From contig NC_013895.2 of the NCBI RefSeq assembly GCF_000025225.2, positions 1,302,001 to 1,366,000 on the forward strand: a DNA stretch of 64,000 nucleotides, given 5' to 3'. Of the stretch, positions 1 to 64,000 are shown one piece after another (the stretch's first letter is position 1; every line of letters begins with the position of its first letter). The DNA is from Mageeibacillus indolicus UPII9-5. GTDB taxonomy: Bacteria > Bacillota > Clostridia > Saccharofermentanales > Fastidiosipilaceae. The notes under the pieces are model-generated. The model had not been told where the DNA came from. It saw nothing but the letters and a program-made list of their open reading frames with translations, and did not search any database. The translations under genes were made by a program, and so were the position numbers.

Positions 1-1
1 C

Positions 2-490
2 GCCAATGGAACGACGGCCGTATCCTTCTGCTGGAACGCTTCCAATGCCGCACAATATGCCAAGCAAGTAAAATTCAAACCTTTTGCTATGGCTTTCCCG
101 ACCTCCATGGATAAGCCGCAATTAGCTGGCGGTATCTGGGGTTTCGGTATTTTCAACAATGGCGACGAAGCCAAAATAGCCGCGGCCAAGAAATTCATCA
201 AATTTGTCTGTGATGACAAAGACCAAGCCAAAAAGAGCGTTTATGCCACCGGTTTCTTCCCAGCTCGTGCTTCATTGGGTGATATATACACCGGCACTGA
301 AAAAGAAAAGAATGCTGAATTTTCAGTTATGATGCCTTACTTAGGCGATTATTACAACGTAACCGCCGGTTGGGCTGAACAACGCACCGCTTGGTGGAAC
401 ATGCTCCAACAAATCTTCGGCGGCACTGATGTAAAGACTGCTGTAGATACCTATTCCAAAACAGCTAATAGAGCAGCTGCAACGAAATAA
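2..490 (+). CDS. Sugar ABC transporter solute-binding protein (C-terminal part)
   Basis: This is the C-terminal part of a family 1 extracellular solute-binding protein. The reading frame is open from base 2 and its N-terminus lies outside the window. It captures the sugar outside the membrane and hands it to the two permeases encoded next. The visible part holds a PTSMDKPQLAGGIWGFGIFNNG stretch split by Gly/Trp residues, a helix with KKFIKFVCDDK, and a terminal WWNMLQQIFGGTD segment, all typical of the C-lobe of sugar-binding lipoproteins. The following NanA and NagA genes suggest an amino sugar or sialic acid as ligand, but the binding specificity itself cannot be read from this fragment. 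Confidence 0.85.
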   Translation, partial: ANGTTAVSFCWNASNAAQYAKQVKFKPFAMAFPTSMDKPQLAGGIWGFGIFNNGDEAKIAAAKKFIKFVCDDKDQAKKSVYATGFFPARASLGDIYTGTEKEKNAEFSVMMPYLGDYYNVTAGWAEQRTAWWNMLQQIFGGTDVKTAVDTYSKTANRAAATK

Positions 491-513
491 TTGCTGAACA
501 GCATAAATTAATT

Positions 514-550
514 AACGCATCCGCTCTTCGCGAGCGGGTGCGTTCTTATT
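514..550 (+). terminator. Stem-loop between binding protein and permeases
   Basis: A 12-13 bp stem (acgcatccgctc paired with gagcgggtgcgt, one G-T pair) with a 5-nt loop lies just after the binding-protein stop and is followed by a short T-rich tail. Such a partial terminator or mRNA-stabilising hairpin is common in ABC sugar operons, where it keeps the binding protein more abundant than the permeases. Confidence 0.75.
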
Positions 551-623
551 GCAACCGCAACCTGATTGCTATTGCATTATCAGCTTTACTACACGTATTT
601 TTATCGAAAGAGAGGGAATAATC

Positions 624-1532
624 ATGTCCACCGTCCCCAATCCGGGCGATCGCAGTCGTATTCTGGCACGCCGTGAAACAACTTCAGCCTACCTCTTCTT
701 ACTTCCCAGCTTAATATTTTTTGTCGGCTTCGTTGTCGTACCGATGCTAATTTGTCTGGTTTCAAGTGTTTTTAATTATACCGATACAGCATTCGAGTTT
801 ATCGGGTTCAATAATTATAAACGCTTGCTGAACGACCCGATATTTCATAAAGCTTTGCGCAATACAATTCTTATTGTCGTTGTCGCCGTTCCGGTCGTTA
901 CCATTTTTTCTTTGTGGGTCTCTTCCGCCATTTATCCGATGCGCGCTGCACTAAGATCATTTTTCCGCTGTATCTTTTATCTGCCGGTAGTCACCGGAAG
1001 TGTCGCCGTTACAGTTGTTTGGAAATGGATGTTTGATAAAGATAGCGGAATTTTCAACTACATATTGGTTCATCTAGGTCTCATCGACAAGGATATCAGC
1101 TGGCTCGGAGATGCTCATTTCGCTATATGGTGCATTATCCTGATCCTTTTCACAACTTCTATCGGTCAACCGATCGTGTTGTACGTTTCCGCGTTAGGTA
1201 ACGTTGATCAGTCACTGATCGAAGCCGCCTCGGTCGACGGAGCAACAAAGCTGCAGGTTTTTTGGCGGATAAAATGGCCGCAAATTATGCCCACAACGCT
1301 ATACATCGTTGTAATTACGACCATCAACAGTTTCCAATGTTTCGCTTTAATTCAGTTGTTGACTTCCGGTGGTCCGCAAGACTCGACCCAAACCATAATG
1401 TACTATATTTACTACAATGCGTTCAAACTGTTCCAATACGGGTACGGCAATGCCATGGGTATCATTTTGGCAATAATTATTGCCCTGTTCTCCGCCGTCC
1501 AATTTAAAGTTGCCGGCAAGGCTAATAGTTAG
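624..1532 (+). CDS. Sugar ABC transporter permease, MalF-like
   Basis: Inner-membrane permease of a carbohydrate ABC importer. About six hydrophobic segments are visible, starting with YLFLLPSLIFFVGFVVVP. The EAA loop that docks the ATPase is present (EAASVDGATKLQVFWRIKWP). I chose the ATG at 624, preceded by AGAGGGAATAATC, over an upstream in-frame ATG at 549 that would add 25 residues lacking family similarity. It is followed 9 bp later by the second permease; both belong with the binding protein and the MsmK-type ATPase further down. Confidence 0.92.
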   Translation: MSTVPNPGDRSRILARRETTSAYLFLLPSLIFFVGFVVVPMLICLVSSVFNYTDTAFEFIGFNNYKRLLNDPIFHKALRNTILIVVVAVPVVTIFSLWVSSAIYPMRAALRSFFRCIFYLPVVTGSVAVTVVWKWMFDKDSGIFNYILVHLGLIDKDISWLGDAHFAIWCIILILFTTSIGQPIVLYVSALGNVDQSLIEAASVDGATKLQVFWRIKWPQIMPTTLYIVVITTINSFQCFALIQLLTSGGPQDSTQTIMYYIYYNAFKLFQYGYGNAMGIILAIIIALFSAVQFKVAGKANS

Positions 1533-1541
1533 GAGGGTCTC

Positions 1542-2372
1542 ATGTTAAAAGCAAAAAAAAGCAGTCCGTACTACGTAGTATCACTGATCATAATGTTCAT
1601 TCTGGCCGTACTTTTCGCTTTCCCGCTGTATTGGATTCTCACCGGGTCTCTGAAGGACGCCGCGGCCATCAACGCCATTGATCCGGAGTGGTTCCCCAAG
1701 GCTCCGACATTGGACAACTATGTTCGCTTGTTTGAGCGTCCGGCCTTTCGCTGGCTGTTTAACACGGTATTAATGGCAGTTGCCGCGATGGGCTTGACTT
1801 GCGTCACCGCTTCCTTGGCCGGTTATGCATTGGCGAAAAAGCGTTTTAAGGGGCGGGTGTTCCTGTTTTCACTGATGGTTGCCGCCATGGCTTTGCCTAA
1901 ACAGGTTATTTTGATTCCGCTTTTGAAAGAAATGGCCTTTCTCGGTATTCACGATAATTTGTTGGCCGTTATTTTGCCGACTGTCGGTTGGCCATTCGGG
2001 GTCTTCCTGATGAAGCAGTTTTCCGAAACCATCCCGACTGAGATGTTGGAAGCGGCACGAATTGACGGAGCCGGAGAATTACGTACTTTCAACAGTGTGG
2101 TAATGCCGATAATCAAGCCCGGCGTAGGAGCATTGGCCATTTTCACCTTTATCAACTCGTGGAATGACTATTTCCTGCAATTGCTCATGCTGAACAGCAA
2201 TAACAATTTGACCATTTCCCTCGGTATCGCCAATCTGCAAGGTGAAATGGCCAGTGACTTCGGACTGATTATGGCCGGTGCCGCTTTGGCTGCCGTGCCG
2301 ATTGTCACTATTTTCTTAATCTTCCAGAAATACTTCACTCAAGGTATTACTATGGGTGCGGTTAAAGGGTGA
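1542..2372 (+). CDS. Sugar ABC transporter permease, MalG-like
   Basis: Second permease of the importer, 276 residues, with six membrane segments. The EAA motif reads EAARIDGAGELRTFNSVVMP. The C-terminus (FQKYFTQGITMGAVKG) is the signature end of MalG/LacG-type permeases. The ribosome site AGGAGG sits 5 bp before the ATG. The gene pairs with the MalF-like permease to form the channel. Confidence 0.93.
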   Translation: MLKAKKSSPYYVVSLIIMFILAVLFAFPLYWILTGSLKDAAAINAIDPEWFPKAPTLDNYVRLFERPAFRWLFNTVLMAVAAMGLTCVTASLAGYALAKKRFKGRVFLFSLMVAAMALPKQVILIPLLKEMAFLGIHDNLLAVILPTVGWPFGVFLMKQFSETIPTEMLEAARIDGAGELRTFNSVVMPIIKPGVGALAIFTFINSWNDYFLQLLMLNSNNNLTISLGIANLQGEMASDFGLIMAGAALAAVPIVTIFLIFQKYFTQGITMGAVKG

Positions 2373-2482
2373 ACGAGCCTTGCCGCTTCTTAAGGGTTAA
2401 GATACGACAACAAGTAATAGATCAGGTCGCCGCAACGGCCTACAGTGGCAGTCACTCGCTCAGTCTGATAAATTAACGTTAC

Positions 2483-2497
2483 AGAGCTTTTAGCTCT
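2483..2497 (+). other. Short hairpin before nanA
   Basis: AGAGCT-TTT-AGCTCT forms a perfect 6-bp stem with a 3-nt loop immediately upstream of the nanA ribosome site (ATAGGAG). The rest of the 142-bp gap after the permease gene shows no gene. The hairpin may protect processed mRNA or tune nanA translation; no function is proven by the sequence. Confidence 0.4.
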
Positions 2498-2514
2498 AGA
2501 ATAGGAGTTTCATT

Positions 2515-3420
2515 ATGGATACGAAAAAATTTCAAGGGGTTTTCCCCGCCTTTTATGCTTGTTATGACGCTGACGGCGCAATAAGTCCCTCAGCTGTACG
2601 TGCGCTTACCGAATATTTGATAAGTAAACATGTTCAAGGCGTTTACGTCGGTGGTTCATCCGGTGAATGTATTTACCAAAGTGTTGCCGAACGTAAAACA
2701 GTCTTGGAGAACGTCGTTGCCGCGGCCGCCGGCAGGTTAGTGATCATTGCCCACGTCGCTTGCAACAATACAGCGGACAGCTGCGAACTTGCCGCCCATG
2801 CCGAAAGTTTGGGGGTAGATGCGATTGCCGCCATTCCACCGATTTATTTTCATTTGCCGGAACATGCCATTGCCCAATATTGGAATGATATTTCCGCCGC
2901 CGCCCCGCACACACCTTTCATCATTTACAACATCCCGCAACTGGCCGGCACCGCTCTGACTATGTCACTGTTGCGCGAGATGAAGAAAAACAAGAATGTT
3001 ATCGGAGTGAAAAACTCTTCAATGCCGGTGCAAGATATCCAAATGTTCCATGACGAAGGATTGATCGTCTTTAACGGACCTGACGAACAGTTTATTTCCG
3101 GCCTGACTATCGGGGCTGTCGGCGGTATCGGCGGTACTTACGCTGCCATGCCGGAGCTGTTTCTCAAGGCGCGCACCGAATTGCTGCAAGGAAATATTGC
3201 CTTGGCCGCCGCGATCCAGAACGATATTTGTCGAATTATTTACAAACTTTGTTCCGGACACGGCAACATGTATGCCATTATCAAAGCTGTACTTCGTAAG
3301 CAGGGCGGTCCTGACATCGGCAGCGTAAGAAAGCCGTTGGCTCCGGCTGTTCCGGCCGACGAGGCAGTTATCGAGGCGTGCTGCACTATGATTAAAGAAG
3401 CTATAGAAAAATATTGTTAA
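2515..3420 (+). CDS. nanA: N-acetylneuraminate lyase (DHDPS family)
   Basis: Class I aldolase of the dihydrodipicolinate synthase family, predicted to split N-acetylneuraminate into N-acetylmannosamine and pyruvate in the cytosol. The substrate loop GGSSGE (residues 46-51) is the lyase form, not the GTTGE of DapA. The catalytic tyrosine lies in IIYNIP (Tyr138) and the Schiff-base lysine in IGVKNSS (Lys166). Length (301) is usual. Its place between sugar permeases and nagA supports the amino-sugar role. DapA or another DHDPS-family aldolase is less likely. Translation starts after ATAGGAGTTTC. Confidence 0.85.
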   Translation: MDTKKFQGVFPAFYACYDADGAISPSAVRALTEYLISKHVQGVYVGGSSGECIYQSVAERKTVLENVVAAAAGRLVIIAHVACNNTADSCELAAHAESLGVDAIAAIPPIYFHLPEHAIAQYWNDISAAAPHTPFIIYNIPQLAGTALTMSLLREMKKNKNVIGVKNSSMPVQDIQMFHDEGLIVFNGPDEQFISGLTIGAVGGIGGTYAAMPELFLKARTELLQGNIALAAAIQNDICRIIYKLCSGHGNMYAIIKAVLRKQGGPDIGSVRKPLAPAVPADEAVIEACCTMIKEAIEKYC

Positions 3421-3432
3421 GGAAGTGTATTT

Positions 3433-4563
3433 ATGCTTTTAAAGAACGGTTTAAAATTTGATCCGGCATGCGGTTTCGTGCGGGCAGATGTCGCTTGGCA
3501 GGGTGAAAAAATCGCGACACCGCTGGCCTCAGATACAAATGTATATGATGTGTCAGGCTGCTACATAATCCCGGGACTTACCGATATTCATTTTCACGGC
3601 TGCCGCGGCGCAGATTTCTCGGACGGCGATGCCGCAGGCCTCGCAACAATAGCGGAATACGAGCTTAGCTGCGGAGTTACACAGATTTGCCCGACCGGTA
3701 TGACTTTGGCGGCCGAACAGCTGAAAAAGATCTGCCGGACAGCTCGGGAGCATCGTGAAGCCAATCGCCCAGGTGCGACAATTGTCGGGATTAATTTAGA
3801 GGGGCCATTTCTCTCTCCCGCCAAAAAGGGTGCGCAGAACGCAGCTTGGCTGCAAGAACCTAATATAAGCTTGCTGCACGAGTTGGAAACCGTTTCCGGT
3901 CATCTGGTAAAACTGGTTTCAATTGCGCCGGAGCTACCCGGTGCAGTCGACTTTATCCGTGAAGCAGCCAAAACGGTAACCGTTTCCATAGCTCACACCA
4001 TGGCCAACTATGAGCAAGCCTCAGCCGGTATGGAAGCAGGGGCAAAATCTCTTACCCATTTGTTCAATGCCATGCCGCCTTTAGCGCACCGCGATCCAGG
4101 CGTCATCGGGGCCGCACTCGATCATGCAGAAGTCCGTACGGAAATCATTTCGGACGGTATTCATGTACATCAATCGGCGATTCGGGCCGCTTTCAAGATG
4201 TTCGGAGCAGAAAGAATGATTTTAGTAAGTGACACCATGCGCGCCGCCGGCATGCCGGACGGAGATTACACTCTAGGTGGACAAGACGTAATCGTCAAGG
4301 GCAAATTAGCAACCTTAAAAGACGGGACAATCGCCGGCTCCGTAACTAATCTGATGGATTGCATGCGTACGGCAATAAGCTTCGGCATCAATCCGGCTGA
4401 TGCAGTAAAAGCTGCAGCTGTCAATTCCGCCAAAACAGTCGGCATTTATGACCTTTATGGCAGCTTAGATTTGGGCAAAATGGCGAATATTGTCGTATTG
4501 AGCCCTGATTTTTCCGTGAAATCGGTAATTAAGCATGGTCAAATTGTCAAAGGTAGTTTATAA
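3433..4563 (+). CDS. nagA: N-acetylglucosamine-6-phosphate deacetylase
   Basis: Amidohydrolase that removes acetate from GlcNAc-6-P to give glucosamine-6-P. Visible motifs in order: metal site DIHFHGCRGADF, GINLEGPFLSPAKKGAQ, SIAHTMANYEQ, THLFNAMPPLAHRDPG, ISDGIHVH, and the catalytic Asp in LVSDTMRAAG. Length is 376, normal for NagA. It starts 12 bp after nanA behind GGAAG. With NanA this covers two steps of sialate breakdown; NanE, NanK and NagB are not in the window and could lie upstream. Confidence 0.95.
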   Translation: MLLKNGLKFDPACGFVRADVAWQGEKIATPLASDTNVYDVSGCYIIPGLTDIHFHGCRGADFSDGDAAGLATIAEYELSCGVTQICPTGMTLAAEQLKKICRTAREHREANRPGATIVGINLEGPFLSPAKKGAQNAAWLQEPNISLLHELETVSGHLVKLVSIAPELPGAVDFIREAAKTVTVSIAHTMANYEQASAGMEAGAKSLTHLFNAMPPLAHRDPGVIGAALDHAEVRTEIISDGIHVHQSAIRAAFKMFGAERMILVSDTMRAAGMPDGDYTLGGQDVIVKGKLATLKDGTIAGSVTNLMDCMRTAISFGINPADAVKAAAVNSAKTVGIYDLYGSLDLGKMANIVVLSPDFSVKSVIKHGQIVKGSL

Positions 4564-4620
4564 TAAGAAAGAACAACAACCGCCCCTCTCCATAATCCGG
4601 GGCAACTCAAACAGGAGGTT

Positions 4621-4690
4621 CCGCACATCGGCGGTGCGACAATGTGGAGACGTGTCGTAAAGTCTGAGGGTTCGACCCCCTCAAGGCAAG
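4621..4690 (+). other. Structured leader with a tRNA T-arm-like hairpin
   Basis: The 165-bp gap before the ATPase gene holds several hairpins: CGCAC/GTGCG with a 7-nt loop (4622-4638), a CGACA/TGTCG stem (4637-4657) whose 5' strand overlaps the first, and GAGGG-TTCGACC-CCCTC (4666-4682). The last has exactly the 5-bp stem and 7-nt GTTCGANNC loop of a tRNA T arm. No matching acceptor stem or CCA is present, so it is not a normal tRNA. It may be a tRNA relic or a regulatory leader for the downstream gene. Confidence 0.45.
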
Positions 4691-4728
4691 GTAAATGAGC
4701 AGAGGCGAATTTATCACGATGGGTAGAT

Positions 4729-5847
4729 ATGGCAACTGTAACATTAAAGGATGTCAAAAAAATTTATGAGAACAAAGTAACTGCGGTACACGGTTTCAAC
4801 TTGGACATTGCCGACAAAGAGTTCATCGTCCTAGTTGGCCCATCCGGTTGTGGTAAATCAACCACTTTACGAATGGTAGCCGGCTTGGAAGAAATCAGCG
4901 ACGGCGAGCTGCTGATCGATGGCAAAAGAATGAACGAAGTTGAGCCAAAAGATCGAGATATCGCTATGGTGTTCCAAAGCTACGCTCTTTATCCGCACAT
5001 GACCGTTTATGAAAACATGGCTTTCGCGCTTAAGTTGCGCAAAATGCCTAAGGCAGAAATTGATCAGCGAGTGCGTGAAGCTGCTAAGATTTTAGGAATT
5101 ACCGAATACTTGGATCGCAAGCCGAAGCAACTGTCCGGTGGTCAACGTCAGCGTGTACCGATCGGACGGGCAATTGTCCGTGAACCTAAAGTATTCTTGA
5201 TGGACGAGCCGTTGTCAAATTTGGACGCTAAATTACGTAACCAGATGCGTGCTGAGATTATTCAATTGCGCCATAGAATTAATACAACTTTCATCTATGT
5301 TACGCATGACCAGACCGAAGCCATGACCTTAGGCGATCGTATCGTAATCATGAAAGATGGTCACATCATGCAAATAGGTACGCCTCAGGAAGTATTTGAA
5401 CATCCAGCCAATATTTTTGTCGCCGGGTTTATCGGCACACCGCAAATGAACTTCTTTGACGCCAAGGTTACCGGCAAAGATGATGATTATATGGTGCAAG
5501 TCGGCACTGCCAAAATCAAACTGACAGGTGAAACAGCCAAGAAGTTGGCGGCGCAAGGGATCACCTCTAAAGATGTTACATTGGGCATAAGACCTGAGCA
5601 TATTGACTTTGTACATACACCCAGTGAAAACACATTGACTGGTAAGGTTGACGTGTCGGAAATGATGGGTAGTGAGTACCACCTGCACGTAACCGTAGAT
5701 AAATACGACATCGTTTTACGTGTTCCGACCACCGATTTGCCGGTTGAATTCAAGGGCGGCGTGTCGTTCGGCACTGAAGTTTCCTTCACCTTCCGGCCGG
5801 AATCTATCCACCTGTTCGATCCGGAAACTGAAAAAAGCTTGCTGTAA
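4729..5847 (+). CDS. msmK: Sugar ABC transporter ATP-binding protein, MsmK/UgpC type
   Basis: ATPase that powers carbohydrate ABC importers. Walker A is GPSGCGKST (about residues 38-46), the Q-loop is VFQSYALYPH, the signature is LSGGQRQRV, Walker B is VFLMDEP, and the switch His is in THDQTEAMTLG. A C-terminal TOBE regulatory domain follows from about residue 240. The residue after LSGGQRQRV is Pro where the family normally has Ala. The gene probably serves the upstream permeases and, as MsmK proteins often do, possibly several other importers. The ribosome site (GATGGG) is weak. Confidence 0.95.
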   Translation: MATVTLKDVKKIYENKVTAVHGFNLDIADKEFIVLVGPSGCGKSTTLRMVAGLEEISDGELLIDGKRMNEVEPKDRDIAMVFQSYALYPHMTVYENMAFALKLRKMPKAEIDQRVREAAKILGITEYLDRKPKQLSGGQRQRVPIGRAIVREPKVFLMDEPLSNLDAKLRNQMRAEIIQLRHRINTTFIYVTHDQTEAMTLGDRIVIMKDGHIMQIGTPQEVFEHPANIFVAGFIGTPQMNFFDAKVTGKDDDYMVQVGTAKIKLTGETAKKLAAQGITSKDVTLGIRPEHIDFVHTPSENTLTGKVDVSEMMGSEYHLHVTVDKYDIVLRVPTTDLPVEFKGGVSFGTEVSFTFRPESIHLFDPETEKSLL

Positions 5848-5930
5848 TTGCCTTTAGATGTAGATAGAACCTTAACGAAGGATGAGCGTATTAAGTCCTT
5901 TAGATTGATAGTCAATAAGTGATAATGAAG

Positions 5931-5970
5931 AAAGCCTGCCTCGTACGTATTGTACGGGGCAGGCTTTTTA
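5931..5970 (+). terminator. Rho-independent terminator of the amino-sugar operon
   Basis: A strong stem (AAAGCCTGCC plus CGTAC paired with GTACG plus GGCAGGCTTT) with a 5-nt loop ends in a T tract. It lies about 80 bp after the ATPase stop and before the convergent kinase gene. Confidence 0.92.
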
Positions 5971-6078
5971 TCTATTTATCTTCCCTGGGCTTTCTTTTGT
6001 CACTTTTGTTTTATTATTTAGCCCTAATTTTTTGCTTCCTAATTTTTCGTTTTATCGGCTTATCGGCAGCAGCCTTGA

Positions 6079-6894
6079 TTATCGGCAGCAACGTTGAGCC
6101 GGACGGAATACCGGGGAAACAAATTTATTATAAGCAAATCCATGTACCAATGCAGCATAGACGAAGTCTTTCGCCGCAGCAACCGCTTCTTTTTCGCTCT
6201 TACCCAAGGCAAGTCCAGCGGTAACAGCGGCCGCAAATGTACAACCGGCTCCATGGGTATGGGCCAAGGTTACTTTATCCATCTCCAGCAAGGTAAATTC
6301 CCGGCCATCATAAAAAACGTCTATTGCCTTATCTCCAGTCAACGTACGGCCGGCCTTGATGACTACTGTCTTCGCTCCCAACGCACAAATCTTGCGGGCT
6401 GCTTCCTTGATCTCTTCCAAAGTTTCAAGTTTTCCCATCTCCGACAAAGCCCCTGCTTCAAAGACGTTTGGGGTAACAACATCGGCAACCGGCAGGAGTT
6501 CAGCGCGTATAGCATCGGCTGTGCTCGGATTCAGCACCTCGTCGGTACCCTTACATACGAGAACCGGATCAATAACTACCTTGCCAATAGTGTGGCTGTC
6601 GATGGTTTTGCGTACCAAGCGCACAATTTCCGGAGTTCCGAGCATCCCAGTTTTCATAGCGTGCAGCGGCACATCAGAAGCGAAAACGGTGTCGAGTTGG
6701 CTTTGCACCAATTGAAGCGGCAAGTCTTGGACTTTATGCCCCCACGTGGCTGGATCCATACTAACGACCGTAGTCAAAGCGACTTGGCCGAAGATACCGA
6801 ATTCCTCGAAAGTCGTTAAATCAGCGGCCATCCCCGCCCCGCCGCTAGCATCGCTGCCGGCAATTGTTAACGCGCGAATGATTTTGTTTTCCAT
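6079..6894 (-). CDS. Pyridoxine / hydroxymethylpyrimidine kinase (PfkB family)
   Basis: Cytosolic ribokinase-fold kinase of the ThiD/PdxK group, which phosphorylates pyridoxal/pyridoxine or HMP. The N-terminal ALTIAGSDASGGAGMAADL substrate loop, KTGMLG, VIDPVLVCKG and the C-terminal anion-hole HTHGAGCTFAAAV are seen. The CKG-type motif favours the PdxK-like branch, while the N-terminus fits both. The start chosen is the ATG at 6894, which has AGGAGGG at ideal spacing; an upstream start at 6912 overlaps that site. No thiamine or B6 genes adjoin it, so the exact substrate remains open. Confidence 0.85.
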   Translation of the reverse strand: MENKIIRALTIAGSDASGGAGMAADLTTFEEFGIFGQVALTTVVSMDPATWGHKVQDLPLQLVQSQLDTVFASDVPLHAMKTGMLGTPEIVRLVRKTIDSHTIGKVVIDPVLVCKGTDEVLNPSTADAIRAELLPVADVVTPNVFEAGALSEMGKLETLEEIKEAARKICALGAKTVVIKAGRTLTGDKAIDVFYDGREFTLLEMDKVTLAHTHGAGCTFAAAVTAGLALGKSEKEAVAAAKDFVYAALVHGFAYNKFVSPVFRPAQRCCR

Positions 6895-6923
6895 AATACC
6901 CTCCTGAGACAATTATTTATTGT

Positions 6924-7607
6924 TTAGTTTGTTTTAAAACAGGCAAGGAGCCGAAGTGTCAGGTCATCTACCAAAGGAAGTTTGAGCTGTTTTCGCCAGA
7001 TTGCAGCAACCGCTTGACCGGCAAACCCGAGGCCAGCTAAATTGCCAAGCAACGCACTTATACGTTTGGTTTGTGCGGCGACGATATCGGCTTGAATATT
7101 GTAAGATAATCTATTAGTTTTCGCAAGCAATGTCGGCGGCAAAGTTTTGATGTGCTCAAGCAGTTTCGCCACATATATGTTTTCAAAAAGTTCTGTTCCG
7201 GCGAGCAAAATCAAGTTCAGCATTGTCCACATCAAAGCGGCAGTCGCCATATAACGCAACAGTTCCGATTTTCTTTCATAAAAGATAATAAAAAAGCATG
7301 GAAACAGCATTAAAGGTTTCCCCCACCCGCTCAACCAAAAACCTCCCATAAGCAAAAGGGTGAAAAAGCTCAGCACTCTTTCATCAATTTTGCCATGTAA
7401 AATTTTAGTTCGTCGCGCTGCAAAGCAGCGAAAATATCGTCCGGCCGCGGCAGAAGGCAGATTCCGGGCATTTTTATCCGCAGCGTGAGTCGGATCCGGA
7501 TTCTGACCATTTTTATCCGCAGTTTGATTCGGATCCTGAACGGTTTTATCAGAGGCGGCAGATGTCGTTAAGTTATCGCCATATTGTTCCGGAGGATGAA
7601 TCTTCAA
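6924..7607 (-). CDS. Hypothetical membrane protein with repetitive N-terminal region
   Basis: Not recognised as a known family. A polar, Asn/Asp-rich N-terminal part with two imperfect repeats (TADKNGQNPDPT / AADKNARN) is followed by about three hydrophobic segments (FTLLLMGGFWLSGW, PLMLFPCFFIIFY, MATAALMWTMLNLILLAG) and a basic cytoplasmic tail. The likely start is a TTG at 7607 behind AAGGAG; an upstream GTG at 7655 lacks a ribosome site and lies where a promoter would be. The DNA encoding the repeats is itself a degenerate duplication (about 7470-7555). Confidence 0.6.
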   Translation of the reverse strand: MKIHPPEQYGDNLTTSAASDKTVQDPNQTADKNGQNPDPTHAADKNARNLPSAAAGRYFRCFAARRTKILHGKIDERVLSFFTLLLMGGFWLSGWGKPLMLFPCFFIIFYERKSELLRYMATAALMWTMLNLILLAGTELFENIYVAKLLEHIKTLPPTLLAKTNRLSYNIQADIVAAQTKRISALLGNLAGLGFAGQAVAAIWRKQLKLPLVDDLTLRLLACFKTN

Positions 7608-7713
7608 ATTTTCGTCTCCTTCAGTTATACTATTCCCGGTTCGCGTCCTAGCCACTTTTAATTCTTGAGCCGGTCGCGATCCCTATTATTAATTTTAACC
7701 AATGGAGAATAGC

Positions 7714-8574
7714 ATGACAATAGATAATCCAATTGCCAGTCCCACAGCAAGTCCCACAGCAAACCCCGTTGCAACTCCCACGGCAAATCCCACTGCAGCG
7801 GCTGCTAAATTCCACCCGCACAGCGGTCTTGGCGACAAAGGCGGCTCACCTTGCTGCGATACATCTGCTTGTAATTCGCAAGAACGCGCCGACAGCAGGA
7901 CGGAGCGGCTAATCGGCCCAAACGCTTGCCGCAAGTTGACTCAAAGTAAAGTAGCTGTTTTCGGAGTTGGAGGCGTCGGAGGGATGGCCATGGAAGCATT
8001 GGCGCGCTCCGGTGTAGGTAATCTGATCTTAGTCGATGCCGACACGGTGGCTCTGTCCAATTTAAATCGACAGATTATCGCTACCGAAGCGACTTTGGGG
8101 CAGGCGAAAGTTGCGGTCGCACAGGCAAGGATAGCGCAAATAAACCCTCAGATTAACGTTGTAACCAGGCAAATTTTTATACGCCCCACAACCGAGCTGA
8201 ACTTTATTGACGATGTAAACTTTGTTTTGGATTGTATAGATACGGTCAGTGCCAAAATACACTTAATTGAGTATTGTCTGGGAAATGGCATTCCGATTAT
8301 CAGTGCCATGGGAGCCGGTAATCGCCTTGATCCAAGCAAAATGGGCATAAGTGACATCAGCAAAACTTACAACTGTCGGCTGGCTAAAGTCATGCGCACT
8401 GAACTGCGGCATCGCGGCATAAGGCATCTTCCGGTTGTGTTCAGCTCGGAGGTTCCTTTGCGCACCCCAGCGGTAGACGGCAAACGAATGCCACCGGCCT
8501 CAATGATATTTGTTCCGGCAACCGCCGGACTGCTGATGGCCAATTATGTACTGTCTGCTTTAATAAAAAATTAG
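7714..8574 (+). CDS. tcdA: tRNA threonylcarbamoyladenosine dehydratase (ThiF/E1 family)
   Basis: E1-like adenylating enzyme that cyclises t6A37 of tRNA to ct6A. After a 30-40 residue Pro/Thr/Ala/Asn-rich head come the nucleotide loop FGVGGVGGMAMEALARSG, the VDADTV and NLNRQ motifs, DCIDTVSAK, and the TcdA-type block GAGNRLDPSKMGISDI...LAKVMR.ELR. The start at 7714 follows TGGAG; an ATG at 7702 is too close to it. The head is encoded by tandem 12-bp repeats, and family members normally start close to the ERLIG motif, so it is an added segment. Confidence 0.87.
   Translation: MTIDNPIASPTASPTANPVATPTANPTAAAAKFHPHSGLGDKGGSPCCDTSACNSQERADSRTERLIGPNACRKLTQSKVAVFGVGGVGGMAMEALARSGVGNLILVDADTVALSNLNRQIIATEATLGQAKVAVAQARIAQINPQINVVTRQIFIRPTTELNFIDDVNFVLDCIDTVSAKIHLIEYCLGNGIPIISAMGAGNRLDPSKMGISDISKTYNCRLAKVMRTELRHRGIRHLPVVFSSEVPLRTPAVDGKRMPPASMIFVPATAGLLMANYVLSALIKN
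7729..7800 (+). repeat. Six 12-bp tandem repeats in the tcdA 5' end
   Basis: Units of the form CCCACAGCAAGT run head to tail, five clear copies at 7741-7800 and a degenerate one before. Each encodes four residues (PTAS, PTAN, PVAT, PTAN, PTAA), so copy change keeps the frame. Confidence 0.85.
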
Positions 8575-8653
8575 TGTTGCAAGAGCAACGGACATGCTGC
8601 CCCGTTGAGCGTTAGAAAAGTTATACTGGCGTGTCGTTGTGTTGCTTCACCAG

Positions 8654-10399
8654 TTAATCGCAGCCGTGTCTGACAAATTCAAGCACCGCCGGCATGACCT
8701 GTTGTAGGGTCAATGAAACAGGCTCTTCACTGACGTCGAGCTTAGATGTCGGCTGAGACGTGGGCTTAGACATAGACTGAGACATAGCCGTCATATTATT
8801 AGCCTTGATATTGTCCACAGCGACAACATCAGTTTCATCCACCGTAGCCGTGGCCGCCACATTAGCCTTGGTGTTGTCGTTGTCCGCAGCGGTATTAGTA
8901 TTAGTTTCGATCGCCGTAGCCGTCTCTGCAGTGGCCGCAACCGTTGCAGCAGGGGTAGCCGCATTGATTAAGCTCTCCAGTTGTTTCGGCAAATACACCC
9001 CTATTTCTTTTGCTAGATCACTGATCAGCTCGGTTTCAGGCACGGAAGCGGCCCCCTTACCCAATCCTAAAGCATTGGACATGACTTTAGGCGTTTTATA
9101 CGGGCTTGTTGGCGAAACATACAGCACTTTCGCTTCATCTTTGGAACGTTGTTCGTATCGGCCATACACATTAAAGCCAACCGCCGTATGTGGGTCAACC
9201 GCAAAGTCGGTTCGATCATATACTTCCCTGATCGTGCGCATAATAGCATTGTCATCAGCAAAACCACCGACCATAACTGCCTGAATACGGCGCAATATAT
9301 CCGTTTCCACCTGATATCCGCCGTCATTGCTTAACGCAAGCTCCCAAGCGTTGACTCGCTCATAGTTATGGCCGCTCAGCTCGAACAACAACCGCTCCAT
9401 ATTTTCCGGACGCAAAATATCCATGCTCGGCGCGATTGTATGCATCAATTTACGGTTGGCATCAAACTTGCCGCTGCTGAAAAAATCAGAAGTAACTTTA
9501 TTTCGGTTGGAAGCACAGACCAAATGGCGAAACGGCACCCCCATTTGCCGCGCATACCATGCCGCCAGTAAATTGCTGAGATTACCACTCGGAACGACGA
9601 CATTCAATTTGTCGTGCGCTGTAATTTCACCCGTGGCCAGCAGGTCAGCATAGGCTGAAACAAATACCGCCACCTGGGGTAAAAGCCGTCCCCAGCTCTT
9701 GGCGTTTACTGTTACGACTAACTTTCCCGCCTCCACTGCCGCTTGTCGGATTTCCTCCGACTGACATATCTTTTTGGTCAGAATTTGGATTTGATCAAAA
9801 CCTGCGTTTACCGGGTGAATAAGAATATTTTTGCCACGGCCATCCAATAACTGTCGTCGTTGCACTTCATTTAAACCACGTTGGGGGTAGAGGATGAGTG
9901 CCTCAGTATGTGGAAAATCCTTTAAAGCGGCTGTAGCGGCAATTCCGGCATCACCGCATGTAGCATTGATAAAGCAGTAGCGACAATTTTTGCCCATGGA
10001 GGTAGCGGCCAAATTCAGCAGTTCAGGATATAGTTGTATCGCAATATCTTTATATGATCCGGTCGGTCCGTACCACATTTCGAGTAGGTATTCATGTTGC
10101 AAATACTTATTTAATCCTACCACGGAAACTACACGTTCAGAGGGAAATGCTTCCTTGTTAAAAGCTTTGCTTACGCACTCGCGCAATCTAGTCGGTGAAA
10201 AATCCGGCAAAAAATCGTGTAAAATGCGCACAACTCGTTCGTTAAAAGAAAGTGGTGCCAGCTCGGCCAAACCGGCTTCATCATAAAACGGTAAATATTC
10301 CGGTACTAATACCCCGCCATCCGGTAAAATGCCGTTGATTAAAACTTCGGCTGAACTTTCGGTACTGAAATCACTGCGTGTGCTGATATATCTCATCAT
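8654..10399 (-). CDS. thrC: Threonine synthase with low-complexity insertion near the C-terminus
   Basis: PLP enzyme that converts O-phosphohomoserine to threonine. N-terminal family features (RYISTRSD, DGGVLVPE) lead to the PLP lysine in GPTGSYKDIA (Lys117), then NATCGDAGIAATAAL and VVPSGNLSNLLAAW. Length is 581, clearly above the usual 430-500. The excess lies at about residues 486-557, an Ala/Thr/Asn/Asp-rich stretch with a final Ser/Thr/Pro part, before the native end (LQQVMPAVLEFVRHGCD). AGGAG precedes two adjacent ATGs; either may start. A small hairpin without T tract (8586-8607) separates it from the convergent tcdA. Confidence 0.93.
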   Translation of the reverse strand: MMRYISTRSDFSTESSAEVLINGILPDGGVLVPEYLPFYDEAGLAELAPLSFNERVVRILHDFLPDFSPTRLRECVSKAFNKEAFPSERVVSVVGLNKYLQHEYLLEMWYGPTGSYKDIAIQLYPELLNLAATSMGKNCRYCFINATCGDAGIAATAALKDFPHTEALILYPQRGLNEVQRRQLLDGRGKNILIHPVNAGFDQIQILTKKICQSEEIRQAAVEAGKLVVTVNAKSWGRLLPQVAVFVSAYADLLATGEITAHDKLNVVVPSGNLSNLLAAWYARQMGVPFRHLVCASNRNKVTSDFFSSGKFDANRKLMHTIAPSMDILRPENMERLLFELSGHNYERVNAWELALSNDGGYQVETDILRRIQAVMVGGFADDNAIMRTIREVYDRTDFAVDPHTAVGFNVYGRYEQRSKDEAKVLYVSPTSPYKTPKVMSNALGLGKGAASVPETELISDLAKEIGVYLPKQLESLINAATPAATVAATAETATAIETNTNTAADNDNTKANVAATATVDETDVVAVDNIKANNMTAMSQSMSKPTSQPTSKLDVSEEPVSLTLQQVMPAVLEFVRHGCD

Positions 10400-10440
10400 C
10401 TGCTCCTATAAAATATGGGACTTACATTTCGGCTGCCATT

Positions 10441-10472
10441 ACGGTAATCTGCCAGCTGTCGGGCAGCACCGT
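10441..10472 (-). promoter_or_regulatory. Leader hairpin upstream of thrC
   Basis: In the thrC direction, ACGGT-G-CTGCC pairs with GGCAG-ATT-ACCGT around an 8-nt loop, about 40 bp before the start codon and downstream of the likely promoter. No T-box sequence (GGTGGNACC) is visible. Role unknown; a translation or attenuation control is possible. The remaining gap up to folC (to 10644) shows no gene, only a short palindrome ACTCAG-TAA-CTGAGT at 10612-10626. Confidence 0.35.
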
Positions 10473-10500
10473 TCCGATTCGGTAACCGACGTCAGTATAT

Positions 10501-10530
10501 ATTATAAATTGCTCTCCCCGTATAAGACAA
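10501..10530 (-). promoter_or_regulatory. Probable sigma-A promoter of thrC
   Basis: TTGTCT (complement of 10525-10530) and a perfect TATAAT (complement of 10501-10506) with an 18-bp spacer face thrC. Confidence 0.5.
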
Positions 10531-10644
10531 TCTAGTAATTCATCTTGGCCGCTAAAACTTGTATCATGGCCGGCAGCGGCAGCTTGGTAAACAAAACCGG
10601 GCTGTTGCGTAACTCAGTAACTGAGTCAGCTCAATGTTCCTAGT

Positions 10645-12219
10645 TCACTCATTGTTTCGCGTTTCTTGGAATTTGCGCCATGCCTGCTTAAACGGACCAG
10701 CCAAGTAAAGAGAACCGAAAGCAACCAACGGGGCGGTCGCATAGTCTCGCTGCCAGATACTTAAAGCCTCAGCAGGATCCGCGGCCACAAAAAAGGCCGT
10801 GTCGCCACCGGCCGACGCAAACAAATTAAGTTTGGTCAAGTCTTGGCGCAGCTCCATTGCCGGTACGGCACGCTTAGGTTCAGGCGGTGTCAAGCAAATT
10901 ATCGCGAGCGGGGCTCGGCCAACCGTATCGATCAAATGCCTGACCATCTCGACATGATTTTTTCCACGCACAAAGCCGCATACCCAAATCGCCGCGTGGC
11001 CGATGCCCAAGTCATGTAAAGCAGCCCCCAAAGCTGTTGCACCTTGAACATTATGAGCGCCGTCCAGCAACACCGGCGGTTTTTTTTGCAAAACTTCCAA
11101 GCGAGCCGGCCAGTACAGTTCCGGCAATGCGGCAACAATTGTGCTTACTGTCTGTGCGTCGGTAAAATTTGTTTGCTGCCGTAAAAATGTCGCGCCGGCA
11201 AAAATCGCTACCGCCATATTCATCGCCTGATGTTGGCCGATCAAAGGTATAAAATATTTTCTCATCATACCGGTTGGCAAGGACGAGCAGCCGGTTGGCA
11301 TGGACGGGCTGCCGGTTGGCAAGGACGAGCAGCCGGTTGGCATGGACGGGCTGCCGGTTGGCAAGGACGAGCAGCCGGCCGGCTTATACAGGCAAGTCGG
11401 AGCTTGCCGCAGGTCGATCTCGATCCCATCAAGGCCACGTTCACAGACGGCAAAATCGCCAGGTTTTATAACATACAGCGGAACTTTACAGGCTTGACAT
11501 TTGTCCATTACCACCCGCAGAGCTTCACCGGCGGCCACAGGATCCGGACAAGCTGTTAAGATATCATAAAGGAAAACCGTAGTGCCAGGCTTAATTATAC
11601 CAGCCTTGGCAGCGGCAATTTCAGCCAAAGTGTTGCCGAGATATTCGCAATGATCATAGTTAAGTGCTGTCAAAATGGTAATTTCGGCCCGTTCGATGAC
11701 ATTCGTCGAGTCAAATTCTCCACCCAGCCCGGTTTCCCAAACCACCACATCACAATGCAATTCCGCGTAGTACAAGATAGCTGAAACAGTCAAAATTTCA
11801 AAATAAGACGGTTGCCATTTTTCGCCATAATAAGCACTAATTGCCGGGGTTATCGCTTCGACCCCAGCTCTTACTTTGGCTAAAAGGCGGGCGAGCGATT
11901 CCTTGTCGATTTCTCCATCGCCACGCTGCACCTGAGCGGCCATATAGTTTTCCTTGCATAGGCAACGAATCCGCTCGGAAAATCTTTCAACATAAGGCGA
12001 GGTGTACAGACCGGTTTTGAGGCCAGCCGCAGCACACATCACGGCCAAGGCCATAGCGGTAGAGCCCTTACCGTTAGTGCCGGCCAGATGAATAAACCGG
12101 AGATTATGATCCGGGTTACCGAAATAATTCAACAGTTGTCGCATTGGATATAGGCCTTTTTTTCGGCCAAAAACCAGCGACTGATTCAAATATTGCATTG
12201 CTTCTTCATATGTCCACAT
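10645..12219 (-). CDS. folC: Folylpolyglutamate / dihydrofolate synthase with internal repeat insertion
   Basis: Mur-ligase-fold enzyme that adds glutamate to folates (and often makes dihydrofolate). ATP loop HLAGTNGKGSTAMAL is at about residues 40-54, followed by TSPYVERFSERIR, WETGLGGEFDSTN and LTALNYDHCEYLG. The second domain has LLDGAHNVQG and a CGFVRGKNH stretch. Length 524 exceeds the usual ~430. Part of the excess is a run of CSSLPTG/SPSMPTG heptads at about residues 282-316, encoded by 21-bp tandem repeats, placed before the MMRKYFIPLIGQHQAMN motif. It follows gtrA by 2 bp and is probably translationally coupled. Confidence 0.93.
   Translation of the reverse strand: MWTYEEAMQYLNQSLVFGRKKGLYPMRQLLNYFGNPDHNLRFIHLAGTNGKGSTAMALAVMCAAAGLKTGLYTSPYVERFSERIRCLCKENYMAAQVQRGDGEIDKESLARLLAKVRAGVEAITPAISAYYGEKWQPSYFEILTVSAILYYAELHCDVVVWETGLGGEFDSTNVIERAEITILTALNYDHCEYLGNTLAEIAAAKAGIIKPGTTVFLYDILTACPDPVAAGEALRVVMDKCQACKVPLYVIKPGDFAVCERGLDGIEIDLRQAPTCLYKPAGCSSLPTGSPSMPTGCSSLPTGSPSMPTGCSSLPTGMMRKYFIPLIGQHQAMNMAVAIFAGATFLRQQTNFTDAQTVSTIVAALPELYWPARLEVLQKKPPVLLDGAHNVQGATALGAALHDLGIGHAAIWVCGFVRGKNHVEMVRHLIDTVGRAPLAIICLTPPEPKRAVPAMELRQDLTKLNLFASAGGDTAFFVAADPAEALSIWQRDYATAPLVAFGSLYLAGPFKQAWRKFQETRNNE
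11272..11376 (-). repeat. Five 21-bp tandem repeats inside folC
   Basis: Two alternating forms, GGTTGGCAAGGACGAGCAGCC and GGTTGGCATGGACGGGCTGCC, repeat 5 times without gap (period 21, super-period 42). Copies of the same form are identical, which implies recent expansion. All six frames stay open because the unit is a multiple of three. Confidence 0.95.
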
Positions 12220-12221
12220 TA

Positions 12222-13061
12222 TTACGTTCGCTCCACTTTAAAAACCGAAACTTTGCTCAACACATAATTAGCTATCACCACTAAAATAGCCACGGCCAAA
12301 TTGGATGCTTGCTTGCCGAGACCAAGTACGTTGACTAGAAGATACAGCCCGCCACCCTCAAAAACGAGCGAACTGCCGACCCGCGCGACGACAAAGCGGA
12401 AAAACTCACCCAGAATTTCCCCTTTACTTGCGAATACATAACGCCTATTAGTCCAGTAAGCGAATAAAATAGCCAAAATAAAAGATAAGAGCTTCGGCCA
12501 AGTCCAGTCAAAATCTCCATTCAATCGCCCCGCATTGAGCCAGTGATCAAAAATGGTAAATGACACCACACTAACCACGGTTGTCAAACCGCCGAAAACC
12601 AGATACAAAATTATTTCCCACGGCAAAACTGTCAATTCGTAATGCAGGAAAATAAGACCGAGATAAATCAGCGGTATAAGAAAAAATTTGCTGATACCAA
12701 AAACAGTTTGGCCATAGTATAGGCCTACCCCTACCCCCGCCAGACTCAAAAGGCAGCGCATACAAATCAATTGGTCGTTTTTTTGTACAGGCCAAGATAA
12801 ATTAAGCAGTGTGCGTATATGCCGTAATTTCAAATAATAAATAATGATGACAATTATGTTGAGAGCAAGCGGAAAACCGGCGACGAGTGGCCAAGGCAAG
12901 GCCGCAGAATCCGGCAGTCTGTCATTTATGAAAAATAGGATTTCACTTAAAAGCATTGCCGCCAAATGTGGCAAAATAATCGGTCGCAAGCTGTGCCAGA
13001 CGGCACTGTCCCCGCCAAGAACGGATCGGAGCGGATATTTATCAAGATTATTGATGATCAT
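12222..13061 (-). CDS. GtrA-like membrane protein
   Basis: Polytopic membrane protein with about eight hydrophobic segments. The C-terminal half fits the GtrA family (PF04138), which moves lipid-linked sugars or precursors: LYLVFGGLTTVVSVVSFTIFD, ILAILFAYWTNRRYVF, FFRFVVARVGSSLVFEGGGLYLLV and ANYVLSKVSVF. The N-terminal half adds four or so further helices and has no family I can name. It overlaps the end of the HD-domain gene by 14 bp and starts after AAGGAC. Confidence 0.75.
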   Translation of the reverse strand: MIINNLDKYPLRSVLGGDSAVWHSLRPIILPHLAAMLLSEILFFINDRLPDSAALPWPLVAGFPLALNIIVIIIYYLKLRHIRTLLNLSWPVQKNDQLICMRCLLSLAGVGVGLYYGQTVFGISKFFLIPLIYLGLIFLHYELTVLPWEIILYLVFGGLTTVVSVVSFTIFDHWLNAGRLNGDFDWTWPKLLSFILAILFAYWTNRRYVFASKGEILGEFFRFVVARVGSSLVFEGGGLYLLVNVLGLGKQASNLAVAILVVIANYVLSKVSVFKVERT

Positions 13062-13782
13062 TACAATTGTCCTTTACCAAGTTGATTGGCTGCGCTGCTG
13101 GTTGCTCTCTCGGCTGCACTGTCGGTTGCCCTTTCGCCTGTACTGTTGCCGGGCCTTCGGCAGTTTCTGCTACCGGCTGCAGTTCGTCCAGTGGTAACAC
13201 GTAGGACGGGGCGAACTCCGTCAAAAAGCATTCTGCTTCGGGCAGTTTCAAGGCATGGATAGCGGCTAAGGTCGTAGCGAGAGCCGGAGCAAATTCCGAA
13301 TTTCCTTGCTGAGTTTCCTGCAAGCATTTCAAATACGCTGAAAGTTTATCCGCGGCTTTCACCAGCAGCAAGGCTTGGTTGATCTCCTGGGTAGCGCGAT
13401 CCGGCCGCAATAAATCAGCATAAATCGGCTGCAAATCCAGCGGCAGCAGAGAAATCAGCCGGGCAATCGCCTGTTCCTCTAAGCAGGCAAACGATTGACG
13501 CAAATTTTGATCATAATATTTAACGGGAGTCGGCAAATCGCCCGTAATTATCTCCGGGGCATCATGAAAGACAGCCAACTGCATCACCTTACCCGGATCA
13601 GGGCAACATGAATATTGATCAGCGAAACGCAGTTTTCGTAGCCAGGCAAGATTGTGCGCAATAATTGCCACATCATAGCTATGCTCGGCGATGTTTTCTG
13701 AGTTTAAATTTCGCATCAAGCTCCAGCGTTTAATTAAACGCATACGACTAAGCAAACCGAAAAAATGATGTTTTTTATTCAT
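13048..13782 (-). CDS. HD-domain 5'-nucleotidase, YfbR-like
   Basis: Predicted metal-dependent deoxyribonucleoside 5'-monophosphatase. The start HFFGLLSRMRLIKRWSLMRN matches YfbR closely. Metal ligands are seen in EHSYDVA (His), VFHDAPEI (His-Asp) and KAADKLSAY (Asp). Family members end near residue 190-200; here a tail of about 40 residues follows, made of three 8-residue units rich in Gln, Pro and Val. The ATG at 13782 behind AAGGGGCGG is preferred; a GTG at 13803 directly after the pcrA stop is the alternative. Confidence 0.85.
   Translation of the reverse strand: MNKKHHFFGLLSRMRLIKRWSLMRNLNSENIAEHSYDVAIIAHNLAWLRKLRFADQYSCCPDPGKVMQLAVFHDAPEIITGDLPTPVKYYDQNLRQSFACLEEQAIARLISLLPLDLQPIYADLLRPDRATQEINQALLLVKAADKLSAYLKCLQETQQGNSEFAPALATTLAAIHALKLPEAECFLTEFAPSYVLPLDELQPVAETAEGPATVQAKGQPTVQPREQPAAQPINLVKDNCNDHQ
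13084..13155 (-). repeat. Three 24-bp imperfect tandem repeats in the yfbR-like tail
   Basis: Units at 13132-13155, 13108-13131 and 13084-13107 encode PATVQAKG, QPTVQPRE and QPAAQPIN. The period keeps the frame. Confidence 0.75.
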
Positions 13783-13803
13783 ACGATTTTGCCGCCCCTT
13801 CAC

Positions 13804-16353
13804 CTATTCAGCCGCAGTAAGTTTGGCACTTAATGCCAACATCCGCTTTTTTCCGTCAGCAAAATTAATATTGACGATAGCATCGTTGCTGACCTCACTC
13901 AAGCTAACTATTTCGCCAACCCCGAAGCGCGGATGTCTAACCATTTGACCGACAAAAAGGTCGGCCGGCCGTAAAATATTGCCCGTCGCAGGATTTGCAG
14001 GATTTGCAGGACTGGAGAGATTGTCGCTTAACGCCCCGAGCGTCGCTGCTTTTACCGCTTGAAAACTGCACTCGGTTTTCGGCCGTGGTTTGCGCCCAGA
14101 CGAGGCTATCTGCCCGGATGAAGCGGAATATACCGATGCCGCGGAATTTCCGGCTGTAGCAGCTGTGGAAAAAGAACCTGTGCCGGCGGTAAAATGCCCA
14201 GCTGCAGCGGTGCGCCCAAACGCGGCATGTCGTTCGTTTGCGTCAGCAATGCGTTGCGTTTCCAAAAATTCGGTCGGAATTTCCGCAACAAATCGGGACG
14301 GAATCTCATGTGAGGTCCGCCCATAAAGCATTCTTTCCCTGACCATGGTTATGAATAGACGGCGCATAGCCCGTGTCACCGCAACATAGGCCAGCCGACG
14401 CTCCTCTTCCACCCCATTTTCTGTCTCCAAAGAACGGAAGCCGGGGAATATGCCCTCTTCCATTCCGATCAAAAATACATTGGCAAACTCCAAGCCCTTG
14501 GCACTGTGAATCGTCATCAATTTTACCGCATCCGCGTCTTCGGTTTGGTCGTTACCGGATATGAGGGCAACACGATCCAAGTAGGCATCCAGCAATTCGC
14601 TGCGGCTCCAAGTGGTAACTTCATCGTTTTCGGCTTCCAGCATGACGACATCCGGCGGCAAAGGATTATGCTCAAATTGCACGACGTCGGAAACCAGCTC
14701 TTGCAGGTTGGCCACACGATCTGCCGGGTCTTCACCGGTTTTTTTGGCCTGATTAATAATTTCCGCCTGCAAGCCGGTATCATTGATAACTCCGTCAATG
14801 AACATGGCAAATGTTTTAGCATTTTGTAAAGAAGCCGCCAGCTCATCCATCAATGCTGCAAACGTCTGCAACTTATAAGCCGCACGTTCCAGGCTCGGGA
14901 AATCTCCGGCCCGCCGGCAAACTTCTAGTGGGGTTATTGAGGCCGTTTCAGCCAGATTAAGCACCGCTGCCTGAGTAATGTCCCCGATGCCGCGGCGCGG
15001 AACATTGATGATCCGGCTGAAAGAGATGCCATCGTAAGGATTGGCCAAGAGACGCAAATAAGCCAGCACATCTTTAATCTCTTTGCGGTCGAAGAAACGA
15101 ACCGAACCATATATACGATATTCAATTCCCTGATCACGCAAAGCAAATTCTAAGGAACGGGAAAGGGCGTTGAGCCGGTACAAGATCGCGAAATCGCTGT
15201 AATTAAGCGTCGGATCGGCGCGTCGCATATCGATTATTTGGGCAGCTACATATTTGGCTTCCGCGTCTTGGTTGGCAAGATTCAGGAGTTTTATTTTGTT
15301 GCCACCGGCCTTGGCAGTCCACAAAGTTTTGTCCTTGCGTTCCGTGTTGTGGGCGATAATGGCATTGGCCGCGCCCAAAATCGACTCTGTGGAACGATAG
15401 TTTTGCTCAAGCTTGATCACTTCGCAGGCCGGGAAATCTTTTTCAAAATTTAAAATATTGGTGATGTCCGCCCCACGGAACGAATAGATGGATTGGTCAT
15501 CATCACCGACGACACAAAGGTTATTTTTGCCGGAAGTCAGCAATTTAATCAGGCGATATTGTGCGCCGTTCGTATCCTGGTACTCATCGACCAAAATGTA
15601 GTTAAACAATTGGCAGTAGTGATATCTAACATCTTTGTGTTCGGTAAACAACCGCACGGCATAATACAAAATATCGTCAAAATCCATAGCATCGGCGGAT
15701 TGCAGTTTGGCGGCATAGAGGCGGTAAACATCGGCAACTCGATTGATAAAGTAGTTTCCCTTGCCGCTCAGCCGATAGTCGTCCGGATTTTGCAATAGAT
15801 TTTTGGCCTTGCTGATCATGCTGAGGACTTGCCGCGGCGGAAAAGATTTGTCATTAAATTCAAGCTCATCCAAGCAGGCTTTAATCATTTTGAGCTGATC
15901 ATCTGTATCGGCGACCGTAAAACGTTTGGTAAATCCAAGCAATTCGGCGTGGTTGCGCAAGATTCGCAAAAACATTGCGTGAAATGTGCCTACCCACATA
16001 CCTTGTACCCGGTTGCCGATAAGCTTGATAATTCTTTGGCGCATCTCCTGAGCCGCTTTGTTGGTAAAAGTTATCGCCAAGATCGATGACGCCGGCACAT
16101 TTTCATGCTCAACTAAATAAGCTATGCGATGAGTTATAACTTTGGTTTTGCCCGAGCCAGCCCCGGCTAATATGAGTAACGGTCCGTCCTTATGTAATAC
16201 TGCTTTTTTTTGCGGCTCATTCAGTCCGGCCAGCAAATCTGTTTTATTTTGTGCGATGCCCCCGTTAAAACTCAGGCTGTCAGCTGTCGCTGGGTCGTCT
16301 AAGCCGGTGAACGGAGCGGCCGGTTTAAAATCGGCATCAAAATCAAAAGCCAT
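13804..16353 (-). CDS. pcrA: ATP-dependent DNA helicase PcrA/UvrD
   Basis: Superfamily 1A 3'-5' helicase for repair and rolling-circle replication. Motifs: Q-motif LNEPQKKAV, Walker A AGAGSGKT, TFTNKAAQEM, Walker B VDEYQDTN, DDDQSIYSFRGAD, LEQNYRS, and MTIHSAKGLEF. The C-terminus has the tudor-like RNA-polymerase-binding domain (GQMVRHPRFGVGEIV). Between about residues 700 and 770 lies an Ala/Ser/Thr/Gly-rich linker that includes an NPANPA duplication. The gene heads the pcrA-yfbR-gtrA-folC string. AAGGAG precedes the ATG. Length 849 is slightly long because of N-terminal and linker additions. Confidence 0.96.
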   Translation of the reverse strand: MAFDFDADFKPAAPFTGLDDPATADSLSFNGGIAQNKTDLLAGLNEPQKKAVLHKDGPLLILAGAGSGKTKVITHRIAYLVEHENVPASSILAITFTNKAAQEMRQRIIKLIGNRVQGMWVGTFHAMFLRILRNHAELLGFTKRFTVADTDDQLKMIKACLDELEFNDKSFPPRQVLSMISKAKNLLQNPDDYRLSGKGNYFINRVADVYRLYAAKLQSADAMDFDDILYYAVRLFTEHKDVRYHYCQLFNYILVDEYQDTNGAQYRLIKLLTSGKNNLCVVGDDDQSIYSFRGADITNILNFEKDFPACEVIKLEQNYRSTESILGAANAIIAHNTERKDKTLWTAKAGGNKIKLLNLANQDAEAKYVAAQIIDMRRADPTLNYSDFAILYRLNALSRSLEFALRDQGIEYRIYGSVRFFDRKEIKDVLAYLRLLANPYDGISFSRIINVPRRGIGDITQAAVLNLAETASITPLEVCRRAGDFPSLERAAYKLQTFAALMDELAASLQNAKTFAMFIDGVINDTGLQAEIINQAKKTGEDPADRVANLQELVSDVVQFEHNPLPPDVVMLEAENDEVTTWSRSELLDAYLDRVALISGNDQTEDADAVKLMTIHSAKGLEFANVFLIGMEEGIFPGFRSLETENGVEEERRLAYVAVTRAMRRLFITMVRERMLYGRTSHEIPSRFVAEIPTEFLETQRIADANERHAAFGRTAAAGHFTAGTGSFSTAATAGNSAASVYSASSGQIASSGRKPRPKTECSFQAVKAATLGALSDNLSSPANPANPATGNILRPADLFVGQMVRHPRFGVGEIVSLSEVSNDAIVNINFADGKKRMLALSAKLTAAE

Positions 16354-16400
16354 GCATTTCTCCTTGTTTATTAATATCTTTGTGTACAGTCATGCTCTCA

Positions 16401-16409
16401 ATTATAGCA
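16401..16409 (-). promoter_or_regulatory. Extended -10 promoter of pcrA
   Basis: TGCTATAAT (complement of 16401-16409) is a perfect extended -10 element 48 bp before the pcrA start. The 181-bp gap between pcrA and hsdR holds no gene and no clear hsdR terminator. Confidence 0.55.
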
Positions 16410-16534
16410 CCGAATCGCTCATCCTTCCTGCCCAAACAAAATCGGCGCAGGTGTCGTCATATTCGTTTGGGTCTTTTCATCACTTTGTGTCATTGAAAAA
16501 TCGAACTGGAAGAATGATCATAAATTATGCAAAA

Positions 16535-19500
16535 CTATAGATCTGTTCTATCCGTCCACAGCTCACACTGAGTCATTACTGTTTTGACAGCATCCTCCAT
16601 ACCCTCAGGTGGATAGCGGTGCTGTTTGAGAAGCCTTTTAATCATCATGCGCATTTTAGCACGTGCGGAATCACGTTTTTGCCAATCAATCGTACGATTC
16701 TTACGAAGTGTTTCAGTAAGTTCTTTAGTGATGGCAATCAGCTCATCATTTTCATAGAAATCCTTAATAGCCTGTGGTTTGGTTAATGCGTCATAAAAGG
16801 CTAGCTCATCTTCAGAAAGGCCAAGTTCATCTCCAGCCTTGTGGGCATCTTGAATTTGCTGTGCCATTTTCAAAAGCTCTTCAATAACCTCTTCATTTGT
16901 CAGCATCCCATTAAGATATCGATTCATAACACCTTGAATAATTTCGCTGAACTTCTCGGATTTGACTACATTTGATCGTCTATAGATCTGTATCTGCTCA
17001 GCAATCAATTTTTTCAAAAGTTCAACAGCAAGGTTTTTCTCCTTCATCTTTGAAATTTCCTCAAGAAATTTAGGATCAAATAGGGAGAATTCTTCTTTAA
17101 CATCAGAGAACAAATTAATAACGCCATCACTCTTGATGCTGGATTTCAGAAGTTCATTGATGCGAGCGTTCATTTCCGGCAGAGATATTTTTTTATCTTC
17201 ACCCTGATTTATTAAGCGCATAACAAGCACGCGAACAGATTCAAAGAATGCAGCTTCTACTCGAAGGCCTCTCTCTACAAGTGATGAGCAGAGCGACAAA
17301 GCCTGATGCAATAGCAGTGCCTCTTTGATGAAGTCTTCACGTTCTCTTTCCTTGTCAATGCTCACAATAAAGTTAACTGCACCGGTGATAGTCTTTGAGC
17401 GTTCTAGATCAGTACCATTCGTAAACTTGGAATAATCATATCCGTGGAATAGATCACGGCAAATGGAAAGCTTCTCAAGGAACTTTGGATATGCAACTTT
17501 AGCAATATCGGTATCCCCATAGTTCTTTTTATCGCGAGCTGTATAGTCATTCATGGCTTGTTTCAATGCTGACGCTATGCCCACGTAGTCAACAATCAAA
17601 CCGCCTTCTTTATCCTTAAAAACACGATTGACGCGGGCAATGGCTTGCATCAAGTTATATCCCTGCATTGGCTTATAGACATACATTGTTGCAAGAGAAG
17701 GAACATCAAATCCTGTAAGCCACATATCAACAACTATGGCGATTTTCATCTCGCTATTATTATCTTTGAATTCTTTAGCAAGCTCATCCCTGTGATGCTT
17801 ATTTCCAATAACAGCACGCCACTCTTCAGGATCTTTATTACTCTCGGTCATTACGACCTTAACCTTTTTCTGCCAGCTTGGGCGAACCTCAAGAATACGC
17901 TTGTAAATTTTCATAGCGATTTCGCGAGAATAAGCAACTATCATTGCTTTTCCGGTTAGCAGGTTTTCTCGATAGTTTTCGTAGTGGCTGATAATGTCGT
18001 TAGTAAGAGAATCAATAGTAGCGTCATTGCCTAGAACAGCATCCATCTGGCTAAGCTCTTTCTTGCTTTTCTCAATCACTTCAGGGTCAGCATTATTTGC
18101 CATAATGTCGTATTCCTGATCGATCAGATGAAGCGTAGGCTCATCAAATTTTAGCTTAATAACGCGGCTTTCGTAATAGACCGGTCTTGTAGCACCGTCT
18201 TCTACAGCTTGCGTCATATCGTAAATATCGATGTAGTCACCGAACACTTCGCGAGTATTTCTATCTTTTGCGGCAATAGGTGTTCCAGTAAAGCCAATAT
18301 ATGTAGCGTTTGGCAGACTGTCACGTATGATACGTGCCGTTCCAGTCTTTATCTCACCGGTTTTAGCGTCAATTTTTTCTTTCAACCCATACTGGCTACG
18401 ATGCGCTTCATCAGCCATCACGATGATGTTACGGCGCTTAGAAAGTGGCTCTGATGATTCTTCAAATTTCTGCATCGTTGTAAAAATGATGCCGTTTGCC
18501 TGCCTGCCTTCCAGCCAGTCTTTCAATCCGATATCATTTTTACCGGAAGTCTCTGTCAATTTCCTACAGGTAGCATGTACCGGATTCTGACGTAGAAAAT
18601 CTTTGCACTTAGCAAACTGTCCGTAAAGCTGATCATCAAGATCGTTACGGTCTGTAATTACTACGATAGTTGGGCTATCCAATACTTCCTGCAGAAGGTG
18701 GGCATAAAAAACCATAGATAGAGATTTCCCGCTGCCCTGTGTATGCCAGAATACGCCACCTTTACCGTCAGTGACTGTTGCGTTTTTTGTAGATTCGATA
18801 GCCTTTCGAACTGCAAAATACTGGTGATAACCCGCCAGAATCTTAAACTTATTCAACCCGTCATTGGAGAAACAAATAAAGTTTTTGATGATGTCAAGCA
18901 AACGCTCTTTTTCAAACATTCCCTCAAAGAATGTGTCAAACTGAGCGTATTGTGTATTCTCATAACTACCGTCTTTTGTTTTCCATTCCATGAAGCGATC
19001 CTCACCGGAAGTGATGGTGCCGGCTTTGCTAGTCAGATGATCGCTAATAACACAAATGCAGTTATATATAAACATCGACGGGATTTCTTGCATATAGTTT
19101 CTAATCTGCAGATAGCCCTCTGAAGCATCAGTCTCTTCACGAGATGGCGATTTCAGCTCAACAAGTACAACTGGCATGCCATTTAAAAACAGAAGCACAT
19201 CCGGACGTTTATTGCTGTTCTCAATAAAAGTCCACTGATTTGCTACAACAAAGGAGTTATTATCAGGATTTTTATAGTCGACAATATATACGAGGCCGAA
19301 GCGTTCCTCGCCATCCACGAAGTACCTAACTTCAATTCCGTGTTGAAGATAGTCCATAAATAGTTCATTCTTCTGGACAAGCTCAGCATTTTCAAAATTT
19401 TTCAATTTGAACAGTGCATCGGCTATAGCATCTTCCGGCATTTTTGGATTTAGCCTATGTAACGCTGACAGTAATTCCTCTTCGTATAAGGGGCTATGAA

Positions 19501-19603
19501 AGTCACGCTCCAAATCTGGTGCATAGACATACCTGTATCCCATATTTTGGAATAATTCTATTATCGAACTCTCATAGTCCGCTTCTGTATAAAATCCTGG
19601 CAT
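16535..19603 (-). CDS. hsdR: Type I restriction enzyme R subunit (HsdR)
   Basis: Motor and nuclease subunit of a type I R-M complex; translocates DNA and cuts unmodified DNA. The PD-(D/E)XK nuclease is seen as RPDVLLFLNG...VVLVELKSP (Asp134, Glu149, Lys151). Walker A is HTQGSGKS (about 287-294), DEAH box is MADEAHRSQYG, followed by IGFTGTPI and the motif VI region QAIARVNR. The C-terminal ~300 residues are the helical HsdM-binding part. Length 1022 is normal and the gene is intact. AAAGGAG precedes the ATG. Confidence 0.96.
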   Translation of the reverse strand: MPGFYTEADYESSIIELFQNMGYRYVYAPDLERDFHSPLYEEELLSALHRLNPKMPEDAIADALFKLKNFENAELVQKNELFMDYLQHGIEVRYFVDGEERFGLVYIVDYKNPDNNSFVVANQWTFIENSNKRPDVLLFLNGMPVVLVELKSPSREETDASEGYLQIRNYMQEIPSMFIYNCICVISDHLTSKAGTITSGEDRFMEWKTKDGSYENTQYAQFDTFFEGMFEKERLLDIIKNFICFSNDGLNKFKILAGYHQYFAVRKAIESTKNATVTDGKGGVFWHTQGSGKSLSMVFYAHLLQEVLDSPTIVVITDRNDLDDQLYGQFAKCKDFLRQNPVHATCRKLTETSGKNDIGLKDWLEGRQANGIIFTTMQKFEESSEPLSKRRNIIVMADEAHRSQYGLKEKIDAKTGEIKTGTARIIRDSLPNATYIGFTGTPIAAKDRNTREVFGDYIDIYDMTQAVEDGATRPVYYESRVIKLKFDEPTLHLIDQEYDIMANNADPEVIEKSKKELSQMDAVLGNDATIDSLTNDIISHYENYRENLLTGKAMIVAYSREIAMKIYKRILEVRPSWQKKVKVVMTESNKDPEEWRAVIGNKHHRDELAKEFKDNNSEMKIAIVVDMWLTGFDVPSLATMYVYKPMQGYNLMQAIARVNRVFKDKEGGLIVDYVGIASALKQAMNDYTARDKKNYGDTDIAKVAYPKFLEKLSICRDLFHGYDYSKFTNGTDLERSKTITGAVNFIVSIDKEREREDFIKEALLLHQALSLCSSLVERGLRVEAAFFESVRVLVMRLINQGEDKKISLPEMNARINELLKSSIKSDGVINLFSDVKEEFSLFDPKFLEEISKMKEKNLAVELLKKLIAEQIQIYRRSNVVKSEKFSEIIQGVMNRYLNGMLTNEEVIEELLKMAQQIQDAHKAGDELGLSEDELAFYDALTKPQAIKDFYENDELIAITKELTETLRKNRTIDWQKRDSARAKMRMMIKRLLKQHRYPPEGMEDAVKTVMTQCELWTDRTDL

Positions 19604-19678
19604 GAGTTTTACTCCTTTATTTATCTCTTACATTATCCTCCTATTTGGAGTATTTTTCATTCATCTATGCTCTGGTTC

Positions 19679-19692
19679 AAACAAGAATTTAG
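19679..19692 (+). repeat. Recombination site D (14 bp, plus orientation)
   Basis: AAACAAGAATTTAG, 4 bp beyond the stop codon of the intact hsdS. It forms an inverted pair with the copy at 20350-20363 and thus brackets the second recognition half of that gene. Confidence 0.8.
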
Positions 19693-19696
19693 CGGC

Positions 19697-20887
19697 TTAG
19701 GGGTCTATGTCGGAAACATCTATTTCGCCAGACATAAGGCGAGGCAATAATGTATCTCGCAAATCAGCAAGCGAATCGTTTTCAAGCTGATTGTTTAGAA
19801 TCTGCTCGAACATCGGACCAACAACGGAGTGGAAACGAGAAATCTCATCATCCGCAGGAATAACAAACGGCATAGCCTTGATGATTTTTGAATTGACTGC
19901 GATTGCTATTGAGGAAGTGCTTCCCATAGTTTGGTAATTAAAATCCCTCAGATAGCAGTACAGATACTCATTGATAAAAGCCTTATCTGTCTTGAAGTGT
20001 GCAATGGCCTCATTGGTAATCATTTCACCGTGAGTGATTGCAATTCGACCTACTGTGAGCTTGAAACTCAAGAGAACAGTATTGCTGGGAACAACTTTTA
20101 TATTGAACTTATCAACGGCCTCTTGCGTAAGCTGCTCGGAACTCCTGATGATATAGGTGCCACAGCTACCCATATCCGAAATGGAAACCCATGTAGCATC
20201 GGAGGGATTTGTCGTAAACCACTGATGTTCCTTGCGCGGAGGAGTTTTTCCGATAGCAATATCAAAGTATTCTTCTGCTCGGCAAGTGCGTCTTTGATCG
20301 TTTGTTGTGTTAACAAACATCTCACGATAAAGAGCTTGCGCCTGCTGCTCTAAATTCTTGTTTACCTCCTCATTGCATTTGATTTTATCGTCAAACATGG
20401 AGAGAACTTCCGCAATCCTTTTCTGCTCTCCAAGTGTTGGCAAATCTATTTTTATCGCCTTAACCGTATCTGACTTCAGGTTATTTACGACTGACCCCGT
20501 TGCTATAGCCTTAAACTGGTTTTGGGCAAGATTGGAAGTAAGGAAATAATATAAGTATTCTTTGTCGAGTCTGCTCTCATCGCATCGTAATCTAAGCCAT
20601 CCGTCATGAATATACCCATCAATCAGCGTTATAAATGCTCTTCCGAAACTCATTGAGTTGGAAAGGATAAGATCTCCCGCCTTCACTTCTCTTGTTTTCG
20701 GAATACCCGAAGGCTTTATTTTCTCATTGGCATGAGTAAAAAACTTATCTGTTTCTTTTACATCGCCAATTTTGAGCCAGTTTACGCCATCTGGTTCATC
20801 AGTTATGTAGTCGATTATGGGGCGCGGAGAACCTCCTCTCACAACCTCACAAATATTTCCAAGTTCGATATTTTCCCAATCTGTCAT
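19697..20887 (-). CDS. hsdS: Type I specificity subunit HsdS, intact copy
   Basis: DNA-recognition subunit with two target-recognition domains (TRDs). TRD1 covers about residues 1-150 and ends in a conserved helix (GEQKRIAEVLSMFDDKIKCNEEVNKNLEQQ). TRD2 covers about 200-350 and ends in the second conserved helix (ENDSLADLRDTLLPRLMSGEIDVSDIDP). The NKNL codons lie exactly on the 14-bp repeat at 20350-20363, so the two halves are joined at an inversion site. It starts 13 bp after the recombinase gene with a weak ribosome site. This is the only full-length hsdS in the present arrangement. Confidence 0.93.
   Translation of the reverse strand: MTDWENIELGNICEVVRGGSPRPIIDYITDEPDGVNWLKIGDVKETDKFFTHANEKIKPSGIPKTREVKAGDLILSNSMSFGRAFITLIDGYIHDGWLRLRCDESRLDKEYLYYFLTSNLAQNQFKAIATGSVVNNLKSDTVKAIKIDLPTLGEQKRIAEVLSMFDDKIKCNEEVNKNLEQQAQALYREMFVNTTNDQRRTCRAEEYFDIAIGKTPPRKEHQWFTTNPSDATWVSISDMGSCGTYIIRSSEQLTQEAVDKFNIKVVPSNTVLLSFKLTVGRIAITHGEMITNEAIAHFKTDKAFINEYLYCYLRDFNYQTMGSTSSIAIAVNSKIIKAMPFVIPADDEISRFHSVVGPMFEQILNNQLENDSLADLRDTLLPRLMSGEIDVSDIDP
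20350..20363 (-). repeat. Recombination site A (14 bp, minus orientation)
   Basis: CTAAATTCTTGTTT on the plus strand, i.e. AAACAAGAATTTAG read with hsdS. It encodes NKNL within the central conserved helix. Confidence 0.8.
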
Positions 20888-20899
20888 TATGCCACCGTC

Positions 20900-21889
20900 C
20901 TAACCTATATATTTCCTATGTGCTAATTTTACATTGCTTTGTTTTACCATTGCGTATTGCAGTGTAGTATCAATCCGCTTATGGCCAAGCAGTTGTTGCA
21001 ATTGTTCGATCGGCATACCTTTGTCAATCGCCATCGTAGCAAGCGTACGGCGGAATTTATGCGGATGAACTTTCTCTATATCCAGCTTATTTCCAAGCTC
21101 TCGGAGTCTACATTCAACCCCGCCGATTTTCAGTCTCTCATGCGGAGCTCGGAGTGAAACAAACAGTGCCGGGTTATCATCAGTACGTCCCTGCAAGTAG
21201 GTAAGTAGGTGAATCTTAGTTCGTGCGTCAAAGTACACCATTCGTTCCTTACTGCCTTTACCGAACACCACACATTCTCGCTCCTCAAAGTTGATATCAT
21301 CTCTGTTAAGGAGAACTAGTTCTCCGACACGCATCCCCGTTGAAGCAAGTATGTCTATAAGTGCCAGATCTCGTAGCTCTTCGCAACTATCGCGCATTTT
21401 CTCCAAGGCCTCATCGGTATATGTATCCTTGATGGTCAATGCTGCCTTAACCTTATGTATACGGCGTGCCGGACTTTTTAGAATATAATTCTCATCCTCC
21501 AACCAAGAGAAAAAGCTCGATAGAATTCTTCTAATATTGTCCACAGTAACCTTGCTTGAGTTTTTCTCCTGCTGATATTCTGTCAAATATGTACGCAGAT
21601 CATCTGTTTCTATCTCTCGGACATTCTTTTTAATTCTTGTTGTCATACTTTCAATTGTTGCCCGATAGTAAGTTAACGACTTTTCAGAGCATCCCTCGAT
21701 CCGTTTTGCCGAGAGAAAATTATTCAGGAACTCTTCATTTGTTAGTCCTGCATTGACTTCTTCCTCCGTCTCGCTTATTTGTTTGTGGAACAATGTATGC
21801 TCCAGCACTTCCTGCAGTTTTTCTAATTGCATATTGTTTAGGTAGCCGAGCATGCCCTGCATAACCTCATTGATTACTTTCTGTTTCAT
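20900..21889 (-). CDS. Tyrosine recombinase of the hsdS inversion system
   Basis: Site-specific recombinase of the phage-integrase family, 329 residues. An N-terminal SAM-like core-binding domain (about 52-135: NEEFLNNFLSAKRIEGCSE) precedes the catalytic domain. Catalytic residues read as Arg187 (STGMRVGEL), Lys213, His277 and Arg280 (HPHKFRRT), His303 (LLGHKRID) and Tyr312 (TLQYAM). It lies between the two hsdS loci, as in known phase-variable type I systems, and is expected to invert hsdS segments at the 14-bp repeats. AAGGAG precedes the ATG. Confidence 0.93.
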   Translation of the reverse strand: MKQKVINEVMQGMLGYLNNMQLEKLQEVLEHTLFHKQISETEEEVNAGLTNEEFLNNFLSAKRIEGCSEKSLTYYRATIESMTTRIKKNVREIETDDLRTYLTEYQQEKNSSKVTVDNIRRILSSFFSWLEDENYILKSPARRIHKVKAALTIKDTYTDEALEKMRDSCEELRDLALIDILASTGMRVGELVLLNRDDINFEERECVVFGKGSKERMVYFDARTKIHLLTYLQGRTDDNPALFVSLRAPHERLKIGGVECRLRELGNKLDIEKVHPHKFRRTLATMAIDKGMPIEQLQQLLGHKRIDTTLQYAMVKQSNVKLAHRKYIG

Positions 21890-21982
21890 AGTCTATTCTC
21901 CTTTTCTATCGTAGAGAAAGACTACGGAGTGGCAATCCCTATTTTTAACTCTCGCCACTCGCAAGAGTTATGGCTGTACGTT

Positions 21983-21996
21983 AAACAAGAATTTAG
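21983..21996 (+). repeat. Recombination site B (14 bp, plus orientation)
   Basis: AAACAAGAATTTAG at the 5' end of the silent plus-strand cassette. It codes for NKNL in frame with the cassette. Confidence 0.8.
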
Positions 21997-22711
21997 AAGA
22001 GCAAGCTGTTGAGTTATTTCGCTCTTGGTTTTCTATATTTTCCTTATCTCGCATAAGCCATCGTGTAAACTCTGAGTTTGGAGAAATACCTGAGGACTTC
22101 ACCGTCGTTAAGGTTGGCAATTTACCCATGCTCGTAACCGACTATGTGGCCAATGGTAGCTTTGCGTCTTTAAAAGCTAATGTTAACCTATATCAAGAGC
22201 CAAACTATGCCTATTTCATTAGAAACACTGATTTGAAGTCGGGTTCCTTTGGAGTTTTCGTTGACCAACATTCCTATGAGTTCTTGTCCAAATCTACCCT
22301 ATATGGCGGAGAGATTATCATTTCCAATGTTGGTGACGTGGGAAGTGTATTCCTTTGTCCGAAGCTGGATGGCCGCATGACCCTAGGAAATAACATTATT
22401 ATGCTTAGACCAGAGGATGACCATTTACGTTACTACCTTTATATTTGGTTTAAGTATCTCCAAGCCAAGCACTCATACAGGGAATAAAAGGAGGATCTGC
22501 TCAGCCCAAATTTAATAAGACAGATTTCAAGAATACCTCTATTTTGATTCCACCAAAATATATGCTAACTCGTTTTCATGAGACCGTGGCTCCAATGTTT
22601 GAAATGATCTCGGAGAGACAAACTGAAACTGCCCGTCTTGCTGACTTGCGAGATACGTTATTGCCGCAGCTAATGTCCGGCGAACTTGATGTATCCAACA
22701 TCGACCTTTAA
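21984..22711 (+). pseudogene. Silent inverted hsdS half-gene with frameshift
   Basis: Second-TRD half of an HsdS lying opposite to its partner gene, with no start signals of its own. From 21984 it reads NKNLEEQAVELFRSWFSIFSL, then a recognition domain (GNLPMLVTDYVANGSFASLKAN), and after 22472, in another frame, GGSAQPKFNKTDFKNT and RLADLRDTLLPQLMSGELDVSNIDL with stop at 22709-22711. The frame change near 22470-22472 fits loss of one base: the expected AAGCACCTCATA is AAGCACTCATA. Sites B and C flank it. If flipped it would fuse in frame to the partner at NKNL but stop early at the lesion. Confidence 0.85.
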
Positions 22712-23244
22712 GCCACTAAATTCTTGTTTATCTCGTTGTTTAGCTCAATTTTGTCATCTAATGCCCTGAGAATACCTCCTATCTGCCGTTGTTCCTCTAT
22801 TGGTGGAACTGCAATACTTAATCCTTGCACTACATCTGTTTGCACACGTTGCCGTCCGGATGATCCAACCATAGATTTGATAGCTGGTTCACGGACTAAT
22901 GGGCTGCATACCAAGTAGTACAGATAATCCTTATCGGTTCCTTCCTTTGCTCGAAAAACAATATACTCTGTAGAACCAAATCCTATCTCTCCGTCATCAA
23001 GGATATTGACCTTTGCAGTTTTCCCGTTTTCAAGACACGGAGTAATTCGTGCCATAATCGTATCGCCATTCCTGAATTTCGTGCCACCGGAGAACTTTTC
23101 CAGCTCAAAGGATGGAACATCCCTGCAAAATGGTTGCAGTTTATCCATTGCAATTTTCTTTGCAAGGGTGCCTTTTGAAAGGCTCTCCCTCGGATTGAAA
23201 TCTGCAATGTCAGATAAAGTCTTAATTGTCCATTTATATTTCAT
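22708..23244 (-). CDS. HsdS first half, truncated by inversion
   Basis: TRD1 half of a second HsdS. It starts with MKYKWTIKTLSDIADFNPRE, overlaps the end of hsdM by 11 bp (start 23244), and runs through the TRD to the conserved helix PIEEQRQIGGILRALDDKIELNNEINKNLVA, then stops. The codons for NKNL fall on recombination site C; after the site only Val-Ala and a stop remain. The missing second half lies inverted beside it at 21984-22711. The half protein has one recognition domain; half-length HsdS proteins can sometimes dimerise, so it may not be inert. Confidence 0.88.
   Translation of the reverse strand: MKYKWTIKTLSDIADFNPRESLSKGTLAKKIAMDKLQPFCRDVPSFELEKFSGGTKFRNGDTIMARITPCLENGKTAKVNILDDGEIGFGSTEYIVFRAKEGTDKDYLYYLVCSPLVREPAIKSMVGSSGRQRVQTDVVQGLSIAVPPIEEQRQIGGILRALDDKIELNNEINKNLVA
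22716..22729 (-). repeat. Recombination site C (14 bp, minus orientation)
   Basis: CTAAATTCTTGTTT on the plus strand. It lies 4 bp beyond the stop of the silent cassette, the same spacing as site D has from its hsdS stop. Confidence 0.8.
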
Positions 23245-24739
23245 ATCCAATTGCCCCCAACTTCTTACGAATCTCGTCTTCAAGCTCATGAGAGCGTTCG
23301 AACATGTCAGAAAGTTCTGATGTCAGTCTGGTCATTTTCTCATCAAACGGTTCACCATCATCTTCCTGCTCTTCAATACCAACATAGCGTCCCGGAGTCA
23401 AAACGTAATCCTGCTTTGCTATATCCTGAATCGTCGCTACAGAGCAGAAACCTTTTTCATCTTCAAGCGTGCCGTTCTGGAAAGCCTCAATTGTATCTGC
23501 GAGCTTTTGGATATCTTCTTCGGTAAAGTCTCGATGCTTACGGTCTACCATGTGTCCCATTTTTCGTGCATCGATAAAAACTGTTTTGCCTTTTTGTTTC
23601 TTGCCCTTTGTAATGAACCAAAGCGTCGCGGGGATAGTTACGCTATAGAAGAGTTGGGGAGGCATAGCGATGATACCTTCGATTAAGTCATCTTCAATGA
23701 TTTTCTTTCTGATCTCGCCCTCGCCACCATTCTGGGAAGACAATGCTCCGTTTGCAAGAACTAGCCCGATTTTTCCGCTCGGGGCAAGATGATGAATCAT
23801 ATGTTGAATCCATGCATAGTTGGCATTGCTTGCAGGAGGTACACCGTATTTCCAGCGAACGTCGTCCTTCAGATCTTCCTGTCCCCACGGATTGTAGTTG
23901 AAGGGAGGGTTGGCGAGAATGAAGTCTGCTTTCAATGTTGGATGAAGGTCATTTGTAAATGTGTCTGCATGATAAGCACCAAGGTCTGCATCAAGCCCGC
24001 GAATCGTAAGATTCATGATTGCCATCTTCCATGTATCCGGATTAGCTTCCTGACCATAAATTGAAATTGAGCCTCGGTTACCGGAGTGTGCCTGAATGAA
24101 CTTTGCACTCTGTACGAACATGCCGCCACTGCCACAGCAGCAATCATATACGCGACAATTTGCATAAGGCTTTAAAATTGCCACTAGTGTATTTACGATG
24201 CTTGACGGCGTATAGAATTCACCGCCACCTTTGCCTTCTTTTTCGGCGAATTGAGCGATGCAGTATTCGTAGGTTCTGCCGAGAACATCACGGTTGCCTT
24301 CCGTATCGCTCATATCCATGTTTGTAAAGAGGTCAACGACATTGCCGAGGATTTTCTTATCAAGATCCGGACTGGCATAATTCTTTGGAAGTACGTTTTT
24401 GAGTTTTTTATTATCAGCCTCGATTGCACGCATGGCTTCATCAATAACTTTTCCAATTTCCGGCTCATGTGCTGCTTTGGCAATCTTTTCCCAACGGGCA
24501 TCCTCCGGTACGAAGAATACGTTATCTTCAAGATATGCATCAGGATCATTCTCAAATCCATCTCCTTCAGCAATAAGCTGTTGATATTTCTTGTCAAATG
24601 CCGTAGAAATGTACTTCAAGAAAATAAGCCCGATAATTACGTTTCTATATTCTGATGCCGGAATGTGCCCCCACAGCACGCATGCCGCATCCCAGATTTG
24701 CTTCTCAAAACCAAGAGTAGCTTTTGATTTATCTGCCAT
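23234..24739 (-). CDS. hsdM: Type I DNA methyltransferase subunit (HsdM)
   Basis: N6-adenine methyltransferase of the type I complex. The N-terminal HsdM domain (QIWDAACVLWGHIPASEYRNVIIGLIFLKYIS) is followed by the GGGEFYTP block, SAM motif I YDCCCGSGGMF (about 198-208) and catalytic motif IV NPPF (277-280). Length 501 is normal. It starts after GGAGG and is the first large gene of the island, followed by the half hsdS with an 11-bp overlap. Confidence 0.96.
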   Translation of the reverse strand: MADKSKATLGFEKQIWDAACVLWGHIPASEYRNVIIGLIFLKYISTAFDKKYQQLIAEGDGFENDPDAYLEDNVFFVPEDARWEKIAKAAHEPEIGKVIDEAMRAIEADNKKLKNVLPKNYASPDLDKKILGNVVDLFTNMDMSDTEGNRDVLGRTYEYCIAQFAEKEGKGGGEFYTPSSIVNTLVAILKPYANCRVYDCCCGSGGMFVQSAKFIQAHSGNRGSISIYGQEANPDTWKMAIMNLTIRGLDADLGAYHADTFTNDLHPTLKADFILANPPFNYNPWGQEDLKDDVRWKYGVPPASNANYAWIQHMIHHLAPSGKIGLVLANGALSSQNGGEGEIRKKIIEDDLIEGIIAMPPQLFYSVTIPATLWFITKGKKQKGKTVFIDARKMGHMVDRKHRDFTEEDIQKLADTIEAFQNGTLEDEKGFCSVATIQDIAKQDYVLTPGRYVGIEEQEDDGEPFDEKMTRLTSELSDMFERSHELEDEIRKKLGAIGYEI

Positions 24740-24784
24740 TAAAATTTAGCCTCCAATAAGTCATATTATGCAATGTTCACGTCT

Positions 24785-24949
24785 TTAATCTTTTCTTTCT
24801 CTCACTGTCTCAAATAAATCCTCAATTTTGCAGTCAAGTGCAGTGGCTATTTTCATGAGTACGTTCATACGAACCGCTTCGTTTTTGCCGAGTTTAGCAA
24901 TTGAATTACTGCTTACTCCGGCCTCTTTCTTGAGCTGTACTTTATTCAT
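24785..24949 (-). CDS. Small XRE/Cro-type regulator, apparently 5'-shortened
   Basis: 54 residues: MNKVQLKKEAGVSSNSIAKLGKNEAV followed by LMKIATALDCKIEDLFETVRERKD. This is the C-terminal part of a compact Cro/CI helix-turn-helix protein of the type often found beside R-M genes. Homologous proteins of this kind usually have about 15 more residues before this point; here, in frame, ten residues' worth of related codons (YAIDKN) are visible upstream but a TGA at 24968-24970 precedes them. It may use the internal ATG at 24949 or be a remnant. It ends 45 bp before hsdM. Confidence 0.55.
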   Translation of the reverse strand: MNKVQLKKEAGVSSNSIAKLGKNEAVRMNVLMKIATALDCKIEDLFETVRERKD

Positions 24950-25123
24950 ATTTTTGTCAATAGCATATCAAAATCTATCTATTTTAGCAATTAAAAATTG
25001 GCAATTGTCAATCACAGGTTGAGCAAACTATGTGATTAGAACAATGACTCTTACGGAAAACAAAGAAACTACAGCTATCATCCTCATTCAACATGCATGC
25101 AAATCGTTTTATGCCTGCAAATA

Positions 25124-25159
25124 ATTAAAAAATCGGCGCGACAGATGTCGCGCCGATTT
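25124..25159 (-). terminator. Terminator downstream of hpf
   Basis: AAATCGGCGCGACA and its complement form a 13-14 bp perfect stem; read on the minus strand it is followed by TTTTTTAATT. The 338-bp gap between the small regulator and hpf contains only this and no gene. Confidence 0.9.
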
Positions 25160-25287
25160 CAGATACCTTATCTATTTCAAAGACTAAGCCTTATCCAGAA
25201 ACAACTATCGCTCAACCTATCTCAAGACAATCAGTCGTCTTTTAAAGCAAACGATCCTCCAGTTCAGCCTTATAAGCTGCTACAAGA

Positions 25288-25830
25288 TCAGTATGTAGGT
25301 TCAATCAAACCGTAATTGCCGTCTTTACGCTTATAAACCAAAGCTACTTTGCCGGTTTCAGAATTTAGGAAGAGGTGGAAACTGTGACCGATCAGCTCCA
25401 TCTGCAGAGCCGCTTCGTCAGCGGTCATTTCCGCCAGTTCAAATTGTTTATGCTTGATAATGCTGCTGTCTTCCGGGGAACAATCTGTATCCGTATATTC
25501 CGCCGCTTTCTGGAGCGCCTCTTTCATGTAAGCATATTCGCGGATCTTCTTCTCTATCTTTGACTTTTGCTTACGGATTTGACGTTCCATCCCAGCCATG
25601 GCCAAATCCAACGCGGTAAACACATCTCCGGCTACCGCTTCTGAACGATAGATATGACGGCTTACTCGGATAGTAATCTCCATGCACTTGTCGTCACCTT
25701 CCGGCCGCACTTTCACGCTTACTTTGGCATCATCGCCGAAGTAACGATTGAACTTGCTCAGTTTGCTAACCACTCTATTGTGCAACTGTTCTCCGATGTT
25801 CATTCCTTTGCCGGTAATAGTAATGTTCAT
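25288..25830 (-). CDS. hpf: Ribosome hibernation promoting factor, long form
   Basis: Binds the 30S decoding centre and pairs ribosomes into inactive 100S dimers. The N-terminal domain (ITGKGMNIGEQLHNRVVSKLSKFNRYF) is joined by a charged linker to the C-terminal dimerisation domain (MTADEAALQMELIGHSFHLFLNSETGKVALVYKRKDGNYGLIEP). About 180 residues, the normal long form of Firmicutes. The ATG at 25830 follows GAAAGGGG. A -10 sequence TATAAT lies at 25890-25895 (complement). Confidence 0.95.
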   Translation of the reverse strand: MNITITGKGMNIGEQLHNRVVSKLSKFNRYFGDDAKVSVKVRPEGDDKCMEITIRVSRHIYRSEAVAGDVFTALDLAMAGMERQIRKQKSKIEKKIREYAYMKEALQKAAEYTDTDCSPEDSSIIKHKQFELAEMTADEAALQMELIGHSFHLFLNSETGKVALVYKRKDGNYGLIEPTY

Positions 25831-26003
25831 AGTCCGCCCCTTTCTCAACCAATGCGGTTGGCGAGTATTCGTTTACGTTCTATGGTTATATTATACTAAT
25901 TCAGCGGCATTTTTTCTCGCGTTATTTGTGAATGTTTTACAGAAAAAATTGTGCTAGAATATTAATGTTGCGTGCTGCAGTGATTTCCCAGTTTTTCAAA
26001 AAC

Positions 26004-27305
26004 TCAAGTCCTAACCTCATCAATTGATTTTGCCACACTGTGCCTGATCGGCTTCCACTCCACCTTTTTAAACAGTGCAACCAAAGCTATTGGCAGATAC
26101 GTATACATAAACAAGGGGAATGTAAAGGCGGAGATAATTTTTTCCCACCGGCGCGCATAAATCATCGTTCTGCATTTAAGTAGAGTAAGAACACCCATCA
26201 CAAAAAGAATCAAATAATAACCGATGAAAGAATTCATCAACATGAACGGGGCGGCAGCCTGAACCTTGACAGCTTCAAGCGGCGGCAACAGTTCCGGAAT
26301 AAAACTCAGCCCCCAAAGTCCCAATGTCCCGAACAAGGACAGCAGAGAAATTATCGCGGCCGGAGCCAAAGTGAAAAAAATGTCATAATAGATCGTGCGC
26401 GAATTTTTGTAATTTGAACCGTTAAACACCAGAGCATCCGATAAACGCCCCCCGTAGTTGGCAAATACCTGATAAAAGCCTTTGCACCATCGCATGCGCT
26501 GCCGCCAGCTAGTTTTAAAGGTATCCGGCTGTTCATCGTACAAAACAGCATCTCGGCAGAAACTGATCTTGTAACCTTGCAGGACTGAATTCACCGAGAA
26601 TTCTACATCCTCGGTCAGCAAATGGAACGGCCAGCCGCCGTTTTCCGCTAAAACAGAATCAGCCACCAAAAATCCGGTGCCGGAAATTGTACAACTGCGA
26701 TTTAACAATGTCCGCGGGTAATTCAAAAATATGCCTTCATACATGAACCACAGGGCATAACCGGAAGAGATCCAATTCGTGCCGTAATTTTTCGAATTGC
26801 GAAAAGAAGTCACAATCGGGTTGCCGGCCGTGAAAGTTCTATTCATCGCGGAAAAAAAATTCGGCTCTAACAAATTGTCCGCGTCAAAAACCATGTAGGC
26901 ATCAAAATAATGCTTCGGGTACATAGTTTGTATCTTCTGGTAAGCGAAGTTCAAAGCATAGCCCTTGCCCACTTGCGTTGTATTGAAACGCTCCAGAACA
27001 TGCGCCCCTTTCGAGCGAGCAACCATTGCCGTATTGTCCGTACAATTATCTGCGATTACGAAAACTTCATACAAAGTGTTCGGATAATCCTGAGCATATA
27101 TACTAGTTAAAAGTTGACCAATAACGTTTTCTTCGTTACGTGCGCTGATTAAAACCGCCAAGCGGCTTAATTTTTCAGCCGGCCGAACGGTAATATCTTT
27201 TTCCCAAAATTTATAGGTGGTAATGAAATACCTTATACGGTACAAGTAAAATGCTGTAAAAAGGAAGGCGCAAAGTAAATTAAAATGTACTAGCCATGTG
27301 AACAT
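26004..27305 (-). CDS. Family 2 glycosyltransferase, processive type
   Basis: Membrane glycosyltransferase. One N-terminal helix is followed by a GT-A catalytic domain: LISARNEENVIGQLL, VIADNCTDNT, VFDADN (DXD-type), LLTEDVEFS and the QRMRW motif typical of processive polysaccharide synthases of the NdvC/PgaC/cellulose-synthase kind. Three or four C-terminal membrane segments follow. The sugar made is unknown and no exopolysaccharide cluster adjoins it. The ATG at 27305 is preferred over a GTG at 27317; both lack a strong ribosome site. Confidence 0.85.
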   Translation of the reverse strand: MFTWLVHFNLLCAFLFTAFYLYRIRYFITTYKFWEKDITVRPAEKLSRLAVLISARNEENVIGQLLTSIYAQDYPNTLYEVFVIADNCTDNTAMVARSKGAHVLERFNTTQVGKGYALNFAYQKIQTMYPKHYFDAYMVFDADNLLEPNFFSAMNRTFTAGNPIVTSFRNSKNYGTNWISSGYALWFMYEGIFLNYPRTLLNRSCTISGTGFLVADSVLAENGGWPFHLLTEDVEFSVNSVLQGYKISFCRDAVLYDEQPDTFKTSWRQRMRWCKGFYQVFANYGGRLSDALVFNGSNYKNSRTIYYDIFFTLAPAAIISLLSLFGTLGLWGLSFIPELLPPLEAVKVQAAAPFMLMNSFIGYYLILFVMGVLTLLKCRTMIYARRWEKIISAFTFPLFMYTYLPIALVALFKKVEWKPIRHSVAKSIDEVRT

Positions 27306-27516
27306 AATCTTTCTCACTTTCGAGCGTCATGTCGTCGGCAGCACATCATTCGGTGTCATATCTGTTGTCAGACAGCCGCCTACGCTCTGTTTTTCCGTTT
27401 TTCGTGTCGCTGTTTATTGATTCGTTTATGAATTATAGCAAAACAATCGAATAATATCTGTTGAATTACCCGAAAATTGGATATTTTTTGTAAATTTTTT
27501 CGAGGCGCACGACCTG

Positions 27517-27525
27517 TGCTAAAAT
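27517..27525 (+). promoter_or_regulatory. Extended -10 promoter of the hydrolase gene
   Basis: TGCTAAAAT lies 36 bp before the start codon of the alpha/beta hydrolase. Otherwise the 255-bp divergent gap shows AT-rich DNA only. Confidence 0.45.
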
Positions 27526-27560
27526 ATATCTGAAATTATATTGTATTTGTGAGGTGACTT

Positions 27561-28499
27561 ATGCAGAGTGCAACTTTTCGTTCAACCGATGGTCAGACGA
27601 TAACTTATTATACTTGGTATCCGGCCGGCACGCCTCGCAGTCTTGTCGTCATTGCTCACGGGATGGCCGAACATCCGTTACGATACAATGAATTTGCCAA
27701 CTTTTTATGTAAACATGGCTGTGTGGTCTGTGCTCCGGCCCATCGCGGCCACGGCGCAACCGGTCGTCAGGCGAGTCTCGCCCTGGGTCTGCCGCTAGGC
27801 TATTTTGCCGATCGGGACGGTTGGCTTAAGGTTGTTGACGACTTAGATGTTCTAATTACCTTGACTAAGAAGGATTACCCCGACCTCCCCCTCACGCTCT
27901 TCGGGCATAGTATGGGATCGTTTCTGACGCGCTCTTATTTGTTGCGCTATAGCAAAAAGCTCAACGGCGCCGTTCTTTCTGGGACGGCTGGAACGGCTGA
28001 TGCCTCCACGACTCTTATGCACATAATGTCCACCGCCTTGTGTCGTTTACAGGGAGATAAGGCTGTTTCGCACTTACTTAACAATCTTGTAAATCAACAA
28101 AACAACCGGGGCATAAAGCACGCCCGAACTGCTTTTGACTGGCTTTCACGTGATGTCGCCGCCGTTGATCTCTACATCGCCGATGCTGACTGTGGTTTTC
28201 CTTGCACCAACGGCTTTTTCCGCGATTTGGCGGATGGTTGGCGTGATTATAGTAAGCTAAAGTTGTACGGCAATATCTCACCTGAATTACCATTGCTGCT
28301 CATTTCAGGCACAGCCGATCCGGTGGGGAAATTCGGGCGCGGCGTTAAGAAGTCAACTGATTTGTACAGAAATCACGGGCTTAAAGATGTTCAGCTTAAA
28401 CTGTGGCCGGAAGCTAGACACGAACTTCTCAATGAGGTTAATCGGCACGAGGTCTTTCAATTCATTGTCGATTGGTTGGAATCGCGCCATCTACTATAG
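27561..28499 (+). CDS. Alpha/beta hydrolase, lysophospholipase / monoacylglycerol lipase type
   Basis: 312-residue serine hydrolase. Oxyanion region VIAHGMAEHPLRYNEFANFL, then APAHRGHGATG, nucleophile elbow LFGHSMGSF (Ser about residue 119), Asp in ISGTADPVGKFG and His in WPEARHELLNE. These match the monoacylglycerol lipase-like branch (PldB). No signal peptide, so likely cytoplasmic or membrane-associated. The start follows GTGAGGTGAC. Its 3' end overlaps the convergent MurE-like gene by 43 bp. Confidence 0.88.
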   Translation: MQSATFRSTDGQTITYYTWYPAGTPRSLVVIAHGMAEHPLRYNEFANFLCKHGCVVCAPAHRGHGATGRQASLALGLPLGYFADRDGWLKVVDDLDVLITLTKKDYPDLPLTLFGHSMGSFLTRSYLLRYSKKLNGAVLSGTAGTADASTTLMHIMSTALCRLQGDKAVSHLLNNLVNQQNNRGIKHARTAFDWLSRDVAAVDLYIADADCGFPCTNGFFRDLADGWRDYSKLKLYGNISPELPLLLISGTADPVGKFGRGVKKSTDLYRNHGLKDVQLKLWPEARHELLNEVNRHEVFQFIVDWLESRHLL

Positions 28500-30382
28500 T
28501 AAATGCGTGCAAAATAGGCTGGCAAACAGGGAATTTTCGTGTTGCAGGTCGGCTCACCCACACCCATGTTGTCTCCGTCAGACTTGAATGCGGATTTGCT
28601 GCTAAGCTCGATCAACGCATCGACCATCGCCCTTTCTGCCAGGCACTGCTTAACAAAATCGCGTTCAACATAGGGATAGGCTACATTGTTGATATTATAA
28701 GTGTGTTCATCGCCCAAAGATGGCACAACAAAATAATCGCCTGGCTCGAGCCGGCTAATTACATAGCGAATCGCTTCCTGCCGCAACGGGACAACTGGGA
28801 TGTTTTCCGGCTGCCGGAACCCAGCTTGTAATTCTGCCAAAATCTCTGCCGGATTTTCTTGCCCAACTTCTTCTAAGGTCAGAACAATTCGATCAGCCAG
28901 ACGTTCGCAAACGGCGGCAATCAGTGGACGTTTGCCCCGATCGCGGTTGCCACACGAGTTAGCCAATACCCAAAGTTTTTTATTCGCGCAGCAATGCCGC
29001 CTCACCTCGGTTAGCAAAGCTTCCATGGCTCCCGGCGTATGGGCAAAATCTATCACTACCCGATAAGGTGTGGTTGTATCTTCCAAGTTCAGTTTTCCGT
29101 TCGAAGGCCGGCAAGTCGGGCAAGCCTGCCCTTGACCGTCGATTATCTCCAGACGCCCGGGAACTGCCGGCATTGTCGCCATCGCCGCCGCCCAAGTCCT
29201 CAAATCGATGTTCGGGCAAATAACCATGGCGGTAGCTATTGCGGCCAAGGCATTGTTCAAGTTAAAGCGACCTAGCAATGGAATAGTTAACGTGCATGTT
29301 TCTTCCCCCCGGCTAATTTCCGCCTGCCAGCCGGAATTTGTCGGCTTTACATTACGTGCCGCCACCACTCGCCCCGCCGCCGCAGCTTTGCACAAAATCT
29401 CGCGACTGGATTCGGGCGGGATTTTTTCCTGCACTTCAAGCATGAACTTTTCCCAAGCCTTGCCTAAAATTTTGCTGCGGTCTTTTATATATTGACTAAA
29501 ATCGCCCCGAGAGCCTAAAGCATCATCTTGAATGTAATAAAAAACTTTTTGAGCCTGGGTCAGTTGAGCCAAATAATATGCTAATGGGTCGTCAGCATTC
29601 AAAACAGCCGTCGCTGCCTTGCTCAAACCCCGAAACAGGCTCGCTTTGGCAAGAGCGTAATTTTCAACCGTATGATGATAATCTAAGTGATCAACCGTGA
29701 AATTGGTGAAAGTCATGGTCTGCCAGGCAAGAGCATCAACCCGATGTTGTACGGCCGCCTGGGAGGATACTTCCATACAAACAGCCCGCGCTCCGTTGGT
29801 TTGCAGTTGCGCCAAAAGCCGATGCAGTTCGGGCGCAGGTGGGGTGGTGTAGGCAGTTGGCAGATTTCTGCCATCCGGCAATTTCGCGCCGAGCGTACCG
29901 ATGCTTCCAGCGGGATAGTCAACTTTGTTCAGCAGCCAAGTAATCATTGCCGTAGTAGTGGTTTTACCGTCAGTACCGGTGATACCGTGCAAATTCCGGG
30001 TAATCGTCGCCGTACCGTAAATCTCGCGGCAGAGAGGGGTAAGGACCGCCGCTGTCGAAGGTACTATTATTACACCGCGGCTCAGCAAATCTGTTTGATC
30101 TGCTTCAATTAGTTCAGGAGGCAAATTTTCCAGAACTACCGCCGTAGCTCCTTGAGCTAAAGCCTGTCGCCAATAACGGTGGCCATCGGTTTTCTCACCG
30201 TTCAAGGCGACAAATAGAGTCCCGGTTTTGACCAGGCGCGAGTCGATACTCACCGCATTTACTTGCATGGCCAGTCTGATTGCTACTCCGTTCGTCGCCT
30301 CAATTTCTCTCGGCTCAGCCGCGGCGGCAAATTTCCCTGAAGGAATCGGCAAAATATTGCCCAGATCTGCTAAAGTTTTCAT
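28457..30382 (-). CDS. murE: MurE-like UDP-MurNAc-tripeptide ligase, divergent
   Basis: Mur ligase that adds the third stem-peptide residue to UDP-MurNAc-dipeptide. Features (numbered from 30382): substrate Ser in SIDSRLV, ATP loop GTDGKTTTT (136-144), TNFTVDHLDYH, carbamyl-Lys region ALAKASLF, VVIDFAHTPGAME, and GNRDRGKRP (478-486). It departs from the family where the third amino acid is chosen: the DNPR/DNPA region reads LEEVGQENPAE (503-513), and the usual GKGHE is SLGDEH. It is 641 residues against about 490, with an insertion near 292-350 and an extra C-terminal tail of about 45 residues. Start after GGGAG. Confidence 0.8.
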   Translation of the reverse strand: MKTLADLGNILPIPSGKFAAAAEPREIEATNGVAIRLAMQVNAVSIDSRLVKTGTLFVALNGEKTDGHRYWRQALAQGATAVVLENLPPELIEADQTDLLSRGVIIVPSTAAVLTPLCREIYGTATITRNLHGITGTDGKTTTTAMITWLLNKVDYPAGSIGTLGAKLPDGRNLPTAYTTPPAPELHRLLAQLQTNGARAVCMEVSSQAAVQHRVDALAWQTMTFTNFTVDHLDYHHTVENYALAKASLFRGLSKAATAVLNADDPLAYYLAQLTQAQKVFYYIQDDALGSRGDFSQYIKDRSKILGKAWEKFMLEVQEKIPPESSREILCKAAAAGRVVAARNVKPTNSGWQAEISRGEETCTLTIPLLGRFNLNNALAAIATAMVICPNIDLRTWAAAMATMPAVPGRLEIIDGQGQACPTCRPSNGKLNLEDTTTPYRVVIDFAHTPGAMEALLTEVRRHCCANKKLWVLANSCGNRDRGKRPLIAAVCERLADRIVLTLEEVGQENPAEILAELQAGFRQPENIPVVPLRQEAIRYVISRLEPGDYFVVPSLGDEHTYNINNVAYPYVERDFVKQCLAERAMVDALIELSSKSAFKSDGDNMGVGEPTCNTKIPCLPAYFARIYYSRWRDSNQSTMN

Positions 30383-30418
30383 ATTTAAACTCCCGTCAAT
30401 CCTCATACATGTAATATC

Positions 30419-30462
30419 GGTACTTCGCGGTTCGTACTTCGTGGTTCGTACTTCATGGTTCC
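30419..30462. repeat. Intergenic 14-bp tandem repeats
   Basis: GGTTCGTACTTCGT-type units repeat about three times between murE and the MATE gene. The period is not a multiple of three. A second short repeat (GATCAGCCTCGAC) follows at about 30586-30611. No gene is visible in this 273-bp gap. Confidence 0.8.
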
Positions 30463-30640
30463 GCCGTCACCCAGCTTAATAGATAGTTTTTCTTAGTATA
30501 GACCACAGAAAAAGCCTGCTCAACCCCAAAGCCAGCAAAAGCTTTACGGGGTAGCCTGCAATATATTGACGCGCGGTCGGCCTCACGATCAGCCTCGACG
30601 ATCAGCCTCGATCCCGGCAGTGGCCGACAAATAATAATTG

Positions 30641-30649
30641 TGTTAAAAT
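30641..30649 (+). promoter_or_regulatory. Extended -10 element abutting the MATE start codon
   Basis: TGTTAAAAT ends 6 bp before the ATG at 30656, so transcription would begin at or next to the start codon. No ribosome site is seen between them. Confidence 0.5.
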
Positions 30650-30655
30650 CGAGCA

Positions 30656-32023
30656 ATGGAAACCTCATCTCCCCTAACCAAAAAATCTTTAAATCTCTTG
30701 CAAGGCGATATTATTTCTACCCTGACGCGGTTAGCCTTGCCGATAATGGCCTCAGCCCTCATCCAAATGGCCTACAATCTGGTGGATACAGCTTGGATCG
30801 GCCGGCTCGGATACCGGTCCGTGGCAGCGGTCGGCGCAGCCGGAATGTTCATTTGGTTCGGTGACGGCTTATTATTGCTCAGCCGAATCGGCGGACAAGT
30901 ATATTTAGGGCAGAACCTCGGGAGAGGCGATTTTGCAGCTGCGCAAAAAACAGTGCGAGCAGCCTTACAGTTAACGGCTGGCATATCACTCACTTACACC
31001 ATTCTTCAATTTGTCTTCACCCCCCGTTTAGTCGCTTTTTTCCACTTTACCGAAGCATCCACCATACAGCAAGCCGAAACCTATTTGCGGCTGGTCGGTC
31101 TAGGGTATTTCTTTTCGTTCACCACTCGCGTATACACCAGTCTGGTAACGGTCGACGGACGCAGCAAAATCAGTATGTACGCAACCATAATCGGTCTGCT
31201 GCTCAATTTTGTTCTTGATCCGCTGTGCATCTTCACTTTCGGGTGGGGGGCGGCCGGAGCGGCGATTGCCACCGTCTTTTCGCAAGCAGTAGTTTTCATC
31301 TGCTTTTTATGGGCAACTCGCAACGAAAAATTATTCCGCAAGCTGCGCATCTTAACCTGTCCTGATTTCAGGGAATGGCGAAAGATTCTGCGCCTAGGTT
31401 TGCCCCCAGCTTTGCAGACCATGCTTTATTCCTCAATCGCCATGGTCTTGGCACGCATGATTACCGAATTTGGGGATGCCGCCATTTCTATACAAAAAGT
31501 AGGCAGTCAAATTGAATCTCTGTCTTGGATGACCGCCGAGGGGTTTGGCGTGGCACTGACCGCATTTATTGCCCAAAATTTCGGTGCCGGCCAGTGGGAA
31601 CGCACGAAGCAGGGTTTCAACAAAGCCTGTCTGATAATGACCTGCCTGGGCTTCGTCACCACTTCGATCCTGATCGGGTTGCCACAGTATATTTTTCAAA
31701 TTTTCATTACCGATCCTCAGGTAATTCCCGGTGGAATAAGCTATTTGCGCATTCTTGGATTATCACAATTTTTCATGTGTCTGGAAATCATAACCGCAGC
31801 AGCCTTTGCCGGGGTTGGCCAAACCGCTCTTTGCTCCTTCATAGTAGTAATTTTGACCGGAGCCCGTATTCCCTTGGCTTATTACCTGATACATACATCT
31901 TTAGGCGTTAACGGTGTTTGGTGGGCCATTTCCTTGTCCAGCATCGCCAAAGGTATTATTTTAACAGTACTGTTTAAAATTTACGAAACAAAGCTGATAT
32001 GTTCTCGTCAATCTGAAATTTAA
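30656..32023 (+). CDS. MATE-family multidrug/toxin efflux pump
   Basis: Twelve-helix Na+- or H+-driven exporter of cationic drugs or metabolites. The start (LLQGDIISTLTRLALPIMASALIQMAYNLVDTAWIGRLG) is the usual MATE opening, and the second half repeats the pattern (ILRLGLPPALQTMLYSSIAMVLARMI). Length 455 is typical. There is no ribosome site before the ATG; an extended -10 lies so close that the message may be leaderless. The substrate is unknown. The MBL-fold gene follows after 11 bp with a strong ribosome site. Confidence 0.92.
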   Translation: METSSPLTKKSLNLLQGDIISTLTRLALPIMASALIQMAYNLVDTAWIGRLGYRSVAAVGAAGMFIWFGDGLLLLSRIGGQVYLGQNLGRGDFAAAQKTVRAALQLTAGISLTYTILQFVFTPRLVAFFHFTEASTIQQAETYLRLVGLGYFFSFTTRVYTSLVTVDGRSKISMYATIIGLLLNFVLDPLCIFTFGWGAAGAAIATVFSQAVVFICFLWATRNEKLFRKLRILTCPDFREWRKILRLGLPPALQTMLYSSIAMVLARMITEFGDAAISIQKVGSQIESLSWMTAEGFGVALTAFIAQNFGAGQWERTKQGFNKACLIMTCLGFVTTSILIGLPQYIFQIFITDPQVIPGGISYLRILGLSQFFMCLEIITAAAFAGVGQTALCSFIVVILTGARIPLAYYLIHTSLGVNGVWWAISLSSIAKGIILTVLFKIYETKLICSRQSEI

Positions 32024-32034
32024 GGAGGTTAACT

Positions 32035-32700
32035 ATGCTTAATTTGCCGGAAGAACTTACCGTTATTCCTGAAACTGGCCTTACTGCCAATAATTATTTA
32101 TTAGAATTCAGCTGCCGGGCTTATTTAATCGAGGCTTCTGCCAATCCGGATGCCATTTTGCCGTTGATCGACAATAAAAAGTTGGGCAAAATTTTTCTTA
32201 CGCACGGGCATTTCGATCATATAGGCAGGTTGGATGAGTGGCGAGCTCGCAGTGGAGCACCAGCCGCCATTCACGCTGCCGAAACAAGATATTTGACAGA
32301 TATCAATTATAACGGCTCAGCCGCTTTCGGTCATCCAGCGACTTATAACCCCATCGATGAATTTTTGAGCGACAGTCAGACGATTGAGCTGACAGAACAG
32401 GATAAATTAACAGTTTGGCATACTCCCGGTCATACGCCGGGCAGTGTATGTTTTCTCTGGGAAAAAGCCGGTCAAGCGATTGCTTTATTCACCGGCGATA
32501 CAATTATCGGTAATTCCATAGGGCGCACGGATTTTCCGGGAGGAAATATCCAGGATATGCGCCAGACCTTAATCGACTTGTTGCCTCGCCTGCAAGCCTT
32601 ACCGCCAGCCTTGCCGGTGCTCTGCGGTCACGGTCCTGTCGTCACTATAGCTTATCTGTTGCGCTACAATGTCTGGCTAACCGATTTCGCGGACGAGTAA
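32035..32700 (+). CDS. MBL-fold metallo-hydrolase, GloB-like
   Basis: 221-residue metallo-beta-lactamase-fold hydrolase. Metal ligands are in THGHFDHIGRLDEW, HTPGHTPGSVCF, FTGDTI and LCGHGPV, with the GRTDFPGG loop typical of glyoxalase II-like proteins. Probably acts on a thioester or similar in the cytosol; the substrate is unknown. The ribosome site AAGGAGG is ideal. Likely co-transcribed with the MATE gene. Confidence 0.9.
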   Translation: MLNLPEELTVIPETGLTANNYLLEFSCRAYLIEASANPDAILPLIDNKKLGKIFLTHGHFDHIGRLDEWRARSGAPAAIHAAETRYLTDINYNGSAAFGHPATYNPIDEFLSDSQTIELTEQDKLTVWHTPGHTPGSVCFLWEKAGQAIALFTGDTIIGNSIGRTDFPGGNIQDMRQTLIDLLPRLQALPPALPVLCGHGPVVTIAYLLRYNVWLTDFADE

Positions 32701-32959
32701 ACAGCACAAGGAATTCAGATGCACGCCACCTGCCACCCTAATCTCCCTATACTTTATTGATCGGCGGCTATGTGGCCGTTTGAACGGCGTTTGTATAGCA
32801 TGATTTGCACTTGGCATACTTGGCGTACGTAGGACAGCAGCTGACAGATTCGATGATGTCCAGCATTTTCTAACATTTTGCCGGCAGCTCACAAGCACAT
32901 CAGCGCACTGTCCATGTTCGGCCAAAGCCCTGAAACCGCAAACCGCTAAGCCCCAAGCC
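32701..32959. other. Gene-free gap between convergent genes
   Basis: 259 bp between the MBL-fold gene and the marR-like gene. I see no plausible gene, RNA or clear terminator; a 98-codon minus-strand frame here has Cys/Arg-rich, non-protein-like composition. Confidence 0.5.
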
Positions 32960-33391
32960 CTACTTGCCGACAAACCAAGCCATCATTTCATCCAAATTTT
33001 CCTGCAAAGTCTTTTGCGTCAAACTTTGCCCCAAATTTCCTTTCAATGCGCTAATTATTTCTTGGCCGGCCGGCGTAACCTCGACCATTACCCGACGCTC
33101 ATCCGCGCCCTCACGCCGCCTCTCCATAAGGCCGTGCAACTCCAGATTCTTGCAAAGTGAAGACACATTACTTTGAGCACCACCGAAACAAAACGCCAAT
33201 TCATTTATTTGAATGCCCGGGCAGTCATCCGCAATTAACAATATCAGCAACTGATTGTAAGTAATTTTATACTCACTGATAATCGGCCAAATAATTCTTT
33301 CATAAAAAGCGTTAGCCTGATGAGTCATAATTAAATCGTGTACATCAAAGATTTTTTTTACTTTCGCCGCTTTTCTTCCTCTGCCCTGCAT
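32960..33391 (-). CDS. MarR-family transcriptional regulator
   Basis: 143-residue winged-helix regulator. Helices precede the DNA-binding core: ITYNQLLILLIADDCPGIQINELAFCFGGAQSNVSSLCKNLELHGLMERR, with wing REGADERRVMVEVTPAGQEI. The start is the ATG at 33391 behind AGAAAGGA. It lies 41 bp before the end of the O-acetyltransferase gene in the same direction, so may be co-transcribed with it; control of that gene or of the convergent MATE pump are both guesses. Confidence 0.87.
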   Translation of the reverse strand: MQGRGRKAAKVKKIFDVHDLIMTHQANAFYERIIWPIISEYKITYNQLLILLIADDCPGIQINELAFCFGGAQSNVSSLCKNLELHGLMERRREGADERRVMVEVTPAGQEIISALKGNLGQSLTQKTLQENLDEMMAWFVGK

Positions 33392-33432
33392 AATCGTATC
33401 CTTTCTTATAATCACTTTCTTTAGTCATTTTT

Positions 33433-35478
33433 TCATTTTGCTTTAAGAATATTTTTGGCAACGAATTGCACATAATACGGGGTTCCACTCACATTGGGGT
33501 GCGTACCATCATTGTAAAACAGCTCTGTCCTGCCCTTAGCAAACTTATACCAGTCAATCAAGTGAAGGTTACGATGCCGTGAAGCAGCATCGCGAATAAG
33601 TTTGTTGACATTTTCCTCATAGTCCTGATTAGTAACAATAGTGCTTATGTAAATATTGACATCACTAAATTCAGTCGCTAGCTTGTCTAACATAGCTGCG
33701 TTGGCCACTCCATTCGTGCCTAAAGCGAAATAAACATAAGGCGGTAGGCTGTTCGTCTTCTTCAAGCCACGCAAAATATCTATTCCGGCCGGGATCTGCC
33801 GGCTTACAGCAGCATCTATGGTCATATTGGGCAAGATTTGGGCAAAATCATTACGACACATTTCCAGCACGGAGTCGCCTACAGCATATATCTGGGTGTC
33901 ACCGGCTCGGGCGGCTTCTTCTTCCGTAAGTTCTAAATCGGGGTGTTTGGCAATCACGTCGCTAAACTGTTTGACCGCGCCGGTTTTTTCCTTCGTCGCA
34001 TTGCCGCCCTCATCAGTACCGTCTGCCGGTTTCGACTGATCGGCTATATTTTCATCACCGTCAGCGGCACCTGTTTCTTTTGTATTTTTAAGGTTGCCCT
34101 CGCTACCATCACGTTTGCTGCTCGTCGGTGACTTAGTACCGCCGTTTCCTTCATTTTCTGCCCTGGAACTGCCGTTTTTGCCAGCGTTATCTTTGGCCTG
34201 TTGTTTTTCCCGTTCGGCCGGACTGAACAGTTTACCACCGTTAGCCAGACGTTCCTGCATTTCCCGGACATCATCCGGAACCCCGGCCGGAGCCTTGACA
34301 GCAGTTATAATGAAACAAAGACCCAGAACTGCCGTAGCCAAAAGTACCGGAACACTCTTCAGGCGAGCACCACTTTTAATTTTGCGCAGTTTAAACCGAC
34401 CGAGCAATTCCGCCAAGTTCTTTTCCGTCAACTGATAAGTAATTTCCGTCAAAATAAGTAAGAATAATATTTGGAGCAAAACCGCTGCCCCATAAGGTAA
34501 GCCACTGAGCCGGAACCCAGCCTTGCTCAAAGCCAACAGCGTGTACTGCCACAAATACAGGCTGTAACTGCGCTGCCCCAAAAAGTTGAAGACCGGGTTT
34601 GCTATAAGTCGACCTGGCAAACCGGATGGATCAGCGGATCCGACTAAGGCCGTCAACAGCAAGAGATTGAATATCAGCATACCGCCGAAATAAGAAATCC
34701 AATGGTCGCCCGGCAAAATGAACATCAGCAAGATCGCTAAACCGGCAGCGGCAAGTACGATATATTTCGCCTTGGCACTGAAGATGCGATACAAATTCTG
34801 CAAGCGTTTTCGACTAAAAGCACCGGCCATGGCAGCACCCAAGAAGAAAGAAAAAATTCTGGTGTCCGTACCGTAATAAGCCCTAGTCATATTATCAGAA
34901 GCTACATAAGCCACCGCCAGGAAGATCAATGATACAGCTGCCCCGATCAGCGAAACAAAGGTTAATGTACGCCTAGTAGCGCGCGGTTTCCACTTAAATA
35001 TGGCCAAAACAATCAGCGGCCAGATCAGATAGATCTGCATCTCGACCGATAATGCCCACATGTGAGTAAAAATTCCCGGCAAGGAAAATTGATGGAAATA
35101 CGATAAATTTTGTCCTATTTGCCACCAGTTGTTGATCCCGAACAAAGTGGTAAACACGCTGCCACGGAAATTGTATAGCACGTCATCTTGAACAATCAAC
35201 GTCCACGCCGTGGTCAGGAGCACAAAGAAAATCAGCGGTGGGTAAAGGCGCTTCACGCGTCTCAAATAAAAGTTGCGGAAGGATATCTTCTTATTCTCAC
35301 GGAACTCCGAAAAAAACGAATCGGTTACCAGATATCCGGACAGGGTGAGGAAAATAACCACACCCAAATAGCCTCCTTTAATTTGCCCCGGGAACCAATG
35401 ATATAAGCATACAAACAGGACGGCAAGGCCTCGCCAGCCGGTAAATGATTTGATAAACGATTGCGTTTTACTCTGCAT
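33433..35478 (-). CDS. oatA: OatA-like acyltransferase with SGNH domain
   Basis: Predicted peptidoglycan or polysaccharide O-acetyltransferase. The N-terminal acyltransferase-3 domain (about 1-375) has ten or so membrane helices and the motifs LYHWFPGQIKGGYLGVVIFLTLSGYL. A charged linker (about 400-515, Lys/Asn/Gly/Glu-rich) leads to an extracellular SGNH esterase domain with YAVGDSVLEMC (catalytic Ser), ALGTNG and DGTHPNVSG (catalytic Asp and His). Length 681 matches OatA, which protects against lysozyme by acetylating MurNAc. Starts behind AGGAG. Confidence 0.9.
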   Translation of the reverse strand: MQSKTQSFIKSFTGWRGLAVLFVCLYHWFPGQIKGGYLGVVIFLTLSGYLVTDSFFSEFRENKKISFRNFYLRRVKRLYPPLIFFVLLTTAWTLIVQDDVLYNFRGSVFTTLFGINNWWQIGQNLSYFHQFSLPGIFTHMWALSVEMQIYLIWPLIVLAIFKWKPRATRRTLTFVSLIGAAVSLIFLAVAYVASDNMTRAYYGTDTRIFSFFLGAAMAGAFSRKRLQNLYRIFSAKAKYIVLAAAGLAILLMFILPGDHWISYFGGMLIFNLLLLTALVGSADPSGLPGRLIANPVFNFLGQRSYSLYLWQYTLLALSKAGFRLSGLPYGAAVLLQILFLLILTEITYQLTEKNLAELLGRFKLRKIKSGARLKSVPVLLATAVLGLCFIITAVKAPAGVPDDVREMQERLANGGKLFSPAEREKQQAKDNAGKNGSSRAENEGNGGTKSPTSSKRDGSEGNLKNTKETGAADGDENIADQSKPADGTDEGGNATKEKTGAVKQFSDVIAKHPDLELTEEEAARAGDTQIYAVGDSVLEMCRNDFAQILPNMTIDAAVSRQIPAGIDILRGLKKTNSLPPYVYFALGTNGVANAAMLDKLATEFSDVNIYISTIVTNQDYEENVNKLIRDAASRHRNLHLIDWYKFAKGRTELFYNDGTHPNVSGTPYYVQFVAKNILKAK

Positions 35479-35562
35479 ACTTTCTCCTAAAGACTTTCGA
35501 TATTTCTTTAAATTTTCTTACCGTTTCAATTTATTCTAGTCTATCACGCGCCTAAATTAGTT

Positions 35563-35578
35563 AATGTAACATTACATT
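35563..35578. promoter_or_regulatory. Inverted repeat upstream of oatA-like gene
   Basis: AATGTA-ACAT-TACATT, a 6-bp perfect dyad with 4-bp spacer, in the AT-rich 273-bp divergent region. It could be an operator for a dimeric regulator. No other gene is visible in this gap. Confidence 0.4.
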
Positions 35579-35711
35579 TGTATAACAAAGAAATAGAATT
35601 ATTATACTTTTTTTACGCTGAAACAAACAGCGGCTTAAATATATTTTTACATTTAAACGGCGGTTTAATTCACAATTAGCAGGGCAAAATATGCGTAATT
35701 CCCCTCATGTT

Positions 35712-35720
35712 TGATATAAT
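35712..35720 (+). promoter_or_regulatory. Extended -10 promoter of the zinc-ribbon membrane protein
   Basis: TGATATAAT lies 31 bp before the start codon, with a weak TGCGTA 17 bp further up. Confidence 0.55.
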
Positions 35721-35751
35721 GTATACATAATGGTGATTTAAGGAGAAAATA

Positions 35752-36624
35752 ATGCCGCGTTATTGTTTTTATTGCGGGCGAGAACTCGCGAAAAATGTTA
35801 AATGTCACTGTAAAACGGCAGGGTACACGGGAGAAAACAGCGATTGTTCAGGCCAACGGCCCAATTCTGCCGGTTCAGAACGCGCCAACTCGGGGGCCTC
35901 ACAAACCTCATACAATAGTAAAGAAAGCGGCCGTAACAGGGCTGAACGGAGGCGAAACAGGTTCGGTGGATTTTCTTTCAATCGTTACAAACTGATTAAC
36001 ACCTGGCGACAGGCGTGTTACCAATTTCATGCACTTATTTTCCGGCCTCTAGACTGCGGTTCGCTCGCGGTAAACAGCAGTAGATCCGTGCCATTTTTGG
36101 TAATGATTTTAAATACATTGGTTATATTCGCCAGTATGAATCTCTTTGTCCGGCATACAACTTTGGGCAAATTTTTGCAGTATTCACTGTTCAATCAAGC
36201 TCCTTCAGATGCTTTATTTTCTCTACCTTCCTTTATCACTCTTCTATATATCGTCCATTGGCCACTAAAAATAGTGCTTACTTTTTTCTTTCTGCGCATA
36301 ATTAAATACCACGGTATAACATGGTTGCGTTGCTATCGCACCACTTTGCCAGGCCTGCTCTATCAAATGATGTTTTTCATTCTCAGTTGGTTCTTGATTT
36401 ATGGCTCAGGTTTTCTGGCAGTAGGGATTCTCTGGCTGTCCATGGCCGTTTCACTCTTAGCCAATGTCATCACTATTTCCGGTGAATTTGGACTTGAACG
36501 CAACCGTTCGATAATGTTCAATATTTTGCTTTACTTGGTGATGGCCTCGCTATTGGCCGGCTGCGCAAATATACTGTTCAACAACGTCGCCTTATTTCAC
36601 ATTGAAAACGGGATAATATTTTAG
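35752..36624 (+). CDS. Membrane protein with N-terminal zinc ribbon
   Basis: Family not recognised. Residues 1-22 (PRYCFYCGRELAKNVKCHC) form a Cys4-type zinc ribbon. A hydrophilic Ser/Asn/Arg-rich linker to about residue 80 follows, then about five membrane segments (FLVMILNTLVIFAS, FITLLYIVHWPLKIVLTFFFL, LLYQMMFFILSWFLIYGSGFLAVGIL and more). The layout resembles zinc-ribbon/Yip1-like bacterial membrane proteins, but no diagnostic motif is seen. Ribosome site TAAGGAG is good; the gene stands alone. Confidence 0.65.
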   Translation: MPRYCFYCGRELAKNVKCHCKTAGYTGENSDCSGQRPNSAGSERANSGASQTSYNSKESGRNRAERRRNRFGGFSFNRYKLINTWRQACYQFHALIFRPLDCGSLAVNSSRSVPFLVMILNTLVIFASMNLFVRHTTLGKFLQYSLFNQAPSDALFSLPSFITLLYIVHWPLKIVLTFFFLRIIKYHGITWLRCYRTTLPGLLYQMMFFILSWFLIYGSGFLAVGILWLSMAVSLLANVITISGEFGLERNRSIMFNILLYLVMASLLAGCANILFNNVALFHIENGIIF

Positions 36625-36713
36625 TTGCTTGACGGATCGGTGGTCATTCTGATTCGAAGAATGGCAGAGCTTCATCGAATCGGTTGAGGCGATCCGCGCG
36701 GTCAAGGCGATCA

Positions 36714-36785
36714 GTGCGATCAGGGCTAGCGTAGTGATCGAGGCTAGCATAGCAGTCGAGGCTAGCGTGGTGATCGAGGCTAGCG
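36714..36785. repeat. Intergenic 18-bp tandem repeats
   Basis: Three units of TAGTGATCGAGGCTAGCA type (36732-36749, 36750-36767, 36768-36785) and a degenerate one before. More diverged GCGATC-containing copies extend up to about 36685. Confidence 0.85.
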
Positions 36786-36813
36786 GAGGCCTGCGCCAAG
36801 GCCTGATTTTAAA

Positions 36814-36846
36814 ATTGGTGAAAAAATTTTTTCACCAAATCTTTTT
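36814..36846 (+). terminator. Palindromic terminator-like stem-loop
   Basis: TTGGTGAAAAAATTTTTTCACCAA is a perfect 24-bp palindrome followed by CTTTTTATTT. It lies about 200 bp after the membrane-protein gene and 70 bp before the aldolase start. It can act as a terminator in either direction. Confidence 0.6.
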
Positions 36847-36908
36847 ATTTAGCATACAGGCACCGGAGTCTACTTTGGTGTTTTAATATGAGGAGGTATG
36901 GAGAAACT

Positions 36909-37943
36909 ATGATTTTTTTGGCTAATGACTACAATCACGGAGCGCATGTGGCGATTTTGGATGCGCTGAGGGAAACTAACGGAGAGAGTTATCCTGGCTA
37001 CGGCAAAGATATTTGGTGCGAGCGCGCTGCCGCAGCCATCAAGAAACACTTGAACTGCCCCGAAGCTGAAGTTCATTTTTTCGAAGGTGGAACTCAAACC
37101 AACGTAACCGTTATCGCCGCCGCTTTGCGCCCGTATGAAAGCGTTTTAAGCCCTGATTCCGGTCATATAAATACTCATGAAACCGGTGCGGTTGAGCATG
37201 CAGGCCATAAAATAGAAGCTTTGCCCGCAACCGATGGCAAAATTACAGCCAAACAAATCATGGCTGCTGCCACCGCGTTTAATGAAGCAACGGCACCGGA
37301 ACACATTACCGAGCCTAAAATGGTCTATATTTCCCAACCTACCGAGTATGGAACTTTGTATTCTTTGGCCGAGTTGGAAGAAATAAGACAAGTCTGTGAC
37401 GCGTACAACCTCTTTCTTTTCATCGACGGAGCTCGCCTCGCTTACGCTTTAACCTCACCGGCCTGTGACATGACTTTGGCCGACCTCGCCCGTCTTACTG
37501 ATGTATTTTATATTGGCGGCACTAAATGTGGAGCTTTGCTCGGTGAAGCAGCCGTCATTATCAACCCGTTGCTTAAGCCGCATTTTCGCAACTGCATAAA
37601 ACAAAACAACGGTTTAATGGCCAAAGGTTGGCTGCTCGGCCTACAATTTTATACACTCTTTAAAGACGATCTATACTTTACAATCAACGCGCCAGCCAAC
37701 ACCTATGCCGAAAAAATTAAGCAGGCGTTCCAAAAAAAAGGTATTATGCCCTATATTGACAGTCCTACCAATCAGCAGTTTTTCGTCTTGACCGAGGCGC
37801 AGATTAGCAAGTTGGCCACTAATTTTGCCTTTGAGATCAGCAATAAGATCGATGCTAACCATAAGCTGGTTCGTTTCTGTACCACTTGGAGCACAACGGC
37901 TGACGAAGTGGAGGAATTGAGCCGAGCCGTCGCCGCACTTTAG
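36909..37943 (+). CDS. ltaE: Low-specificity L-threonine aldolase (beta-eliminating lyase family)
   Basis: PLP enzyme cleaving L-threonine or allo-threonine to glycine and acetaldehyde. Features: FLANDYNHGAHVAILDAL, FFEGGTQTNVTVIAAALRP, SGHINTHETGAVEHAGHK, VYISQPTEYGTLYSL, FIDGARLAYAL and the PLP-Lys motif YIGGTKCGALLGEA. Length 344 is normal. I prefer the ATG at 36909 (GGAG 5 bp upstream); an ATG at 36888 overlaps the AGGAGG. Confidence 0.93.
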   Translation: MIFLANDYNHGAHVAILDALRETNGESYPGYGKDIWCERAAAAIKKHLNCPEAEVHFFEGGTQTNVTVIAAALRPYESVLSPDSGHINTHETGAVEHAGHKIEALPATDGKITAKQIMAAATAFNEATAPEHITEPKMVYISQPTEYGTLYSLAELEEIRQVCDAYNLFLFIDGARLAYALTSPACDMTLADLARLTDVFYIGGTKCGALLGEAAVIINPLLKPHFRNCIKQNNGLMAKGWLLGLQFYTLFKDDLYFTINAPANTYAEKIKQAFQKKGIMPYIDSPTNQQFFVLTEAQISKLATNFAFEISNKIDANHKLVRFCTTWSTTADEVEELSRAVAAL

Positions 37944-37965
37944 TCTCACTTTAGTCTTAAATAAA

Positions 37966-38010
37966 AATCGGCGTAACCGGTATCCCTACCGATCACGCCG
38001 ATAATTTTTT
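37966..38010. terminator. Bidirectional terminator between ltaE and the CpXC gene
   Basis: ATCGGCGT...ACGCCGAT with an inner CGGTA/TACCG stem, flanked by TTTTTT on the plus side and an A tract on the other side. It can end both convergent transcripts. Confidence 0.85.
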
Positions 38011-38031
38011 ACCTATCTACAATCGCCGCAC

Positions 38032-38802
38032 TCAATGATTTTTATCAGGAGCAACCAGACGCAAGGCAAAGCCGCGATCGATAATCGACCAGTGACGGTC
38101 CTCACCTAAAGAATTACCCAACAACCGTTCCGTGTTAACGTAAAGTTCACGCGCTACGGTCAATTCTTCCGTCTTACCGCCTTCAGCTTTTGTTCCTTCA
38201 GCAGTCGCTCCGTCTGATGAATCATCTGAAGCCGCGGAAACATCAAGCGAATTTTCTGTTTCTGCCGGGGCATATTGAGCTATGAACAACATCTCCTGAT
38301 CGTTACAGGCCAAAAAACGAAGCATTTCAACTCTTTTCCCTTCGTCACTCAGCAAACGGGCAGCCAAAGCCAACTTGACGACTTCCATCAGACGATCATC
38401 CAACCCCGCGGTGAAAATGTGAATCTTTTCAAGTAAAGAGTTCATATCTGGACAGAGTCGCAATCGCCAACCGGCCTCATTCTGCCGCAGATGCAAAGGA
38501 ACGTCACTCAGCATTTCATCCGGAAGAATATTGAAATCTCGCAAATAGCCCTGCTTAAACAAACTCTGTAAATTAGGCGAAAAATAGGCCGCAAACCCAA
38601 GTTTGCGGTCTATATAAGTCAACGGTTCAACCATGCGGAAAGTGCGCCCGCAATTGCTGCAAGTAAAAACCTGCAGCTCTTTGCGAAGCAACAATTCACG
38701 CAGATCCGGATCTTCATTCGGATCAATCAGTTCCCAGACAGTTGTCTTTTCTTCGTTCAAGCAATATGGGCATTGCCGAAGTTCTTGACGGAATTTGGTC
38801 AT
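38032..38802 (-). CDS. CpXC-domain protein
   Basis: 256 residues. The N-terminal CpXC domain has paired cysteines CPYC and CSNCGRTF with PNEDPDLRELLLRKELQVF between them and VEPLTYIDRKLGFAAYF after. The rest is mostly helical with an acidic Ser/Glu/Lys-rich stretch at about 190-215. The function of CpXC proteins is unknown. It starts 29 bp after clpC behind AGGAGG and so appears to be the last gene of the CtsR operon, suggesting a link to protein quality control. Confidence 0.75.
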   Translation of the reverse strand: MTKFRQELRQCPYCLNEEKTTVWELIDPNEDPDLRELLLRKELQVFTCSNCGRTFRMVEPLTYIDRKLGFAAYFSPNLQSLFKQGYLRDFNILPDEMLSDVPLHLRQNEAGWRLRLCPDMNSLLEKIHIFTAGLDDRLMEVVKLALAARLLSDEGKRVEMLRFLACNDQEMLFIAQYAPAETENSLDVSAASDDSSDGATAEGTKAEGGKTEELTVARELYVNTERLLGNSLGEDRHWSIIDRGFALRLVAPDKNH

Positions 38803-38831
38803 TTATCCTCCTAGCCAGCAGGCCTGCCGGA

Positions 38832-41606
38832 TTAATCTTCCGACTTGGACTTATCATCCTTTGCCGTGTCCTTAGGCTCAGCCGACGAATCGCTGGATAC
38901 CTGGTACGGATGTTCTATCGAACCACCTGCTGATTTATCAGCTTGATTGGTTGGGGCGGCAGAATCGGCGGACGCATCAGAATCGGAATCTGATCCCTTA
39001 CTTTCTGTAGTGCGCTCACTTCCTTGCGGCCGAACGACAAACTTAACATCCTTCCCTTGTTTGACAATATCGACCTCCGCCACGTCACCTTTTTTAATTG
39101 TACCATCAAGCATCGCCTGTGAGAACTCATCCTCGACTCGATTCTGAATCGTCCGACGCAATGGCCTTGCACCGTACAAGCTGTCATAGCCTTCAACAGC
39201 CAAGCGATCAGCTGCAGCATCAGTTACGGTAAGCTTAATCCCGAGCTCACTGATACGTTTCGCCAAACCTTTGAGCATAAGGTCAACAATTTGGCGCATT
39301 GCCTTTTTATCCAGCATCTTAAAGAATAGAATTTCATCAATACGGTTGATAAATTCCGGATTGAAAGTACGTTTCGCTTCAGCGATGACCAGATCAGCCG
39401 CCTCTTGATAGCTGCGACCGCCGTACAAATTACGGTCATCATTCTGTTCTGGTTCGCCACCTTTACCGGCAAAGTCAAAGCCGATCCGCTTGTTGCCGTT
39501 CAGCAATAACTTGGCTCCCAAGTTCGAGGTCATGATGATGATCGTGTTGGCAAACTTAACCGTACGTCCCTGGCTGTCCGTCAACCGGCCATCTTCCAAA
39601 ATTTGCAGTAAGGCGTTGAAAACATCCGGATGCGCTTTTTCAATCTCATCAAACAGAATTACCGAATACGGATGGCGTCTCACTTTTTCGGTCAATTGGC
39701 CGCCCTCATCATAACCGACATATCCCGGCGGCGAACCGATGAGCTTAGATACATCAAATTTTTCCATATATTCCGACATATCAAGCCTGATCATCGCGTT
39801 AGGATCACCAAACATGACTTCAGCTAAAGCCTTAGCCAGTTCAGTCTTACCTACACCTGTAGTACCGAGGAACAGGAACGAACCGATGGGGCGCTGCGGA
39901 TCTTTCAAACCGAGACGACCACGCCGGATGGCCTGTACCACCGCATCGACCGCGGCATCCTGACCTATAACACGACTCTTCAGTTCCTTATCAAGATTTT
40001 TTAATCTAGTTGTATCATTTTCTGTAAGCCGCTTTACCGGGATTCCGGTCCAACCGGCCACGATATCTGCAATATTTTCTTCCGTCAAAACAGCCTTGGC
40101 ATCGCTCGGCTCATGCTTTTTTGCCGCCTTCACTTTGACGAGCTTATTTTCCAACGCCTGCTGTTTCTGCAACAGCTCAGCCGCCTGTTCAAAGTTTTCA
40201 GCCGCAGCGGCCCGTTCTTTTTCATCTTTCAGCTTATCAAGGTCTTTTTGCAATTTTTGCAGCTGTTTGTTATTACCAGAACCCGCCAAGCGTAGTTTTG
40301 CCGCTGCCTCATCCATCAGATCAATGGCTTTGTCCGGCAGGAAACGGTCATTGATATAGCGGACGGAAAGTTTGACAGCCGCTTCCAAAGCTGCATCGGT
40401 TATTTTCACTTTGTGATGGTTTTCATATTTTTCCCGTACGCCCCGCAAAATTGCCAAAGTGTCCTCTTCCGACGGTTCTTCAACGGTAACCGGCTGGAAC
40501 CGCCGCTCCAAAGCCGCATCCTTTTCGATATATTTACGATATTCGTTCAAGGTAGTGGCACCGATAACTTGGAGCTCGCCTCTGGCCAGCATCGGTTTCA
40601 TAATATTGGCCGCGTCAATCGATCCTTCACCGGCCCCGGCACCGATTAGGGTGTGAAGTTCATCAATGAATAGAATTACATCCCCAGCTTGCCCGGCCTC
40701 AGCCAAAACTTTCTTCAAACGTTCCTCAAACTCACCTCTATATTTGGCTCCGGCCAACATACCGCCCATATCAATGCTGATTATCCGCTTATCTTGCAGA
40801 ATATCCGGCACATCTCCGGCGGCAATTTTCTGAGCCAGTCCTTCCACCACTGCAGTTTTACCAACGCCCGGCTCGCCAATCAAGCAAGGGTTGTTTTTGG
40901 TGCGACGGCATAGGATTTGCATTACGCGGTTTATTTCCTCATTACGCCCGATGACCGGATCAACTTTTTGCTTACGGCAGCGTTCCGTCAAATCATTGCC
41001 GAACTTCTTCAACGCATTGCCGCCATGTTTTCCCTGGCCACCTTGCTTCATCACTGCGTTATCTTCTGCAGAAATATCCTCACTTTCTTCCTCTGACTCA
41101 TCATCTTCAGCTTCGTTATAGCCCGCCAATTCCGGATCGGCCCCGTTCTCTTCCTGCAAAGCCATAAACTCCCGTTGGAACACCTCTAGCGACAGACCTA
41201 GGCTATGCAAAATCCTGATCGCCACTGAATCCCCTGCTTCGAGTAGAGAAATAAGTAGGGCGGTAGTTGTCAGCGGCTTATTGCCCATGTGCACCATAAG
41301 TACGGCTCGATCAAATATCTGTTTGGCACGTTGCGAAAGCTTGGCCACGATGCGTTCCAAGTCTTCGTGTTCCGGCCAATTAAAATCTTGCGGTTCCATT
41401 TGGTTAATTTTGGCCAAAACCGCGTTGTATTGAGCAAAATCTATGCCGTGTTTCTGCAAAATCAGATCGGCATTACCCATTTTTTTCTCTTTAATCATAG
41501 CGCCCAACAAATATTCAGTGCCAATTTCGCCTATGCGATAACATTTAGCTAGCTGGTTGGCCACCTGCAAAACATGTTGCGTGCTTTCGGTAAGAATTAT
41601 CTTCAT
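38832..41606 (-). CDS. clpC: ATP-dependent chaperone ClpC
   Basis: HSP100 unfoldase that feeds ClpP and recognises McsB-phosphorylated arginines. Order of domains: Clp N-domain repeats (1-150), first AAA module with GEPGVGKTA and [12 protein letters not shown], a coiled-coil M domain with a UVR-like [18 protein letters not shown], second AAA module with [24 protein letters not shown] and the ClpP-loop region, then D2 small domain. The final ~65 residues are a Ser/Asp/Lys-rich acidic tail not usual in ClpC. AATGGAGG sets the start at 41606. Confidence 0.96.
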
Positions 41607-41820
41607 ATTAACCTCCATTCTGCCCGTCAGTTTGCGGTTGTCGCTCCGTCAGACAAATCTATGTTAATTTTGATTTTAAATATTTAATTTTAAATATCTT
41701 CTATTTCACCCTGCGCGTTAACCCTGTGCGCCGTTTCGATTACGCCACTTTGATTGCGCCACCTCAGTCGCACGTCATTTCTGTGCCACCTTTGGCCGTA
41801 CCGGCTAAGGCGGTCAAAGG

Positions 41821-43062
41821 TCAATTTGCTGAATTAGTTCCATCGGCCGGTTCTTTGCCAGCGTCGGGGGCACTGCCAGCAACTTCTGCACCATTCGCGG
41901 AATTCTCGCCATCTGAAACATCCTTGCCAGCCGAAGCACTCTTGGCATCCGCAGTACTCTTGGCACCGGCAGCTGATTTAGCAACTGTAGCACCCGTACC
42001 CGGCTTAGCACCTGCAGCACCTGCAGCGTCCGCGGCATCCTCAGCCAAAGCTTGGCGAATAAGTGCGGCCCGCCGATAATCACGTTCCCGAGTCGGAAGT
42101 ACCTCACCGGCTTCACGCTGCAAAGTCGCTGAGCCGATCCGCACTTCCAAACGATTAACCGTAACCGGTTTCAGCTGCGGCAAAATTCCCAAAGCCATTC
42201 CCCAACGCAGGTTTGACAACTCCAGCTGTGCCGCCTCTGTACTTATTAAACGTGCTTCAGATAAAACACCGTACGAGCGATAAATCTGGTCTTCAATTTC
42301 ATACCGATTGTTTTTCCACAAGTACTGACGTGCTTCATGCTCCCTTTTAATCAACTGTTCAACCACCGTCTGCAATTCTTTTATTGCCGTGCTTTCGTCC
42401 AATCCTAAAGTCATCTGATTAGAAATCTGGAAAACAAAACCGGTCGCCTCGCTATTCTCCCCGTATTGCCCCCGCACTGCCAAACCGGCCTTACGACAGC
42501 TATCCAAGTATTTTTCCAGAAGTTTGGTCCGGCCTAAAGCCGGCAAATGAACCATAACCGATGCCCGCATACCAGTACCAACATTAGTAGGACAAGCAGT
42601 CAAAAAGCCAAATTCCGGCTTAAAGGCCAATGGGAGCTTTTCCTCCAGCAACAAAGAAATTTTTTCCGCCTCCTCGTACGCCGCAACCAAATTAAGCCCG
42701 GCCTGCATCGATTGGATACGAATATGATCTTCTTCGCCAAGCATGATTGAAACGGCCTCATCGCGACGAATTATGGCTCGTCCCGAAGCCCGTTTGTTCA
42801 ACATATCTTCACTCAGCAATCTTTTTTCCACTAAAGAATTAACGGTAAGTTCAGGAACATCCGCCAGAACTATCTCGACATAATCCCGCCGCATGGCTTC
42901 GTTGGCAGAAAAGAAGGCCTTGCTAATGCGGTCATAACATTCCTTAGCCGTCCCCGGCAGCAAAAGCTCAGGAAAAGGATAGCCGCGCACATTACGAGCC
43001 AGCCTGATTCGACTAGAGATAACCACATCGCTTTCAGGTCCGTCTTCCAAATACCAAGCCAT
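41821..43062 (-). CDS. mcsB: Protein arginine kinase McsB
   Basis: Phosphagen-kinase-fold enzyme that phosphorylates arginines on damaged proteins and on CtsR for ClpCP degradation. Motifs: VVISSRIRLARNVRGYPFP, GEEDHIRIQSM, CPTNVGTGMRASVMVHLPAL and RGQYGENSEATG. The kinase ends near residue 345; a further ~70 residues are Ala/Gly/Lys/Asp repeats (AAGAAGAKPG, AKSAAGAKSTADAKSA). The ATG at 43062 has AGGAGG at good spacing, 2 bp after mcsA. Confidence 0.95.
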   Translation of the reverse strand: MAWYLEDGPESDVVISSRIRLARNVRGYPFPELLLPGTAKECYDRISKAFFSANEAMRRDYVEIVLADVPELTVNSLVEKRLLSEDMLNKRASGRAIIRRDEAVSIMLGEEDHIRIQSMQAGLNLVAAYEEAEKISLLLEEKLPLAFKPEFGFLTACPTNVGTGMRASVMVHLPALGRTKLLEKYLDSCRKAGLAVRGQYGENSEATGFVFQISNQMTLGLDESTAIKELQTVVEQLIKREHEARQYLWKNNRYEIEDQIYRSYGVLSEARLISTEAAQLELSNLRWGMALGILPQLKPVTVNRLEVRIGSATLQREAGEVLPTRERDYRRAALIRQALAEDAADAAGAAGAKPGTGATVAKSAAGAKSTADAKSASAGKDVSDGENSANGAEVAGSAPDAGKEPADGTNSAN

Positions 43063-43064
43063 AA

Positions 43065-43736
43065 TCATTCCTCCTCTTCCAAAGCCTTAATTTTGTTACG
43101 ATATTCTATCGCACCCTGATAATCTTCTTTAGCAGCACAGGCGTGCATGGCTGCGCGCAATTCCTTGATTTTCGCATTTTTTACCGGATCAGCGCATTCT
43201 TTCACCGTTTCTCCGGCATCGGCGATCTCCATTTCATCGGCCTGCTTCTTGCCTGACATGCTTTTTTCCGCCGCTTTCTTTGTAGACGCAACTCTTCGCG
43301 TTCCACGGCCTACCGTAGTTCGATTCAAGCTCAGGTCCGCCGGATCCAAGGGACGATTGTAGGGGCGACCGCAGTAATGAAGGCCACGTTGTAAACGTGG
43401 CAAAATTTCATCTCTCAGCTGGTCAGCAAAAACGTCATAGCAATCAGCACAACCTAGCCGGCCGTTTTGCATCAAAGTAGGATAATCAAGGCCGCATCCA
43501 TTGCAAACCGCGTTGTCAGGGCGGAAAAATGGAGTGATTGGTTTGCTCAGATTGTCCGTCATCCATGCCGAATTGAAGAAATCGTCATGCGGCCAAAAGT
43601 CTTTTATTTCGCCTTTCGTCTTCATATCAGCAAAACAGTTGCTACACAAATTTAGGCTGCCTTTTTGACCGTTATAGTTATATGAATAAGTTATATCAGC
43701 TACATTTTTATGGCAATGTTCGCACATCATAATCAT
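43065..43736 (-). CDS. mcsA: McsA, activator of McsB (zinc fingers and UVR domain)
   Basis: Partner of McsB and CtsR. N-terminal Cys pairs (MCEHCHKN, LCSNCF, CNGCG, GCADCY) make two zinc-binding sites; the C-terminal UVR motif (ELRAAMHACAAKEDYQGAIEYRNKIKALEEE) contacts ClpC or McsB. A charged linker with KKAAEKSMSGKK lies between. Several closely spaced starts follow GAGGAG; I use the ATG at 43736. Overlaps ctsR by about 29 bp. Confidence 0.92.
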   Translation of the reverse strand: MIMMCEHCHKNVADITYSYNYNGQKGSLNLCSNCFADMKTKGEIKDFWPHDDFFNSAWMTDNLSKPITPFFRPDNAVCNGCGLDYPTLMQNGRLGCADCYDVFADQLRDEILPRLQRGLHYCGRPYNRPLDPADLSLNRTTVGRGTRRVASTKKAAEKSMSGKKQADEMEIADAGETVKECADPVKNAKIKELRAAMHACAAKEDYQGAIEYRNKIKALEEEE

Positions 43737-44208
43737 CACTCTCCTCAGTCAATACAAGTTGAATCAGCATGTTGCGAAATATCTCCGCTCTTACCTGATC
43801 CTTATGCGGTTGATGCAAACCGGCCAGAGCCTGATCTCCCGTCGCCGCCACGATCAGTCGCGCCGTTGAAGGAGGCATCACTTCGTGTTCAACAAAACTT
43901 TGGGCATAAAGTTGTATATCTTGTTGGCTCAAACTTTTGTCCATGGAATTAATAACATGCATCAAAAATGTGCTAGACGGTAAATTGTTACGGATGCGCC
44001 GAATTCTGATCCAGCCGCCACCCCCGCGCCGACTTTCCACCAAATACCCGTGGTTATTGGTAAATCTGGTTGTGAGCACATAGGTTATTTGCGATGGAAC
44101 ACAATTGACTTGCTCCGCCAGCTCACCGCGGGTAATCTCAATCATGCCGTTATTCTCTTTAATCAAGTTTTTCAGCATATGTTCAATCGCGTCACTTAAG
44201 TTTGCCAT
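43708..44208 (-). CDS. ctsR: Stress-gene repressor CtsR
   Basis: Repressor of clp genes. The winged-helix N-terminal part (LSDAIEHMLKNLIKENNGMIEITRGELAEQVNCVPSQITYVL) with the Gly-rich wing RRGGGGWIRIRR, which acts as the heat sensor, is followed by the C-terminal dimerisation domain (QQDIQLYAQSFVEHEVMPPSTARLIVAA). It heads the operon and probably represses it through the box upstream. GGAGG precedes the ATG. Confidence 0.96.
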   Translation of the reverse strand: MANLSDAIEHMLKNLIKENNGMIEITRGELAEQVNCVPSQITYVLTTRFTNNHGYLVESRRGGGGWIRIRRIRNNLPSSTFLMHVINSMDKSLSQQDIQLYAQSFVEHEVMPPSTARLIVAATGDQALAGLHQPHKDQVRAEIFRNMLIQLVLTEESDDYDVRTLP

Positions 44209-44225
44209 TTCTACCTCCGTTGGAA

Positions 44226-44237
44226 GTCAAGCTTGAC
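44226..44237. promoter_or_regulatory. 12-bp perfect palindrome in the ctsR leader
   Basis: GTCAAGCTTGAC lies just before the ctsR ribosome site. It resembles two CtsR half-sites in inverted order, but CtsR boxes are direct repeats, so its function is unclear. Confidence 0.35.
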
Positions 44238-44336
44238 CGTTTTCGCTGTACTCCATAAACCGTCATCCTACTGCACCAGATATCGCCAACCTCCCGTATC
44301 GCTATCTTTCGGAGCAGCCGCGCTATCATTTTTGAC

Positions 44337-44390
44337 TTTGTCTTTCTTTGACTTTCAGCTTTAGTATATACCTGATTTTTGCCATGTCAA
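44337..44390 (-). promoter_or_regulatory. Promoter and CtsR operator of the ctsR operon
   Basis: Read on the minus strand: TTGACA (44385-44390), 16-bp spacer, TATACT (44363-44368), then AGTCAAAGAAAGACAAA (44337-44353), a match to the direct-repeat CtsR box RGTCAAANANRGTCAAA with one mismatch, followed by another GTCAAA. The box covers the expected transcription start, which fits autorepression. Confidence 0.88.
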
Positions 44391-44520
44391 GCGTTTCTAT
44401 CGGCCGTCACAAAAACTTTACTAAAGCTTTATATTTGACGCTATTTTTACCGCTATTTCGTCCAGACCGTGCTCACCATCATCCTGTTGACCAACGCAAA
44501 CGTAAATTAACCGCGGTCTT

Positions 44521-44560
44521 AAATAAATAAAAGCACGGTCGCCCAGACAACCGTGCTTCG
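44521..44560 (-). terminator. Terminator of the YtxH/DUF948 pair
   Basis: AGCACGGT/ACCGTGCT stem with a 10-nt loop; on the minus strand it is followed by TTTTATTTATTT. Confidence 0.87.
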
Positions 44561-44597
44561 TTTTCAACCCAACCACCGAGCGACGAATAAAAGTCGC

Positions 44598-45101
44598 TTA
44601 CTTAAATTTAAACTTATGTCCAGCGCCGAATTTATTTTTCTTCAAATAAGAACCGAGGGCGGCCTTGGCAAATCTAAAAGCTTTGTGCCAAGTTTTGCCT
44701 TTGCCGCGACCGAAACGGACCAGCTCAATCAAGGAACTAAGCCAACCGCTAAAATCTTCAACCGTTGAGGCGACCTCGCCAACACTGTCACCGACAGCTC
44801 CTATACTCTCACTCACCTTCGCCAAAGTAGGCCCGACAGTTTCAGCCAAATCATCCGATATATCCGTCAAATTTCCCGAAACTTCAATCAGATTGGCCGA
44901 AATTTCAACCGAATTGTGTAACGTATCCAGGAGCGGTTGTTCGCCGGATAAAATGATCTTGTTGGCGGAATGCAAAACTTGCGCCAGCCTTACACAAACT
45001 ACAGTCAAAGCGATTAGAGCTGCAATACCGGCCAAAACCAAGATGATGATCAAAAAATCAGTCAAATCAATCGTAACCGTCGCTAAATAAAATCTGTCCA
45101 T
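44598..45101 (-). CDS. DUF948-like membrane-anchored coiled-coil protein
   Basis: One N-terminal membrane helix (LIIILVLAGIAALIALTVVCV) followed by a long amphipathic stretch with regular spacing (VEISANLIEVSGNLTDISDDLAETVGP) and a basic tail ending in FKFK. The shape matches DUF948 proteins, which often neighbour YtxH genes in Firmicutes. Role unknown, possibly stress or envelope related. The start at 45101 has GGAGG 8 bp upstream. Confidence 0.75.
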   Translation of the reverse strand: MDRFYLATVTIDLTDFLIIILVLAGIAALIALTVVCVRLAQVLHSANKIILSGEQPLLDTLHNSVEISANLIEVSGNLTDISDDLAETVGPTLAKVSESIGAVGDSVGEVASTVEDFSGWLSSLIELVRFGRGKGKTWHKAFRFAKAALGSYLKKNKFGAGHKFKFK

Positions 45102-45139
45102 GCCGCCAGCCTCCATATATTTCTATTCTGGGAAATCAA

Positions 45140-45631
45140 TTATGCTTGCGGTTCATTAGTAGCGTCAGTACTTTCTACTGCCGTTGCAGAATCAGCCTCT
45201 TCATCCGCGGTTTCCGGCTCAGCTAATTGATCAGCCAAGGCCTGAACTCCAGCATGAGCCAAGCGCCGGGCCTGACGAGCAGCGATACGAGCCTGCCGTG
45301 CCGCATTGCGTTTCGTTCTGGCTAAACCATTTCCAATATCCTCGGCGCAGTCAGCCATATCGGCAGTAAAAATGCCCAAACGATCCACTGCAGTCCCAGC
45401 CAGATTCTTCACCTGACCGTATCCGCGTTTCGCTAAATCGGCGGCGGCTTCTTTGCCCTTAACCGCACACTTGCAAATATCTTCACGAGTCTCTTTACCT
45501 GATTGCGGGGCCAATAACAAAGCAACGGCCGCTCCTCCCAAGAGCCCCAAAGCGGTACCGATGGCTACTTGACGATGTCTGGTTCTACGGTTTTCGCCGG
45601 TAAAAGCACCTATGACTTCTTCAATAAACAT
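45140..45631 (-). CDS. YtxH-like protein
   Basis: A Gly/Ala-rich membrane segment (GTALGLLGGAAVALLLAPQSGKETRE) characteristic of the YtxH family, then an Ala/Arg-rich helical region (AARQARIAARQARRLAH) and an acidic C-terminus. General stress-type small membrane protein of unknown role. The start at 45631 follows AGGAGG; the in-frame start at 45679 lacks one. It is followed by the DUF948-like gene. Confidence 0.82.
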   Translation of the reverse strand: MFIEEVIGAFTGENRRTRHRQVAIGTALGLLGGAAVALLLAPQSGKETREDICKCAVKGKEAAADLAKRGYGQVKNLAGTAVDRLGIFTADMADCAEDIGNGLARTKRNAARQARIAARQARRLAHAGVQALADQLAEPETADEEADSATAVESTDATNEPQA

Positions 45632-45743
45632 AAAATCGCCTCCTGTAAATACCGAAAAATATAAAGCCGAATAAGACAAACTTGTCCGGTGTTTCTATCA
45701 TTGTACCGCAGGTTATAAAGGTACGCCAGATAAAATTGCCATA

Positions 45744-45752
45744 TGCTATAAT
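45744..45752 (+). promoter_or_regulatory. Extended -10 promoter of the HAD gene
   Basis: TGCTATAAT, a perfect extended -10, 40 bp before the ATG at 45793. Confidence 0.6.
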
Positions 45753-45792
45753 AATTTACATTATGCTTTTATTTTAGCAACAGGAGTTAACT

Positions 45793-46590
45793 ATGCAAAA
45801 AATAAAAATGATTGTTTGCGATATTGATGGGACACTAGTTCAAGATTACGAACAAGGATTTGATCCTCGGCTGTTCGACCAAATTAGAGCTTTTTTAGCT
45901 GCCGGAGTGAAGTTTACCGTCGCCACCGGACGTCAGTACCCCAATCTTGCCCACATCTTTAAACCTTTTATAAATGATGCTTATATGATTTCGGAAAATG
46001 GCAGTTGTATTTTCTTTAAAGACGAATTGCTCGAAGCCGCGGCTATGCCGATGCCGGATGTTTACGCTTTAATTGACGCTATTACGGCCGTGCCCGATTG
46101 TGAACCCATGATTTCCGCTCCTCGTTTCGGCTACTATTCTCACCCATCAGCAAGTTTTCAAGCAAATCTGGCGCGCTTAAGCGGCTTTGTTATGCACGAA
46201 GTTGCCAATTTCCGCGACATTGTGCCGCCAGTCGTAAAAGTTACTGCTTTCGTCAGCACCGACTCCGCCGCCCCCGTTCCCTATTTGACCGAACCTTGGA
46301 GCAAAAAATTTAACATGGCCATTGCCGGGGAACACTGGCTCGATTTCAATCCGTCCAATAAAGGGGAAGCCGTGGCCAAACTGGCCACTCGGCTCGACCT
46401 TACTCCCGATGAAGTTTTAATTTTCGGAGATAATTTCAACGATATAGAAATGCTCAAATTTACGAAAAATTCATTCGCTATGCCTCATTCCGCTCCCGCA
46501 GTAATAGCAGCGGCCGGCTTTGGGGTATGCGACAATATCGGTGATTATTTAGCCGAGCTACTGAAAAACGACTGTTGCTTGAAGCCATAA
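45793..46590 (+). CDS. Cof-type HAD-IIB sugar-phosphate phosphatase
   Basis: 265 residues. Motif I VCDIDGTLV (nucleophile Asp10), motif II VATGRQY, and motif IV FGDNFNDIEML place it in the Cof/YidA group of HAD phosphatases, which act on sugar phosphates and similar metabolites. The substrate cannot be told from sequence. Ribosome site CAGGAG. Stands alone. Confidence 0.92.
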   Translation: MQKIKMIVCDIDGTLVQDYEQGFDPRLFDQIRAFLAAGVKFTVATGRQYPNLAHIFKPFINDAYMISENGSCIFFKDELLEAAAMPMPDVYALIDAITAVPDCEPMISAPRFGYYSHPSASFQANLARLSGFVMHEVANFRDIVPPVVKVTAFVSTDSAAPVPYLTEPWSKKFNMAIAGEHWLDFNPSNKGEAVAKLATRLDLTPDEVLIFGDNFNDIEMLKFTKNSFAMPHSAPAVIAAAGFGVCDNIGDYLAELLKNDCCLKP

Positions 46591-46599
46591 AAATAATGA

Positions 46600-46646
46600 T
46601 TAAGCACAAAAAATACGGCAACTGATAAGTCTATCAATTGCCGTAT
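46600..46646 (-). terminator. Terminator after tRNA-Leu
   Basis: ATACGGCAA...TTGCCGTAT with inner TGATA/TATCA stem; read on the minus strand it is followed by TTTTTTGTGC. It ends the tRNA transcript and may also stop the convergent HAD gene. Confidence 0.8.
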
Positions 46647-46652
46647 CATAAG

Positions 46653-46735
46653 TGGTGCGGATGACAGGATTTGAACCTGCACTCTCGCGAACCGGAACCT
46701 AAATCCGGCGCGTCTGCCAATTCCGCCACATCCGC
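46653..46735 (-). tRNA. tRNA-Leu (anticodon UAG)
   Basis: Cloverleaf on the minus strand: acceptor GCGGATG/CATCCGC, D arm with GGCGGAATTGGCAGACGC, anticodon stem CCGGA/TCCGG with loop TTTAGGT (anticodon TAG), a variable arm (GTTCGCGAGAGTG) typical of class II tRNAs, and T arm GCAGGTTCAAATCCTGT. The CCA end is encoded (46653-46655). Confidence 0.96.
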
Positions 46736-46841
46736 GAACACTTTTATTATATTATACAATTATGACAATTGGCAACTGGTTTTGCACGGTTCGCCATCAT
46801 AGTCTGCAAATTTAGACACTGCCAATCCAAAATCTCCCTAC

Positions 46842-48998
46842 TCACATATTACAATTACTCTGTGATAGCGTAGCCTTAGACGCAGAAAACTCCGGGTAAG
46901 GTAAAAGATTAGCTGCACAAATAGCCATTGTCGATCCATTGTGCAAAAGACTTAAGGTCGCTGGCGACAGTAACGCCGCAGCTCCAGCCAAAAGCAGAAG
47001 CGAATTAAAGCCCATAATAAAACGATAGGTCCGCCATGAACGTTTTTGCAATGCTACCGCCAAGTTGCGCAACTCGATCAAGCCAGCCAGGTCATCGCTT
47101 AAGAGTGAAATATCGGCTGCCTGGCGGGCCAAAGCGGATGCATCGCGCATAGCCGCTGAAACATCGGCCGTCGCCAAAGCGGGGGAATCGTTCACACCGT
47201 CCCCGACCATCACCACCGTATGGCCGGCAGCCTTGAGTTCTTTCAGATAACGCACCTTATCCTCGGGCAGACACTCGGCATAATATCCATCCAAGCCAAG
47301 TTTTTTGGCCACACGCGCTGCGGCTGAAGTGCCGTCACCGGTCATCATCAACATGTTATTAAAGCCCAGCCGTCGCAGTTCACCGATGATCGCCGCGGCT
47401 TCTTCACGTACCGGCTCATCAATAGATAAAATACCAATTAAGCGATGGTCAAAAGCCAAAAATAAATTCGAAAAGCCGGCCGCCTCATTTCGCAAAATTT
47501 TCTCGGCAGCTGCAGATAACGCAATTCCCGAATCTTCCAAAATAAAATGGGCTGAACCGATTCGTGCATCAATGCCGTCATATTCCGTTACTATACCATG
47601 AGCCACAATATAATTTACTTTGCTATGATTTTCCGCATGAACCAAACCTTCACGTTTGGCAGCTCGAACAACGGCAGTGGCTAAACTGTGCGGGAAATGT
47701 TCCTCAAGGCAGGCCGCAATCCTCAATACTTCCTCCCGGCTAAATTCTTCGGTAAGTGGATATACCGCTTGCAGCTCCGGCTCGGAGGTCGTCAAAGTAC
47801 CGGTCTTATCAAATACGATTGTATCCGCCCCGGCAAAACTTTCGAGTTTGTTACCGCCCTTTATAGCAACATGCCGGGTGGCCGCGGTCTCCATGGCGGA
47901 AATTACAGCTATCGGCAAAGCGAGTTTCAGTGCACATGAATAGTCAACCATCATGGTCGCCGCCACACGACTTAGCTTGCCGGTCAGCAGCCAGACTAAG
48001 GCCGAAAAAGCAAAATTATACGGAACAAGATGATCGGCCAATTTTTCCGCCTTAGATTGCAAGTCGGATTTTTGCTCACCGGCTTGTTCTAGCAATTGCA
48101 TAATTTGATGAATTCGGCTCGTGCCGGCTGCCTGTCTGACCTCAATGTCCAAACTGCCTTCTTCCACTGCCGTTCCCGCCAAAACAGAGGTGCCAGGATT
48201 ACGGAATACAGCCTCAGCTTCACCGGTCAAACCAGCTTGATTGATCATAGCCTCGCCGACAAGCACCCGCCCGTCAAACGGAATTGTCATACCCGTTTCT
48301 ACCCGAACGACGTCGCCTACAGCTATATCCGCCGCAGCGCATTGAACCACTTCAACCTGTTCTCCGGCTTCATCCGAGACAACTTTCCACACCTGGTCTA
48401 CAGTTAAAGCCAAAGAATCAGCCAGCGTATTCTTGGCCTTTTCCATGGTATATTCTTCCAGAGCAGACGATATTCCCAGCAAGTAGATGATATTGCTCGC
48501 TTCACTGGTTGAGCCCTGCAGTAAAGAAATCAGAATTGCCCCGGCATCCAAAACCGGCAAATCCAGTTTGCCGTGTAACAGCGAAGATAAACCGGCCTTC
48601 AAATACGGATAAGCTTTGATTAAGGTAAGCGGCCATCTTACAAAAGCCAGTGGAGCCGGCATCAGGCGCAAAGCATATCGCCACAAGGTGCGTTTCAACA
48701 AATCTATACCCAAGTTGTGCGCCAAAATTTTGTTGCTTAAGCGCAGTTCCGCCGTCGGAGGTAAAGTCAACGCAGCAATATCAATTTTGCGAATCCGACT
48801 CAGCAAATATTTAACATCTAAGTCGGTATCGAAACAAAGCAACACCGTCGCTGTCGATTTATTCGCTTTAACTTTGGTCACCCCGGGCAGAGTCAAGAGT
48901 TCTGCTTCAAGGCCTACTGCACTTCGCAGATCAAAGCTATAGTCCGGGCACTGTAACCGGATGCGTCCCGGTAATTGATGTTTGATTGTAAATATCAT
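46842..48998 (-). CDS. Heavy-metal P-type ATPase (P1B-like) with SCALK motif
   Basis: Metal-exporting ATPase. The N-terminal HMA-like fold (IFTIKHQLPGRIRLQCPDYSF) lacks the CXXC metal site. Later motifs: LTGEAEAV, transmembrane VDYSCALKLALPIA, phosphorylation site DKTGTLT (Asp about 397), EEHFPHSLA, GDGVNDSPALA. The membrane metal motif is SCALK in place of CPC, as in P1B branches tied to Mn, Zn or Fe rather than Cu. The chosen start has GGGAG 6 bp upstream. A small membrane protein gene lies just upstream in the same direction (100 bp). Confidence 0.88.
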   Translation of the reverse strand: MIFTIKHQLPGRIRLQCPDYSFDLRSAVGLEAELLTLPGVTKVKANKSTATVLLCFDTDLDVKYLLSRIRKIDIAALTLPPTAELRLSNKILAHNLGIDLLKRTLWRYALRLMPAPLAFVRWPLTLIKAYPYLKAGLSSLLHGKLDLPVLDAGAILISLLQGSTSEASNIIYLLGISSALEEYTMEKAKNTLADSLALTVDQVWKVVSDEAGEQVEVVQCAAADIAVGDVVRVETGMTIPFDGRVLVGEAMINQAGLTGEAEAVFRNPGTSVLAGTAVEEGSLDIEVRQAAGTSRIHQIMQLLEQAGEQKSDLQSKAEKLADHLVPYNFAFSALVWLLTGKLSRVAATMMVDYSCALKLALPIAVISAMETAATRHVAIKGGNKLESFAGADTIVFDKTGTLTTSEPELQAVYPLTEEFSREEVLRIAACLEEHFPHSLATAVVRAAKREGLVHAENHSKVNYIVAHGIVTEYDGIDARIGSAHFILEDSGIALSAAAEKILRNEAAGFSNLFLAFDHRLIGILSIDEPVREEAAAIIGELRRLGFNNMLMMTGDGTSAAARVAKKLGLDGYYAECLPEDKVRYLKELKAAGHTVVMVGDGVNDSPALATADVSAAMRDASALARQAADISLLSDDLAGLIELRNLAVALQKRSWRTYRFIMGFNSLLLLAGAAALLSPATLSLLHNGSTMAICAANLLPYPEFSASKATLSQSNCNM

Positions 48999-49098
48999 AG
49001 GAACTCCCATCGTATCAGCTACATATAAATCAAGCTAAGTCGCGAGTCTTACAGCAACCGCGGCTTAGCTGATTGAAATGTAGGAACAACGTTTTTTA

Positions 49099-49383
49099 TC
49101 AGGCTTCGGCGCCACCGGTTTTGCATACGGATGAGGCGGCACAATTCATCGCTTCGGCGGTAGCCTTGTTTTTTTCGACTTTAGCTTCGGCATAAATATC
49201 TTCGGCCTGTTCTTTAACTGCATTAACCGTTTTGGCTGCTTCGTCACGGATCAACAGTGCTTTGGCCACCGTTTTAACGGCCGCTTGATGTACGCACTTG
49301 CTCTTAGCGAGTTTCCCGACAACGAGTGTCGCACTTACGCCTAACGCGAACGGTAGTAAAACTTCTTTGCATAAAATTTTCAT
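49099..49383 (-). CDS. Small membrane-anchored partner of the metal ATPase (DUF6110/PacL-like)
   Basis: 94 residues: one N-terminal hydrophobic segment (EVLLPFALGVSATLVVGKLA), then an Ala/Lys/Glu-rich helix (KTVAKALLIRDEAAKTVNAVKEQAEDIYAEAKVEK) and a short end with two Cys (MNCAASSVCKTGG). The build parallels mycobacterial PacL (DUF1490) proteins, single-pass chaperones encoded next to metal P-ATPases; the His/Asp tail of PacL is absent and the Cys pair may replace it. GAGGTGAG precedes the ATG. The family assignment is from overall pattern only. Confidence 0.62.
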   Translation of the reverse strand: MKILCKEVLLPFALGVSATLVVGKLAKSKCVHQAAVKTVAKALLIRDEAAKTVNAVKEQAEDIYAEAKVEKNKATAEAMNCAASSVCKTGGAEA

Positions 49384-49876
49384 TATTCTCACCTCAATTA
49401 TTGTAATAAATGTAGTTGAATACTTTATTGTTTGTCTTTATCTATATTAAGTTTAACACAAACATTTTCCGCTGTCAGTATAAAATTATAAATTTGGCGG
49501 ATTTTTACAAAAAATACATGAATTTTGTGCAGTTTGAAAAGTTGCTTTTCGTTTACATACCAGTGTTTTCCGAGGCTTACCATGTTAGACGGACGAAATT
49601 TAGACTTAGCTAATTTTCTATTTATATTTTGCGCTGCAAAAGAGACATTTGTCCATTTTAAAGTCCACATTCAACTCGTTCAAAGCCATTTTGCCGCACA
49701 TCAATTGTCACAATAAGTTAGGGAATATAACGCGCAAAACCTAGTTAAGTCGCGTCAGTGGCCGATCCCACTCAAAGCACCGGTATGTAGCCCTGTTCAA
49801 ATTCCCCCACTAATTTGATATTATAAAAGGTAAGTTTTTAACGATTTGTCTCTTTAAATGATATGCGAGGAATATT
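49384..49876. other. Gene-free AT-rich intergenic region
   Basis: 493 bp upstream of both the metal-ATPase pair and the CPBP gene. Short frames on both strands (60-80 codons) have no ribosome sites or recognisable protein character. Regulatory sites for the metal genes probably lie here, but I cannot point to one. Confidence 0.5.
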
Positions 49877-52300
49877 TTGAACAAAAAGCATCAAACACCG
49901 CCTGAAAATAACCAAGCGCAGCCCCAAGCAAGGCCGGTTAATACTAATGAAATGACGGAGCAAAAGAACGGCATAGTAGATAACGCTCAGCCTGCCACTG
50001 CCGCCTTGCCCAATGATACGGGTATGGCAACTACCTCCAGCCCAAATGATACAGATTTGACCGCTAACTCACAATCTAATGATAACGAGCCGGAAAAGCT
50101 GTTCGGGTATATCGCAGATAAAGAGCCCCTTTCATTGAAATCATGTGGGGTTAGTGACTCATCCTATCAAGCTTTGACCGCGGCCGACGCGTTGGATATG
50201 ATCGCCCCCGGCCTACAAGGTAACGCACAAGCCATTTACGGTGTAAAAAACCTTTTGAATCAAGTGGAAAATCAGAGGTCAGACGCGGAACGTGATCAAT
50301 ATCGTTCTGCCGCTATGCAGCGTCAGGAACAGCAGCTGGCCACATATCGAACTAACATTTCGAAACTTACCGGAAACCTTCTCGAATCAGAATTTGATAC
50401 TTCAGCGTCGCCCGCCGCAACTAAAGACCTGCCGCAGACGGGCATTCGTGGTGTTCGCCCCGCCCCGGTTCCTTCGGTCTCAGCTGATCTTGCTAGGGAA
50501 TTTGAAGCAGGAAACGCCGCCGTAACACCAGTAAGGGTGACCTTGACCAATCCTACCTCAGGTCTAACCGCCGACCATCCTCTCCGGCCGAATTCACTCT
50601 CGAGTGCAGCCGCGACTACAAATGCAGATTTGGCCGAGGACGGTAACACAGCCTTGACTGAGGGCGATGGAGCAGCCGCAACTACAAACGCAGCCTTGAC
50701 CGAGGGTGATGGAGCAGCCGCGACTACAAACGCAGCCTTGACCGAGGACGGTAACGCAGCCTTAGACTCTGAGAAAAGTTCTCAAGCCGCCTCAATCACT
50801 GAACCTCTATCGGAAACTGCCCCTGCAGCTGAACCAAAACGCCCCACCGAATATAGACCTCCCTTATCACTGGCCGACCTCGGTTCATTATCCGAAGCTG
50901 AACAAATTGCTTTAGTGGCTGCCCACTTAAGGCCGGCTGCCTCGGCCCCCAGCAGACTTGCTAAACGTTCAGACAACCATAGACCAGTCCCGACAGGTAA
51001 GTCAAAAAAATTCTCCCAAGATTTTGTTAACGCGATTGCCGACGGTTCGAACAGTACCGCAGAAGAGATAGCGGACACTACATCTGGCAGCATGCCCGAA
51101 CCAACGGCGGCCATTGATTCGACCACCATTTCAGAACCCGCGGCCAAGGTCACATCCACTTCCACAGCCACTTCCGCAGCCATGGCCCCTGACTCGGCCA
51201 CGACTCCTGCTTCAACTTTCGTTGCCACCCCAGGTTCAGACGAACGACGCCCCCATAAATCGCTTTTTCACGTCTTTTCCAGGAGGACCAACGCCATCTC
51301 GACCACCGATACGATCGGCCTATCACGCCGGATACAAGCTGGCCTTAAAGCCCTGCACACCATAAGATCACTCGGCGGCAGCTTGATCATCCGCTCATTT
51401 ATCCCGACAGCCGTGATTTATCTCCTGATGAATTTTTATTTTTTCAACCGTACCCAAGGTGAGATAGCGACAGTATTTGGTTACGGCTTAAGCAACACAA
51501 TTTTATTGTTAGCTGGATTATTTATTCCCGTGCTTTTAGCTGTCCAATCTTACGGTTTCAGCCCAACCGATGTAACTGGCGAAATTCGTCCCAGCCCTAT
51601 TTTGTCGATTTTGTCAGTACTGATCAGTTTGCCTGCTTTGTTGGTAATTAACGGTGCTGACAATGTATTTATTTACCTGCAGGCACTGTTAAACATACCT
51701 AATGCCCACACTTATTGGCTGAGCGAGAGCTACATGATAAGCAAATTTCCTTCTTTAAGCGTTTGGGCCTTGGTGCTGATCATTTTCGGTATTTTGCAGC
51801 CTATAATTGAAGAAATTTTCTTTCGCGGCTTATTGCTAAAATCATTAAAAACAACGGTAAGCTACAGTTCCGCTGTCATTATCCAAGCCATTTTGTATGC
51901 TTTGATCAAGCCTAGATCCATAATCAGTTTTGCCACGATTATCGTTGGCTTGTTTCTCGGTTATTTGGTAGTCTTTGCGCAAAGTCTGTGGCCGGCTATT
52001 TTAGCCCATATAACTTTAAACTTTGGCCACTTAACCTTGTTGGTTTTCTACCCACAGTTGCTCAGCCAGGATATTTTTATCGGAATAAAAAGTAGCCGGG
52101 TGATATTTCAAGTGTCCCTGATCTGTTGTATTTTAGGAATTTTAGTGCTTTGGCCAGGGCTGCGTCTTATGCGCAATTTTAACCCTCCGGCAGTTGATCC
52201 TCAACGCAGAAAATCAGAACTGCCACCCCTGCGCGCCTGGGATTGGCGACTTGTGTTGGGCAGCACGGCCTACTTATTGCTTAAGCTGTTGCTGCTTTAG
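49877..52300 (+). CDS. CPBP-family intramembrane protease with a long disordered N-terminal region
   Basis: 807 residues. About 1-490 is low-complexity (Ala, Thr, Ser, Asn, Asp, Glu, Pro), without membrane segments, and includes tandem repeats. About 500-800 carries eight or so membrane helices and the CPBP/CAAX-protease (Abi) motifs: EEIFFRG (catalytic Glu pair) and HITLNFGHL. CPBP proteins in this branch process membrane proteins or peptides; some give self-immunity to bacteriocins. The start is a TTG at 49877 with GAGG upstream. The long cytosolic arm is unusual for the family. Confidence 0.8.
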   Translation: MNKKHQTPPENNQAQPQARPVNTNEMTEQKNGIVDNAQPATAALPNDTGMATTSSPNDTDLTANSQSNDNEPEKLFGYIADKEPLSLKSCGVSDSSYQALTAADALDMIAPGLQGNAQAIYGVKNLLNQVENQRSDAERDQYRSAAMQRQEQQLATYRTNISKLTGNLLESEFDTSASPAATKDLPQTGIRGVRPAPVPSVSADLAREFEAGNAAVTPVRVTLTNPTSGLTADHPLRPNSLSSAAATTNADLAEDGNTALTEGDGAAATTNAALTEGDGAAATTNAALTEDGNAALDSEKSSQAASITEPLSETAPAAEPKRPTEYRPPLSLADLGSLSEAEQIALVAAHLRPAASAPSRLAKRSDNHRPVPTGKSKKFSQDFVNAIADGSNSTAEEIADTTSGSMPEPTAAIDSTTISEPAAKVTSTSTATSAAMAPDSATTPASTFVATPGSDERRPHKSLFHVFSRRTNAISTTDTIGLSRRIQAGLKALHTIRSLGGSLIIRSFIPTAVIYLLMNFYFFNRTQGEIATVFGYGLSNTILLLAGLFIPVLLAVQSYGFSPTDVTGEIRPSPILSILSVLISLPALLVINGADNVFIYLQALLNIPNAHTYWLSESYMISKFPSLSVWALVLIIFGILQPIIEEIFFRGLLLKSLKTTVSYSSAVIIQAILYALIKPRSIISFATIIVGLFLGYLVVFAQSLWPAILAHITLNFGHLTLLVFYPQLLSQDIFIGIKSSRVIFQVSLICCILGILVLWPGLRLMRNFNPPAVDPQRRKSELPPLRAWDWRLVLGSTAYLLLKLLLL
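50606..50755 (+). repeat. 42-bp tandem repeats in the CPBP gene
   Basis: Three 42-bp units (50606-50647, 50672-50713, 50714-50755) beginning GCAGCCGCGACTACAAA, plus a 24-bp partial unit between the first two. They encode AAATTNAALTEGDG-type repeats. Confidence 0.9.
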
Positions 52301-52322
52301 CCTGCTGCTTTAACCTGCTACT

Positions 52323-53702
52323 TTAATCGCCTGATCCAGTGCAAAAAGTGGTGCAAGAATCCGAACAAGGACCCGAGCATTGCTCAGTACCAGATAAATG
52401 ATCTGCCCCAGTACCAGCCGAAGCCGCTATACTCCCGCCGATTCCGGCCGGATCATTGTCCTTATCTCCAAGCCGCCGCAAAAAACTGCCCGGACTGAGA
52501 TTCAATGTTGTGTGCAAATAAAATTCCATCTGCGGATGCGGCGTCGCCGTCAATTCCCCACCTTCAAGATCCGTCAGCTGATTAACGGTGAGTGCGACAG
52601 TCGGCCCCTTCGGTGCAACCACTTGAATGTGATCGCCGACAGACATTTTGTTACGCTGCTCACAAAGCACACGCCCGTCTCCCAAAGTCTCTTTGACCAC
52701 AGCGAGTACGACAGCTTCCTTAACATAGGTTGCCTGACTGAAAATTTGCGCATCTTTCTGAGGCTTGCTGAAATAAAACCCAGTTGCGTAAGTACGATGC
52801 ACCATTGAGCATAGCTCGACGAATGCCTGTGGATCAACCGTGTAGTTCTCCGGGTCTTCGTAATAACGATCCAAAGCCTCCCGATATGCCTTGGTAACTA
52901 CGGCTGCATAATAAGCACCCTTCATCCGCCCCTCAATTTTAAAGCTATTAATACCGGCCTGCACCAGTTGAGGAATATATTCAATCATGCAGAGATCATT
53001 CGAACTCAACATATATGTGCCACGCTCATCTTCTTCCAAATCCAGAGCCTGACCAGGATGATTTATATCCGAAATACGATACTTCCACCGACAAGGTTGC
53101 GCACAACGCCCACGATTGCCATCACGTTCCGTCAAGTAATTAGACAGCAGACAGCGACCAGAATACGACATGCACATCGCACCGTGTACAAATGCTTCCA
53201 ATTCCAGGTCTGCAGGCACATTTGCACGAATCGACTTGATTTCATTCAGCGTTAGCTCTCGTGCCAAAACAACACGGCGTACACCCAAATCATACCAAAA
53301 ACGACAAGCGGCAGCATTGGTAACGCTGGCCTGCGTGCTGATTTGTTTCGGGACAAGCGGAGCATAACGACAAGCCAAAGCAAAAACACCGGGATCAGAA
53401 ATCAAGATACCATCCGCGCCGGATTGATTAAGAAAGGCAAAATACTCCGTCAAGCCGGACAGATCTTCCTGATGCGCATAAATATTAACAGTTACATAAA
53501 CTTTTTTGCCCCGAGCGTGGGCCATTTTTACGGCCTCAAGCAATTCATCCTGAGAAAAATTAGCGGCGAAAGCACGTAAACCGAACTGCCGCCCCGCCAA
53601 ATAAACCGCGTCAGCGCCAAAAAGCAACGCTGTCTCAAGCTTTTCCGGACTGCCGGCCGGAGCTAAAATCTCCGGCTTCGCCGGCAAGTCTACCTGTCTC
53701 AT
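52323..53702 (-). CDS. Peptidase U32 family protein (TrhP/YrrN-YrrO-like)
   Basis: Radical-free U32 family protein, in better-known members needed for tRNA U34 5-hydroxylation or 23S rRNA modification with prephenate. Opening EILAPAGSPEKLETALLFGADAVYLAG, U32 signature ELEAFVHGAMCMSYSGRCLLSNYL and FKIEGRMKGAYYAAVVTKAYREALD are present. Length 459. The last ~35 residues are Gly/Ser/Cys-rich with four or more cysteines (CSGPCSDSCTTFC), not typical. It lies 12 bp after mltG, matching the yrrL-yrrN/O neighbourhood of Bacilli. Confidence 0.88.
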   Translation of the reverse strand: MRQVDLPAKPEILAPAGSPEKLETALLFGADAVYLAGRQFGLRAFAANFSQDELLEAVKMAHARGKKVYVTVNIYAHQEDLSGLTEYFAFLNQSGADGILISDPGVFALACRYAPLVPKQISTQASVTNAAACRFWYDLGVRRVVLARELTLNEIKSIRANVPADLELEAFVHGAMCMSYSGRCLLSNYLTERDGNRGRCAQPCRWKYRISDINHPGQALDLEEDERGTYMLSSNDLCMIEYIPQLVQAGINSFKIEGRMKGAYYAAVVTKAYREALDRYYEDPENYTVDPQAFVELCSMVHRTYATGFYFSKPQKDAQIFSQATYVKEAVVLAVVKETLGDGRVLCEQRNKMSVGDHIQVVAPKGPTVALTVNQLTDLEGGELTATPHPQMEFYLHTTLNLSPGSFLRRLGDKDNDPAGIGGSIAASAGTGADHLSGTEQCSGPCSDSCTTFCTGSGD

Positions 53703-53714
53703 ATAACTCCTCAG

Positions 53715-55004
53715 TTAATTTTTCTTAGTTGACGCGGGCTTCGCCTCATTACTTGCAGCCGGTTTAGAACTCTTACTCTTGCTCGGGGCAATGATAGTTC
53801 CGCCGGAAGAATAGATGACATTTTTACCTGTGTCCAGATTACCGTCAAATCCCTGCTCCTTGGCCAACGGTAAAACATATTTGCGTACATTCTTCAAATG
53901 CTCATCGAAAGTATCCGAAAAAACGTTATGGCCGTCACCCGTAGCTGAAAAATAAAGCAATTTTCGGTCATCCGGTTCATTAGATGGATACAAAGCCGCC
54001 CGAATCGCCTCCAGACCAGGGTTACATATAGGCCCGGGCGGCAGACCAATGTTTTTGTAAGTGTTATAGGGCGTGTCAAGGTTAAGGTCGTTCTCCGAAA
54101 TAACCAGAAGTCGCGGGAGGTTTTGCTCCGCTCTGACATAGTTGATAGTTGCACAGGACTGCAAAGCCATCCCCATGTCCAAACGATTGTGGAAGACACG
54201 AGATATTTTGTACATCTCCTGGATATTGCCGCTTTCCATCTGAATAATCGCCGCCAGATTGATCACTTCATCCATGCTCATCCCCATTTTTTTTGCTCGC
54301 TTGTGATAATCGGAGGTAATACGCAGTTCCGCATTATTTAGCATTGTTTCAATAATCGTGCGCGAATCAGTGTTCAAGTCAAATGAGTACGTATCCGGGA
54401 AAAGATAGCCCTGCAAAAGCCATTCCCTCCCCGGCGAGGCTTTTAACGTTTCAAGCAAGGGCATATCGGCAAAATATTTTCGCGGTGAATTAATGATGTC
54501 GTCCATCATCGCCTCATCAAACAGAACACCTCTTTCATGCAACAACTGTTTCATCTGTTTATAAGTCAAACCTTCACGGAAAGTTATGTTGCTGGCACTC
54601 GGCTTCAAGGTCAAATTGTACATGATTTCATCGTAGCTCATGCCTTCCTTGAGGAAATGCGTACCATATTGATAGCCGCCGTCAAACCCGTTTATTTTGG
54701 ACATCAAAACAAATAACGATGGATGACTGATCAAGTTGAGTTTCTCAAGCTTACGTGCAATATCCGATGTACGTTCGCCGTAGCGCACATAAACCATAAC
54801 CGCTCCAGGCGTATCTTTACCTATGACAATTTTTTTGTCCTCACCCTGTGAGCCGATGGCAATATTTTGGGTATCATACTGCGAAAAACGCTTATTCTGG
54901 CTGATCACGTAACGATAGCCAATTGAAAATCCGCCCACCAAAACAGCCATAATCAAAATGACTGTGGTTAGTGCTGAAACTGAACGATTAATCTTTCTGG
55001 ACAC
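53715..55004 (-). CDS. mltG: Endolytic murein transglycosylase MltG
   Basis: Membrane-bound enzyme that cuts nascent glycan strands. One N-terminal membrane helix (ALTTVILIMAVLVGGFSIGYRYV), a LysM-like part (YVRYGERTSDIARKLEKLNLI) and the YceG catalytic domain with LAAIIQMESGN (catalytic Glu), VFHNRLDMGMALQSCATINYV and NTYKNIGLPPGPICNPGLEAIRAAL. C-terminal Lys/Ser/Pro tail. Length 429. Confidence 0.94.
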   Translation of the reverse strand: MSRKINRSVSALTTVILIMAVLVGGFSIGYRYVISQNKRFSQYDTQNIAIGSQGEDKKIVIGKDTPGAVMVYVRYGERTSDIARKLEKLNLISHPSLFVLMSKINGFDGGYQYGTHFLKEGMSYDEIMYNLTLKPSASNITFREGLTYKQMKQLLHERGVLFDEAMMDDIINSPRKYFADMPLLETLKASPGREWLLQGYLFPDTYSFDLNTDSRTIIETMLNNAELRITSDYHKRAKKMGMSMDEVINLAAIIQMESGNIQEMYKISRVFHNRLDMGMALQSCATINYVRAEQNLPRLLVISENDLNLDTPYNTYKNIGLPPGPICNPGLEAIRAALYPSNEPDDRKLLYFSATGDGHNVFSDTFDEHLKNVRKYVLPLAKEQGFDGNLDTGKNVIYSSGGTIIAPSKSKSSKPAASNEAKPASTKKN

Positions 55005-55054
55005 GTTAACTCCTCAACTTGCCTTATTGCCGGCTCCACTTTCATTCGAAGCGG

Positions 55055-56896
55055 TCAGGCTTTCTTTTTCGAACGTTCTTTAGCTCGCTGCTCCGTGCTC
55101 AAAATTCGCTTGCGCATGCGCATGTTTTTGGGGGTTACTTCAATCAGTTCATCATCATCCACAAATTCCATGCATTGTTCCAAGCTAAACTGAGTTGGTG
55201 CAACCAAACGCAAAGCGTCATCCGATCCCGCCGCCCGCATGTTGGTCACATGTTTCTTTTTGCAAACGTTGACAACGATATCATCGGGCTTAGGGTTGGA
55301 GCCAACAATCATGCCTTCATATACCGGTGTACCAGGTCCGATAAAGAGAGGCCCACGTTCTTGGGCGTTGTACAGGCCATAGGTTACCGCTTCCCCGGTT
55401 TCCCACGCCACCAACACTCCGTGATTTCGAGTGGTTATGTCGCCTTTCCACGGCACGAAGCCATCTATAACACTGTTGATTATGCCGTTACCCTTGGTAT
55501 CGGTCAAAAATTCCGTACGATATCCGATCAGTCCGCGCGAAGGTATCTTGAACTCCAAACGCGTATAACCTTTGGTCGGCGGTTGCATGTTGAGCAGCTC
55601 GGCTTTGCGTCCGCCCATTTTTTCAATTACTACCCCGACATAATTCTCCGGGACATCAATCAAAACATATTCTTCCGGCTCGCAAAGAACACCGTCAACT
55701 TCTTTGGTAATAACTCGCGGTTTGCTAACCTGAAATTCATAGCCTTGGCGGCGCATATTCTCAATCAAAATGGAAATATGTAATTCACCACGCCCCTTGA
55801 CAATATAGGCATCGGGGGAATCGGTTTCTTCTAAGCGCATGGCTACGTTCGTTTCCATTTCTTTAAAAAGTCGATCCCGCAAGTGGCGTGAAGTCACGAA
55901 TTTTCCATCCTTGCCGGCAAAAGGGCTGGTGTTGACGCTGAAGGTCATGGCTATCGTAGGTTCATCAATATCGACGAACGGTAGCGAATCGACCTGACCG
56001 GTCGGGCAAACCGTGTCGCCTATATTTATCCCAGCTATCCCGGCCACGCATACAATCTCACCAATAGTGGCACTTTCAATATCCACACGGCGCAAGCCTT
56101 CGTACCGTTGCAATTTTGCCAGGCGATAGGTTTTGCCGTTTAAATCATCCTTATTGCAAACAACGACACTTTGATTGCTTTTGATGGTACCGCGTTCCAC
56201 CCGGCCAATTGCCAAGCGCCCAATATAAGGATCGGCATCGATGTTGGAAACCAGCATCTGCAACCCGGCTTCCGGATCGCCTTCTGGGCAAGGTACATTT
56301 TTAATCAACACATCCAACAACGGGAAAATATCTTTCGCCGTCCCGTTCATCACCGAAGCACAGTCCTTTGCCGCAATTCCGAGTTTTGCTGCAGCATATA
56401 CCACCGGGAATTCAAGTTGTTCATCGTCGGCACCAAGCTCCATGAACAATTCCAAAATCATGTCTTCAACTTCAGCCGGACGTGCGTCAGGCCGGTCAAC
56501 CTTATTGATAACAACTATCGGTTTCAGTTGCAGTTCCAGTGCTTTGCGCAAGACAAACCGAGTCTGTGGCATGGGGCCGTCATAGGCATCAACTACCAGA
56601 AGAACACCGTCAACCATCTTCAATACCCGCTCGACCTCACCACCGAAATCGGCATGTCCAGGAGTATCCACAATGTTGATGCGCACATCACCATATTGAA
56701 TAGCCGTATTCTTGGCCAAAATGGTGATGCCACGTTCTCTCTCTATATCGTTAGAATCCATTACCCGGGTTTCCACTTGCTCATTGGCACGGAAAGTTCC
56801 TGACTGCCTCAGCATAGCATCTACCAACGTCGTTTTGCCGTGGTCAACGTGCGCGATAATCGCAACATTTCGCAAATTTTCTATTTTTTTCAACAT
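55055..56896 (-). CDS. typA: Translational GTPase TypA/BipA
   Basis: EF-G-like GTPase for ribosome assembly and stress translation. G1 HVDHGKTT, G2 ERGITI, G3 [15 protein letters not shown]4 NKVDRPDA, then domains with [26 protein letters not shown] and the TypA-specific C-terminal domain ([21 protein letters not shown]). About 613 residues, normal. The ATG at 56896 follows AAAGGGA. Confidence 0.96.
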
Positions 56897-57011
56897 ATAT
56901 TTCCCTTTCACCCTTCAATAACAATCGTTTATTATAGCAAAAAATCCGGTATCAGCGGAAGACTCTCCCATCCGGCTCGAGCTTCATCAGAAACTAGCGG
57001 CGGCCGACATT

Positions 57012-58337
57012 TCATTTTTTGCGTTCACGACTGCGCAGAATGAAACGAACCGGGGTCCCATCGAACCCAAAATTTTGCCTCAGTCGATTTTCAATATAAC
57101 GTTCATAAGAAAAATGCATAAGTTCTTTATCATTGCAAAACAGCACAAATTCAGGTGGACAAATCCCAACTTGGGTAGCGTAACGAATTTTGAGCCGTCT
57201 GCCCTTATCTTGGGGGGCCGGAACCATCGCCTGAATTTCGGCTATGAAATCATTCAGAACGCCTGTCGTCAATTTACGGCAAGCCTGTTCATATACATGA
57301 TTAACCATAGGAAATACTTTGTCGCAGCGAGCCCCGGTAAGAGCGGATAAAAACAGTACTTGCGCATAAGGCATATAAGAAAATCTTTCCCGTATACTTC
57401 TGGTATATTCTTCCATAGTTCCGGTTTCTTTGTTAACTATATCCCATTTGTTAACAACAAATATTGACGCCTTGCCTGCATTGTGGGCATAGCCGGCAAC
57501 TTTGGTATCTTGCTCCGTTATGCCGTCAATCGCATCGATCAAAATCAAGCACACGTCCGAACGTTCAATCGCCGCCAGTGCCCGAATCATTGAATATCGC
57601 TCAACCTGATCGTCGATACGGGATTTTTTGCGCAGCCCGGCGGTGTCAATCAATACGTAATTTCCGAATTCATTGGTCAAAGGTGTGTCCAAAGAGTCAC
57701 GGGTAGTTCCGGAAATTGAGGAAACAATCGATCTATTCTGCCCCAAAAGGCGGTTGGTGAGCGAGGATTTCCCGGCGTTCGGTTTACCGATAAGGCAAAT
57801 TTTAACCCGATGATTGGCGGGATCATCCGTCTCCGGTTCGGGCAGATTCTCTACAATCGCATCCAGCAACTCGCCCATTCCCAAGCCATGGACGGCTGAA
57901 ATCGGGAAAAAATCGCCTAGGCCGAGATTGTAGAATTCATAAGCCTCCGGGGGAGTGTCGCCGACGTGATCGCATTTATTGACAGCCAGAATTACCGGTT
58001 TTTTTGTCTTACGCAGCATGTTGGCAATATCGGCATCGGCTGCGTGGAGGCCTGCCTTTAAGTCAACCATAAACAAAATGACATCAGCCGTTTCAATCGC
58101 CAGTTCAGCTTGTATTCGCATCTGCTGTAACAAAACATCGTCGGTGCGCGGTTCGATGCCGCCCGTGTCGATGAGGGAAAATTTGCGGCCCAACCACTCA
58201 ACTTCAGCATAAATACGGTCACGGGTAACCCCGGGGGTGTCGTCAACAATACTTATGCGCTCACCGGCCAAAAAATTAAAAAAAGTAGATTTACCGACGT
58301 TCGGTCGCCCGACCACTGCTACAAATGAATTTGCCAC
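57012..58337 (-). CDS. der: Ribosome biogenesis GTPase Der
   Basis: Tandem-GTPase acting in 50S assembly. First G domain: GRPNVGKST, DTGG, NKCD. Second: GKPNAGKSS, DTAGLRKKSRI, NKWD. C-terminal KH-like domain with LKIRYATQVGICPPEFVLFCND and the RNA-binding end FGFDGTPVRFILRSRERKK. Length 441. The start codon is GTG with AGGAGG upstream. Confidence 0.97.
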   Translation of the reverse strand: MANSFVAVVGRPNVGKSTFFNFLAGERISIVDDTPGVTRDRIYAEVEWLGRKFSLIDTGGIEPRTDDVLLQQMRIQAELAIETADVILFMVDLKAGLHAADADIANMLRKTKKPVILAVNKCDHVGDTPPEAYEFYNLGLGDFFPISAVHGLGMGELLDAIVENLPEPETDDPANHRVKICLIGKPNAGKSSLTNRLLGQNRSIVSSISGTTRDSLDTPLTNEFGNYVLIDTAGLRKKSRIDDQVERYSMIRALAAIERSDVCLILIDAIDGITEQDTKVAGYAHNAGKASIFVVNKWDIVNKETGTMEEYTRSIRERFSYMPYAQVLFLSALTGARCDKVFPMVNHVYEQACRKLTTGVLNDFIAEIQAMVPAPQDKGRRLKIRYATQVGICPPEFVLFCNDKELMHFSYERYIENRLRQNFGFDGTPVRFILRSRERKK

Positions 58338-58373
58338 TTTGCCTCCTGTCTGATCTGTTCTGTTCTGCTTTAT

Positions 58374-58407
58374 AGAAAAAAAGCAGCGGTTGCGCCCGCT
58401 GCTTTTT
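58374..58407 (-). terminator. Terminator of the yceD-rpmF operon
   Basis: AAGCAGCGG/CCGCTGCTT stem with 6-nt loop, flanked by T runs in both directions; on the minus strand it follows rpmF and precedes der. Confidence 0.88.
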
Positions 58408-58415
58408 GGCTTTCA

Positions 58416-58607
58416 TTATTTTTCGGCGACTTTTTCCATCTTTATGACTTCTCTGCCACCGTAGTAGCCGCAATTCTTGCAAACCTTATGTGGTAGCTTG
58501 AGCATGTGACATTGTGGACATTCCGCCAAACCGGGCACGCTCAGTTTCCAATTCGCGTGTGAAGTATGCGTGCGTTGTTTAGACCATTTTCTTTTCGGGA
58601 CTGCCAT
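58416..58607 (-). CDS. rpmF: 50S ribosomal protein L32
   Basis: 63 residues. Start AVPKRKWSKQRTHTSHANWKL is the L32 signature, and two CXXC pairs (CPQCHMLK, CKNCGYYGG) form the zinc site, so it is the zinc-containing form. It follows yceD by 29 bp, the conserved order. Confidence 0.97.
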   Translation of the reverse strand: MAVPKRKWSKQRTHTSHANWKLSVPGLAECPQCHMLKLPHKVCKNCGYYGGREVIKMEKVAEK

Positions 58608-58636
58608 TATTATACACCTCCATCAAATCCTAAATA

Positions 58637-59173
58637 TTAATTCAATAAGTTTTTTAATTTACCGAACGGTGAATTGTTCATCGTTCGTTCGGCCGCGCAC
58701 CTACAATCGGCGTGGTTGCGGTTCGCCCCGCAATACGGGCACAAGCCACGGCAGTCTTCGCTGCACAGCAAACGCATCGGTATTGACGGTAATAGTCTAT
58801 CGGCAACCGCCTGCTCCAAATCAACTACATGTCCGCAATAAGCGTAGATTTCAGACTCGTCATCCACCGGCCTACTTTGATCTTCCGTAATCTCAGGAAC
58901 ACAGTTGGGGCGATATTCCGCCGTCAAATTCACATTCAGGTCTTGACGTACAGCGGTGTTACAACGGGCACATTCGCCCGTCAAAGTGACTTTGGCTCTG
59001 CCAGTCAAGCACAGTCGCCCTTCACCTTTGTTCGTCAGTCGAGCTTTAACCTCTACCGGCTCCGTCAAGTCAATTCCCTCAAAACTGCGTCTGTCGGCAC
59101 TGAGGATCTCACAAACCTCAATCTCCATCGAGGCGCCGACGATTCCGATCAGCTTGCGCACATCTACTTCCAT
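58637..59173 (-). CDS. yceD: YceD family (DUF177) protein
   Basis: 178 residues, linked to ribosomal-RNA metabolism and nearly always encoded before rpmF. Features: GECARCNTAVRQDLNVNLTAEYRP, a middle YAYCGHVVDLEQAVADRLLPSIPMRLLCSEDCRGLCPYCGANRN. Ribosome site GGAGGTGACG before the ATG. Confidence 0.92.
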   Translation of the reverse strand: MEVDVRKLIGIVGASMEIEVCEILSADRRSFEGIDLTEPVEVKARLTNKGEGRLCLTGRAKVTLTGECARCNTAVRQDLNVNLTAEYRPNCVPEITEDQSRPVDDESEIYAYCGHVVDLEQAVADRLLPSIPMRLLCSEDCRGLCPYCGANRNHADCRCAAERTMNNSPFGKLKNLLN

Positions 59174-59300
59174 ACGTCACCTCCACAGATAGAATTTATT
59201 ATCCACTTTTCAGGCCCAGTTGTCAACCGTTCATTCATCGATAAATGTTCTATCACGCCCCTATTTGCGGAGCTAATTTGCAAAATCGACTGGAACATCA

Positions 59301-62033
59301 TCATTTGCTTTTGACACTTTTGGCGCGTTTGACACGATAAAAAACAAGCTTATAAATTTCACCGGCCAAGAAAGGAACGCACCCCAAAGCAATTATAATA
59401 ACCCAATGTAGCAAGTCGAGCGGCACGGTCTTAAATATGACATTCAAAACCGGAACATAGAGAACCAACAACAGTAAAGCCATCGAAAGCAAGGTAGCAC
59501 CGGTCATAGTTTTGTTTGAGAAAAAGCCGATTTGCCAAATATTGAACCGTTCCGAGCGGCAGCTGTAAGCACGCAAAAGCTCGGCAAATATCAAAGTTGT
59601 GAACGCCATGGTCTTGGCTTCGAGCAGATCGCCGAACTGACCGCCGAACAGTTGATTGTTTTGCCCAATCAAAAAAGCAATGAACACGGCCGCAAAAATA
59701 GATACTGATTGAACCAAAATAGCTCCGATCATCTCGCGGTTAATTATTTGTTCAGACTTGCTCCGGGGCTTGAGACGCATAATGTCGGCGTCACCTTTTT
59801 CACGGCCTAAGGCTAAGGCCGGGAAGCTGTCCGTAATCAGGTTCAGCCACAAGAGCTGAATTGCTTCTAGCGGGGCTACCCCCATAACCATTGTCGTGAT
59901 AAAGATAACTAAGATTTCAGCGACATTGCAAGATAAAAGGAAACCGACAAATTTGCGGATGTTGCTGTAAATAATTCGACCTTCTTTTACCGCATGTACA
60001 ATCGTAGCAAAGTTGTCGTCCGTCAAAATCATATCGGCTGCGCCTTTAGCGACTTCCGTCCCGGTTATCCCCATTGCAACGCCGATATCGGCCTGTTTGA
60101 GTGCCGGAGCGTCATTCACTCCGTCGCCGGTCATCGAAGCTATATGTCCTTGATTGCGTAAGGCAGCAACTATCCTAACTTTGTGCTCCGGGGAAACACG
60201 TGCATAAACTGATGTCCGATCGACAATTTTTTCCAAATCAGCATCGGACATTTCATCCAATTCGGCACCGGTAACAATACCGTCTCCGGGGCGCAGCAAA
60301 CCGAGATCACGAGCAATGGCCGCGGCTGTATCCTTATAGTCACCCGTAATCATTACCGCTCTTATACCGGCTTCGTTGCAAACAGTTATCGCTTCGCCCG
60401 CTTCCGGACGAGCGGGGTCAATCATACCCATCAAACCGACAAAGGTCATCGCCTGTTCCGCTGTACTTTCGCCTGAAGCCAAATCAGCATGATCATGGTA
60501 AGCGAAAGCGAGCACCCGCAGTGCTGTACTGGCCATGGCCGAATTTGCTTGCGCTATGGCTGCCTTACGTTCCGCCGTCAAAGGCTTGACCCCGTCAGCG
60601 GTCATTTCGGTGTTACAGCGTTCCAAAACAATGTCTGGCGCACCCTTGGTCAAGGATACAACCGGAGCTTCTGCATAACCGTCACAGAATACCGACATCA
60701 TCTTACGATCCGAGTCGAACGGCAACTCGCCAAGTTTTCGGTGGTCGGCCTGCAATTTATCGCGGGTTATACCGGCTTTTGCGCCAGCCGTCAATAATGC
60801 GCCTTCCGTCGGATCTCCAAGGATGCTCCAAGCTTCACCTTCGTTCACCAATTCCGCCGCATTGCACAAGACCCCGATTTCCAGCAAACGCACGTCTGGT
60901 GCCGTAAGCGTAGCTTCATTGCCGTTCAAAGTGAACTTACCCTGCGGATTATATCCACCGCCGCTTACTTCGTACAAATCATTGCCCACATAAATGCGGG
61001 TTACCGTCATTTCATTTTGTGTCAAAGTACCAGTTTTGTCCGAACAAATCACATCAACGCAGCCCAAAGTTTCAACGGCAAGCAAGCGCTTAGCAATCGC
61101 GTTTTGGTCCGCCATTCGCTTCATTCCAATGGCCAAAACAATCGTCACAATCGCCGCCAAGCCTTCCGGAATAGCCGCTACGGCCAAGGCAACGGCCGTC
61201 TTGAAGCCTTCCAAAATCCCGGTCGGCGAATGGTCAACTACCACTTCCTCGACAAACACGACAGCACAAACCACGAGGCAAATGATTGCCAGCATTTTGC
61301 CCAACCGGTTCAGATTTTTCTGCAGCGGTGTTTGTTCTTCTTCGATGCCTTGTAATTTGGCAGCTATCTTACCAATTTCGCTATTGTTTCCGGTATCCGT
61401 GACTACACCCATGCCCCGTCCGTATGTGATAGCAGTTGAGCTGAAAAGCATGTTTTGACGGTCACCCAGGCCAAGATTTTCAGAGGTCTCAAATTCGGCA
61501 TTTTTCTCGACTGGAACAGATTCACCAGTCAAAGAAGCTTCCTCCGCTTTTAAATTTCTTGATTCTATCAGTCGCATATCGGCGGGAACGATGTCACCAG
61601 CTTCTAGCATTACGATATCACCCGGGACCAACTCCTCAGCCGGCAACATAGTTTGTCGCCCATCTCGCAAAACTCTGGCGTGCGGAGCGGCCATTTTTTG
61701 TAAGGCTTCCAAAGCTTTTTCCGCCTTGCCTTCTTGCACTACCCCCAAAACTGCATTAATAACAACTACAACTAAAATAACAGCAGCTTCAATTGCATCT
61801 CCGGTAAAAGCTGAGATCAAGCAGGCGATGATCAAAATTATAACCATTACGTCTGCGAGTTGCTGCAATATTTTTTGCCAAATCGTTACTTTCGCTTTTT
61901 CTTGCAAACTGTTAGGTCCATATTTTGCCTGGCGTTTGCTGACTTCTTCTGCCGATAAGCCTGTCCGGCTTTCAGTTTGTAATGCAGACATAATTGTTTC
62001 TGCAGTACCTTGATAAGGTAAATTATTGTTCAT
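59301..62033 (-). CDS. P-type Ca2+-transporting ATPase (PMCA/SERCA-like)
   Basis: 910-residue P2-type ATPase exporting Ca2+ and perhaps Mn2+. Cation-ATPase N-domain (LQTESRTGLSAEEVSKRQAKYGPN), TGES, helix M4 AIPEGLAAIVTIVLAIGM (ion site), DKTGTLT, KGAPD, GDGVNDAPALK and M6 LWLNLITDSFPALALG with the Asn and Asp ion ligands. GGAAGG precedes the ATG. The leader carries a candidate metal riboswitch with a terminator, which argues for metal-induced expression; Mn2+ would fit that family. Confidence 0.95.
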   Translation of the reverse strand: MNNNLPYQGTAETIMSALQTESRTGLSAEEVSKRQAKYGPNSLQEKAKVTIWQKILQQLADVMVIILIIACLISAFTGDAIEAAVILVVVVINAVLGVVQEGKAEKALEALQKMAAPHARVLRDGRQTMLPAEELVPGDIVMLEAGDIVPADMRLIESRNLKAEEASLTGESVPVEKNAEFETSENLGLGDRQNMLFSSTAITYGRGMGVVTDTGNNSEIGKIAAKLQGIEEEQTPLQKNLNRLGKMLAIICLVVCAVVFVEEVVVDHSPTGILEGFKTAVALAVAAIPEGLAAIVTIVLAIGMKRMADQNAIAKRLLAVETLGCVDVICSDKTGTLTQNEMTVTRIYVGNDLYEVSGGGYNPQGKFTLNGNEATLTAPDVRLLEIGVLCNAAELVNEGEAWSILGDPTEGALLTAGAKAGITRDKLQADHRKLGELPFDSDRKMMSVFCDGYAEAPVVSLTKGAPDIVLERCNTEMTADGVKPLTAERKAAIAQANSAMASTALRVLAFAYHDHADLASGESTAEQAMTFVGLMGMIDPARPEAGEAITVCNEAGIRAVMITGDYKDTAAAIARDLGLLRPGDGIVTGAELDEMSDADLEKIVDRTSVYARVSPEHKVRIVAALRNQGHIASMTGDGVNDAPALKQADIGVAMGITGTEVAKGAADMILTDDNFATIVHAVKEGRIIYSNIRKFVGFLLSCNVAEILVIFITTMVMGVAPLEAIQLLWLNLITDSFPALALGREKGDADIMRLKPRSKSEQIINREMIGAILVQSVSIFAAVFIAFLIGQNNQLFGGQFGDLLEAKTMAFTTLIFAELLRAYSCRSERFNIWQIGFFSNKTMTGATLLSMALLLLVLYVPVLNVIFKTVPLDLLHWVIIIALGCVPFLAGEIYKLVFYRVKRAKSVKSK

Positions 62034-62063
62034 GATGACAACCTTCCTTTTTTGACTGACGGT

Positions 62064-62185
62064 AAAAAAAAAGACCCGTCAGCACCAGTGTGCGTCCGTA
62101 GTCTCACTCTATCACGGCAGAACCAGGCTTGCGCCGGCTGTTGATCCTGCCCCCGTAAACGGTGGTTACTCCCTCTTTCGCTTCG
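62064..62185 (-). promoter_or_regulatory. Candidate yybP-ykoY-type (Mn2+) riboswitch with terminator platform
   Basis: In the ATPase leader (minus strand): GAGGGAGTAACC (around 62165-62175), hairpins CCG-TTTA-CGG and GGCAG...CTGCC with an inner GNRA-like GCAA loop, then GTGAGAC (62101-62107). GGGAGTA and TGAGAC at this distance are the conserved blocks of yybP-ykoY aptamers. An imperfect hairpin GAC-CG-GCAC...GTGC-CG-GTC runs straight into nine U residues (complement of 62064-62072) and reuses the GAC of the aptamer, so aptamer and terminator would exclude each other. The outer P1 helix is not obvious, so confidence is moderate. Confidence 0.58.
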
Positions 62186-62188
62186 TCT

Positions 62189-62217
62189 AGTATAGCTGAA
62201 TTGACCATGTTGTGCAA
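62189..62217 (-). promoter_or_regulatory. Promoter of the Ca2+/Mn2+ ATPase gene
   Basis: TTGCAC (complement of 62212-62217), 17-bp spacer, TATACT (complement of 62189-62194). The start of transcription falls just before the candidate riboswitch. Confidence 0.7.
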
Positions 62218-62247
62218 GCACGGCAACAAATCGTCCGGATATTTTTT

Positions 62248-62276
62248 TTGTTATGGGCCGAATAAATTGCTATAAT
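62248..62276 (+). promoter_or_regulatory. Promoter of the femX pair
   Basis: TTGTTA (62248-62253), 17-bp spacer, TATAAT (62271-62276), then AGGAGG and a TTG start codon. Confidence 0.75.
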
Positions 62277-62306
62277 GTTCAAGGTCTATGACAGGAGGAC
62301 AAATTA

Positions 62307-63539
62307 TTGCTTACAGTTCAAGAAATTGCTCCGGCCGCCTACGCGGCCATATTGAATACCTCTGATAGCCGGTATTTTTTTAATCAGATGGTTGAATACG
62401 GTCACGGCAAAGAGTCGGACGGAAACAAAGTTGATTATCTCGTTTTTCGCGACAAGGCCGGGGAACCGCAAGCCGTAGCCTTAGTTGTCTACTACCGATA
62501 TCATTATTTCTTCCGCTATGCCAACTGCATTTTCGGGCCGACAATGTTTCATACCGAACCGGAGCTTTTTGCTGAAGTTTTGGGTGTCTTACGAGATTTT
62601 TGTCTTAGAAAATTTAACGTTCGTTATATTCGTTGCAATCCGCTTTTGCCAGCCAATTTGTATGACGATATAATCAAAACAGAAACGGATGTCAGCGCCG
62701 ATTACGTCGCTCTGCTGTCCCGACTTGGCTTTAAACGAGTGGCCGGAGAATGGTACAGCAATCAAACCCTGCATGTGCGCTTCATTTACAGCAAAAAAAT
62801 CTCGGGTATGACCTATGATCAGATTTTAGCCACCGTAGATCCCGTGCTGCGGGTAAATTTGCGCAAATCAGAAAATGAAGACTTAAAATTTCGGTACCTA
62901 AACTATGACGAGTTGGATATTTTCGATGACTTGCTGCAAAAAACTTATGATCGTATGAACACGATAACCACTGTACGCCCCGAAATGAACCGCAATTTGT
63001 ATCGCTGCTTCGGCGATAAAATATATTTTCCGGTTGTATATATTGATTGCGCAGAAGCTTTGCAAAGATATGAAACTTTGCGCAGAGCGGTTTTGGCTGA
63101 TCAAGCCAAGCTTGATGAACGATATGCAGCAAAGCCGTCCACTAAGTATCGGAATTTAAGCCGGGATAACGCTGACCGACTGAATCGTCTGCAAAATTTA
63201 ACCGCCAAAGTAACTGAATTGCAAGCTGATCGGGGCAATTTGATCTACTTGTGCGGCGGGTGTTTCATTGAATCCGGACACGATTTTATTCACCTCTTGG
63301 GTGGCGGTGAAAAATCATTGATGAATCTGCACGGTATTCAGCTTTTGCACAGCCGTATGTTGCAATTGGCGGTCAGCAAAGGTTTCGAATATTATAATCT
63401 GTATGGATGCTCAGGCCTGCTCACGCCGGAAGATAACCAGGTCGATTATGGGGTGCTGCAGTTTAAACGTGCTTTTAGAGGCAATCTTGAAGAATTTATA
63501 GGGACTTATGAATATTGTAAGCCGACCGGAAAGTTTTAA
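62307..63539 (+). CDS. FemAB-family peptidyltransferase, first copy
   Basis: Predicted tRNA-dependent aminoacyltransferase that adds residues to the peptidoglycan interpeptide bridge. Two GNAT-like halves: FFNQMVEYGHGKESDGNKVDYLVFRD, NCIFGPTMF and IRCNPLLPANLYDD at the N-terminus; a coiled-coil insertion (about 250-310, LRRAVLADQAKLDERYAAKP); then IHLLGGGEKSLMNLHGIQLLHSRMLQLAVSKGFEYYNLYGCSG and a FKRAFRGNLEEFIGTYEY end. Length 410 fits FemX/FemA/MurM. The start is TTG behind ACAGGAGG. Confidence 0.92.
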   Translation: MLTVQEIAPAAYAAILNTSDSRYFFNQMVEYGHGKESDGNKVDYLVFRDKAGEPQAVALVVYYRYHYFFRYANCIFGPTMFHTEPELFAEVLGVLRDFCLRKFNVRYIRCNPLLPANLYDDIIKTETDVSADYVALLSRLGFKRVAGEWYSNQTLHVRFIYSKKISGMTYDQILATVDPVLRVNLRKSENEDLKFRYLNYDELDIFDDLLQKTYDRMNTITTVRPEMNRNLYRCFGDKIYFPVVYIDCAEALQRYETLRRAVLADQAKLDERYAAKPSTKYRNLSRDNADRLNRLQNLTAKVTELQADRGNLIYLCGGCFIESGHDFIHLLGGGEKSLMNLHGIQLLHSRMLQLAVSKGFEYYNLYGCSGLLTPEDNQVDYGVLQFKRAFRGNLEEFIGTYEYCKPTGKF

Positions 63540-63586
63540 AAGTTTAGAAGTTTTAGAAGTTTTAAGGCTCACGCAAGGAGAATATC

Positions 63587-64000
63587 ATGCTAAAGGTAAA
63601 CAAACTTGATAGCACAACTTATAAACAATTGCTGGCCGCCTCTAAAGTACGCTATTTTTTCAACCAAATGGGCGAGTTCGGCGAAAGCAAGATGGCAGAA
63701 GGAAACAAAGTTGACTACCTCTCTTTTTCCGACAGCTCAGGTGAAACACAAGCTTTAGCCCTGGTGGTCTACTATCAATACAAGAAAATTTTACATTATG
63801 GCAACTGTATTTTCGGGCCTACTTTGCTAAACCCCTCACCGAAATTGCTGGACGAGGTTTTACAAACGCTAAAAAAGACAGTTTTGCGGCATGCCGACGT
63901 GCGCTTCCTTCGCTGTAATCCGCTTATTCCGGCCAATTTGTATGAAGATGTCACCATGATCGCGGAAAATGTAGGTGACGACTACCGATCAATTTTCCGA
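63587..64000 (+). CDS. FemAB-family peptidyltransferase, second copy (partial)
   Basis: Runs off the window end. The 138 residues seen (YFFNQMGEFGESK.AEGNKVDYLSF, NCIFGPTLL, LRCNPLIPANLYEDV) align throughout with the upstream gene, so it is a tandem duplicate. Two such enzymes usually add successive bridge residues. CAAGGAG precedes the ATG. The 47-bp gap contains short AGTTTTAGA repeats. Confidence 0.93.
   Translation, partial: MLKVNKLDSTTYKQLLAASKVRYFFNQMGEFGESKMAEGNKVDYLSFSDSSGETQALALVVYYQYKKILHYGNCIFGPTLLNPSPKLLDEVLQTLKKTVLRHADVRFLRCNPLIPANLYEDVTMIAENVGDDYRSIFR

Follow-up and report, generated by a model that had tools for sequence, protein, structure and literature searches.

The leader on the minus strand at 62217-62064 of the analysed window, a continuous stretch of 64,000 nucleotides, lies directly 5' of a P-type ATPase gene and is very probably a Mn2+ riboswitch of the yybP-ykoY class, predicted to switch on, at the level of transcription, the gene of a putative Mn2+/Ca2+ exporter. 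A Mn2+ riboswitch had been proposed here by a sequence-only reading, and the proposal fits sequence, structure, position and gene context, with Mn2+ as the presumed ligand. The element is a newly recognised and ordinary representative of a riboswitch class already known, and the degeneracy of its outer helix, P1.1, is its only unusual feature.

Organisation of the leader and the regulated gene

All parts of the leader are found on the minus strand, in the order in which they had been proposed. Upstream lies a sigma-70-like promoter (62216-62189), composed of TGCACA (62216-62211), a 16-nt spacer and TATACT (62194-62189) and recognised by its consensus match only, at 9 of 12 positions; from these hexamers, transcription is expected to start near 62182. 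It is followed by the two conserved blocks, GGGAGUA (62173-62167; GGGAGTA in the DNA) and GUGAGAC (62107-62101; GTGAGAC), by a terminator hairpin (62104-62072) of -11 kcal/mol that contains one bulge and one internal loop, and by the U9 tract (62072-62064) of this intrinsic terminator. The segment AAGGAAGG lies 3' of the U9 tract, and then comes the ATG at 62033. Around the U9 tract there is also an 8-bp inverted repeat, GCUGACGG / CCGUCAGU (62083-62055, minus strand, -12 kcal/mol), whose formation is possible only after read-through and which would displace the 3' arm of the terminator; none was seen in the few relatives inspected.

The regulated gene (59301-62033, minus strand) encodes a 910-aa P-type IIA cation ATPase resembling Ca2+/Mn2+ pumps, with the Pfam domains Cation_ATPase_N/C and E1-E2_ATPase. 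Its best NCBIfam match is TIGR01522 (PMR1-type), at a score under the cut-off of that model, and its best relatives in the PDB are Listeria lmo0841 and Calcium-transporting ATPase type 2C member 1. By these sequence comparisons, which bear out the Ca2+-type P-ATPase that had been suggested, the protein is predicted to be an exporter of manganese or other divalent cations of the PMR1/SPCA/LMCA1 kind. Divergent from the riboswitch-ATPase unit are a FemAB-family gene (62307-63539, plus strand) and a second, similar ORF (63587-64000, plus strand); elsewhere in the window, a malK-I RNA (RF03069) occurs at 4576-4734 on the plus strand, with 86.7 bits.

Architecture of the aptamer and its outer helix

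The aptamer core, as delimited by covariance models built without the window, spans 62174-62100 on the minus strand, to which all positions in this section refer, and contains helices P1.2, P2, P3 and P4, all present and in order. GGGAGUA provides the 5' strand of L1 together with the top P1.1 base, G62173, which pairs with C62101; the block is invariant in 22 of 22 relatives in an alignment of clostridial copies (A1), and also in alignment A4. GUGAGAC provides the 3' strand of P1.2 (G62107 and U62106, paired with C62165 and A62166), the 3' strand of L1 and the first P1.1 base, C62101, and its AGAC is invariant in the relatives' alignments. Two of the three P1.2 pairs are formed, one A-U and one C-G; at these places G-C and C-G are found in many relatives. 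P2 is a hairpin of three pairs, CCG-UUUA-CGG (62162-62153), taken from the pair list, and relatives have a hairpin at the same position. The region 62151-62116 holds P3, L3 (UCAACA and CUGG) and P4. P3, formed by 62151-62142 with 62116-62125, has 10 of 10 pairs in the window element; over 21 distinct sequences it is 98% paired, with two-sided changes in 7 of its 10 pairs. P4 consists of three pairs over a GCAA loop (GGC-GCAA-GCC, 62135-62126).

The window element keeps every column that is invariant in the relatives: GGGAGTA, C and CA within UCAACA, GG within CUGG, and AGAC. Among these residues, the L3 adenosine A62139 falls in an invariant alignment column with the Mn2+-selective adenosine (A41 in Lactococcus lactis, A48 in Xanthomonas oryzae), and it appears to be in register with A41 of the L. 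lactis numbering. In those two riboswitches, it is the N7 of this adenosine that selects Mn2+ (PMC9190785, PMC6754395).

The layout is that of RF00080 members such as the L. lactis yoaB leader, with which the window element has in common GGGAGUA/GAGAC in L1, UCAACA/CUGG in L3, the arrangement of P1.2 to P4, a terminator that overlaps the 3' side and a P-type ATPase downstream. It differs from them in having a reduced P1.1, in going unreported by the Rfam model, and in carrying GAGACU for GAGACC, as many clostridial copies do. The 3' strand of the weak P1.1 is placed, partly by deduction, at 62101-62092. Only the top pairs are sure, C62101-G62173 and U62100-A62174, and below them lie mismatches or an internal loop, with GCG (62181-62179) perhaps pairing with CGC (62094-62092) in the lower part; the outer helix thus looks as unclear as it had on first inspection. 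P1.1 is interrupted also in the near relatives L039, L046 and L111, while L168, L169 and L149 have longer helices. A weak P1.1 may, speculatively, mean lower read-through or a less sensitive switch. In L169 (1510-1640), the long P1.1 is accompanied by no U-run terminator before the P-ATPase, and translational control is possible there.

With P1.1 down to two sure pairs and a model score that is the lowest in the set, the leader could be taken for a decaying riboswitch, in which the aptamer is still recognisable, P1.1 is broken and switching is lost, so that the leader serves as a constitutive partial attenuator. This is highly improbable, because the retention of all invariant junction and loop residues and of all 10 P3 pairs is unlike free drift, the promoter-like site and the U9 terminator are intact, and other relatives too (the three named above) have an interrupted P1.1; moreover, in L. 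lactis formation of the switch helix starts from the two uppermost P1.1 pairs (PMC11087558).

That the element might be divergent or belong to a different metal class had also been considered. The first part holds insofar as P1.1 is degenerate, but another class is not needed, since the invariant L1 and L3 positions are kept. With E allowed up to 10, Rfam matched neither of two other metal classes (NiCo, M-box), and the sequence fits the yybP core. The NiCo (czcD) riboswitch is likewise a divalent-metal aptamer; according to PMC6754395 it has no L1-L3 docking interface. A subtler version, an aptamer of yybP-ykoY fold whose ligand has changed (to Ca2+, Cd2+, Co2+/Ni2+ or Fe2+, for example) and which controls a Ca2+ pump, could appeal to the Ca2+-pump type of the gene, to the different P1.1 and to the report that other divalent ions are probably sensed by some yybP variants (PMC7266159). 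It is nevertheless very unlikely: the relatives' invariant L1/L3 columns are all kept, the selective adenosine among them, an element of the same bacterial family precedes MntP, and the P-ATPases YoaB of L. lactis and MgtA of Streptococcus pneumoniae stand under Mn2+-responsive copies (PMC11477304, PMC9936198). There is a small chance, on the preferred reading of a yybP-ykoY-class element, that the window element represents a sub-type with a vestigial P1.1, in which Mn2+ mainly locks the AGAC of L1 away from the terminator and switching is done by L1 itself, or else that its metal preference is altered to suit a Ca2+ pump.

Recognition by clade-tuned covariance models

RF00080 gave no match on the window, in either curated or permissive Rfam scans, and none in a whole-genome search, and Rfam as a whole, run on the leader at E up to 10, gave only two chance matches, both on the other strand. 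The absence of a covariance match had been named beforehand as one half of the evidence that would speak against the riboswitch; it is discounted here since the model fails on related leaders as well. The best relatives of the ATPase are from Clostridia, including records named Mageeibacillus, and yybP-ykoY leaders of the plain kind occupy the corresponding position before related ATPase genes; the leaders L085, L092 and L108, for instance, carry GGGGAGTAG followed by GAGACC or AAGACC blocks and terminators. Among those tested, RF00080 misses such plain leaders or scores them under its cut-off, and therefore its silence on the window is uninformative. It exceeds the cut-off in 1 of the 23 related genomes searched, and of 392 clostridial genomes 37 have a match at E<=0.01 and none has one over the cut-off, a gathering score set by the library and not a property of the RNA's biology. 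The window element is missed by Rfam owing to its degenerate outer stem and to a cut-off that is too strict for Clostridia.

Models tuned to the clade recognise it. The 22 clostridial copies in alignment A1 were collected either with RF00080 or from the regions upstream of related ATPases, and the window's genome contributed none; RNAalifold recovers the yybP-ykoY fold from these copies, with a two-sided change in at least one sequence at 21 of 24 pairs. The covariance model made from this alignment (R1), with the window excluded, matches the minus strand at 62100-62174 with 31.6 bits and E 1.2e-5, as its sole match in 64 kb, and over the 1.81 Mb genome the element is again the sole match, at E 3.4e-4; among other loci, R1 also picks out known or likely copies. 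A wider model of 42 sequences (R2), still excluding the window, scores it at 33.4 bits and E 9e-5 per genome, once more as the sole match in the genome, and detects copies in five additional genomes of the same bacterial family. The E-values of both models come from a quick calibration and are rough, to about fivefold either way, and the window's 31.6-33.4 bits are the lowest scores of the recognised set, in which the others range from 40 to 91. As a plain MAFFT alignment misregistered the window's P4, pairs were counted on a model-fitted alignment, which leans towards the model; in it, with 22 copies including that of the window, 93.8% of cells are paired, compared with 70.5% for shuffles and 25-42% for slid versions, and 20 of 24 pairs have a two-sided change.

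If the leader were unrelated and no riboswitch, having a terminator and resembling the two blocks by chance, this would agree with the missing Rfam match and with a folding energy that is ordinary against shuffles (z -1.4 and -0.2) and so decides nothing by itself. Such an explanation is scarcely credible, since the match is the only one in a genome of 1.81 Mb, its location, strand and distance are those expected ahead of the class's usual type of gene, and the loop motifs UCAACA and CUGG are in register too. A search for nucleotide similarity in 98 related genomes gave chance-level matches only.

At E<=1e-4, R2 matched 228 of the 392 clostridial genomes. These counts indicate that most clostridial Mn2+ riboswitches escape Rfam at its current cut-off, and copies of yybP-ykoY in Clostridia are probably under-annotated. 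At two loci, L111 (1501-1611) and L168 (1503-1620), RF02617 (Streptococcus sRNA 10, SSRC10) outscores RF00080, yet stays below its own cut-off; RF02617, although classed as an sRNA, may itself represent a Mn2+ riboswitch.

Proposed switching and gene context

The 5' arm of the terminator takes AGACU (62104-62100), which comprises the aptamer's AGAC and one further base, so that it overlaps L1 and P1.1, and the GAC of the aptamer is indeed the foot of the terminator stem. As judged by sequence and folding, the terminator and the aptamer are predicted to be mutually exclusive, a platform on which the ON switch suggested earlier is plausible. A like arrangement is known in L. lactis, where the terminator's 5' arm overlaps the 3' end of the aptamer (PMC11087558) and the riboswitch precedes the P-ATPase YoaB (PMC11477304); there and in X. 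oryzae, P1.1 is stabilised by Mn2+, and its 3' strand is thereby withheld from the terminator (PMC11087558, PMC6754395). At low Mn2+, AGACU would be free to become part of the terminator hairpin, with RNA polymerase halting at the U9 tract. At high Mn2+, L1 (GGGAGUA/GAGAC) and L3 (UCAACA/CUGG) would be bridged by one Mn2+ and one Mg2+, by which P1.1 would be stacked and AGAC held in L1, and the terminator would not form. Read-through would then allow the P-ATPase to be made and Mn2+ and/or Ca2+ to be exported.

Two other leaders can be likened to the one in the window by description. That of S. pneumoniae mgtA agrees in class and in the kind of target pump, as MgtA is described in PMC9936198 and PMC11477304, citing Martin et al. 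2019, as a Mn2+/Ca2+ ATPase under a Mn-sensing riboswitch that exports both Ca2+ and Mn2+. In another clostridial genome, that of Clostridioides difficile, the CD2503 leader precedes a cation P-type ATPase and is predicted to be a Mn2+ riboswitch (PMC11477304).

Within the same bacterial family, P-ATPases follow the element in G001, G005 and G006, and MntP (PF02659, 4e-21) follows it in G007. Across Clostridia, the first ORF 3' of the element is often, by sequence motif, MntP-like, GDT1/UPF0016-like, a P-ATPase or exchanger-like, with one GDT1 confirmed beyond the motif, and these are the kinds of gene that members of the Mn2+ class are expected to precede. Six E1-E2 ATPases are encoded in the window's genome, and a search of it for MntP and TerC family genes gave no match, so the 910-aa pump may be a main outlet for manganese. 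Probable manganese control is assigned to this pump in a genome with neither a Mn2+ riboswitch reported by Rfam nor an MntP or TerC match. At locus L160, two full copies of the element (1953-2066 and 1543-1656, minus strand) stand in tandem before a GDT1/UPF0016-like gene.
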